NCBI GenBank assembly: GCA_014729275.1
Contig: WJKE01000066.1
Span: 1 to 42,239, forward strand
Direction: 5' to 3'
Length of the DNA: 42,239 nt
From: Candidatus Peregrinibacteria bacterium
GTDB taxonomy: Bacteria; Patescibacteriota; Gracilibacteria; UBA1369; LOWO2-01-FULL-3
The notes beneath the pieces are model-generated. The model saw nothing but the letters and a program-made list of their open reading frames with translations, was not told the DNA's origin and did not search any database. The translations under genes were made by a program, and so were the position numbers. Shown here piece after piece: positions 1 through 42,239 of this stretch; position 1 is the first letter of the stretch; every line of letters begins with the position of its first letter.

Positions 1-85
1 CTCTTACTTTCAATCTGACTTCATTCATATCTTTTCTCCAATTCTCACTAAAACCTCTAATTATTCGCTCCTCAAAAACTCCCCC

Positions 86-104
86 GGAGCAGCTATCGCT
101 GCTC
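86..104. repeat. GC-rich hairpin GGAGCAGC-TATC-GCTGCTC
   Basis: Inverted repeat read directly. Followed by GGGGCCTGGAAAAACTGGGGTCTTTTTAGG, which resembles the right end of the dispersed intergenic element. Confidence 0.6.
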
Positions 105-240
105 TCCAGGCGGGGCCTGGAAAAACTGGGGTCTTTTTAGGTAATTGTCACGATAATCAAAATAGCAAAAAAAATTGACAAATCCCCAAGAAAATCGTAG
201 CATCCAAAACTCAACTTTTATCTAACTAAACTGTATTATC

Positions 241-441
241 ATGACTGACAAAAATAATTCTTTCTTCAAATATCACTTTGGAAAAAACTAAGCATCAAAA
301 AGATTAGTTCGAGATTTAGTATTAACTGACATTGATGAAGCGTTTAAGAGCGAACCCGAGTTATCTAGAGTGGTGTGTATTGATATTTTAGAAACTGAGT
401 CCCAAGAGCTAATTGCAGAAGCCATAAGTGAACTTAATTAA
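241..441 (+). pseudogene. Possible small pseudogene, 66 codons with one in-frame TAA after codon 16
   Basis: Conceptual frame MTDKNNSFFKYHFGKN*ASKRLVRDLVLTDIDEAFKSEPELSRVVCIDILETESQELIAEAISELN*. The downstream part looks protein-like but has no own ATG. Confidence 0.3.
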
Positions 442-456
442 AACGGCAAATATTAG

Positions 457-1578
457 CTATTTACCCTTTTTAATAGTATGAAAAACAATCACTAGCACCA
501 CCAAAGCGCTGAGGCCCATTGCGGTCCAGGGCAGCCATGGCAGACGCTCAGTTGTTCTACTTTCCTCTGCATCACACACATCTCCAATTCCATCACCATC
601 AGTATCTTTTTGTGAAGCATTCGGGTGATCGGGACAATTATCTTTCAAGTTTATAACACTGTCTCCATCATGGTCTTCACAGGCATCACCTCGGCCATTG
701 TCATCTTTATCAGCTTGATCTGGATTAGGCGTGTTCACACAATTATCCAGTTGATTTTTTATCCCATCATTATCCGTATCCGGCGGTATAAAAAGTGGGT
801 TTTCTTTTTTGGAAAGAATTTCTGCATCTAAAATTTCTTCCGGATTACTCAACAGGTCTCCCGATTCGCCTGTACTTACATAAGAATAAGCAGCTTTATC
901 AGTATAAAGCTTATAGCTCTCACCCGGCCTTGCAAGCCACACAATTTCAACCAGACCGGGGGCCTCACTAATCCTTTCCATTAATGAAATTTCACAAATC
1001 CTCAAAGGTTGTGAATGCCAAAACTCTATGCGCCACTTCTTTGAAGTGGTTTCAGGAAAATCAAGATAAGAAGTATTTAAATAATCCTTTGCAAAAACAG
1101 TAACCATTTCTCCATCAACTTCTGCCTTCAATTCAATCATATGTGGCAGCGCAATATTCTTCTCAAGATAAAAATCAATATGTGAAGAAGTTATAGGCTT
1201 ATCAGATTCAAGCACTACATAAGCGGTTCCGCCATCTTTATCCAGATCAAATTCCGCATTGGTTTCGCAATTATTATCAGTTAAAGCATTAAGACTTCCC
1301 TTTAACACTGAGCTTTGACTAGCCTTGGCACCTACGAATTCATAAGATCTAATTTCAGCAATTGGCTGAGGAGTTTGCGATTCGGTTTCTATCACAGCTA
1401 CACCAAATTCCTGCAATTTATCTAAAGAAACTTTAACTCTTGTTGGAAGAACAATATCCGGCACCTCAATCTCACTAACTGACTCAAACACGGATAAATC
1501 CGGAGCAGAATCAGCTTGAGCAAAAGCAGGCATCGATACAAACAATAGTAAAATCAACGTGATAAGAAAATTTTTCAT
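457..1578 (-). CDS. Secreted/membrane protein with thrombospondin type-3 (DxDxDG) repeats and C-terminal TM helix
   Basis: Signal peptide MKNFLITLILLLFVSMPAFAQ at the internal start (1578). Repeats DTDNDGIKNQLDNC..DGDSVINLKDNCPD..DTDGDGIGDVCD. C-terminal TM and lysines. Confidence 0.8.
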   Translation of the reverse strand: MKNFLITLILLLFVSMPAFAQADSAPDLSVFESVSEIEVPDIVLPTRVKVSLDKLQEFGVAVIETESQTPQPIAEIRSYEFVGAKASQSSVLKGSLNALTDNNCETNAEFDLDKDGGTAYVVLESDKPITSSHIDFYLEKNIALPHMIELKAEVDGEMVTVFAKDYLNTSYLDFPETTSKKWRIEFWHSQPLRICEISLMERISEAPGLVEIVWLARPGESYKLYTDKAAYSYVSTGESGDLLSNPEEILDAEILSKKENPLFIPPDTDNDGIKNQLDNCVNTPNPDQADKDDNGRGDACEDHDGDSVINLKDNCPDHPNASQKDTDGDGIGDVCDAEESRTTERLPWLPWTAMGLSALVVLVIVFHTIKKGK

Positions 1579-1580
1579 AA

Positions 1581-3302
1581 TTATTTTTTTAAATATTTTT
1601 TTTCCATAAATGCGGTAAGCATAAAAAGAATACCGATAACAACAAATGTAATAGTCCTTCCGCCCAAAGTCATATCCCATATTTCCACAAAAAGCAATCT
1701 AAGCACAGTCAGACCAATAATCACCATACCCGCAAGCCTGTAGGTAAATTTTTCCTTCTGAATACCCAAAAAGTAAAAGGCAATTGCAACTATTGTATAA
1801 ACTACAAGCGCAGCACCATGAGCATAAGTTTCTTCCACCCACCCAGCTTCCATCACCTTCCAAATCAGGGCAAACAATAGAGCCAGGCCCAATGAAGAAA
1901 GTATGATTTGAGTATAATACGCTAAATCATGCTCTTTAGCCGGCTTAATATTTGCAAGGTGCTTAATTAATAAAGCGGTAATTCCTGCAGATACAGATGC
2001 TATTAGCAATACAAAAAAATGTGAATTGATAATTACACCCTGATTCCAAACATATGAATTAAAGTCTTCAAGAGCCATTACAGCTGGCACAAAATGTAAA
2101 TATGAAATCAGAGAAGTTGCCTTTTTATCTTTCATAACAAATGTTGAAAGCAGACAGACAGCCAAAATCTCAAGAGAGAAAATAATAGTCAAAGTATCAG
2201 CCTGAAATTCAAACACAGTTGCCGCCCCCAATAAAACAATTGCCGCAGAGGATTGTAAATAAATAATTTTTTTAGGCGCGCCAATTTTATAAGCAATAAA
2301 ACTCACCACAACGCTAAACAAGGTTACTCCAGCCATTACAACACTCTGCATATGTTCAGGAATATAAGCGCCAACCAATGCAATTGAAAATAAAGTTATT
2401 AAAACAGTAATAATAAAGTCCGCATATTTAACTTTTTGCGATACAAGCATGGTCACAGAGCTTCCCACAAGAAATAAAACATAAAAAGCAGCCATAAATC
2501 CCCAGGCAGTTTGATCATCCAGCCGATCAAAAATCCCCGGTTCAATCACATAAACTGCGGTTATTATCAGGCTTAATAAAGGAAGTGTTCGCCACCCACG
2601 CAAAGACACAGTAATAAAAGATCCAATATTAACCAGCAATAAGTATATTGTAAGCAGTAAATAGTTGTCGGTTGAATCCGCAAGAACCGGAACAAAAGCA
2701 GCTGTAAGCAGTGATAAAACCGCCAGCGATTTTGATTTATTCACTATTGAAATAATAGAAATCGTCAAAATAACCAGAGCCATCAATCCCAAAGCCGTAA
2801 ACGGATCAAATAATTCGTATAAATTTCTCGCTGCCCAGGTAGTCAAAAGCAAAATACCGGCACCCAAAACAACCATAATTTGTGCAGGAATAGGTTTTTT
2901 ATTCATAATCAGATATCCGGCCCCAACAACAATTGTTCCTGTAAGCAAGCCTAAAGCCACTCTGCCAACTTCGCCAATCCAATTATTAAGAAAAGCGTAA
3001 CGCACAAACCAGGAAATCGCCAATAATATCAAAAGAGCCCCCAGTTTCATAATCCAGTCGGTTTTCAACCAATTCAAAAAGCTGATCAAATTTTCTTTAA
3101 ATGGGCTAATCTCTTCTTTCTTGGTATGAACTTCGGATTCTTTAATATCTTCTTTAATTTTAGACTTCAGCTCTTTCTCGGCTTTCTGGTTAACAATACT
3201 AAGTTCAAGCTCATTAATACGCGACTTAAGCCTTGACGTTCTAAAAAACAAAATAACAATTGGAATCGCCAGTACAATAGAGATAATTAATTTTCCTTCC
3301 AT
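1581..3302 (-). CDS. Multi-TM membrane protein, DUF2339-like
   Basis: 573 aa with many TM helices, an N-terminal coiled segment and a typical DUF2339 layout. Directly upstream of the TSP3 protein. Confidence 0.65.
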   Translation of the reverse strand: MEGKLIISIVLAIPIVILFFRTSRLKSRINELELSIVNQKAEKELKSKIKEDIKESEVHTKKEEISPFKENLISFLNWLKTDWIMKLGALLILLAISWFVRYAFLNNWIGEVGRVALGLLTGTIVVGAGYLIMNKKPIPAQIMVVLGAGILLLTTWAARNLYELFDPFTALGLMALVILTISIISIVNKSKSLAVLSLLTAAFVPVLADSTDNYLLLTIYLLLVNIGSFITVSLRGWRTLPLLSLIITAVYVIEPGIFDRLDDQTAWGFMAAFYVLFLVGSSVTMLVSQKVKYADFIITVLITLFSIALVGAYIPEHMQSVVMAGVTLFSVVVSFIAYKIGAPKKIIYLQSSAAIVLLGAATVFEFQADTLTIIFSLEILAVCLLSTFVMKDKKATSLISYLHFVPAVMALEDFNSYVWNQGVIINSHFFVLLIASVSAGITALLIKHLANIKPAKEHDLAYYTQIILSSLGLALLFALIWKVMEAGWVEETYAHGAALVVYTIVAIAFYFLGIQKEKFTYRLAGMVIIGLTVLRLLFVEIWDMTLGGRTITFVVIGILFMLTAFMEKKYLKK

Positions 3303-3560
3303 AAAAATAAGATAATTATATTTAGTAAAAGCAGTATATAATAAAAAGCTAATCCTTCAAAATCTAAAGAAGCGCGCTTATCACAGATTAAAAAAATAAT
3401 TTTATAAAGCTAACGGAATATCTTTATAAAAATTCTGGAACAATAGTATTTTTTGACTAATAATCTAAAGATATGATAAACCGTAAACAGTAAATCTCCT
3501 AACCTCAAATATATGAATTTAAAAAACGGAATATTAAAAATTTTAGTGCCTAAACAGTAA

Positions 3561-4541
3561 ATGTTTGAATTACTACTACTATTAGGGATTGCGGGATTAA
3601 TAGCAGGGGCAAATCTGATAATTAAGGGTGCATTAAATATTGCTTGGCACCTGAAATTATCACATATATTTATCGGATTAACAATTTTGGCACTGGGAAC
3701 GGATCTGCCGGAGCTTGTAATTGACATTAACGCTGCTGTTGAAAAACTTGGAGGAACGGATACGTCGGGCTTTATAGTGGGAGAAACCACGGGGACATGT
3801 ATGGCACAAATAGCTTTAACCTTGGGGATTGTAGGATTATTCGGCACTAGCTTCTTTTTAACAAAAAAGGAGATTTTAAGAGAAGGTCTGATTGTGATTT
3901 TATCAGTGTTAATATTTTTTCTATTAAGTCTTGATGGGGAACTATCCAGATGGGATGGATTTTTAATGATATTGATTTATATTACTTATTTTTTATTTTT
4001 GTATAAAGGTGAAAAAAGTAAGGAAAGAGATGTTAAAAAAAGGCCCTCATTAGAATTGGCATGGTCAATACTTTCTCTAATTTTAGGTTTTGCAATATTG
4101 ATTTATTCTTCGGAAGTGGTAGTGGATAATGCACTTAACATCGCTAAAAAATGGGGTGTGGCACAATCTTTTGTAGGTGCTATAATTGTAGGATTGGGAA
4201 CAAGCATGCCGGAAATAATAATTTCATTCGGTGGAGTGATAAAAAAAGTGCCAAGATTATCGATAGGCAACATACTTGGCAGTAATATATTTGATATTTT
4301 ATTTACACTTGGCATTGGAAGTTCAATAAGTGGATTTTTTGTTGAGAAAAAAATTCTTTTATTTGATATTCCATATTTATTTTTTACCTCAGTTTTTGCG
4401 ATTATATTATTTATTACGGGAAAAAAATTAAGCAAGTCGGAAGCGGGGATTATCCTTTGCATTTATATTATTTATTTAGTAATAAAAATATTAAATTTTG
4501 AAGGAATTGTAATAGACAATTTCAGTAAGCTTTTTACATAA
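3561..4541 (+). CDS. Sodium/calcium exchanger family protein (CaCA, YrbG-like)
   Basis: Two alpha-repeat-like motifs: GLTILALGTDLPELVIDINAA and GAIIVGLGTSMPEIIISFGG..GNILGSNIFDILFTLG. Confidence 0.88.
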   Translation: MFELLLLLGIAGLIAGANLIIKGALNIAWHLKLSHIFIGLTILALGTDLPELVIDINAAVEKLGGTDTSGFIVGETTGTCMAQIALTLGIVGLFGTSFFLTKKEILREGLIVILSVLIFFLLSLDGELSRWDGFLMILIYITYFLFLYKGEKSKERDVKKRPSLELAWSILSLILGFAILIYSSEVVVDNALNIAKKWGVAQSFVGAIIVGLGTSMPEIIISFGGVIKKVPRLSIGNILGSNIFDILFTLGIGSSISGFFVEKKILLFDIPYLFFTSVFAIILFITGKKLSKSEAGIILCIYIIYLVIKILNFEGIVIDNFSKLFT

Positions 4542-4585
4542 TCAATTTTTGATTTTACGAAAAATATTTTAGTTTCACTATATTA

Positions 4586-4752
4586 CTAAAAAGACCCCCG
4601 ATTTTTTCTCCATAGAATTTTTGGTTTACAGTAAACAAATATAGTTTTGCACATTAAAGCATAGCCTAGTATTAGCGTAAAATCGTGTACGGTAAAAAGC
4701 CAAAAATCGAAGATTATTTATAATTTTTTGGCAAAAACGGGGCTTTTTTAGA
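4586..4752 (+). repeat. Dispersed intergenic element, copy R1
   Basis: Imperfect terminal inverted repeats CTAAAAAGACCCCCGATTTTTT / GCAAAAACGGGGCTTTTTTAG. Internal stems GTTTAC-A-GTAAAC and GCCAAAAAT...ATTTTTTGGC. Homologous to R2 and R3. Confidence 0.75.
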
Positions 4753-4831
4753 GGATATTAATATTTACAAATTAAATAAGTATTAATATAATCAAAACTA
4801 TTTAAAATTTTTATTTATTAATTTAAGCAAA

Positions 4832-5113
4832 ATGAAATTAGAAAACTCTAAAGTATCTGTAACATCAGAGGGGGCTGAAGAAAAAATCGGACAATCTGAA
4901 GATTTTGCTGCAGCTATGAAGTTATTCCAAAATGAATGCATATCTGGAACAAACAATGGAATATCCGCAGAATTACGTAGAAAGTTTACAGAGTTGTTTG
5001 ATAAAATCGATGAGGTTGGAAATGGTGTTACGGAAGAAGCCAAACAAGTATTGCAAGAAGAGATTGATGAATTATTGAAAAGAGTTAAGGATATGTGTAG
5101 CTTTTATAAGTAA
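4832..5113 (+). CDS. Hypothetical protein, 93 aa
   Basis: ORF with protein-like helical composition, downstream of R1. Confidence 0.55.
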   Translation: MKLENSKVSVTSEGAEEKIGQSEDFAAAMKLFQNECISGTNNGISAELRRKFTELFDKIDEVGNGVTEEAKQVLQEEIDELLKRVKDMCSFYK

Positions 5114-5164
5114 TAATAGGAATAAAATCAGGCTGGAAGTAAAGATTTTTTTATAAAAATATAA

Positions 5165-5671
5165 TCAAGCGGATGGAATTATAGTTTCACTTTTTTCATC
5201 GGTAATTTGTTTTAAGCGCGCCTTTTCTATTAAATTTGCATGTCTATACGGATTTGGAAGATTATCCATTTCAAATAAATTTTTTATTAAAGGAGAGTCT
5301 AATTTCAAGCTCCCATAATTAAAAGTTTTTCCAAATAATCCCTGATATACTTGTACGGAACGGATAGCGGGAATATCTACACTGGTTGTTTTTCTAAAAA
5401 TTATACCCGAACTTTTAGATATTCCATGCGGTGATACTATATAATATTGAAAATACCAGACGAGTAAAAAATAAATAAAAATGAGAATATTCACACTTAA
5501 TAATATTATTCTTAGGATGAAAAGATTTTCAGGTGATAATGTTAGGGCGCTAAGACCTAAAGCTATTAGTGCAACCAGTAATTCAAGAAATACAAATTTT
5601 CCTATTAGAGTGATTATGGCTGCTCTTACTTTGTAATTTTTTTCGAAGCTGTAACTTGTAACTTTTTTCAT
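5165..5671 (-). CDS. PH domain (bPH2/YdbS-like) membrane protein
   Basis: Two TM helices followed by YYIVSPHGISKSSGIIFRKTTSVDIPAIRSVQVYQGLFGKTFNYGSLKLDSP. Confidence 0.75.
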   Translation of the reverse strand: MKKVTSYSFEKNYKVRAAIITLIGKFVFLELLVALIALGLSALTLSPENLFILRIILLSVNILIFIYFLLVWYFQYYIVSPHGISKSSGIIFRKTTSVDIPAIRSVQVYQGLFGKTFNYGSLKLDSPLIKNLFEMDNLPNPYRHANLIEKARLKQITDEKSETIIPSA

Positions 5672-5707
5672 AAAAAAATCTTATTCACCCCTAATATATC
5701 AAAAATT

Positions 5708-5845
5708 ATGGAAAATAAACAGTTAGCTACTAAAGGATTACTCTTCCAGAGCAAAAACACCCGCATCCAAACAGCTACATCATTCAACGACTATTGTAAC
5801 AAATTCCGCTACCTTAACGGAAAAACAGCTCTCACATATACTTAG
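5708..5845 (+). CDS. Possible 45-aa small ORF
   Basis: MENKQLATKGLLFQSKNTRIQTATSFNDYCNKFRYLNGKTALTYT*, followed by inverted repeat GGCGGTTTT...AAATCCGCC. Confidence 0.25.
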   Translation: MENKQLATKGLLFQSKNTRIQTATSFNDYCNKFRYLNGKTALTYT

Positions 5846-5962
5846 AAAAAAACAGGCGGTTTTGCCGCGTCTCTTCTAGAGCAAATCCGCCCGATTTTGG
5901 GACGGTTACACTTTCATTACAGCAAAACACTACCTAAACTCCTTTATTTTAGACAGTATCCC

Positions 5963-6038
5963 TGGAGCCACCTGTCGGATTCGAACCGACGACCCACGGT
6001 TTACAAAACCGTTGCTCTACCAACTGAGCTAAGGTGGC
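5963..6038 (-). tRNA. tRNA-Thr(TGT)
   Basis: Reverse complement folds as GCCACCT..GCTCAGTTGGTAGAGC..ACGGT-TTTGTAA-ACCGT..GTCGG-TTCGAAT-CCGAC..AGGTGGC-T-CCA. CCA is encoded. Confidence 0.95.
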
Positions 6039-6164
6039 TAATTTTTGAAGATCTACACGCAAGCCCGATTCTATTTTAAAGTATTTTCCTTGTCAATAAA
6101 TTATACTTTCTTAATTGAATAAGTGGCGGGAATTAGGTAAAATTTCTGCATAGTAAAGATCAAT

Positions 6165-7085
6165 ATGAAGGATGTTCAGTCAAAATTTTTGGAAAAATTT
6201 CCGCGCGGAAAAATCGATGAATCCCTAAAACGCTTCACAACTTTTCGAATAGGGGGACCTTCAGACCTTTTTTACGAACTCGAAGATCCTCAGCATTTGC
6301 CAAAATTATTCAAATTCGTATCAGAAAACAACCTTCCTTATATAGTTTTGGGAGGCGGCAGCAACCTTTTATTCCATGACAAAGGCTTTCGCGGGCTTGT
6401 TATTAAGATGAATTTAAAGGGATTAAGCCACGAAAACACCCGAGTAACCGCACAAAGCGGAGTTTTGATCTCTCAATTAATTAAATATTCCCTCGAAAAT
6501 GGCTTAGATGGGCTTGAAAAGTGGTTTGGACTACCCGGAACAGTGGGTGGTGCGGTTAGAGGAAACGCAGGCTATAATGGGCTTGAAACAAAGGATATTT
6601 TGGTGAAAGCCCGAATTTTTGACCCAAAAACCAATGATTTTAGAGAGGTTGAAAATAATTATTTCAAATTTTCATATAGGGATTCCAAATTAAAGCATTC
6701 ACCCGAAATAATAATATCTGCCACTTTTAAGATCGGCAAAGGCACATTAAGCAAAGAAGAACAACTAAAAATCATGTCAGATTCACATCAATTCCGACTT
6801 AAAAAACAAGTTATAGGTTTTACAACCGGATCTTTCTTCAAAAATCCATCCCCGGATAATCCCGCGGGCATGCTCATAGATAAGGTCGGATTAAAGGGAA
6901 AAAGCATAGGTGAAGCACAAATATCCGAAAAACACGCAAATTTCTTCATTAACACAGGAAAGGCTGCTGCAAGCGACATTTTGGCTTTGGCTAAGCTTGC
7001 AAAACAAAAAGTAAAGGAAAAATTCAATATAGAGCTACAAGAGGAGGTTCAAATATTCTCTGAACAGGGGCCCTCAAAACTCTAA
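6165..7085 (+). CDS. murB: UDP-N-acetylenolpyruvoylglucosamine reductase
   Basis: Motifs TTFRIGGPSDL, VLGGGSNLLF, GLPGTVGGAVRGNAGYNG, TGSFFKNP, ISEKHANFFIN. Confidence 0.96.
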   Translation: MKDVQSKFLEKFPRGKIDESLKRFTTFRIGGPSDLFYELEDPQHLPKLFKFVSENNLPYIVLGGGSNLLFHDKGFRGLVIKMNLKGLSHENTRVTAQSGVLISQLIKYSLENGLDGLEKWFGLPGTVGGAVRGNAGYNGLETKDILVKARIFDPKTNDFREVENNYFKFSYRDSKLKHSPEIIISATFKIGKGTLSKEEQLKIMSDSHQFRLKKQVIGFTTGSFFKNPSPDNPAGMLIDKVGLKGKSIGEAQISEKHANFFINTGKAAASDILALAKLAKQKVKEKFNIELQEEVQIFSEQGPSKL

Positions 7086-7102
7086 AAATCGCATTATCTT
7101 GC

Positions 7103-7131
7103 TTGCTATTTAAAGCCTAATCTGATATAAT
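7103..7131 (+). promoter_or_regulatory. Sigma70-like promoter, TTGCTA-N17-TATAAT
   Basis: Consensus -10 with 17-nt spacing, upstream of the pilin-like ORF at 7165. Confidence 0.6.
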
Positions 7132-7164
7132 AATAAGCGAAAACAAACATATTACCTCATATCC

Positions 7165-7557
7165 ATGAAAAATATGAAAAGTTTAAAACAATCATTGTTT
7201 GCTATGGCATTAATGGTTGGTGCAATCTCTCTATTTGCATTCCTACCGACTGCAAGCGCTCAGCTAATCAGCCCTGGAGATCTTCCATCTGAAATCGGAG
7301 CAGCAACAGGCGGAGAAACAGACCTTAGAGCACTTGTTCTAAGAATTATTAACTACTTCCTAACATTCTTGGGAATCGTAGCGGTTATCTTCGTAATTTA
7401 CGGTGGTGTTACTTATGTAACTTCTGCCGGTAACGATGAAGCTGTAGGAAACGCAAAAAAGATCATTATGTACGCGTTGATCGGTATAATAGTGATTCTG
7501 CTTTCATTCGTATTGGTTAATGCGATCCTGGGAGCTGGACTTGGCGGAGGTGCATAG
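7165..7557 (+). CDS. TrbC/VirB2-like pilin family small membrane protein
   Basis: Signal peptide ending TASAQ, then two TM helices with GIVAVIFVIYGGVTYVTSAGNDEAVGNAKKIIMYALIGIIVILLSFVLVN. Confidence 0.75.
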   Translation: MKNMKSLKQSLFAMALMVGAISLFAFLPTASAQLISPGDLPSEIGAATGGETDLRALVLRIINYFLTFLGIVAVIFVIYGGVTYVTSAGNDEAVGNAKKIIMYALIGIIVILLSFVLVNAILGAGLGGGA

Positions 7558-7596
7558 CATAAATTCCTAAAATCTAGTCTAAAATAACAAGAAGCA

Positions 7597-7628
7597 AGGG
7601 GTTGCAATTATATTTGCAGCCTCTTTTG
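7597..7628 (+). terminator. Rho-independent terminator
   Basis: AGGGGTTGCAA / TTGCAGCCTCT stem (with G-T pairs) followed by TTTT, directly after the pilin ORF. Confidence 0.7.
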
Positions 7629-7639
7629 TGTATGGATTT

Positions 7640-8155
7640 TTAGGATACAGCCAAAGATGTTTCCGATGCCTTTTCTTTAACGGTTTTAAGATTCTCCTTC
7701 ACAATAATTTTTTCTTTGGTGATTTCAATAATTTGATTTTTTGGGATGATACGCGACTGCGTACTAATTAGCCCCAAAAAGGTTTTTATACACAAAATGC
7801 TTAAAATTTCGAATGTTTTTGTGGAAAATTCAAAATCATAAACTTTTCCCAGGAATTCATCATTTTTTGTAAAAACTTTCTTATGCATTAGGCCAAGCCC
7901 TTGTTTTTGAATTTCAGCAACTCTTAAAATATCCTTGCCCTCAATAACCGCATCTTTATCATTTATGGTAATAAAGTTAGTCCAGGACCTGATATCAATG
8001 GGGGATAGCACAAAATTTCTGGCCTTATCTGTAACAAAAGCCACAATTTTCCCCCGCTCAGTATCAATAACTACATCTTTCACGGTTGTAAGAGGGCGAC
8101 GATGTTCCGGCAAAACAATTGGAGTTCCCACCGCATTTTTAAAGCTGATTTTCAT
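7640..8155 (-). CDS. PRC-barrel domain protein
   Basis: Two beta-rich repeats, e.g. GTPIVLPEHRRPLTTVKDVVIDTERGKIVAFVTD and KKVFTKNDEFLGKVYDFEFSTKTFEILSI. Confidence 0.7.
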   Translation of the reverse strand: MKISFKNAVGTPIVLPEHRRPLTTVKDVVIDTERGKIVAFVTDKARNFVLSPIDIRSWTNFITINDKDAVIEGKDILRVAEIQKQGLGLMHKKVFTKNDEFLGKVYDFEFSTKTFEILSILCIKTFLGLISTQSRIIPKNQIIEITKEKIIVKENLKTVKEKASETSLAVS

Positions 8156-8223
8156 AAAAAACTAAAATTAGCTTAACAAGATCTTATTAATTATATAGAA
8201 TCTTCACCGCAATACAAAATAAA

Positions 8224-8403
8224 GAAGCTTAAAAAACCAAGAATAAGAATTCAAAAAATCATCGGGGTGTAGCTCAGTTGGAGAGCCTTCAGCCTTGAAA
8301 AGAGAGTGCAAGTTGCACTCTAGCCAGGCAAGATAGCCTGGAATCGAAGCTTAAAAAACCAAGAATAAGAATTCAAAAAATCATCGGGGTGTAGCTCAGT
8401 TGG
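8224..8403 (+). repeat. Direct repeat of tRNA-Pro leader plus tRNA 5' half (58-nt copies at 8224-8281 and 8346-8403)
   Basis: GAAGCTTAAAAAACCAAGAATAAGAATTCAAAAAATCATCGGGGTGTAGCTCAGTTGG is identical at both sites. Confidence 0.95.
8263..8345 (+). pseudogene. Truncated/chimeric tRNA-Pro 5' half with two hairpins
   Basis: CGGGGTGTAGCTCAGTTGG then non-tRNA sequence with hairpins AGAGTGC-AAGTT-GCACTCT and CCAGGC-AAGATA-GCCTGG. Confidence 0.75.
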
Positions 8404-8461
8404 CTAGAGTGCATGGTTTGGGACCATGAGGCCGGAGGTTCGAGTCCTCTCACCCCGACCA
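8385..8461 (+). tRNA. tRNA-Pro(TGG)
   Basis: CGGGGTG..CATGG-TTTGGGA-CCATG..GGAGG-TTCGAGT-CCTCT..CACCCCG-A-CCA. Confidence 0.95.
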
Positions 8462-8865
8462 TTCGAAATAAGCGATTGGAATTGGAGATTTTTATCCGTA
8501 AGAAAAGCGATAAAACAGGTTTTTTATACACACAAATAATTACTGCAAAACATTACTACTAAGAAACAAATTATTTCGCACGATTTTCTGTAAATTTTAA
8601 GTTTGAAAAAAGCGGCTTTTTGGGGCGGATTAAAACAATTTTATTGAATAAATTAAGATGTATTAATAATATTTTTATATAAAAATTATGATCACTAGAG
8701 AAAAAGCTATATATTAAAATATAAGTTTTCATAGTATTATATAATGTTAAATAAATCCAAAGTCCCCATAGGTGAAAAACTTAAAAACTTGCTGTAAAGA
8801 AAAATGATAATACCTTGAAAAAATATCAAAATTATCCGAGTTTTCTCTTAATACTTTTGTAAAAA

Positions 8866-10974
8866 ATGAATCTGGTTAAAATAATAAATTTTATTCTTAT
8901 CAACCTTTCGCTCATTGCAAGCTCATTTCTTGTTTTTTGTTTGTTATGTAAGCAAAAAAAGGGTTTTTTACATCTATTGTTATCAATTACTGTTTTATTT
9001 TTTTCATTAATAACTTTAATAACCATAGGATTAGGAATTTTTGAGAAAATATCGTTTCTGAATGTTTCAATAGTTTCCTATATTGTATTAGGCATACTCT
9101 TGATTTTAACAAGAAAAGAAAATTTTTTCATTGGGCAGTTTATAAAATATTTTCAGATACATAAATCTAAATCTAAATCTAACCTGCTCTTGGGAACAAT
9201 ATTATTTGCACCTATTGGCATTTTACTTTTTGTTAAGTTTTTCATTGCTCTTTTTCAAATACCATTGGAATTTGATGCGATGATTTATCATTTACCGATA
9301 GTAACGGAATGGCTACAAACCGGAAGTCTAACGGATATCTATTATACAGCCTTTGCAGGACCATTAGCCTACTACCCCGGTAATTTTGATCTTTTCTATC
9401 TTTGGTCAATTTTATCTTTGCATAATGATTTTTTTGTTAACCTTTTAAATTTCCCTTTGCTTATTTTACTAACCGTAGGAATCTATAAGACAAGTATTAA
9501 TTTTGGGATTTCCAAAAAAATAAGCCTATTTGCTTCAGCCTTTTCACTGTATTTACCTGTTTTTTTTCAACAGGCGGGAACTGCCTTTGTGGATATTTAT
9601 TTCATCCTGACTTTTGTCCTGGCCATTTATTTTCTTCAGGAAATTTCAAAAAATATAAAAAGCAAACATAACTCAATTTTATTTGGACTCACTCTGGGGC
9701 TGTTTATGGGAACAAAATATTTAGGCCTTCCATATGGGTTTATTTTACTTATTATTTTTTTGTTTATTCATTTAATAAAGCCCAAAAAACAGTACATCCT
9801 CATAATATGGGGGGTGGGGTCAACTTTGCTTACGGGAGCCTTTTTTTATTTTAGAAACTGGGTAAATTCCGGTAATCCGATCTTTCCTGTCGAGCTAAAG
9901 CTGTTTGGCAAAACTTTTTTTGAAGGCTATCCGAATGCAAACAAGCAACTCAGCGGCAGTTCTCTTTGGGAGCACATGAATGAAGCTTCGGCAATTAAAG
10001 AGTTCTTCGAGGCCTTCTGGACAATGACAGGCCTGGGCGGTTTATTGCTTCTATTCTCATTTTTTGCCTTGGCTGGGCTTGTCATATATTCGCTTAAAAA
10101 GCGAATACTGAGTAAAAAAGAAATAAGAATCAGTATCCTTATGTTGATTGTAGGGGGGCTTTATTTTGTCTTATATTTAAAAGCTCCTTACAGCTATCGA
10201 GACTTGATCCATAATATACGTTACGCAATGCCCTTCTTGATAATTGGTGTTTTTTCGTTGGGGTATTTAGCAACAAAAATAAAAAAGGCTCGTATTATTT
10301 TTTATCTCGTTTCAATATTTGCTTTTATTCATAACTTGCTCTTTTTAGTGATTTCACCCGCATACAAAACCAGGTTTGATTTTTGGGTAATACAGGAGTA
10401 CAAAACTCAAATGGTGATCACGACGATTGGTGTGGTAGCTTTATTGCTTGTATTTGTTTTTAAACACAAAAAAATAATAAGGGGCACGATGCTGGCGGTT
10501 TTTATCACTATTCTTGTTTATGTTTTTAATCTTGCATATCATGAAAGAGAGAAATTAGCACCTCGGTTTTATGAATCTTGGTATCCTGCAGAAAATCAAT
10601 ATTTCGGTATATGGAATGCAGCCCTATGGTTTGATAAAAACGCTCCAAATGCAGCTATTGCTTATAGCGGTTTTCATTTTCACTATCCTCTTTTTGGAAG
10701 GAATTTCCAGCGTTCTGTAGATTATATAAATATAAACGATTGCACCTATTGCCGCTATGTAAACTACAAAAACAGTTCTAATTCTATTAGGCGTAATCCC
10801 GACTATGAAGATTGGATGCAAAATTTAGAGATCTTCCGGAAAGATTATATTGTGGTTGACACAACAATCACTCCGGAAGTAAAAAGTAATGAGCTGGAAT
10901 GGATTATTAAACATCCGGAGAAGTTTGAATTAATCCGGGAATATAAAAAAACTGTCATATATAAAATAAAATAA
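8866..10974 (+). CDS. Multi-TM glycosyltransferase-like membrane protein (GT39/GT-C-like)
   Basis: 702 aa, many TM helices, early acidic loop LEFDAMIYHLPIVTEWLQTGSL, soluble C-terminal part. Followed 4 nt later by the GtrA-GT2 ORF. Confidence 0.65.
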   Translation: MNLVKIINFILINLSLIASSFLVFCLLCKQKKGFLHLLLSITVLFFSLITLITIGLGIFEKISFLNVSIVSYIVLGILLILTRKENFFIGQFIKYFQIHKSKSKSNLLLGTILFAPIGILLFVKFFIALFQIPLEFDAMIYHLPIVTEWLQTGSLTDIYYTAFAGPLAYYPGNFDLFYLWSILSLHNDFFVNLLNFPLLILLTVGIYKTSINFGISKKISLFASAFSLYLPVFFQQAGTAFVDIYFILTFVLAIYFLQEISKNIKSKHNSILFGLTLGLFMGTKYLGLPYGFILLIIFLFIHLIKPKKQYILIIWGVGSTLLTGAFFYFRNWVNSGNPIFPVELKLFGKTFFEGYPNANKQLSGSSLWEHMNEASAIKEFFEAFWTMTGLGGLLLLFSFFALAGLVIYSLKKRILSKKEIRISILMLIVGGLYFVLYLKAPYSYRDLIHNIRYAMPFLIIGVFSLGYLATKIKKARIIFYLVSIFAFIHNLLFLVISPAYKTRFDFWVIQEYKTQMVITTIGVVALLLVFVFKHKKIIRGTMLAVFITILVYVFNLAYHEREKLAPRFYESWYPAENQYFGIWNAALWFDKNAPNAAIAYSGFHFHYPLFGRNFQRSVDYININDCTYCRYVNYKNSSNSIRRNPDYEDWMQNLEIFRKDYIVVDTTITPEVKSNELEWIIKHPEKFELIREYKKTVIYKIK

Positions 10975-10978
10975 CTTC

Positions 10979-12139
10979 ATGAATGATATAATTAAAAAAT
11001 TCAAACCATTTATGAAATATTGTATAGTAGGTGCTATGGGAACATTTTTAGATCTCGCAGCTCTCTATATTTTCGTGGAATATATCTCAATTCCTGTTAT
11101 TCCCGCCTCAATTTTGTCCTTTTTATTGGCGGTAACCAATAATTTTTTGCTCAACAAGAGTTGGACATTTAGAAACAAATCCAAAAATTATCGAAAACTC
11201 TATATTAAATTTTTCATTGTTTCACTTGTTGGACTTGGATTAACTGTAACCGGTATGCACGTCATGGTAAACATCATCGGAATTTGGTACATGCTCGCAA
11301 AAGTACTCACCTCTCTTATAGTTCTTACATGGAATTTTTTAGCAAACAAATTTTGGACATTTCGCCTTACTGAAAAGAACTTATTTATTGTTGATGATTT
11401 TCCGCTTGAGCTTTCTGTAATCATTCCGGCTTACAACGAGGAGAATAGAATAAAAAATACACTTCTGGCCATTGAAGACTACATAAAAGACAATAAAATC
11501 AACGCGGAAATAATAGTTGTGGACGATGGTAGTCAGGATAAAACCACACAAATTGTTAATAATTACAGGCAAAAAAATAACAGTATAAAGTCCATTAAGC
11601 TCGAAAAGAATAAAGGAAAAGGTTGTGCGGTAAAGGCCGGAGTAGAGGCAGGCAAAGGAAAATATATTTTGTTTACGGATGCGGATAATTCAACTCCTAT
11701 TGAGGAATTTGAAAAATTACTAACACAGTTAAAATCAAAAAACGCAAAATTAGCCATTGGTTCAAGATATCTACATGACAGCAATATAAAAATCAAACAG
11801 CCCTATTATCGAATTCTTATTGGCAGAATAGGTAATTTACTTATACGCATTTTCTTGATTGATGATATTAAAGACACGCAATGCGGTTTCAAACTATTCG
11901 AGCATAGAGTGGCAAAAGAAATTTTCTCATTTCAAAAAATAAAGCGTTTTGGTTTTGACATGGAGGCACTGGTTATAGCTCAAAATCTTGACTACAAAAT
12001 AATCGAAGTGCCTGTAAGTTGGTTTAACTCAGCAGAAAGCAGATTCAGACCGATCAAAGACAGTCTAAGGACACTCCGAGATTTGGTTTACATAAAATTG
12101 AATCTTTGGAGTGGGCGCTATAACAGAGATAATGAATAA
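10979..12139 (+). CDS. GtrA-like membrane domain fused to GT2 (dolichol-phosphate-mannose-synthase-like) glycosyltransferase
   Basis: N-terminal GtrA motifs (FLLNKSWTFR..NFLANKFWTFR) and C-terminal GT2 motifs (LSVIIPAYNEENRI, IIVVDDGSQDKT, GKGCAVKAGV, FTDADNSTP, DTQCGFKLF). Confidence 0.92.
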   Translation: MNDIIKKFKPFMKYCIVGAMGTFLDLAALYIFVEYISIPVIPASILSFLLAVTNNFLLNKSWTFRNKSKNYRKLYIKFFIVSLVGLGLTVTGMHVMVNIIGIWYMLAKVLTSLIVLTWNFLANKFWTFRLTEKNLFIVDDFPLELSVIIPAYNEENRIKNTLLAIEDYIKDNKINAEIIVVDDGSQDKTTQIVNNYRQKNNSIKSIKLEKNKGKGCAVKAGVEAGKGKYILFTDADNSTPIEEFEKLLTQLKSKNAKLAIGSRYLHDSNIKIKQPYYRILIGRIGNLLIRIFLIDDIKDTQCGFKLFEHRVAKEIFSFQKIKRFGFDMEALVIAQNLDYKIIEVPVSWFNSAESRFRPIKDSLRTLRDLVYIKLNLWSGRYNRDNE

Positions 12140-12477
12140 AAGATTATAAATCATAAAATTTATTTATTAATTTCACTGTTTTTTTACTCATCTTCAAAAT
12201 AACAAAGGGATCGTAGAAGACTAAGTTTATTATTTAGTTATGGCCACAGCCTGCTTGAAGATAGCCGATTTTGATCTTAAAAACCGTCAGAGAGAGGGGG
12301 CGAACTTGATTGAGGGAAACAGCCAAAATACCGCCTCCCTCCGGGCAAAATAAATATAAAAATAATTCCCCCTCAAAAAAGACAGCAAATTCTATAAGGA
12401 ACACATATTTTATATTGCGCCTGCCGGCCGGGGCCGAAATTAAATCAGCTTACTTTAAACAAATAAATCGGACTCCT

Positions 12478-12489
12478 CGTGCCGGCACG
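12478..12489. repeat. 12-nt palindrome CGTGCCGGCACG, core of repeat family P (copy P1)
   Basis: Perfect palindrome. Flanks match P2 (16058) in inverse orientation and P3 (30962-30984). Confidence 0.75.
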
Positions 12490-12562
12490 AGATTTTTTGC
12501 GCAGAAAGTTTGACAATCCTTCAAACCTAATTTACCTTTCTCCCTTAAATTAATTCAATTTT

Positions 12563-13123
12563 ATGGGAAAAATCCAATTAGTAGGTAAAAATGAGCTCGA
12601 TAAAAATATTATTCTTGCAGAAAGCCTAGAAAGCGAAGATTTATTGCAAGCTCTTGTTAAAGCGGGAAATAGTTCAGAATCAAGTGAAAGCTTAATCACC
12701 CGGCTTAATTCAATCATTGCTGAAAAAATTCTTGAGCTAAGTCTTGATGATGGTTTTAACCTGGTATTACCTGTTTCCGAGCTAATCAGCCGCAACCTTC
12801 GACACGACAACGATTCACCAAAATTAAAGAGTTTAAGCGATTTACCCAAAGACACTCTAGCCTGCCTTTATGCTAGCCTCGAAAATTCTCCCGACCCCAG
12901 TAGAAAAGTCCACGAAGGGTTACATTTGGGCGACAAAGCACTCCATATTTTTGCAGGAATGGGTGGCAGCAGACATTTTCGTGAAATGGCAGGAAGTGAA
13001 GAGTTCAAAAAATACAATGAAAGAATGGCCAAAATAGGATACTCCACAGCTGTAAATTCCGCAAAACGACTCAATAAAGGTGAAGAGGGGATTTTTAGGT
13101 ATTACAATAGTACCCATAATTAA
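12563..13123 (+). CDS. Hypothetical protein, 186 aa
   Basis: ORF with coding-like composition. The reading may continue in the +1 frame past its stop to 13235 (see findings). Confidence 0.55.
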   Translation: MGKIQLVGKNELDKNIILAESLESEDLLQALVKAGNSSESSESLITRLNSIIAEKILELSLDDGFNLVLPVSELISRNLRHDNDSPKLKSLSDLPKDTLACLYASLENSPDPSRKVHEGLHLGDKALHIFAGMGGSRHFREMAGSEEFKKYNERMAKIGYSTAVNSAKRLNKGEEGIFRYYNSTHN

Positions 13124-13238
13124 AAGGATCAAGGAAGTAAGAAAAGTTCTGCAAAAGCTAATGAACATTATTGACCTTGAAGATGAAATTGCCGAGATTG
13201 CAAAAAAGAAATCAGCAGATGTTTTAAACAATTAAAAA

Positions 13239-13270
13239 AAGGGGCGCGCTTTATTTAAAGCGCGCCCCTT
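13239..13270. terminator. Bidirectional terminator AAGGGGCGCGCTTTA-TT-TAAAGCGCGCCCCTT
   Basis: Perfect 15-bp stem between convergent genes, preceded by an A-run. Confidence 0.85.
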
Positions 13271-13283
13271 CCAAACATAAACT

Positions 13284-15338
13284 CTAATTATTCAACATAT
13301 CCTCCCAAGTCTGATCTATTTTCTCCCAGGTATTTGAAACCAAATTTCCCTCAGTTTCCTCAGTGTCATTTTCATTTTTTACCCTAATTCTTCTATAAAC
13401 CTCAGGGTAGTCATCAGAAAGATATCTGTCAAAGAACTGTTCAAGAGTTGGAAGAGCCATTTCTTCCTGACCTGTCAGGCTAAGGCTATCCATTCCGTTA
13501 TAGTCTGCAATAATCACCATCATATCCACTCTATCAAATTTCCTTAATTCCGGTCTTGATTTCTTAATTTCATCAATGTTCCATACATCGTATAGCCCCT
13601 TCGAATCGCTGTCTCCCACAATGTCATAGAATCTTTTTCCCTCAACATCAATTGTTTCAGTAGCATCCTCATCCTCTTCAGTTTCCTCAGAAACATCTTC
13701 CTCAATCGACATTGTTTCATCTTCATAAATAACTTTTACGTTATCCTTTGTCTCTATTACAGCCATTTCCTCAGTTTCAGACTCAAGCGGCATCAAATAC
13801 ACTTTTTCCTCTTGTGCCTGCAGCTCATCCAGGGCTTGCTGCTCAGCAGAAACATCACTCGTATTATCAGATGAATTGATTAGTCCAAACAGTCCCATCA
13901 CTCCAAACACAGCTTTTTTAAACCATCTTTTAATTCTTCCTTGTTTCTTTAATTTAGCTGGATCAGGCAGAATATATAAGTCCATACCTTTATCAAACGC
14001 CTCCTGATCTTCACGTCTCTTTTTAAGGATTGAACTTAAGGCCTCTTTTAGCTCCTGCACTTCATTATATTTTCTAAGAAGTGAATTTTTGCATTCAGGA
14101 CTAGGCGTAATCTTATAAGTACGCATCAATCTTTTAGAAACTTTATCAGCTTGAGCCCATTTTGCTTCAATCTCATTCATTGTTTTTTCAGGCATTCTGT
14201 TGATAGAGTTCAGATCGTTAGAATACCAATTCTTTAACGCTTCCAAAGTCTCAGTTTCAGAGGCATAAACAGGATAAGCATCATCAGCTCCCACAGCTAC
14301 TTTTTGAACAGATTTTCTGCCGTACATAACCGCTCCCGGAGAAGAATCAAACGCAATACGTGTAATTTTACGTCTTTCTTTAATCAGTTTATTAATACCT
14401 CTATTAAGTTTTTTATACTTTTCCCACATATATTCACTAAGCTCGCTTGGTCCGTAAGCATTTTTCAGATAAGTATAAGACTTAACAATACGTTTCATCA
14501 TTAATTTATATGCAGAGTCTCTAATCTGACGATCAAGCTCTGTACTATCATTCATTCCGGTTAGAGCTCTTAAATCTTCCTCAATCATGTACTCACATAA
14601 AGAGATAGATTTTTTCGTATCAAATTCACTCGGAATATAAACCAAATATGGTGAAATCTCAGATACATCCGGATTATCAATTGTACAAAACTTAGCCTCT
14701 GTACAAATATTCTGATTTCTTCTTTGATCCGGATCAATCTGCTTAGGACGTGGAAGACCCGACATATCCATTTGTTCCACAATAACACTTGCTTGTTCGG
14801 TAGCACTTTGAACCGATTCACTAATTTCAGCAGTACCTGTTAGGGTTTTCTTAAGCTCATCTGCCTTAGCTCTTAATAGTCCACGGATCTCTTTAAATTC
14901 ACAAACCGGTGTATATAGCTTTTTAAATTTTGCATATCCGACAATTTTATTAATCTCTCCACTTAAATCCTTAGCAAAATCAGGATCCGTGATGAATCTA
15001 ATTGCCTTTTTCAAAGGTGCACTAATTAAGGACATAAATATGTCATCAATATAAGTGGAATCTCTTTGAACCTTTTTAATCTCCCTCAACTCATCAATAA
15101 GATCTCTAAAAGGATCGTAAATATCTGTTGGGGCAATATTTTGATTGCTTTCAATAGAAGCAATAATATCAGTAGCCCTTTTTATAGTAAGTAAAGGAGT
15201 TTCCTGAAATTCAACGTCATTTCCTGATTCTCCGGATTGGAAGAAATCATAGATACCGTCGTCAATTATTGTGTCGTCCCCTGGAGAACCTTGCGGCCCC
15301 ATTGGACGTCCCTGATTTTTAACACTTTTGTAATTCAT
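13284..15338 (-). CDS. Large hypothetical single-TM protein with C-terminal domain shared with 19774..22395
   Basis: 684 aa. Basic segment plus short hydrophobic helix (RIKRWFKKAVFGVMGLFGLI), acidic linker, C-terminal KRFYDIVGDSDSKGLYDVWNIDE..FDRVDMMVIIADYNGMD. Confidence 0.75.
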   Translation of the reverse strand: MNYKSVKNQGRPMGPQGSPGDDTIIDDGIYDFFQSGESGNDVEFQETPLLTIKRATDIIASIESNQNIAPTDIYDPFRDLIDELREIKKVQRDSTYIDDIFMSLISAPLKKAIRFITDPDFAKDLSGEINKIVGYAKFKKLYTPVCEFKEIRGLLRAKADELKKTLTGTAEISESVQSATEQASVIVEQMDMSGLPRPKQIDPDQRRNQNICTEAKFCTIDNPDVSEISPYLVYIPSEFDTKKSISLCEYMIEEDLRALTGMNDSTELDRQIRDSAYKLMMKRIVKSYTYLKNAYGPSELSEYMWEKYKKLNRGINKLIKERRKITRIAFDSSPGAVMYGRKSVQKVAVGADDAYPVYASETETLEALKNWYSNDLNSINRMPEKTMNEIEAKWAQADKVSKRLMRTYKITPSPECKNSLLRKYNEVQELKEALSSILKKRREDQEAFDKGMDLYILPDPAKLKKQGRIKRWFKKAVFGVMGLFGLINSSDNTSDVSAEQQALDELQAQEEKVYLMPLESETEEMAVIETKDNVKVIYEDETMSIEEDVSEETEEDEDATETIDVEGKRFYDIVGDSDSKGLYDVWNIDEIKKSRPELRKFDRVDMMVIIADYNGMDSLSLTGQEEMALPTLEQFFDRYLSDDYPEVYRRIRVKNENDTEETEGNLVSNTWEKIDQTWEDMLNN

Positions 15339-15407
15339 ATTATTAGTGTTAATAAATTTAGCTTGGCATATTACGATATTTGTTAAAGCTTGTCAAGCCT
15401 TTTTTGT

Positions 15408-15570
15408 CTAAAAAGATCTTGTTTTTTTTCATGCGATTTTTGTCTTACAGAAGACGAATACAGTTTTGTACTTTAAAACATAGCTTAATATAAGCGTCAA
15501 ATTGTATACGATAAAAAGCCAAAAATCGAATATTATTGTTAATTTTTGTCAAAAGCGGGCCCTTCTTAAG
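15408..15570 (+). repeat. Dispersed intergenic element, copy R2
   Basis: CTAAAAAGATCTTG...GTCTTACAGAAGAC...AAAAAGCCAAAAATCGAATATTATTGTTAATTTTTGTCAAAAGCGGGCCC aligns to R1 along its length. Confidence 0.75.
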
Positions 15571-15622
15571 TTTTTATGACAAAAAATGAACACCCTCATA
15601 GAATCAGTAATTAAGGGAAAAA

Positions 15623-15958
15623 TTATGACTCAAGATCTCCAATAATACCCTTCAAATATTCTAAATCATCTTCATCAAAAATAAGTTCCATCCAATCTTT
15701 TGGTAATACCTCAAAAGGAGAGGGAGTATTTATCTCTTTACAACGAATATCAACTTTTTTTTGCAGCTGTCTACGAAGTGCAAGGTCTGGAGTTTTACTG
15801 GTCAAGGAGTCTAATAATGCCTTTAAATCCTCAATAATAGACTCTCTTATACTACGTATCATCACATCTAACTCTGTGTCAGAGCCCTCATTTAAAGCTT
15901 TTTTAAACTGTCTGATTGTTGGTTCCTCTTCAGATTTTGTCATACTGGCTCCTTCCAT
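15623..15958 (-). CDS. Hypothetical protein, 111 aa
   Basis: ORF with charged helical composition and a good upstream promoter on the same strand. Confidence 0.55.
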   Translation of the reverse strand: MEGASMTKSEEEPTIRQFKKALNEGSDTELDVMIRSIRESIIEDLKALLDSLTSKTPDLALRRQLQKKVDIRCKEINTPSPFEVLPKDWMELIFDEDDLEYLKGIIGDLES

Positions 15959-15998
15959 TTAATAGATGATTTTAGAAATACATATTTGGAAGATTGTT

Positions 15999-16027
15999 AT
16001 AATATGCAGGGTTTGACAAGTTGTCAA
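15999..16027 (-). promoter_or_regulatory. Sigma70-like promoter TTGACA-N17-TATTAT
   Basis: Read on the minus strand, upstream of 15623..15958. The -35 overlaps palindrome TTTGACAA-G-TTGTCAAA (16012-16028). Confidence 0.65.
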
Positions 16028-16057
16028 ATCTAGATTTTTTTCTGTACGAAAAATTTT

Positions 16058-16069
16058 CGTGCCGGCACG
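16058..16069. repeat. 12-nt palindrome CGTGCCGGCACG, repeat family P (copy P2)
   Basis: TTTCTGTACGAAAAATTTTCGTGCCGGCACGGAG matches the reverse complement around P1 (TTTCTGCGCAAAAAATCTCGTGCCGGCACGAGGAG). Confidence 0.75.
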
Positions 16070-16134
16070 GAGCAGAAATTTTTGCTTTAAATAAACTACG
16101 GTTTTGGAATTTTTTCACTTTAAATATTGTTTTT

Positions 16135-16554
16135 TTATCCTAAACATTTCTTTAAGGTACTGGTATATCGCTGATCTACTTTGAGAATATGTTCGCTCAA
16201 CCAATTTACCGCATATTTTTGAGCTTCTTTAGCCAGCTTTATTTTTTCCGATTTTGAACATTCCCTTATTTTTTGTCTGTAATCCCGCATTTTTTCCCGG
16301 TAAGTTTCATGCATTTTGCAATGCACCTCAGTTTCTTCATACTTACACTTTAAAAAAAACTCTTCCTCTTCAGCCAGATGATAAAGAGCATAATTAAGCA
16401 ATTCGTCGAATATTATTTCCAACTCCTTTTCTTGCGCACCCGAGTAATTTTTTAGCAAATCATGCAGTTTATTGGTTATTTCAAAAAAATGCTTGTGTTG
16501 TTCATCAAGGCTTTGCAAACCTACGCTGTATTTTTTTTGCCAAATAAATTTCAT
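16135..16554 (-). CDS. Bacteriohemerythrin
   Basis: W..YSVGLQSLDEQHKHFFEITNKLHD, LNYALYHLAEEEEFF, VHCKMHETYREKM, WLSEHILKVDQRY. Confidence 0.93.
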   Translation of the reverse strand: MKFIWQKKYSVGLQSLDEQHKHFFEITNKLHDLLKNYSGAQEKELEIIFDELLNYALYHLAEEEEFFLKCKYEETEVHCKMHETYREKMRDYRQKIRECSKSEKIKLAKEAQKYAVNWLSEHILKVDQRYTSTLKKCLG

Positions 16555-16626
16555 AACTACAATTTGAATTCAATATATAAAAATTATATACTTTTTTAAA
16601 ATAAAAATTAACAATTTATATTTATT

Positions 16627-16881
16627 ATGACAGATGAAGAGCATTGTCCAAAATTAAAAAAATGCCCAATATTGGTAAAAGGTGTCTTGTTTAATGAAAG
16701 AACAGGTGAAACTTACAGACATTTATTTTGCAGTGATAAGAAAAAATATCCTACATGCAAAAGATACCTGGCAACCATTAAATCCGGCTTAAAAATTCCC
16801 GACTATATCATGCCCAACACTTCACTAACCGTTGATGAAGTAATAGCAAAGGCTAAGAAAAGTCCATTAAATAGAAAATAA
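16627..16881 (+). CDS. Small cysteine-containing protein, 84 aa
   Basis: HCPKLKKCPILVKGVLFNERTGETYRHLFCSDKKKYPTCKRYL, a four-cysteine arrangement. Confidence 0.65.
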   Translation: MTDEEHCPKLKKCPILVKGVLFNERTGETYRHLFCSDKKKYPTCKRYLATIKSGLKIPDYIMPNTSLTVDEVIAKAKKSPLNRK

Positions 16882-16891
16882 ATCTTATCAA

Positions 16892-16968
16892 TGGTCGGGG
16901 TGACAGGACTTGAACCTGCGACCTCACGCACCCCATGCGTACGCGCTAGCCAACTGCGCCACACCCCG
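16892..16968 (-). tRNA. tRNA-Pro(GGG)
   Basis: Reverse complement CGGGGTG..GCGCAGTTGGCTAGCGC..TACGC-ATGGGGT-GCGTG..GCAGG-TTCAAGT-CCTGT..CACCCCG-A-CCA. Confidence 0.93.
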
Positions 16969-16997
16969 ACAAACCGGGGATATAATAGTCAGATTCC

Positions 16998-19562
16998 TTA
17001 CTTAATTACAAGGCCGTTTTTGCCACTATCTACATTGACCTTAGCACCTTCCTTAATTTTCCCCTCTAAAATTTGTATAGCCAATTCATTCTCAATTTCA
17101 TCCTGAATGAGTCTTTTAAGGGGCCTGGCACCAAAATCAGGGTCATATCCCTTCTTTGCCAGGTAATTTAATGCCTTTTCACTAACATTAAGGTCAATAT
17201 TTTGCTTTTTAAGGCGTTTTTCCAAATGCCGGAGTTGTAATTTGGCTATCTCTTTAATTTGTGGCTCTTTAAGGGCCTCAAAAACGCTAATATTATCAAT
17301 TCTATTCAAAAACTCAGGTTTAAAGAACTGGCGTAATTCCTTATTAATTTTAATATCCAGCGCCGACTTTTCACCTTTAAATTCGAGGATTTTCTTACTC
17401 GCAATATTAGAAGTCATGATAATTATCGTATTTTTAAAGTTTACAGTTCTGCCTTTTGCATCTGTAATATGCCCTTCATCCAATATCTGGAGCAAAATAT
17501 TAAATACCTGAGGATGAGCCTTTTCAATTTCATCGAATAAAATCACGCTGTAAGGCCTTTTTCTCACCTTTTCCGTTAATTGACCGCCCTCATCATAACC
17601 AATATAGCCCGGAGGGGATCCTATAATCTTAGAAACACTGTGTGCCTCCATATATTCACTCATATCAAGCCTCTGTAAGGCATGCTCATCATTAAACAAA
17701 AACTCGGAAATCGCTTTTGCAAGCTCTGTTTTACCAACGCCTGTAGGCCCGAGAAACAGAAATGACCCCATAGGACGGCCCTCTTCAGAGATATGGGCCT
17801 TGGAACGTCTTATAACGTTACTCACAGCCCTCACAGCCTCATTTTGGCCGATTACACGCTTCGACAATTCATCTTCCAGATGTGTAAGTTTTTTGGTCTC
17901 AGATTCGGTCAGTTTTCTCAGAGGAATTCCCGTCCATTTACTCACAACTTTAGCAATATCCGATTCTGTAACCTCTTCTTTAAGCATTCTGTTATCATGC
18001 TGAAGGTCTCTTAATTTTGCTTCCAATTTTTCAATTTTCTTATTTAAATCCGGTAAATAAGCATATTTTATCTCGGCAACTTTCTGTAAATCTCCTTCAC
18101 GCTCATATTTCGAAGCCTCAATATTACATTTATCAATTTCCTCCTTAGCCGCATTAATTTCATCAATAATTGATTTTTGATTTTGCCACACAAGCTTCAA
18201 AGTATTATGCTTTTCCTTCAAATCAGATATTTCCTTCTCAAGCGCTGAAAGTTTATCAGAGGCCTTTTTCTCTTTTTTAAGAGCTTCCCGCTCAATTTCA
18301 AGCTGCATTAGTTTTCGCTCCAATTCATCAATTTCCTGTGGAGAACTCTCAAGGTCAATCTTCAAAACCGCAGTAGCTTCGTCAATAAGATCAACCGCCT
18401 TATCAGGCAAAAACCTGTCAGTTATATACCTGTCCGATAAAGTAGCAGCCGAAATTATGGCATCATCTGTAATGCTTACTCCATGAAATAGCTCATATTT
18501 TTCCTTAATTCCTCGCAAAATAGCTATAGTATCTTCAACAGAGGGCTCATCTACATATATTGGCTGAAATCGGCGCTCCAAAGCCGCATCCTTCTCAATA
18601 TACTTCTGATATTCCTTAAGCGTCGTCGCTCCAATGGTATGAATTTCACCTCTCGCAAGTGCAGGTTTTAACATGTTAGAGGCATCCATTTGCCCTTCAC
18701 TCGCACCGGCACCTACAAGGGTATGAAGCTCATCAATAAATAATATAATCTGTCCTTCCTTTTCTTTCACGCCTTTAATAACAGCCTTTAGTCGCTCCTC
18801 AAATTCTCCCCTATATTTAGATCCGGCCAGCATAGCCCCCAGATCCAAAACCAAAATTTCTTTATCTTTAAGGGTGTCAGGCACGTCGCCATCAACAATC
18901 CTGTGTGCAAGACCCTCAACAATGGCGGTTTTACCTGTTCCCGGCTCCCCAATCAGAACCGGATTATTTTTACTCCTTCGAGCCAAAATCTGCATAAGCC
19001 GCCTTATTTCATCATTTCGGCCAATAACCGGGTCAATCTTCCCCTTTCTGGCAAGCTCCGTAAAATTTATACAATATTTTTCAAGAGCCTGGAACTTAGC
19101 TTCAGGATTCGGATCAGTCACCTTTTCACTACCCCTTAGCTCCTTTAAAATCTCCTTAACCTTAGACTTCTCCAAAGCGGCTCCCTTCAAAATTGTGGCT
19201 GCATCATCTTTTCCATCCAGCATGGCCAGCAAAACATGTTCCACCGAAATATAATCATCCCCAAAACTCTCAGACTCCTTCGAAGCTTTAGTTAATAAAG
19301 CCTTAAGTTCATTCGAGATATATTGACCGCCGCCCTCAACTTTTGGAATTTCCTTTAATTTTGCATCAACCTTCGACTTTAGTTCATCAACATTTATTTC
19401 CATTTTTTTAAGAAGAGGGCTAATCAAAGTATCCTCCTGCTCAAGCATTTGCCTTAAAATATGCTCGGAACTTATTGCCTGATGGCTCATGTCCGAAGCC
19501 ATTTTACTCGCACCGGCAATCAATTCCTGTACTTTCATTGTAAAGTTATTTCCTATTTGCAT
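16998..19562 (-). CDS. clpB: ATP-dependent chaperone ClpB
   Basis: Two AAA+ modules (GEPGTGKTAIVEGLA; GPTGVGKTELAKA), GAGASEGQMDASNMLKP, coiled-coil middle domain, C-terminal D2-small domain. Confidence 0.97.
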   Translation of the reverse strand: MQIGNNFTMKVQELIAGASKMASDMSHQAISSEHILRQMLEQEDTLISPLLKKMEINVDELKSKVDAKLKEIPKVEGGGQYISNELKALLTKASKESESFGDDYISVEHVLLAMLDGKDDAATILKGAALEKSKVKEILKELRGSEKVTDPNPEAKFQALEKYCINFTELARKGKIDPVIGRNDEIRRLMQILARRSKNNPVLIGEPGTGKTAIVEGLAHRIVDGDVPDTLKDKEILVLDLGAMLAGSKYRGEFEERLKAVIKGVKEKEGQIILFIDELHTLVGAGASEGQMDASNMLKPALARGEIHTIGATTLKEYQKYIEKDAALERRFQPIYVDEPSVEDTIAILRGIKEKYELFHGVSITDDAIISAATLSDRYITDRFLPDKAVDLIDEATAVLKIDLESSPQEIDELERKLMQLEIEREALKKEKKASDKLSALEKEISDLKEKHNTLKLVWQNQKSIIDEINAAKEEIDKCNIEASKYEREGDLQKVAEIKYAYLPDLNKKIEKLEAKLRDLQHDNRMLKEEVTESDIAKVVSKWTGIPLRKLTESETKKLTHLEDELSKRVIGQNEAVRAVSNVIRRSKAHISEEGRPMGSFLFLGPTGVGKTELAKAISEFLFNDEHALQRLDMSEYMEAHSVSKIIGSPPGYIGYDEGGQLTEKVRKRPYSVILFDEIEKAHPQVFNILLQILDEGHITDAKGRTVNFKNTIIIMTSNIASKKILEFKGEKSALDIKINKELRQFFKPEFLNRIDNISVFEALKEPQIKEIAKLQLRHLEKRLKKQNIDLNVSEKALNYLAKKGYDPDFGARPLKRLIQDEIENELAIQILEGKIKEGAKVNVDSGKNGLVIK

Positions 19563-19580
19563 GGTATTTTTTTAGATTAT

Positions 19581-19607
19581 TTAGCACTCTTAATTATAGA
19601 GTGCTAA
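19581..19607. promoter_or_regulatory. CIRCE operator TTAGCACTC-N9-GAGTGCTAA
   Basis: Perfect match to the consensus HrcA-binding inverted repeat, directly upstream of clpB. Confidence 0.97.
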
Positions 19608-19716
19608 CGCCCATCTGTCAAGACCTCCCGAAACAAATCACTTCATTTTTCGTTATTGACAAATGAGCAGAGATTCTGAAAAAATAAGACCCCGAAAAGA
19701 TTTTACACACTAGAAC

Positions 19717-19745
19717 TTGACAGCCTGACAAACTTTTATTATAGT
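19717..19745 (+). promoter_or_regulatory. Sigma70-like promoter TTGACA-N17-TATAGT
   Basis: Near-consensus with 17-nt spacing, upstream of 19774. Confidence 0.7.
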
Positions 19746-19773
19746 ATGCTGCCGAATCAATAATCATATTATT

Positions 19774-22395
19774 ATGAATAGACCAAAAGACAGAAATGAA
19801 GAAAGCGGCTTATTGCCATTACCAAAAAAATATCAGACTCCTGCGGAAGGACTGGAAGAGATTTCACAAGACGAGATCGATGATTTTTTCGGTGCAGCTG
19901 AAACAGATGTATTTCCAGTTGTTGAGGATGAATCTGATGATGTAAAAGCTCAAGATCCAAAAACTCAAGATCCAAAAACAGAAGAATTACCATATGTAGA
20001 AGTAGAAAGATTAGATGAGGACGTCGAAGGAGCTTTTTCCGGTACATTCAATATCCACGATACAGACGAGTTACCTGTAATAGAAGAGGGTGCGTTTGAA
20101 AAAGTAGAGGACGAAGATCACGAAGAATTAAAAAGTGCTGTGTTAGTTACCCTTTCCGGCGACTACAAAGCCGTATTGGACCCGGAAGAACACAGAGTTC
20201 CAGGCCAGGAAAGAGACGGAAACCAGTCTTCATTGGGGGCACAAGAAATAAAAGACACAGTTCCTGAGATGCAGGCTCATATAGATACTTATATCGGATT
20301 TCCACCTGATTTAGAGAATGAAGGAAACGACACCGGCAACAACGATCCTGTCGGCCCAACAATTAAAAGATTTTCAGAACACCTATCAACATTTTATAAA
20401 AAAGGAGGCAACGCACTAAGCAGCGAAAGCATGTCACTTGCAAATATGTTGCTTTATATTATGGACAATGGAGAAGAAGCTCTTGAGCGTTTAAGTGAAA
20501 CAGTTTCAGAGCACATTGATTCAGTTTCTGATGATCAGGCTAAACTAAAAAGATTAAAAAGATTTTTATTCATGGTTATTTCTTCTGTTGAGAGCACCTT
20601 GGACTCCAGAATCAGAAGCAGACACCATGAATATAAAATTGTTCCTATAGAGGAAGCAAGAGAAATCTTTGGAGAGATTGACCAGATTAATACCCAAATG
20701 AAAGGGCTCAAGAATACACTTGGAATTAATAAAATTGAGTCCATTCTTGAGGATTTACCAGCTCCAAGGCAAACCGAAGCAGACCTACCAGCTTCAAAAA
20801 ATGTTATGGCCCTACCTAGAGTGCCTCGCACAGATGAAGGAGGCTCAAAGGAAGAACTACCGGCAATTAAACAGGATATTCCAACTGGAAAACCACTTGA
20901 GAATGTACCAGTTGGTCACCCCATTGCTGATCCAAATGCAGAAAGCAGCATGGTCATTGCAGCAGCCGAACTAAAGGAAAGAAATGAAAAAGAGGCACTT
21001 GCTAACTGGACAAACAAAATCAAGATGAAGCTTGGAAACGAATATAACGGTCAAATTTTATGTACTCTAAAACCTTCAGAAATTAAAAAGGTATTAAGAG
21101 ATATTATTGATGAATTCAAAGCGGACGACAAAAACACCGATGTGGAAATTTTGATCCAGTCGCTTAAAAACGTTAAAGACTTAATGCCAACAATTAAACA
21201 GGAAAAACCATTCGATGCCGCAATAAAAAGCCTTGATTCGAAGAAACCATCATGGATTCGAAGAAATATTAAAGCCCTGGCAGCAGCAGCAATGCTATTG
21301 GTTGGCGGAGGCATAGGGGGAAAAATTGCATACGATAGATATTCATCTGATGAGCAGAAACCAAAAAAGACATCGGAAGATGTACTGGATTTACCAAAAA
21401 TATCAGAATTATCAGACAAAGAGACCACAGATAACCTAGCTATCGACAAAAAAGACGGAGAAACTAAAGTTGCTTTAGCTGATAATAAAGAAGAAAACAC
21501 TGATTTTGATTTCACCGAACCTGTAAGCGAACCATCTAAAAGTGCAACACCGGCAGCAAAACCTCTGAGCGAAATCAACCTTAATGATTTGGTGGCGGCG
21601 TACACACCAAATGTAAGTAAATTTAAATTCCCCGGAATTACTCCTAAAAAGAAATCAGCTGGAACCCCGCCTCCAGAAAAACCGAAAACCTTTAAAACAA
21701 TCTCAATTGAAAAAGGACAAAGATTATTCGATATCGTAGGTGATAAAGATTCAACAGGGCTATACGATGATTGGAAAATTGATGAGAAAAAAGCGTCTAA
21801 TGCAGATCTTAAGAATTTCGACAGATGGAATATGAACATAGTAATCGCAATCTACAATGGAATGGACAATCTATACACTGCAGAAGGTCAAAGCCTAAAA
21901 ATCCCAACTTGGGATGAAATGGTAGCGATTTATTTATCACCTGATTATATCTCAAAACACAACAAGATCTGGAGTAATTATAATCTGGATGAAGATACTG
22001 AGTATTCTCTATTTGATTTCGATAAAACTCCAACGCTTAATTTCGCTCAACCTAAACAAACTGAATCACCTACCATGAATGAACCACTAGCCAGCCTCGA
22101 CTCACTTGGTTCCGGAACAAGTAAATCAGTTGATCTAAATGAGCCGCTATTTGATTGGGGATCGAAAGGTATTGATATTGATAACTCACTTTCACCAAAA
22201 ACCGTAAGCGTTGATGCACCTAAACCTAAAAACCCGGATAATCCTTTAAACTTAATCTCGCAAAATAATGCTGAAGTTAACAGTTTAATTCCTTCCCTTG
22301 GACAGGCAAGCCCTCAATCTGTAGAAGATGAGTGGGGAGCAATGCTTGATGAGTTCAAAACTGAGGAAGATCCACTATGGGATCTAAAAGTTTAA
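19774..22395 (+). CDS. Large hypothetical single-TM protein, paralog of 13284..15338 in its C-terminal domain
   Basis: 873 aa. RRNIKALAAAAMLLVGGGIGGKIAY TM helix, Pro/Lys-rich linker, QRLFDIVGDKDSTGLYDDWKIDE..FDRWNMNIVIAIYNGMD. Confidence 0.85.
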   Translation: MNRPKDRNEESGLLPLPKKYQTPAEGLEEISQDEIDDFFGAAETDVFPVVEDESDDVKAQDPKTQDPKTEELPYVEVERLDEDVEGAFSGTFNIHDTDELPVIEEGAFEKVEDEDHEELKSAVLVTLSGDYKAVLDPEEHRVPGQERDGNQSSLGAQEIKDTVPEMQAHIDTYIGFPPDLENEGNDTGNNDPVGPTIKRFSEHLSTFYKKGGNALSSESMSLANMLLYIMDNGEEALERLSETVSEHIDSVSDDQAKLKRLKRFLFMVISSVESTLDSRIRSRHHEYKIVPIEEAREIFGEIDQINTQMKGLKNTLGINKIESILEDLPAPRQTEADLPASKNVMALPRVPRTDEGGSKEELPAIKQDIPTGKPLENVPVGHPIADPNAESSMVIAAAELKERNEKEALANWTNKIKMKLGNEYNGQILCTLKPSEIKKVLRDIIDEFKADDKNTDVEILIQSLKNVKDLMPTIKQEKPFDAAIKSLDSKKPSWIRRNIKALAAAAMLLVGGGIGGKIAYDRYSSDEQKPKKTSEDVLDLPKISELSDKETTDNLAIDKKDGETKVALADNKEENTDFDFTEPVSEPSKSATPAAKPLSEINLNDLVAAYTPNVSKFKFPGITPKKKSAGTPPPEKPKTFKTISIEKGQRLFDIVGDKDSTGLYDDWKIDEKKASNADLKNFDRWNMNIVIAIYNGMDNLYTAEGQSLKIPTWDEMVAIYLSPDYISKHNKIWSNYNLDEDTEYSLFDFDKTPTLNFAQPKQTESPTMNEPLASLDSLGSGTSKSVDLNEPLFDWGSKGIDIDNSLSPKTVSVDAPKPKNPDNPLNLISQNNAEVNSLIPSLGQASPQSVEDEWGAMLDEFKTEEDPLWDLKV

Positions 22396-22396
22396 A

Positions 22397-22912
22397 CTAC
22401 CACCACACTTTTTTTATACCGATTGCGTAAGCAATCACATTGGCCAAGAAATGCAGCACTGGAGTCACAATCAAGACGATCAGGGCTGCTTGCCATGGAA
22501 TAACAAATACCGGCAGCATAAAAATGTATACCCCAATAATAAAATCTATCTGATCAAAAGGGAAAAACGGAGCACCGGGTTTAATTTTAAGCCGCCTTTT
22601 CACAAAAGACTTCGCCGCGTCCCCAACAATTGCACCAATTCCAAAGGGGATAGCGTATGCAAAGATATTTGCAGCACTAAGGTCAATCATCAAATATTCA
22701 TCAAAATACCCCATTTTACCGAGCCAAAATTGAATAGCCAAAACTAAAAGCGCTCCCAAATACCCGGCGTAAAGCCCGCGCCATGTTTTATTTGCGCCCA
22801 AAGCCTTTTTATTAATCGGCACACCCAAAGGCGCATTCAGCTTACCCAAAATCAAGGGGGCCATATTCGCCATGTATGCGGGCAAAATAAAATATAGTGC
22901 TTCAACAATCAT
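22397..22912 (-). CDS. CarS/DUF46-like CDP-archaeol synthase family protein
   Basis: LPAYMANMAPLI, GANKTWRGLYAGYLGA, GAIVGDAAKSFVKRRLKIKPGAPFFPFDQIDFIIG. A GTG start at 22969 overlapping the rnj stop is an alternative. Confidence 0.85.
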   Translation of the reverse strand: MIVEALYFILPAYMANMAPLILGKLNAPLGVPINKKALGANKTWRGLYAGYLGALLVLAIQFWLGKMGYFDEYLMIDLSAANIFAYAIPFGIGAIVGDAAKSFVKRRLKIKPGAPFFPFDQIDFIIGVYIFMLPVFVIPWQAALIVLIVTPVLHFLANVIAYAIGIKKVWW

Positions 22913-22965
22913 GACCCGATTATTACAGTTTTTCCTGGCCTCGGCAATTTTTCTATGCATAAAAA

Positions 22966-24714
22966 TCACACCTCCACAATCAACGGAATAATTAGCGGAC
23001 GCCTTTCAAGCTTGGAATTTGTAAACTTATCAACAGACTGCTTAATATACTTTTTAATATCACGGCGATTCGCACCCGGATTTTGCTTCATAATTTTCTT
23101 AAAAGCCTTAGCAGCCGCCTTCGAAACCTCAGTAGTAATTTCCTCAGTCTCATGCATATAAATAAATCCGCGCGAAATCACATTAGGATCTCCCTTTAAT
23201 TTTTTACTCTTCCTCGAAACAAAAATCAGCACAATCAGCGCGCCATTTAGCGACATAATTTCTCTATCCACCTGAACCCTTGAACCAATAGTTCCCTCAC
23301 CGCTACCATCAATCAAAATATATTTTGTCTCAATTTTTTGCTTCGAAACCTCAAGTTTACCCTTCTGAGCAACCAAAACATCTCCATTCTGAATCAGAAT
23401 TGTCCTATCCTCCGGAATTCCACATTCTTCCTGAGCCAAAAGCGCATGCCCCTGTCGCATAAAATATTCACCATGCACAGGCACCAAATACTTTGGCCGC
23501 ACATAATTAATCATACGCTTAAGATCATCCTGATGCCCATGCCCGGAAGTATGAACATCCATAAGCTGATGATGAATCACCGTCGCACCAAGAATACACA
23601 AATTATTTATCACCGACGCAATCGCCTTCTCATTACCAATAATAGGCGAAGCCGATAAAACAATTGTATCGCCCTTCTTAATTTTAATATTTTTATGAAG
23701 ATTATTCGAAATCCTGGTCAAAGCCGAAACCGATTCTCCCTGAGATCCGGTTGTCAGAATCAAAGTTTGTTCATCCTTAACCTTTTTATATTTGCGGATA
23801 TCCTTTACAAGGCCTTTCGGATAATGCAAATACCCCAGCTGCACAGCAATCGCAATATTATCAATCATACTTTTCCCACTCACAAACACCTTTCTATTGT
23901 ATTTCTGAGCCAGATCAATAATCTGCTGAATTCGCCCGATCAAACTTGAAAAAGAGCTAATAATAAGCCTTCCATTTACCTTCTTAAAAACATCCTCAAG
24001 CGCTTTTTGAACCTCAGCTTCAGACATTGTCGCCCCCTTTTTCAGCGCGTTCGTAGAATCCGAAAAAAGAGCCAACACATTTTGCGACCGTAAAGCCTTC
24101 ATCTTATGAATATCAGCCTTTTTCTGACGGCCGGCAGGAGAATCATCAAACTTAAAATCTCCGGTATGCACAATTTTTCCGGCAGGAGTATCAATAATTA
24201 CCCCAATCGGATCCGGAATTGAATGCACAACTCTAAAAAAGTTCAGCAGAAACGCCCCCAGCTTCAAGGGTTTATCCGGATTTATCACATTCAGTTTCGC
24301 AAATTTATCCAGCTTAAACTCATCAATCTTCTTTTTAATAAATCCCATTGTAAGTTTAGTCCCAAAAACCGGCGGAAAACCAAGTTTGGGCAAAATATAG
24401 GGGATTCCCCCCGTATGATCCAGGTGACCATGAGTAATAATCACACCTCTAATTCGCTTCTTGTTTTTCTCAAGATAGTTCACATCAGGGATTACATAAT
24501 CGATTCCAAGCATATCTTCACTCGGAAACTCAAATCCCATATCCACAATGATTATATCATTGCCATATTCAAACACCATCATGTTCTTGCCAACCTCGTT
24601 TAGGCCGCCCAAAGGAATAATCTTTAGCTTTGCATTACGCCTTCTACTTTTACTTCTACCTTTATTGAATTTTCTTTTTAAAAAAGGTTTTTTCTTTCTA
24701 TTTTTTTTCATCAT
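22966..24714 (-). CDS. rnj: Ribonuclease J
   Basis: Basic N-terminus, PLGGLNEVGKNM, THGHLDHTGGIPY, VHTGDFKFD, TGSQGE, TSGHGHQDDLK, PVHGEYFM. Confidence 0.96.
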   Translation of the reverse strand: MMKKNRKKKPFLKRKFNKGRSKSRRRNAKLKIIPLGGLNEVGKNMMVFEYGNDIIIVDMGFEFPSEDMLGIDYVIPDVNYLEKNKKRIRGVIITHGHLDHTGGIPYILPKLGFPPVFGTKLTMGFIKKKIDEFKLDKFAKLNVINPDKPLKLGAFLLNFFRVVHSIPDPIGVIIDTPAGKIVHTGDFKFDDSPAGRQKKADIHKMKALRSQNVLALFSDSTNALKKGATMSEAEVQKALEDVFKKVNGRLIISSFSSLIGRIQQIIDLAQKYNRKVFVSGKSMIDNIAIAVQLGYLHYPKGLVKDIRKYKKVKDEQTLILTTGSQGESVSALTRISNNLHKNIKIKKGDTIVLSASPIIGNEKAIASVINNLCILGATVIHHQLMDVHTSGHGHQDDLKRMINYVRPKYLVPVHGEYFMRQGHALLAQEECGIPEDRTILIQNGDVLVAQKGKLEVSKQKIETKYILIDGSGEGTIGSRVQVDREIMSLNGALIVLIFVSRKSKKLKGDPNVISRGFIYMHETEEITTEVSKAAAKAFKKIMKQNPGANRRDIKKYIKQSVDKFTNSKLERRPLIIPLIVEV

Positions 24715-24877
24715 TACACAATTATTCTAATTATTGTTCGCTTACCACCTATATATTACCATGTTTTTTAAATAATAGCCATAGAGTTAAACGTATTTTA
24801 CCTAAAGTTGTCAAGGCTGCTAAATTTATTAATCTTAAAAATCATTTTATAATTCGACCGAAATTTAAAATAAAATT

Positions 24878-26242
24878 ATGAATCAAAGATCATCTATTGC
24901 AATACTGGGGTTTGGAGTCGAGGGACGCGCAATGTTTAACTACCTCATGGCGCACGAATACGGAAATATTACAATCTGCGACAAAAACGTGGATCTTAAA
25001 GATAAAATGCCCGAGGGTGTTTCAGTGAGACTGGGGGAAGATTATTTAAATGATCTTGATGATTTTGATGTAATTATCCGTTCTCCCGGAATTAAATATT
25101 TCGATCCACATATTCAGGCAGCGGTTCAGGCAGGAAAAGAAGTTACGTCTACCACTGCAATATTTTTTGATCAGTGCCCCTGCCCGATAATTGGGATTAC
25201 AGGCACGAAAGGAAAAGGCACAACCAGTATGCTCACATACCTAATGCTTAAGGAGGCTGACAAAGATGTTCATTTGGGAGGAAACATCGGCACGCCGGCA
25301 ATTGGTTTTTTAGATGATTTGAATAAGGATTCTCTGGTGGTTTTTGAGCTTTCCAGCTTTCAGTTACAGGATATGAAGAAAAGTCCGAAATATGCTGTGC
25401 TTTTAAATACTACCTCTGACCATCTCGACTACCATGCGGACACAGGAGAGTACCTCACTGCCAAAGAAAGTATTCTGGCAAATCAAGCCAAAGATTCAAT
25501 AGCGGTACTCAATAAAGATTATGACTACGCCAATCATTATAAGCCCTTGGTAAAGGGCCGGAACCTATGGGTCTCGGTAGAGGAAAAAGTAAAAAACGGG
25601 GCATATTCAGACGAGGAAAACATCTATTTTGTTGAAGATGATAACGCGACCCAAATCGCTAAAATAAACGAAGTAAAATTAATCGGTTCACATAATTTGG
25701 AAAATATTCTGCCGGCAGTCGCGATTGCGGGAACTATAGGGGTAGACAAGAAAGATATTGAGAGAATAATAAAAACTTTTGACGGGCTGCCCCACAGATT
25801 ACAGTTTATAAAAGAAGTGAAAGGAGTAAAGTTTTATAACGACTCGATTGCAACATCACCCGACCCTTCAATGGCCGCTGTCGATTCATTTGAGGCCCCT
25901 CTAACGTTGATTGCGGGGGGATACGACAAAGGAGCAGACTACAATGAGTGGGCACTTAAAATTCTCACTAAAAAGAATCTGAGGACGGTCGTGCTCATAG
26001 GCGACCTTGCTGAAAAAATGGAGAGCGCAATTTCGCAGGCAGAGGAAAAGCTCGGCGAGGCTGAAGGATCTCCAACCAAAGTTTTAAAAAGAAACACATT
26101 CGAAGAAGCTATTCTCGATGCTTTTGCCGAAACCCCGGAAAACGGAGTTATAATTTTATCGCCGGCAGCAGCAAGTTTTGACATGTTCAAAAACTACAAG
26201 GACAGAGGAGAGCAATTTGCTGATATTGTAGGCAAATTATGA
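24878..26242 (+). CDS. murD: UDP-N-acetylmuramoylalanine-D-glutamate ligase
   Basis: GFGVEGRAMFNYL, IIGITGTKGKGTTSML, ELSSFQLQDM, LNTTSDHLDYH, GLPHRLQFI, NDSIATSPDPSMAAV, GGYDKG. Confidence 0.95.
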   Translation: MNQRSSIAILGFGVEGRAMFNYLMAHEYGNITICDKNVDLKDKMPEGVSVRLGEDYLNDLDDFDVIIRSPGIKYFDPHIQAAVQAGKEVTSTTAIFFDQCPCPIIGITGTKGKGTTSMLTYLMLKEADKDVHLGGNIGTPAIGFLDDLNKDSLVVFELSSFQLQDMKKSPKYAVLLNTTSDHLDYHADTGEYLTAKESILANQAKDSIAVLNKDYDYANHYKPLVKGRNLWVSVEEKVKNGAYSDEENIYFVEDDNATQIAKINEVKLIGSHNLENILPAVAIAGTIGVDKKDIERIIKTFDGLPHRLQFIKEVKGVKFYNDSIATSPDPSMAAVDSFEAPLTLIAGGYDKGADYNEWALKILTKKNLRTVVLIGDLAEKMESAISQAEEKLGEAEGSPTKVLKRNTFEEAILDAFAETPENGVIILSPAAASFDMFKNYKDRGEQFADIVGKL

Positions 26243-27277
26243 TTCTTCAAAAACTATATCCGCACAACTTATATAACTCAGATCTTCATTTGATGCCTGA
26301 ACACCTATAGCTAGCGGCAAATTTTCCTTTAAATCAGCTATAGTCAATTCCAGCAAAGATGCGGATTCACCGGAAAAAAGATTCACCAGCGCTTTGTAAG
26401 AGCTTTCAATATTATCACAAGTCCCATACAAAATTTGCGCCGGATTTTCATGTGCGGGATCAATTCCATTTAGCTCTATATCAACATATAGCCCCTCATC
26501 AGTATTAAATAATTCCGCCTTACCGCTAACCCCCGATTCATTCAATTCAATCAAATTCAGACCAACTTTGCTATCAGTATCGGCAGTTACTTCAATAGGA
26601 GTTTGATCTTCATAGGCCTCACCATTTTTAAGGCTTTCATATGTTGTCACCCAATAAATTTTTTCACCCAAATATTCCTCAAGCATATCATTTCTATCTT
26701 TCAAAATTCTGGTAATCATATCAGCAGTTTCATTTCTTTTAAGCTCATCATCAAATCCCGTAATTGTGTAGGGGATATAATTTAATTCCGAAGCCAGATT
26801 AACCGCCCCTTCAAACCAAACTTCACCGCCTTCCTCAAAAACAAATGCAAGAGACTTTAGCGTCATTTTTAAAGCTTCAACAAAATTCACCTTTTGACCG
26901 GGCCTAAAGGTGCCATCACTGTATCCCACAACCCAGTCGGCATTTTTCGCAAAACAAACATATTTTGTAAACCACTGGCCTGCTTCTACATCGCTAAAAC
27001 ATTCACTATCCTCAAATTCATCCAAAGTTTCAGAAGTAAGCTGGCCCAATTTAATTTTTGACTCAATAACAATTTTCAACATTTCAGCTCTGTTCAAAGT
27101 GTTTTCAGGTTTGAATGTTCCATCACTGTGCCCATTTACAATACCCTCAGAATTCAAATAATAAATTGCCTCCATAAATTCCTCATCCTCATTAACATCA
27201 GAGAAAAACGCAGTATTCGCAAATACAGCCGAACAGCAAAGCAAATTCAAAACAATAATTAACAAGATCTTTTTCAT
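26237..27277 (-). CDS. SLH-domain secreted protein
   Basis: Signal peptide; SLH motifs FSDVNEDEEFMEAIYYLNSEGIVNGHSDGTFKPENTLNRAEMLKIV and VGYSDGTFRPGQKVNFVEALK. Confidence 0.9.
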   Translation of the reverse strand: MKKILLIIVLNLLCCSAVFANTAFFSDVNEDEEFMEAIYYLNSEGIVNGHSDGTFKPENTLNRAEMLKIVIESKIKLGQLTSETLDEFEDSECFSDVEAGQWFTKYVCFAKNADWVVGYSDGTFRPGQKVNFVEALKMTLKSLAFVFEEGGEVWFEGAVNLASELNYIPYTITGFDDELKRNETADMITRILKDRNDMLEEYLGEKIYWVTTYESLKNGEAYEDQTPIEVTADTDSKVGLNLIELNESGVSGKAELFNTDEGLYVDIELNGIDPAHENPAQILYGTCDNIESSYKALVNLFSGESASLLELTIADLKENLPLAIGVQASNEDLSYISCADIVFEES

Positions 27278-27352
27278 ATTTTTTTTGTTAGAAATTAACT
27301 AAATGGTTACGATCTCCATCCTACTGTAGGAGTTGAAGAATCTCTTGCACAA

Positions 27353-28879
27353 TTAACTATATGTATGCTTACCATTACCATCATGAGGCTTGCTCTCACC
27401 CTTTTTTAAAAGTTGAATCATATCTTTATCTATAGTTTTTGTTGCAAATAGCATTCCACCATATACAAACATACCAAAAGGAATAAGAATCAGCACATTC
27501 CAGTTCTGCATCAATTCGTAACTCACATCCTTTAAATAATAAATCGAAGCACCCATTAAAAGAGAGCTCAAAATAATTTTAAACGCCTTTCCAAAATCAA
27601 TCCTGAATTCCAGATATTTACGCGCGTAATAATAAGTCGCAAACAAAATAAACATTTCACTAAGTACACTTGTAACTGCGGCACCTATAAAGCCGTAATA
27701 CGGAATAAAAATCAAATTTGCGATAAGATTAAAAACAACACAAACCGCATTAATATAAAGAAGCTTCACCTGCCTGTTTACTGCAATCAAAATAAAAGCA
27801 AACAGCACATTCAAAAACTGGAACAGAAGCGCAAAAATCAAAATCTGAAATGCAATATCAGAGCCAACAAAACCTTTATTCAATCTGCTTAAAAACTCAG
27901 GAGTACTTACTATAAATATTATGGGGTAAGCAAGAATTACCCCGCCAACAACCATGGGCACAGCCATAGCCGCCAAAAAATTAAAAGCCTGCGAAATAAT
28001 CTGTTTATACCGCTTGGTTTTTTCATCCAAAGATTTTGTTAGAACAGGCAAAACCGAATTCATAAAATACAAAGGCAAAATAGCAAAATGCTCAAGCATC
28101 TTCATTGCCACACCATAAATTCCAACTTCCTCCTGCCCGCGAATAACAGAAATCAAAATAGAATCCACCCTAAAATAAATTGTATTCAAAATAAGTGCCA
28201 ATCCATAGGGGAGAGCCTCTTTAAGCACCTTTTTCCACAAATCAATATCAAACCTATAACTTATAGGCGTAATTTTCCTCACATAATAGCCGGTAGTCAG
28301 CAGAGTCACAATCGCACCCAAAATTCCGGCACCAATCAGCATGAAAAATCCAATATCCCCCTGATCCGGAAAAGCAAAAAATACTATGTAAACCATAAAT
28401 CCAACTGAAATTGCTTTCCCCAAAATCGAAGCAATAGAAGCCGCGTGCATTTGGAGTTTTGTTTGAAGCACACTTGTCAGAGTTCCATTAATTATGGTTA
28501 GAAACACTGTAATCGAAGCAATAGTAATACCCAAAGGAATTCGGCTATCCCTATAATCCGGAATCAAAAAAGCCAATAAAACCGCAATTAACATAGTAGC
28601 TACTACCAATATTGTCCTAAGGCTCAAAATATTTCCAATTATTTTCGGAATATCATCCTCGTTTTTGGACATTTCCCTAACAGCAATCGTAAAAAGCCCC
28701 AAATCCGCGGCAATCCCAAAAAAAGCCAGAAATTCATATACAAGCACATATTCCCCATATCCCTCCACCGACAAATAATGGGTAGCAATTTTCACAACAG
28801 CGAGCCCCAAAAAAGCCATGCCCACTTTTCCCGCAAATTGCCAAACTGTATTTGATAAAATTTTCCTGGCTACAGACAT
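27353..28879 (-). CDS. Flippase / polysaccharide biosynthesis (Wzx/MATE-type) protein
   Basis: 508 aa multi-TM, MSVARKILSNTVWQFAGKVGMAFLGLAVVKIATHYLSVEGYGEYVLVYEFLAFFGIAADLGL. Confidence 0.9.
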   Translation of the reverse strand: MSVARKILSNTVWQFAGKVGMAFLGLAVVKIATHYLSVEGYGEYVLVYEFLAFFGIAADLGLFTIAVREMSKNEDDIPKIIGNILSLRTILVVATMLIAVLLAFLIPDYRDSRIPLGITIASITVFLTIINGTLTSVLQTKLQMHAASIASILGKAISVGFMVYIVFFAFPDQGDIGFFMLIGAGILGAIVTLLTTGYYVRKITPISYRFDIDLWKKVLKEALPYGLALILNTIYFRVDSILISVIRGQEEVGIYGVAMKMLEHFAILPLYFMNSVLPVLTKSLDEKTKRYKQIISQAFNFLAAMAVPMVVGGVILAYPIIFIVSTPEFLSRLNKGFVGSDIAFQILIFALLFQFLNVLFAFILIAVNRQVKLLYINAVCVVFNLIANLIFIPYYGFIGAAVTSVLSEMFILFATYYYARKYLEFRIDFGKAFKIILSSLLMGASIYYLKDVSYELMQNWNVLILIPFGMFVYGGMLFATKTIDKDMIQLLKKGESKPHDGNGKHTYS

Positions 28880-28926
28880 TACTAATTTGCTAATGTAAAT
28901 TTAACAAACCAACTTTACCCTTTTTT

Positions 28927-30015
28927 ATGCATGAAATAAAGAGCCGGCTTCAGGAGCTAAAGCAAGTTATAAAAACAGGTTTAAACAAAATAAATCTTCC
29001 TGAAAAAAAGAAGCAGCTAAATGAGTTGAATGAAAAAATGCAGGACCCAAATTTTTGGGATGATAGCGATGCGGCACAGGAAATAAGCCAGCATGCCAGC
29101 AATTTAAGCAAATTAATAGATACTTGGGAAAGCGTAAGTAATGAGGTTGAGGAGCTTTTAAATCTCTTTCCGGAAATTTCACCTGAGCGCGATCCGGATT
29201 CTGCTGAGGATTTTAAGCAGATGGTCGCAGCCCTTGAAGAAAAATGGCGAACCCTGGAGATTTCAACTTTCCTAAACGGCAAATACGACGAAGATAATGC
29301 CATCCTAATGATTCAAGCAGGAACAGGCGGTACCGATGCTCAGGATTTTGCGGATATGCTAATGAGGATGTACATGAAATATGCGGAAAAAAATGGTTTT
29401 AGCCTGCAGCTTTTAGATAAAAGTGATGGTGATGAAGCTGGAATAAAAAGCGCAACAATTTTGATAAAAGGGGAGTTTGCTTACGGATATTTAAAAAATG
29501 AGGCCGGAGTGCACAGGCTGGTTAGGCTTTCTCCTTTTAATTCAGGCAACTCCCGCGAAACATCATTTGCGCTTATTGAGGTTCTTCCTGATATTAAAAA
29601 GAAAATCGCTGTAGATATGCACCCGGACGATTTAAAAATTGATGTTTTTAGAGCAGGTGGGCACGGCGGCCAAAGTGTAAACACAACAGATTCAGCAGTT
29701 AGAATTACCCATTTACCTACGGGCATTACTGCCCAATGTCAGAATGAAAGGTCGCAACTCCAGAATAAGGAGCATGCAATGTCGGTTTTACAGGCAAAGC
29801 TAATAGATCAAATGGAAAAAGCTCAGGCCAAAGAGCTCAACGATTTAAAAGGATGCAAAACAGAAGTTTCCTGGGGAAATCAAATAAGATCCTATGTATT
29901 GCACCCTTACAAAATGGTTAAAGACCACAGAACCGACTATGAAGAAAACAATCCAGACAGTGTATTGGATGGAAACCTTGAAGGCTTTATCGAAGCGGAG
30001 CTCAAAAAGATTTAA
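28927..30015 (+). CDS. prfB: Peptide chain release factor 2
   Basis: QAGTGGTDAQDFADMLMRMY, RAGGHGGQSVNTTDSAVRITHLPTGI, RSYVLHPYKMVKDHRTDYE. Read in a single frame, without the programmed frameshift common in other RF2 genes. Confidence 0.96.
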   Translation: MHEIKSRLQELKQVIKTGLNKINLPEKKKQLNELNEKMQDPNFWDDSDAAQEISQHASNLSKLIDTWESVSNEVEELLNLFPEISPERDPDSAEDFKQMVAALEEKWRTLEISTFLNGKYDEDNAILMIQAGTGGTDAQDFADMLMRMYMKYAEKNGFSLQLLDKSDGDEAGIKSATILIKGEFAYGYLKNEAGVHRLVRLSPFNSGNSRETSFALIEVLPDIKKKIAVDMHPDDLKIDVFRAGGHGGQSVNTTDSAVRITHLPTGITAQCQNERSQLQNKEHAMSVLQAKLIDQMEKAQAKELNDLKGCKTEVSWGNQIRSYVLHPYKMVKDHRTDYEENNPDSVLDGNLEGFIEAELKKI

Positions 30016-30082
30016 AATCCCTATAGTATTCTGGACGGCAATTTATAAAGTTTTAAAAGAAGCGGAGCTCAAAAAGATTTAA
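30016..30082 (+). pseudogene. Diverged tandem remnant of the prfB 3' end
   Basis: AATCCCTATAGTATTCTGGACGGCAATTTATAAAGTTTTAAAAGAAGCGGAGCTCAAAAAGATTTAA aligns to prfB 29950-30015 (NPDSVLDGNLEGFIEAELKKI*), with an identical 24-nt tail. Confidence 0.85.
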
Positions 30083-30399
30083 TCTATTTCATCCAGCAAA
30101 TCATCAAGTTTTTCCTTATCTTTTTCTTCAGCAAGTTTTTCCTTTTCGGATAATTTTAGGGAATTAAGCTTATTTGCAAGCTCAGTTAAAGTATCCGAAA
30201 ATTTTTCTAAAGTATTAAGCTTCTCTTTTTGGTTTTCGGTAGCCAAAAATTCGTAAACACTATCTTGGTCCTCCAAAGGAAGATTTACAAGTTTTTTCAA
30301 ATATTCCGATTTTTCCTCATCACTTAAAGAGCTGTAAGAAGGATAATTCGCTAAAAATTCCTTTAATTTCTTACTTTTTAAATCTGATAATACTGGCAT
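30079..30399 (-). CDS. Hypothetical helical/charged protein, 106 aa
   Basis: ORF with coding-like Lys/Glu/Leu-rich composition. Confidence 0.6.
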   Translation of the reverse strand: MPVLSDLKSKKLKEFLANYPSYSSLSDEEKSEYLKKLVNLPLEDQDSVYEFLATENQKEKLNTLEKFSDTLTELANKLNSLKLSEKEKLAEEKDKEKLDDLLDEID

Positions 30400-30461
30400 A
30401 TAAATTTTTATTTACTTTTTACACATTATATCACTCCTAACACTTTGAGTAAATAAAGCGT

Positions 30462-31379
30462 TTAGCCCGAATCACAATACTCCGCAATTCGCCCGTTTAT
30501 CAAATTCATGATGTCGTAGTATGGCAGGGCATCAATTGGCCGCCAATGCTGCTCTTCCAGGAATCCAAGATGGATTATTTTGTGATGCTCAACACACAAA
30601 TGCTTCAATTTATCCGGATCATGCGTTTTTGTGAGCGCAAAAGCCTCTGTGTGGTGTATATTTTTGGCGGATTTGTAACAATTCGGATGCTCGCAAATTC
30701 CTTGAGACCGCCTGTTAATATATGTTTCGATTTTTTTGGGAATTTTCCGGCTGCGGTTTTTTACGGGCTTGGGTTTTTCAATTTTTGACTGCCTCTTTTC
30801 AGCTTCCATCCCTTTTTCACTCAATTCAAGCAATTTTTTCATAGCTTCATTCCAGTCGCCCTTGCCTTTAATTTTTTTCAACTTTTCAATTAACTCCTTA
30901 TCAAGCTTCATTGAAAGTTGTTCCTTTTGATTCAAACCTCGCTCTATTAAACCATTTTTGGTCGGACTCCCGGTGCCGGCACCATCATCACAATATTTTT
31001 CTTCCTTAAAATCCTTCACAAAAGTTACAAGAGTATTTTTGCTCATTTTTTTCGCCTTATCCGCCCAAAATTTCTGATTATCTTCAGTAGCAATGCATGC
31101 AACCGGTCGCACCGCCTGAATCCCCTTGTTCTCGGCAACTTCCATTAACTCCGGTTTATTCTTAATTTTCCGTAAAATACGCAAAGAATCATTAACTTTA
31201 TACCGGCTCATCCCCGCAATCACACGCGCATAATCGTAAATAGAATCAAACCCCTTCTTCTCCCAAATTCTATTCCTTTCAATTTTAGGCAGCATCAACA
31301 CGCATTTATGCATCCATTCCCGCGCATTCCGTCCATATCTGCAAAACTCATCGTGCAATATTTTATCTTTTTTATTCAT
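30462..31379 (-). CDS. HNH endonuclease domain protein
   Basis: C-terminal ICEHPNCYKSAKNIHHTEAFALTKTHDPDKLKHLCVEHHKIIH; N-terminal helical region. Confidence 0.85.
   Translation of the reverse strand: MNKKDKILHDEFCRYGRNAREWMHKCVLMLPKIERNRIWEKKGFDSIYDYARVIAGMSRYKVNDSLRILRKIKNKPELMEVAENKGIQAVRPVACIATEDNQKFWADKAKKMSKNTLVTFVKDFKEEKYCDDGAGTGSPTKNGLIERGLNQKEQLSMKLDKELIEKLKKIKGKGDWNEAMKKLLELSEKGMEAEKRQSKIEKPKPVKNRSRKIPKKIETYINRRSQGICEHPNCYKSAKNIHHTEAFALTKTHDPDKLKHLCVEHHKIIHLGFLEEQHWRPIDALPYYDIMNLINGRIAEYCDSG
30962..30984. repeat. Repeat family P copy P3, inside the HNH gene
   Basis: TCGGACTCCCGGTGCCGGCACCA versus P1 TCGGACTCCTCGTGCCGGCACGA. Confidence 0.65.
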
Positions 31380-31492
31380 ATTTCCGAGGGGTAAATGATA
31401 TTCTTATTATACCTTGAAAAAGCCAAAAATCGAGCATTTCAACTTGAAACTCCACGCAAAATATGGTGAGGATACGCTCACCCAAACACTTC

Positions 31493-31676
31493 CTTAAAAG
31501 TCCGGTTTTTTTCGCATATAATTTCTTGGTTTAAACTAAAGAAACAAAGCACCGCACATCAAAACAAAGCTCCGCACATCAAAACAAACATTAGTATAAG
31601 CACCAAATTGCGTACGGTAAAAAGCAAAAAAGCAAAGATTATTGATAATTTTTTGGCAAAACCGGGGCCTTTTAGG
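31493..31676 (+). repeat. Dispersed intergenic element, copy R3 (with internal 20-nt tandem duplication)
   Basis: CTTAAAAGTCCGGTTTTTTT...GTACGGTAAAAAGC...GATTATTGATAATTTTTTGGCAAAACCGGGGCCTTTTAGG. ACAAAGCWCCGCACATCAAA duplicated at 31544-31583. Confidence 0.75.
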
Positions 31677-31738
31677 CGCATTTTAACTTGACGACACGCC
31701 TAAATTTTTGTTTTCATAATAATACTAAATTAAAAACT

Positions 31739-32221
31739 ATGAGCAAAATCCCAATTATCACAGGCGAGGATAATCACATTTTAAGAACAAAATCTGAAAA
31801 GGTTAGCTCTTTCAATTCTGACTTAAAAAAACTTGTAAAAAAGCTAAAAAAAGCACTGATCGAGCATAACGGACTTGGAATTGCAGCTCCACAAATCGGC
31901 ATAAATGAAAGGGTAGTACTCATAACCTTAAACCACGGAAGCGACAGACCAATTATCCTTCCCATGATAAACCCCGAAATAGTTGAATTCAGCAATGAAA
32001 GCGAAGTCGCAGAAGAAGGATGCCTTAGCCTTCCCGGAATTTTCAAAGACGTTGAACGCGCAAAACACATAAAAATAAAATTCAAAGACATAGAAGGTAC
32101 TTCACTTATGTTGAGCCTAAGCGACTTAAACGCACGCGAAGCCCAACACGAAGTTGACCACCTTGATGGAATCCTTTTCACTGACAGAGTAAACTCTAAA
32201 AAACTTAACAAAATATTATGA
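31739..32221 (+). CDS. def: Peptide deformylase
   Basis: GLGIAAPQIG, EEGCLSLPG, QHEVDHLDG. ATG at 31739 preferred over the upstream TTG. Ends in TGA overlapping the next ATG. Confidence 0.96.
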   Translation: MSKIPIITGEDNHILRTKSEKVSSFNSDLKKLVKKLKKALIEHNGLGIAAPQIGINERVVLITLNHGSDRPIILPMINPEIVEFSNESEVAEEGCLSLPGIFKDVERAKHIKIKFKDIEGTSLMLSLSDLNAREAQHEVDHLDGILFTDRVNSKKLNKIL

Positions 32222-33972
32222 AAAAAGCCCTAATTTTCTTTGCTTTTCTCCTCTTAAGTACGCAAACAGTTTTTGCTGATTCTGCAAACCTAAACGGTGC
32301 TGGAGCAAACGCAACTTCTCTTAGTCCCGAACAAAACGAACACATTAAAATGGTAGATGAGCAACTCATTATGACAATTTACCCTTCTTCATTAGATGAA
32401 AACGGTTACACAGAGGGCTACACCGATACCGATGTTACTTATACTTTTACAAACACTTCTTCAGAGTCTCAAACAGTTACACTCGGCTTCCCCGAAAGGT
32501 GCCTGGATTATTGCTCAGAAGAATCGGATTTTTGGAGACTAGCTGATTTTAAGGCTTATATAAATGATGAAGAAGTAGACACAGATTACATCTACACAGA
32601 ATATTCTTACGAAAATTTTTCTGACCATACAGATAGCTGGTATGTATATGAAACGGTTTTCGCGCCTAATGAAACTAAAAAAATCAGAAATACTTACAAA
32701 TTTCAGCATTCAAACTATAAGGGGTCGAATAGGTGGTTCTACTATATTCTTGAAACCGGCTCTACCTGGCTTGGCCCAATAGAGAACCTGGATATATATA
32801 TACGATTTTCTCCGGGTCTGAGTCTTTATAATATTAACTCTATCACTGGTCCTTCCGGTTATCTTATGAATCAAAGGGATAACCAAATTGAATGGCATAT
32901 TACAAATCTCGAACCAACTGACAGCGACAATATTGAAATAGATTTTGATCCATTCACAGACGCAGATTTTATGTGCATAGTCGAACCCGAATATCACGAA
33001 GGATATCCTGCTTCTTCTTCACTTAAGGCGGAACCTGAAAATGATTTAATGTATTATCCCTGCCTTGTTGGCGATAACCAAATTGAAACCGCCTGGGTAG
33101 AAGGAGTTGATGGTCCGGGAATAGGCGAATGGATTCAGGTCCCGCTTGATCCCGCAAAAAACTATGATAAAGTACAAATTTTTAGTGGATACGGTGAAAG
33201 TGATGAATTATGGGATCAAAACAACAGAGTCAAGGATTTAAAAATCACTTTTTCAACAGGTTTTGAACAAACTGTGCACTTTATCGACAATTACGATTAC
33301 GAAGTTTTCACGCTTGATGAAATAGTTGTAGCCCCTTTATGGGCAAAATTCGAAATACTTAATATTTATCCCGGCACAAAATTTGACGATACTGCAATCA
33401 GCGAAATAAAAGTTCTTGGAATCCTCCCCTCAGATGAGGAGACAAGCTTCCCGGACATAATTGGCCACAAATACGAAGAATCCATTAAATACTGCCGCGA
33501 CAACAAAATTGTAAACGGATATAGCGACGGCACATTCAAGCCCGACAATCCCATAAACCGAGCAGAGTTCACAAAAATTATTATGGAAGCTACTTATCCG
33601 GATGAGTCTTATGGAGCAAACTGCTTCCCCGATGTAAAAGCTGACTGGTACGCAAAATATGTCTGCCACGCCAAGCTGCTTGGGCATATTCAGGGGTACC
33701 CGGACGGACATTTTCATCCAGAAGACCAAATTAATTATGTAGAAGCTTTAAAAATAATATTTAAAGGATTTGGCATGGACTGGGCTAATGATGATATCTT
33801 CCCCGCAGGTTTTGTAATTGAAAACTGGTATGACGAATATGTATATATGGCAGATAGCATGGGAGTTAGCTTAACAGGCATAGAAGTAGGCGACTATATT
33901 ACCAGGGCTGAAATGACTGAAATGATCTACAGATTAAAGAAATTTATTGAAGAAGCTAACAAGGACGACTAG
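32218..33972 (+). CDS. Secreted protein with discoidin-like (NADase-type glycan-binding-like) region and C-terminal SLH domains
   Basis: Signal peptide; ETAWVEGVDGPGIGEWIQVPLD; SLH motifs KIVNGYSDGTFKPDNPINRAEFTKII and IQGYPDGHFHPEDQINYVEALKIIF. Confidence 0.85.
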   Translation: MKKALIFFAFLLLSTQTVFADSANLNGAGANATSLSPEQNEHIKMVDEQLIMTIYPSSLDENGYTEGYTDTDVTYTFTNTSSESQTVTLGFPERCLDYCSEESDFWRLADFKAYINDEEVDTDYIYTEYSYENFSDHTDSWYVYETVFAPNETKKIRNTYKFQHSNYKGSNRWFYYILETGSTWLGPIENLDIYIRFSPGLSLYNINSITGPSGYLMNQRDNQIEWHITNLEPTDSDNIEIDFDPFTDADFMCIVEPEYHEGYPASSSLKAEPENDLMYYPCLVGDNQIETAWVEGVDGPGIGEWIQVPLDPAKNYDKVQIFSGYGESDELWDQNNRVKDLKITFSTGFEQTVHFIDNYDYEVFTLDEIVVAPLWAKFEILNIYPGTKFDDTAISEIKVLGILPSDEETSFPDIIGHKYEESIKYCRDNKIVNGYSDGTFKPDNPINRAEFTKIIMEATYPDESYGANCFPDVKADWYAKYVCHAKLLGHIQGYPDGHFHPEDQINYVEALKIIFKGFGMDWANDDIFPAGFVIENWYDEYVYMADSMGVSLTGIEVGDYITRAEMTEMIYRLKKFIEEANKDD

Positions 33973-34604
33973 GGGAGCCTAATCTTTCTGAAACTGTAGA
34001 AATCATTGCACATTAAATATTTATTTGTACGTTTTTGCTGCCCCAATGTGGCATAAGGTTTTTCACCATAATCATGCCCGGGATATATTATTGTTTCATC
34101 AGGAAGAGTTTTTATTCGCTTGAGACTTTCATAAAGCTCCTTAACGTCACTACCCGGCAAATCCGCCCTTCCACAGGCATCAATAAAAAGAGTATCGCCG
34201 GTAAAAAGTTTTGGTATCCCATCATTGGCCTGTGTTTCATCAATAAAATAGCAAACCGAATCAATTGAATGACCAGGAGTGTATAAAACCTTAATTTTCA
34301 CATCATCCAACAATATCTCATCATTATCATCAAGGCGATTCACTTTAATATCATCCTTAATATTTTTGTGGATATATATGGGAATTTTATATTCCTCAAC
34401 CAAGCGCTCCACCCCTTCAGTATGATCAAAATGGCTATGGGTAATCAAAATCATTTTGGGTATCCATCCCTTTAAATTTATCTCGGCAATAAGCTGTTCA
34501 CTATCACCCGGATCCACGATCGCAATACTTTTCCCCCCCTTACCATTATGCAAAAAATAAGTGAAATTTTTATCAAAACCCCTAATTGCAATTTGTTCCA
34601 CCAT
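33969..34604 (-). CDS. MBL-fold metallo-hydrolase (glyoxalase II-like)
   Basis: ITHSHFDHTEG, YTPGHSIDSVCYFI, LFTGDTLFIDACGRADLPGSD, IYPGHDYG. Confidence 0.92.
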   Translation of the reverse strand: MVEQIAIRGFDKNFTYFLHNGKGGKSIAIVDPGDSEQLIAEINLKGWIPKMILITHSHFDHTEGVERLVEEYKIPIYIHKNIKDDIKVNRLDDNDEILLDDVKIKVLYTPGHSIDSVCYFIDETQANDGIPKLFTGDTLFIDACGRADLPGSDVKELYESLKRIKTLPDETIIYPGHDYGEKPYATLGQQKRTNKYLMCNDFYSFRKIRLP

Positions 34605-34683
34605 GCAACCATTATCATTTTTTTATAATAAAAAATCAAATTTTTATGTATACTTACTACCAGTAATTTAACCCCCAATACCT

Positions 34684-35277
34684 ATGAATCAATATCCGGA
34701 TAAAGTTACTCCGCTCTCTTACCCCATTAACGATTTGCTGGCTAAACGCTGGAGCCCAATGGCTTTCTCTGACAAAGCCATTGAAAAGGAAAAAATTTCA
34801 TCACTTTTTGAAGCCGCAAAATGGGCACCTTCTTCATTTAATGGCCAACCCTGGAAAATTATTTACGCAGAAAAAGAAAATAAGGAAGAATACGACCGCT
34901 TAGCCTCACTGCTCGTTGAAGGAAACGACTGGGCAAAAGACGCTTATTTATTACTACTTATCTGTGCCTCAAAAAACTTTGAATATAAAAACAAACCAAA
35001 TAAACACCACCAGTACGATACCGGAGCAGCAATTGAAAACCTTTTTCTACAAGCGGTATCAATGGATTTAGTCGGCCACGAGATGGCAGGGTTCGATTCA
35101 GAAAAAGCATACAAGCTTTTAAATATCCCCGAGGAGGTATCTGTATTAGCCATGATGGCTATTGGTTACCCGGGTACTCCAAGTGACTTAAGCCGCGATC
35201 TCCAAGAAAGACAAAATGCAGAGCGTGAAAGAAAACCTATAGAAAAATTTGCTTTCAAAGGAAAATGGAAACAATAA
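34684..35277 (+). CDS. Nitroreductase family protein
   Basis: LAKRWSPMAFSDKAI, AAKWAPSSFNGQPWKII, YDTGAAIENLFLQAVSMDLVGHEMAGF, MMAIGYPG. Confidence 0.9.
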   Translation: MNQYPDKVTPLSYPINDLLAKRWSPMAFSDKAIEKEKISSLFEAAKWAPSSFNGQPWKIIYAEKENKEEYDRLASLLVEGNDWAKDAYLLLLICASKNFEYKNKPNKHHQYDTGAAIENLFLQAVSMDLVGHEMAGFDSEKAYKLLNIPEEVSVLAMMAIGYPGTPSDLSRDLQERQNAERERKPIEKFAFKGKWKQ

Positions 35278-35278
35278 A

Positions 35279-35307
35279 AAAAGAGGAGCAAATATTACTC
35301 CTCTTTT
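35279..35307. terminator. Bidirectional terminator AAAAGAGGAG-N9-CTCCTCTTTT
   Basis: Perfect 10-bp stem between convergent genes. Confidence 0.8.
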
Positions 35308-35325
35308 CATTCTAAAAATTTTGAA

Positions 35326-36381
35326 TTACATCTCCACGTTTAATTGCATATCTTCCATATCTTCCATCATGCTTGGATCCATTGGAGCTTCCATATCTTC
35401 CATCATGCTTGGATCCATTGGAGCTTCCATATCTTCCATCATGCTTGGATCCATCGCACCTCCAAAAAGGAACATCATAGGATCAAACTCTTCAGCACCC
35501 TCAGGTACCTCAATCACAACATCCTTATTGTGATTCCATGAATACATAGAAAAATCAACTGTACCATTGGCACCATCTTTAACTTCAAGCTCAAGTACAC
35601 CATCCATTCCTCTTGAAGTCATATCCGCAGTGGATACATAGAAAACACCACTTATTTCAATTGTTTCAAGCGCTTCCCTTAGTTCATTAATTTCAGATTC
35701 ACTGGCATCTTCTCCTGTTGAAATCTTTGCAGATTCAACCAAAAAAGTAACAACTGCCTGTCTATCGAGAGTTACTTCATACTTATAAACTTCTTCACCT
35801 TTTACGTCCCCTATACCCGCATATTTTGCATTTTTAAAGAAGTCAGTACCTTTAACCAGTTGTTTTAGCTCCTTATTTTGAGGTGCAAGGACATTTTCTT
35901 CACTAAATGTTCCCTCGGGAATAGCCATTTTCCACCACTTTGCAAGATAAGGCTCATACATAGAAGTAGGGAATTGGCCTTCAAAATCAGTAATTTTCTC
36001 CACAATAAAATAAAGATATTCACCATCTAATCTTAGTTCCCCCATAAGCTCCTGCATTTCTCCATTATCCCAATTACCGGTACCATCAACCTTCATGGTT
36101 AATTTAGGTTTTGTAAGATCTGTATGGTCCAGTTCTCCCGAGAGATTAAACTTAAATTTAATATTCTCCGGGCTTTCTCCCTCGGGACCATCCAAATCGG
36201 CATCCATGCTAAATTCATATTCTGATGATTTTGTGTTTTCCACAGAATTAGAAATCGCCTCTTTGAGGACTTCTTTAGGTTCCTTATCCGGCCCGTCACC
36301 TTTTAGGCCAAGTGAACATCCATTCAGTCCAACCAAAACTACAAGCATCATTGCAATGCTCAAAATTTTGAATTTTTTCAT
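35326..36381 (-). CDS. Lipoprotein with Met/Asp-rich C-terminal tandem repeats
   Basis: Lipobox-like VLVGLNGC near the N-terminus; three MDPSMMEDMEAP-type repeats at the C-terminus. Confidence 0.8.
   Translation of the reverse strand: MKKFKILSIAMMLVVLVGLNGCSLGLKGDGPDKEPKEVLKEAISNSVENTKSSEYEFSMDADLDGPEGESPENIKFKFNLSGELDHTDLTKPKLTMKVDGTGNWDNGEMQELMGELRLDGEYLYFIVEKITDFEGQFPTSMYEPYLAKWWKMAIPEGTFSEENVLAPQNKELKQLVKGTDFFKNAKYAGIGDVKGEEVYKYEVTLDRQAVVTFLVESAKISTGEDASESEINELREALETIEISGVFYVSTADMTSRGMDGVLELEVKDGANGTVDFSMYSWNHNKDVVIEVPEGAEEFDPMMFLFGGAMDPSMMEDMEAPMDPSMMEDMEAPMDPSMMEDMEDMQLNVEM
35355..35456. repeat. 36-bp tandem repeat, about 2.8 copies, coding MDPSMMEDMEAP on the minus strand
   Basis: CCATATCTTCCATCATGCTTGGATCCATTGGAGCTT repeated at 35355, 35391 and 35427 (last partial). 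Confidence 0.93.
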
Positions 36382-36443
36382 ATTTTATTATTAATAAATA
36401 TTGCTTATGCAAGGTTATTGCAATTGCTTTTGCATGTCAAATT

Positions 36444-37067
36444 TCATAGTTTTCTTGCTTTTACAATCTGATTTATCCATGTCTTCCGGTAATAAATAAA
36501 CTTTTCATCCTCAATTTTTAAAAAAGCTTCCTCCAGCGCATTTATTACATTTTGAGGGCGATGATAATAAGAATGAATTTTAATTAATTCCCTATTGCCA
36601 ACATCAACATTTGGCGCTTTTCTTTGATTAATGTTATTCAGCACAAGCATTCCTTCGGTTTTCAAAACTCTGTAAGCCTCATTAAAACTTTCTCGTAAAT
36701 TTTTTAAATGAACAATTAAAAAAGACATAAATACAATATCAAAAGAATCATCCTCAAATGGCAAAGCATCACTACTGCCCCTAACAGTTTTTATTGAGGG
36801 AAACTTCTTCTTATGAACCTCAAGCATCCCCTCAGATACATCCATACAAATTATTTCAGCATCTTTATTGAGTAATTTTGCCGTATCTCTACCTGTCCCA
36901 CAACCAATATTTAAAATTTTCTTACCCCTGACATTCCCAAGCATTTGCAAAAATTCCCCATCATCAAAAGTATCCAGAAGCCCGGATTTTTTATCATAAT
37001 TTGCACTATAAGCGTCATAACCAGCTTCAGAATCATATACACCTTTAGTCTTTTTCTTCGAGCCCAT
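36444..37067 (-). CDS. SAM-dependent methyltransferase (class I)
   Basis: KKILNIGCGTGRDTAKLL, IICMDVSEGML, GSSDALPFEDDSFDIVFMSFLIVHL. Confidence 0.9.
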   Translation of the reverse strand: MGSKKKTKGVYDSEAGYDAYSANYDKKSGLLDTFDDGEFLQMLGNVRGKKILNIGCGTGRDTAKLLNKDAEIICMDVSEGMLEVHKKKFPSIKTVRGSSDALPFEDDSFDIVFMSFLIVHLKNLRESFNEAYRVLKTEGMLVLNNINQRKAPNVDVGNRELIKIHSYYHRPQNVINALEEAFLKIEDEKFIYYRKTWINQIVKARKL

Positions 37068-37128
37068 AAAATCAAATTTATTAATTATAAAAAATATTAT
37101 ATAATAATACTAAATCTAATCAAAGCTT

Positions 37129-37500
37129 ATGGGAACAGGAAAAACTTATTCATTTAAAGAAATTGATTCAACCGCTGCCGCAACACGTGATCAGGCCTTT
37201 CAGGGAATTATCGACAGGATAGTAAGTGCAGGAGGCGAAATAATTGAAGATGAAGAAAGCCCTTTATACACAGATATTGGGGAACAGGAATTTGAAGTCG
37301 GATACGAGAGAACAATAAGATTCGCATTAAACAAAATGGATTTTTTATTGACGAGGAAAGTTGAAACCGCAAGATTATCCGGATCGGGAAGACAAAAAAA
37401 CCTTGAAGACCTGGATTCACCAAGAATAACCATTAATTTAAAACGCAAAGAACAAACCTCAAACAATTGGCAGGTAGTAGATCTGGATGACTTAATCTAA
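37129..37500 (+). CDS. Hypothetical protein, 123 aa
   Basis: Coding-like ORF following an AT-rich upstream region. Confidence 0.6.
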   Translation: MGTGKTYSFKEIDSTAAATRDQAFQGIIDRIVSAGGEIIEDEESPLYTDIGEQEFEVGYERTIRFALNKMDFLLTRKVETARLSGSGRQKNLEDLDSPRITINLKRKEQTSNNWQVVDLDDLI

Positions 37501-37517
37501 TTGCAGCTCAGGTCTAT

Positions 37518-37976
37518 TTATATTTGAGATAATATTTGTTTTGCAATAAATTCCATTTGCTCTTCTTCCTCATCAGTATTATGGTCAAATCCAAATAAGT
37601 GAAGAATTCCATGAACAAGTAATAGTTTTATCTCGTCCTTCAAAGTGTGTTTATGAGTTTTAGCTTGAGACAAAGCAGTATCCACGGAAATAAAAATATC
37701 TCCCGCAATCACTTCGCCTTCCTCTTTTTTAAAATCCGTAACCTCAAGGTAGGCAAAGGCAATTACATCGGTCGGTTTATCATTTCCCCTATATTCTTTA
37801 TTCAATTCCTGAATTCTGGCATCATCCACCAATACAATATCAATTAATCCATCCCGCCCCTCCAGATAGGATTCAACTTTATCCTCAATTACTTTATAAG
37901 CCCCAAAAATAATCTCCTCAAAAAATTTTTTGGGAATCTTTTGCGGAACTTCTTTTATCAATTCAAATTTCAACAT
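37518..37976 (-). CDS. ybeY: Endoribonuclease YbeY / rRNA maturation factor
   Basis: LNKEYRGNDKPTDVIAFAYLE, GDIFISVDTA, LLLVHGILHLFGFDHNTDEEEEQM. Confidence 0.95.
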   Translation of the reverse strand: MLKFELIKEVPQKIPKKFFEEIIFGAYKVIEDKVESYLEGRDGLIDIVLVDDARIQELNKEYRGNDKPTDVIAFAYLEVTDFKKEEGEVIAGDIFISVDTALSQAKTHKHTLKDEIKLLLVHGILHLFGFDHNTDEEEEQMEFIAKQILSQI

Positions 37977-37977
37977 A

Positions 37978-38949
37978 TTATTTTAGCCAAAGATTAGAGT
38001 ATATTTCCCATTCCTTTTCACTTATTTCCCAATAAGGATAAATAGATACACCACTAAAGCTCTTTTCATTACTTCTGATATTGTTTAGGCCTGCAATTAC
38101 TCCGTTTAAACCCGTTTCAATATTTTCGATTCCGGGATCAAAGCCCTCTTTTTCGTCTTCATAAGCGGGTATACCAATAAAAACTTCAATATCATCAAAA
38201 AGTGAAGTAACACGAATAGTTTGTTCTTTTACAATCCATTCATAGAGATTTTTTGAGTTTATACCGGTATCATAGACCATAACCACAATTTGATCTGCAT
38301 ATTTAGCCACATTCCTATAATTAACTTCAGTATTGTAATTCCTATATTCATGAATATTTTCAGTCATCCACAAAAAAACAGAAGGAATAAATTCAGCCAA
38401 TGCAACAGATATCTTCTTATCATCTTTCAGCCCTTCATCGGTTTTTCTAAGAACCTCAATAAAAGCCAGATCCTCATCCCAAACAGGCTCAATATCAAAG
38501 TGAATTCCATCAAAACCTGCAAGATCCGTAAAAATTTTAGTCTGCCTAACAATATTATCCTGAATCAGCTCATCTTCAAGATCAATCTCTGAACGAATTT
38601 GCCCCAGCCATGCCTGATATTCAATGTTTTCATTAAACTTCCTTGCGCTCTCCAAAAACTTGAATGCATATCTGTAAGTTGCATGGTGAACAGTCCCATC
38701 ATTATTAAATGGCCCACAATGAACAAAGACAGTATTTATTCGGTTATCTTCAAGAGTTCTTACAAACTGCTGAATTTCCCCATCGGATTTTTGCTCGCCA
38801 ACCCATTCATGGCCAACCCAAACAGCATTATGGCCGGAATTATAATAAGAGCCGGGCTGATCAGCCGAAATTCCAATAACAAAAATCCACACAATAATGC
38901 TAAAAATTATTATTAAACCCAGTGTTGTAATTTTCCAAAGGCTTGGCAT
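37978..38949 (-). CDS. Membrane-anchored glycoside-hydrolase-like TIM-barrel protein
   Basis: N-terminal TM anchor; DGIHFDIEPVWDEDLAFI resembles the GH18-type DGxxxDxE strand-4 motif. Confidence 0.6.
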   Translation of the reverse strand: MPSLWKITTLGLIIIFSIIVWIFVIGISADQPGSYYNSGHNAVWVGHEWVGEQKSDGEIQQFVRTLEDNRINTVFVHCGPFNNDGTVHHATYRYAFKFLESARKFNENIEYQAWLGQIRSEIDLEDELIQDNIVRQTKIFTDLAGFDGIHFDIEPVWDEDLAFIEVLRKTDEGLKDDKKISVALAEFIPSVFLWMTENIHEYRNYNTEVNYRNVAKYADQIVVMVYDTGINSKNLYEWIVKEQTIRVTSLFDDIEVFIGIPAYEDEKEGFDPGIENIETGLNGVIAGLNNIRSNEKSFSGVSIYPYWEISEKEWEIYSNLWLK

Positions 38950-38950
38950 T

Positions 38951-39478
38951 TTATTTTAGTTTTTTTAATATTTCATACACCACTATCCCATAACAAGTAG
39001 CAACATTCAAAGAATTTGCACGCCCATGCATGGGAACCTCAATAGCATTATCTATTTCTGCCATTAATTCATCCGAAATCCCCTCAACTTCATGGCCTAA
39101 AACAATGCAAACCGGAGCCTCATAATTAAACTTGTCATAAGGTTCGCTGCCATGCGCAATCTCAATCGCAACCACTTGCACGCCCTTTTCCTTAAGCTCC
39201 CGCACAACTTCAACTGCATCCTCCCTGTATTCAAAAGGAACCAATTCCTCCGCGCCCAATGCTGTTTTTGAAATTTCCTTTCTTGGAGGAGCGCCGGTAA
39301 TCCCGCACAAATAAAGTTTTTCAATCATTGCGGCATCACTTGTCCGAAATATTGCCCCCACATTATACAAGCTTCGAACATTTTCCAATATCACATAAAT
39401 CGGGTGCCTTTTGGCATTTGCCACATCTTCTATAGAAGGTTTTTTTGACTGAACTTCTTCAAAACTGAGTTTACGCAT
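38951..39478 (-). CDS. TrmH/SpoU-family RNA methyltransferase
   Basis: VRSLYNVGAIFRTSDA, CIVLGHEVEGIS, IEVPMHGRANSLNVATCYGIVVYE. Confidence 0.93.
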   Translation of the reverse strand: MRKLSFEEVQSKKPSIEDVANAKRHPIYVILENVRSLYNVGAIFRTSDAAMIEKLYLCGITGAPPRKEISKTALGAEELVPFEYREDAVEVVRELKEKGVQVVAIEIAHGSEPYDKFNYEAPVCIVLGHEVEGISDELMAEIDNAIEVPMHGRANSLNVATCYGIVVYEILKKLK

Positions 39479-41549
39479 CTTGAGAATTAATAAACTTAAG
39501 AGTCTTATTTACCAGATCTTCCATTTCATTTAAAGAAATATTTTCATCAGGATAAAAATTTTCATTCTCAGATACAAGATTATTCATTTTGGCAAACAAA
39601 GTATATCGGGGATACCACCACATATGATCAATTCTGGAATCAACATCGCTAAAGCCGGACTCTTGTGAATATATTGCACTTTCACTACCCAGTTCATTCA
39701 CCAATTCAAATCTATACTTGTTCTCAACTAATTTATTAGCTCCTAAAATCACTTTTAAGGCCTGGATTTTTGTGATGGGGGCATCTGGCATAAACGGACT
39801 ATCCGGAAGGCTCATAAAGCCATTTATAATACCCAGCATTGTTGCTGTATTAATTGCCTCGTAATATTTATGATCACTTTTCACATCAGGATAAAGAATA
39901 ATTTCAGGACTAAAACTTATATCGTCATAAGAAGACTGTGCCATAAAATCAAACATGCAAAAATCAATGTAGTCATAGCAACTTTGAAGCAATCCGGAAT
40001 TTTTGGATTTTAGATCAAATTTATCAATAACATAAGATACAAATTTCCCCCGACTAACTTCATCCCCCGGATTTAAACCGGTTTCAGAGTAATATTTGGG
40101 ATTTCCAATAGGTCTACCATTACCAAAAATCAAATAAACCCGGCCGGAATTAATTGCGCCTTCCTTATCACTATACCTTGCCCCAACAGCAAGATCCAAA
40201 AATCCATCATTATTAAAATCCAGAGTTTCCAGACTATAGCCAAACCAGTCATCAGCTTTTTCACCGCTGATAATTGAGTTAACAGCAAGTAGATTATCCC
40301 GATTGGTATATGCAATATAGGTATCACCTGAATCTTCACTTATTGGATATCCCACACCGGGAGCTCCAATTATTAAATCTGCCTTTAAATCTTTATTTAT
40401 GTCGCTTAATAGTACTTTAGCCCCGGACTTTGCTTCGGTGCTTTCCCTTTGAATAATTTTTGGACGATGCGCAAGCGAATAAAGCTCTTCGCCTCCATAA
40501 AATATTGTAGTTTTCCCGGAGGCAGAGGTGGAAGAATAAGGAAAAGAACTCACAGCCAAATCCTCAATTCCATCTCCATCAATATCTCCAATATCAGTTG
40601 AAAACCCAAACCATTCATTATTTGAAGAGCCACTTATTGCAAAACTCGGAGACTTAATAATGGGGTCAGTATGTGCAAAATCCTTATAAATATATACTTT
40701 TCCGCTATCATTTAGTTCAGAGCCATCAGCTCTAAATGCTCCAATTGCAATTGATATATTGTTGTCAGAGGTAAGTATTCCCGAACTAATTGTTGAGCCA
40801 AATTTTTCCTTTTCATTTTGCCCATAAAAAGTTAAATCTGCGCTATTTTCTCTCAACACATATATATCACTGTATTTTTCAGAAAAACTTCCGTTAAAAC
40901 CGTACACAACACCTGTTTTTCCAATACCGGGGGAGAGAGCATTGGGAGCTCCAACCAAAAGATCATCAATTGAATCATTATTAATATCCTTACTTAAAAG
41001 ACTTAATCCAAAGGAATCGCCATGACTGTGGCCGACAAGTAAAAAATCAGGTTTATAAGAATTAAAATCAAACTTTTTCCTTTTCCACTCAGCTTTACCA
41101 TAAACCGTATAAACCTTACCCGGCCTATAATCGGAATAATATGCATTATAAGCACCTATAGCTAAATCGTCGATCCCATCACCATTGTAATCACCGCTGG
41201 TAATTGATGTTCCAAGTTGATCCCCGCTAAAGGCCCCAAAAAATTCCAAATCCGGGTCTTCAGCAAAATAACCGGTTCCTGATCCAAAATAGACAGATAC
41301 TTTACCTGCCCAATCTTTCATATCCGGAGTATAAAAGGGTGAGCCTATGATTAAGTCATTTATGCCATCGTCATTTAAATCTCCCTTACTTAAACTTGCA
41401 CCAAATTGCTCGCCGGGAGAGTTTGTGGATAAAGTTTTAATTCCTTTATAGGTGGAAACATTTGATTCATAAATAGTTTCACCAGCTATGGCCAGGTTAG
41501 GTATTAATATAAATATAACAAAAAAAATATATAATCGTTTCATTTTCAT
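39471..41549 (-). CDS. FG-GAP/integrin-alpha-like beta-propeller secreted protein with C-terminal SLH-like region
   Basis: Signal peptide MKMKRLYIFFVIFILIPNLAIAG at the internal start; repeated LSKGDLNDDGINDLIIGSP, GDYNGDGIDDLAIGA, DIDGDGIEDLAVS, LDFNNDGFLDLAVGA. Confidence 0.9.
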   Translation of the reverse strand: MKMKRLYIFFVIFILIPNLAIAGETIYESNVSTYKGIKTLSTNSPGEQFGASLSKGDLNDDGINDLIIGSPFYTPDMKDWAGKVSVYFGSGTGYFAEDPDLEFFGAFSGDQLGTSITSGDYNGDGIDDLAIGAYNAYYSDYRPGKVYTVYGKAEWKRKKFDFNSYKPDFLLVGHSHGDSFGLSLLSKDINNDSIDDLLVGAPNALSPGIGKTGVVYGFNGSFSEKYSDIYVLRENSADLTFYGQNEKEKFGSTISSGILTSDNNISIAIGAFRADGSELNDSGKVYIYKDFAHTDPIIKSPSFAISGSSNNEWFGFSTDIGDIDGDGIEDLAVSSFPYSSTSASGKTTIFYGGEELYSLAHRPKIIQRESTEAKSGAKVLLSDINKDLKADLIIGAPGVGYPISEDSGDTYIAYTNRDNLLAVNSIISGEKADDWFGYSLETLDFNNDGFLDLAVGARYSDKEGAINSGRVYLIFGNGRPIGNPKYYSETGLNPGDEVSRGKFVSYVIDKFDLKSKNSGLLQSCYDYIDFCMFDFMAQSSYDDISFSPEIILYPDVKSDHKYYEAINTATMLGIINGFMSLPDSPFMPDAPITKIQALKVILGANKLVENKYRFELVNELGSESAIYSQESGFSDVDSRIDHMWWYPRYTLFAKMNNLVSENENFYPDENISLNEMEDLVNKTLKFINSQDA

Positions 41550-41650
41550 AGTAATAGTAACAGTATAGGTTTCATTCCTAATTATCCGCATTAGGGAAAA
41601 CAATGTAAAGCTTATTATCGAGTTAGACAACAATACGCCCGCGTGACTAG

Positions 41651-42239
41651 ACTTCAGTAGACATTTCATACTAGAATGTCGACTGGACATTAATAAAAAT
41701 CCATGAAAGATGTCGACTATACATTGACCAGGAAAGACGCTAGTAAACTGCTAAAAGTGTCGGTGAGGACAGTAGACAGATATATTAAGTCAGGGCAGTT
41801 GTCTGCTCTTCAGGAGGATAGAAATGTGCTCCTTAGTAAGGATGAAGTTAAAGATTTTAAAAAGCGAAAGGGTAAAATTAGGCCTTCCCCTAAAGGAAAA
41901 AAGGAGGTGTGTCCAGTGGACAAAAAGGTGATGTCGAGTCGACAAAAGGGTGTCTACTCAGATGAGGTTAGTGCTGCAGTAAGGCAAGATCGGGTAGACA
42001 TTGTAATTCCGGGTGAGGACCTGGAGGAGGAGCAATCAACGCACAAAAAAATATTTTTCGAGCAGGTTGCAGGCCTTGAATTAAAGGAGAAGATAGAAAA
42101 GACCTTAGCTCAAAAATTTAAAGAATGTCCACTCGACACTAAGAAAGGTGAACGCGAAAAATTATGTCCAGTGGACAGTAAAATGTCTACTGGTTTAGGG
42201 GTATCTGAAAAAGAAAAAGTGGAGATAGAGGGTTTGTCC
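41651..42239. repeat. Array of 13-bp palindromic motif TGTC-B-A-S-T-S-GACA
   Basis: Two-armed sites at 41677, 41910, 41932, 42126, 42165; a degenerate site at 41711; half-sites at 41651, 41766, 41951, 41988, 42184; truncated at 42235. Confidence 0.85.
41703..42239 (+). CDS. Partial ORF: HTH_17/MerR-like DNA-binding protein, runs off the window
   Basis: MKDVDYTLTRKDASKLLKVSVRTVDRYIKSGQLSALQEDRNVLLSKDEVKDFKKRKG then a low-complexity charged region; no stop before the window end. Absent from the supplied ORF track. Confidence 0.8.
   Translation, partial: MKDVDYTLTRKDASKLLKVSVRTVDRYIKSGQLSALQEDRNVLLSKDEVKDFKKRKGKIRPSPKGKKEVCPVDKKVMSSRQKGVYSDEVSAAVRQDRVDIVIPGEDLEEEQSTHKKIFFEQVAGLELKEKIEKTLAQKFKECPLDTKKGEREKLCPVDSKMSTGLGVSEKEKVEIEGLS

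What the first reader, a model, noticed from the sequence alone, without database searches (positions are those of the whole stretch)
4586..4752. Family of ~165-185 bp intergenic elements with nested, co-varying inverted repeats (R1; also R2 15408-15570, R3 31493-31676)
All three are intergenic and in the same orientation. They share the core TAAGCGN..AAATTGTRTACGRTAAAAAGCCAAAAATCGAAGATTATTGATAATTTTTTGGCAAAANCGGGGC. The ends are imperfect terminal inverted repeats (R1 CTAAAAAGACCCCCGATTTTT / AAAAACGGGGCTTTTTTAG; R3 AAAAGTCCGG-TTTTT / AAAACCGGGGCCTTTT). An inner stem is GTTTAC-A-GTAAAC in R1 but GTCTT-ACAG-AAGAC in R2: sequence changes while pairing is kept. This suggests either a MITE-like element or a structured RNA. 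No coding potential was seen.
Basis: seen in the sequence. Interest (0 to 1): 0.65.

Follow-up and report, generated by a model that had tools for sequence, protein, structure and literature searches.

The report
Promoter-hugging mini-transposons of an IS4 element
The repeated sequences are small, gene-less transposons, apparently moved by a larger jumping gene of the IS4 family, and both land about ten bases in front of the switch-on signal (promoter) of genes, a precise landing habit so far reported only for unrelated bacterial transposons.

Summary
The repeats are real. At least 20 copies lie in this 1.44-Mb draft genome, whose named relatives are Patescibacteria/Peregrinibacteria. They are a decayed MITE family, not a structured RNA. 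The ends match the terminal inverted repeats (CTAAAAAGNCCCNNGTTTTT) of an IS4-family insertion sequence. Ends of that IS close contigs across this genome; the window itself starts inside one. Copies carry 7-9-bp target-site duplications (permutation p = 1e-5). Orientation to genes is mixed.

The unexpected result is where the elements sit. MITE and IS alike lie about 10 bp upstream of a -35 hexamer pointing outward from one end. In 353 genomes of the class, the TIR followed within 30 bp by TTGAC gives 47 hits; 39 are at 9-12 bp, 27 at exactly 10. All six two-ended elements examined fit. Matching -10 boxes are enriched (p = 1e-6). An unrelated ISL3-family IS in the same clade sits 9 bp from -35.

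Promoter-upstream insertion is known for Mutator-type transposases (TnGBS, ISLre2, ISKra4; 15-17 bp). I found no report for IS4 elements or MITEs in the open-access literature searched.

The parts
4586..4751 (+). MITE copy R1, 166 bp, TIR CTAAAAAGACCCCCGATTTTTT / GGCAAAAACGGGGCTTTTTTAG
4577..4585 (.). left target-site duplication of R1, ACTATATTA (7 of 9 match the right copy)
   Evidence: sequence; TSD test over 15 copies p = 1e-5
4752..4760 (.). right target-site duplication of R1, AGGATATTA
   Evidence: sequence
4764..4769 (+). -35-like hexamer TTTACA, 12 bp from the right end of R1
4787..4792 (+). -10 TATAAT, 17 bp after TTTACA; predicted promoter of the gene at 4832-5113
15408..15568 (+). 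MITE copy R2, 161 bp
15391..15396 (-). -35 TTGACA, 11 bp outside the left end of R2, pointing away from it to the gene 13284-15338 (-)
15368..15373 (-). -10 TAATAT, 17 bp after that TTGACA
31493..31675 (+). MITE copy R3, 183 bp, with an internal 20-bp tandem duplication
31688..31693 (+). -35 TTGACG, 12 bp from the right end of R3, upstream of a peptide deformylase gene (start 31739); no clear -10 at 16-18 bp spacing
1..140 (+). right end of the IS4-family insertion sequence (contig broken inside it): 3-137 encode the last 44-45 residues of the transposase, 121-140 are the TIR

Best explanation
R1-R3 are copies of a non-autonomous transposon (MITE). Its roughly 20-bp TIRs are the same as those of a resident IS4-family DDE insertion sequence, whose transposase most likely moves it in trans. 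The transposase inserts IS and MITE alike about 10 bp upstream of the -35 hexamer of sigma70-type promoters, in either orientation, duplicating about 8 bp that lie between the element and the -35. Shown by sequence: TIR identity, TSDs, copy number, decay without covariation, and the fixed distance to -35 for both MITE and IS in many genomes. Inferred: trans-mobilisation by this transposase, and that the fixed distance reflects target choice (through the -35 sequence or through promoter-bound RNA polymerase) rather than selective survival.
For: About 20 copies. TIR pattern in 22 of 148 related genomes, none by the reversed control pattern. Full IS of 1286 bp with TSD ATTTGCC in G125 (same element L112); transposase hits DDE_Tnp_1 and NCBIfam IS4 models and has an exact Y-2-R-3-E-6-K signature with D95, D171 and E280. 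Own genome: five contig ends encode the C-terminus of that transposase. TSDs p = 1e-5. Offset: 39 of 47 TIR-TTGAC hits at 9-12 bp over 353 genomes (uniform expectation P = 2e-27); 16 of 20 exact TTGACA at 9-12 among 72 ends in held loci. All six two-ended elements examined at 10-11 bp. 12 of 18 own MITE copies have exact TTGAC at 9-14 bp, and four more have a weaker -35 with TATAAT 16-17 bp on. -10 match 4.28 against 3.09 for background TTGAC, p = 1.3e-6. If any site between the upstream stop codon and -35 were tolerated, ten copies would all land at 9-14 with probability about 1e-9.
Against: Beyond the TIR the MITE interior shows no similarity to the IS found here, so trans-mobilisation rests on the TIR. 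No intact IS copy is assembled in this genome. Promoters are predicted from hexamers, with no transcription data. Copies C57 and C102 have no clear promoter at the expected distance. For most IS ends only one flank could be read. R2 and R3 have no recognisable TSD.
Confidence: 0.87

Rival explanations
1. Structured RNA (riboswitch, leader or small RNA) with covarying stems.
For: Single-sequence folds are better than shuffles, z -2.7 to -3.5.
Against: No compensatory changes in the inner stems across 14 copies; the quoted hairpins are out of register; no Rfam match; both orientations to neighbouring genes; TSDs mark it as an insertion.
Confidence: 0.03
2. MITE as above, but the fixed distance comes from survival only: insertions elsewhere harmed genes and were lost, so those left lie just upstream of promoters in a compact genome.
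For: Compact genome with short intergenic gaps; all analysed copies are intergenic, apart from one overlapping a predicted frame.
Against: Selection alone gives no reason for 10 plus or minus 1 bp; several copies had 45-339 bp of free space upstream; the same offset holds across many genera.
Confidence: 0.07
3. Mechanism variant A: the transposase reads the TTGACA sequence itself as a flanking target motif.
For: Exact TTGACA is by far the commonest feature, at 10 bp.
Against: Clean insertions such as C40b (TTGTTT-17-TATAAT with an extended -10, TSD 7 of 8) and other -35-poor sites have TATAAT at the promoter distance; -10 boxes are enriched, though selection or later decay of the -35 could produce both.
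Confidence: 0.4
4. Mechanism variant B: the transposase is guided by RNA polymerase holoenzyme bound at the promoter and strikes just upstream of the protein.
For: -10 enrichment and extended -10 sites lacking a -35; an unrelated ISL3-family IS in the same clade sits 9 bp from -35; the Ty3 analogy was proposed for TnGBS (PMC3942029).
Against: No protein interaction evidence; few sites lack a recognisable -35.
Confidence: 0.4

Closest known systems
TnGBS / ISLre2 (p-MULT 3) and ISKra4 (p-MULT 4), Mutator-superfamily DDE elements (PMC3942029)
   Same: Insertion at a fixed distance upstream of the -35 of sigmaA/sigma70 promoters; for ISKra4 members with near-perfect IRs, promoters are found on either side
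   Different: Distance 15-17 bp (13-17) there against 9-12, mode 10, here; the transposase here is IS4 family (DDE_Tnp_1, YREK), not Mutator; no MITE partner came up in the passages read
IS4 family, subgroup ISPepr1 (PMC2266710)
   Same: YREK signature, DDE spacing (D95, D171, E280) within the family range, 5'-CT end, TSD 7-8 bp
   Different: Length 1286 bp against 1500-1600; end consensus YT-AA-YTT only partly matched; the paper reports only an AT-rich target preference for ISPepr1
Bacterial MITEs (e.g. MITEAba12, PMC6382973)
   Same: Short, non-coding, TIR and TSD, multi-copy, derived from or moved by an IS
   Different: Precise promoter-proximal placement; different IS family and host phylum (the MITEAba12 paper was seen only as a search result)

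Membership tests
MITE (non-autonomous IS derivative) | Terminal inverted repeats | tested here: met
MITE (non-autonomous IS derivative) | Target-site duplications | tested here: met
   7-9 bp, p = 1e-5 over 15 copies; not visible at R2 and R3 individually
MITE (non-autonomous IS derivative) | No transposase gene; many copies | tested here: met
MITE (non-autonomous IS derivative) | TIR shared with an autonomous element in the same genome | tested here: met
   the IS interior is not assembled
MITE (non-autonomous IS derivative) | Mobilised in trans by that transposase | not testable with these tools
   needs a transposition assay
IS4 family (partner IS) | Y(2)R(3)E(6)K and D(60-110)D(100-150)E | tested here: met
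   YLERWGVENICKRLK at 273; D95, D171, E280; definition from PMC2266710
IS4 family (partner IS) | Family profile at curated cut-off | tested here: inconclusive
   Pfam DDE_Tnp_1 above cut-off; NCBIfam IS4 models are the best hits but below cut-off
IS4 subgroup ISPepr1 | Ends YT-AA-YTT---A, length 1500-1600, TSD 7-8 | tested here: inconclusive
   5'-CT and TSD fit, length and end consensus do not
p-MULT 3/4 promoter-targeting elements | Mutator-type DDE transposase | tested here: not met
   IS4-type DDE_Tnp_1 transposase
p-MULT 3/4 promoter-targeting elements | Insertion 13-17 bp upstream of -35 | tested here: not met
   9-12 bp, mode 10
Structured RNA family | Covariation or match to a known family | tested here: not met

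The most novel reading that the evidence does not exclude
IS4-family transposition in Patescibacteria is guided by promoter-bound RNA polymerase (a bacterial analogue of Ty3/TFIIIB targeting), evolved independently of the Mutator-type TnGBS/ISLre2 elements, and is exploited by a MITE and perhaps shared by an ISL3-family IS in the same clade.
Probability: 0.4. Interest if true: 0.78.

Novelty: new variant of a known kind. Interest (0 to 1): 0.62.

Why it matters
Precise promoter-upstream insertion has been described as unusual among prokaryotic elements and tied to one motif in Mutator-type transposases (PMC3942029). Finding it at another fixed distance in an IS4 transposase and its MITE, and apparently in an ISL3 element, suggests promoter targeting evolved more than once. 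It would give small compact genomes a way to carry mobile DNA without breaking genes. It also means that insertion sites of these elements mark promoters in bacteria that are nearly all uncultured.

Tried and rejected
Structured RNA: tested with RNAalifold and pair counts, no covariation. TA-duplicating IS630/mariner MITE: considered because every end reads TA..., rejected once 7-9-bp TSDs and an IS4-type transposase appeared. Autonomous parent carrying an IS481-like transposase (C57, C121): rejected in favour of IS481-like insertions at one site inside the MITE. Exact-pattern scan of GTDB genomes for the MITE core found nothing outside this genome. PDB search with the transposase found no sequence match. 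The IS-X pattern in 353 genomes found only the own genome because its exact end is not conserved; the protein search reached relatives.

Full report
What was checked. R1 used as a BLAST query in its own genome (1.44 Mb, 155 contigs, 94% complete) finds about 20 copies on many contigs. Their cores are 63-92% identical, median 82%, so the family is old. A pattern for the core found no other GTDB genome, and BLAST in 98 relatives found little beyond the ends, so the interior is private to this lineage. Named genomes carrying the related IS are Patescibacteria/Peregrinibacteria.

Not a structured RNA. Across 14 full copies RNAalifold gives a covariation term of about zero and one compensatory pair. 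The two inner helices have no pair with changes on both sides, and pair slightly less often than shuffled columns. The hairpin quoted for R1 pairs other columns than the one quoted for R2; each is broken at several pairs in most copies. No Rfam family matches. The element runs with its neighbours in six cases, against them in six and lies between divergent genes in one.

A MITE. The flanks carry target-site duplications of 7-9 bp, for example ACAAGTAAC at C11 and CTTTTGTTTG at C103, both perfect, and GYGATGAC at C22 and ATTTAYGA at C40b. Over 15 copies the left and right flanks match better than in all 100,000 reshufflings (p = 1e-5). The TIR CTAAAAAGNCCCNNGTTTTT also ends an insertion sequence. 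Its pattern occurs in 22 of 148 related genomes, never by the reversed control. A full copy in G125 is 1286 bp with TSD ATTTGCC. Its 391-residue transposase matches DDE_Tnp_1 and, below the curated cut-off, IS4 models, and has the exact IS4 signature Y-2-R-3-E-6-K with D95, D171 and E280 (definition in PMC2266710). In this genome at least seven contig ends stop inside that IS; five encode the same transposase C-terminus, among them the start of the window, bases 3-137. The intact IS is not assembled, as expected for near-identical repeats in a draft genome.

Promoter-adjacent insertion. Reading outward from the copies, one end of nearly every element meets a -35 hexamer at almost the same distance. 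Of 18 MITE copies, 12 have exact TTGAC at 9-14 bp; four more have TTTACA, TTGAAA, TTGTTT or TTGCGG there with a perfect TATAAT 16-17 bp further on. TTGAC occurs at 0.00069 per base in the window, about 0.8% per copy for both sides together; that script's last line used 13 copies by miscount, and 12 leaves the chance near 1e-21 by my arithmetic. The same holds for the IS in other genomes. Searching the TIR followed within 30 bp by TTGAC gives 34 hits in 89 genomes of the order, 30 of them at 9-12 bp, and 47 hits in 353 genomes of the class, 39 at 9-12 and 27 at exactly 10 (P = 2e-27 against a uniform spread). All six elements in which both ends could be read have it at 10 or 11 bp; one has it on both sides. 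The -10 hexamer at 16-18 bp scores 4.28 of 6 on average, against 3.09 for other TTGAC in the window (p = 1.3e-6), so many of these are promoters and not just a motif. Promoters face the right end of the MITE in ten copies and the left in six, so orientation is free.

Targeting or survival? If any place between the upstream stop codon and the -35 had been tolerated, ten copies would all fall at 9-14 bp with probability about 1e-9. That, and one preferred base position across many genera, argues for target choice. Whether the transposase reads TTGACA or follows RNA polymerase is open. C40b, a clean insertion with a 7-of-8 TSD, has no good -35 but an extended -10 (TGCTATAAT), which favours polymerase; later decay of the -35 is not excluded.

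A second element. An ISL3-family IS of this genome (transposase fragment of a relative: DDE_Tnp_ISL3, E = 7e-43) sits 9 bp upstream of TTGACA, TTGACT and a TGGCCA-17-TATAAT promoter, and 9-12 bp outside two MITE copies. Two copies in a relative are also 9 bp from TTGACT. The sample is small.

Compared with what is known. TnGBS, ISLre2 and ISKra4 elements insert 15-17 bp upstream of sigmaA promoters, and their authors suggested contact with the RNA polymerase initiation complex, by analogy with Ty3 (PMC3942029). Those are Mutator-type transposases; this is IS4 type with another distance. The IS4 review does not mention promoters. Searches of the open-access library found no promoter-targeted IS4 element and no MITE of Patescibacteria; subscription papers were not searched. 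I therefore file it as a new variant of a known kind.

Noticed in passing
G000 contigs C61, C71, C72, C78, C144 (L188-L192); relatives L196, L202: A different, ISL3-family IS (end GGCTCTCTAAACACTTTGGGCC) also sits 9 bp upstream of -35 hexamers, and 9-12 bp outside the left end of two MITE copies.
   Followed up: partly
C57 (L015 from 1602), C121 (L019): Two diverged MITE copies are interrupted at the same position (after CAAATYG) by the same sequence starting TGTTTTGTTGCAG, which encodes a weak rve_3 (IS481/IS3-like) C-terminus: a possible site-specific insertion into the MITE.
   Followed up: partly
L063 1266-1525 (G033), L059 (G038), L062 (G029), L075 (G033): Other elements with the same TIR have a different interior with a CTGTTAAAT...ATTTAACAG-like pairing and a terminator-like hairpin, in three genera; possibly a separate structured element.
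   Followed up: no
C103 (L012 1389-1588); R3 31540-31600; C142 (L009 404-634): The middle of the MITE expands by tandem duplication: a TATAGCTTAA unit several times in C103, a 20-bp unit twice in R3, a 69-bp repeat of the 3' part in C142.
   Followed up: no
window 31465-31482 and L024 (C35): Palindrome GGTGAGGATACGCTCACC upstream of the gene 30462-31379(-) recurs, slightly changed, upstream of a related locus on C35, next to the word AAAAAGCCAAAAATCGA that is also in the MITE core.
   Followed up: no
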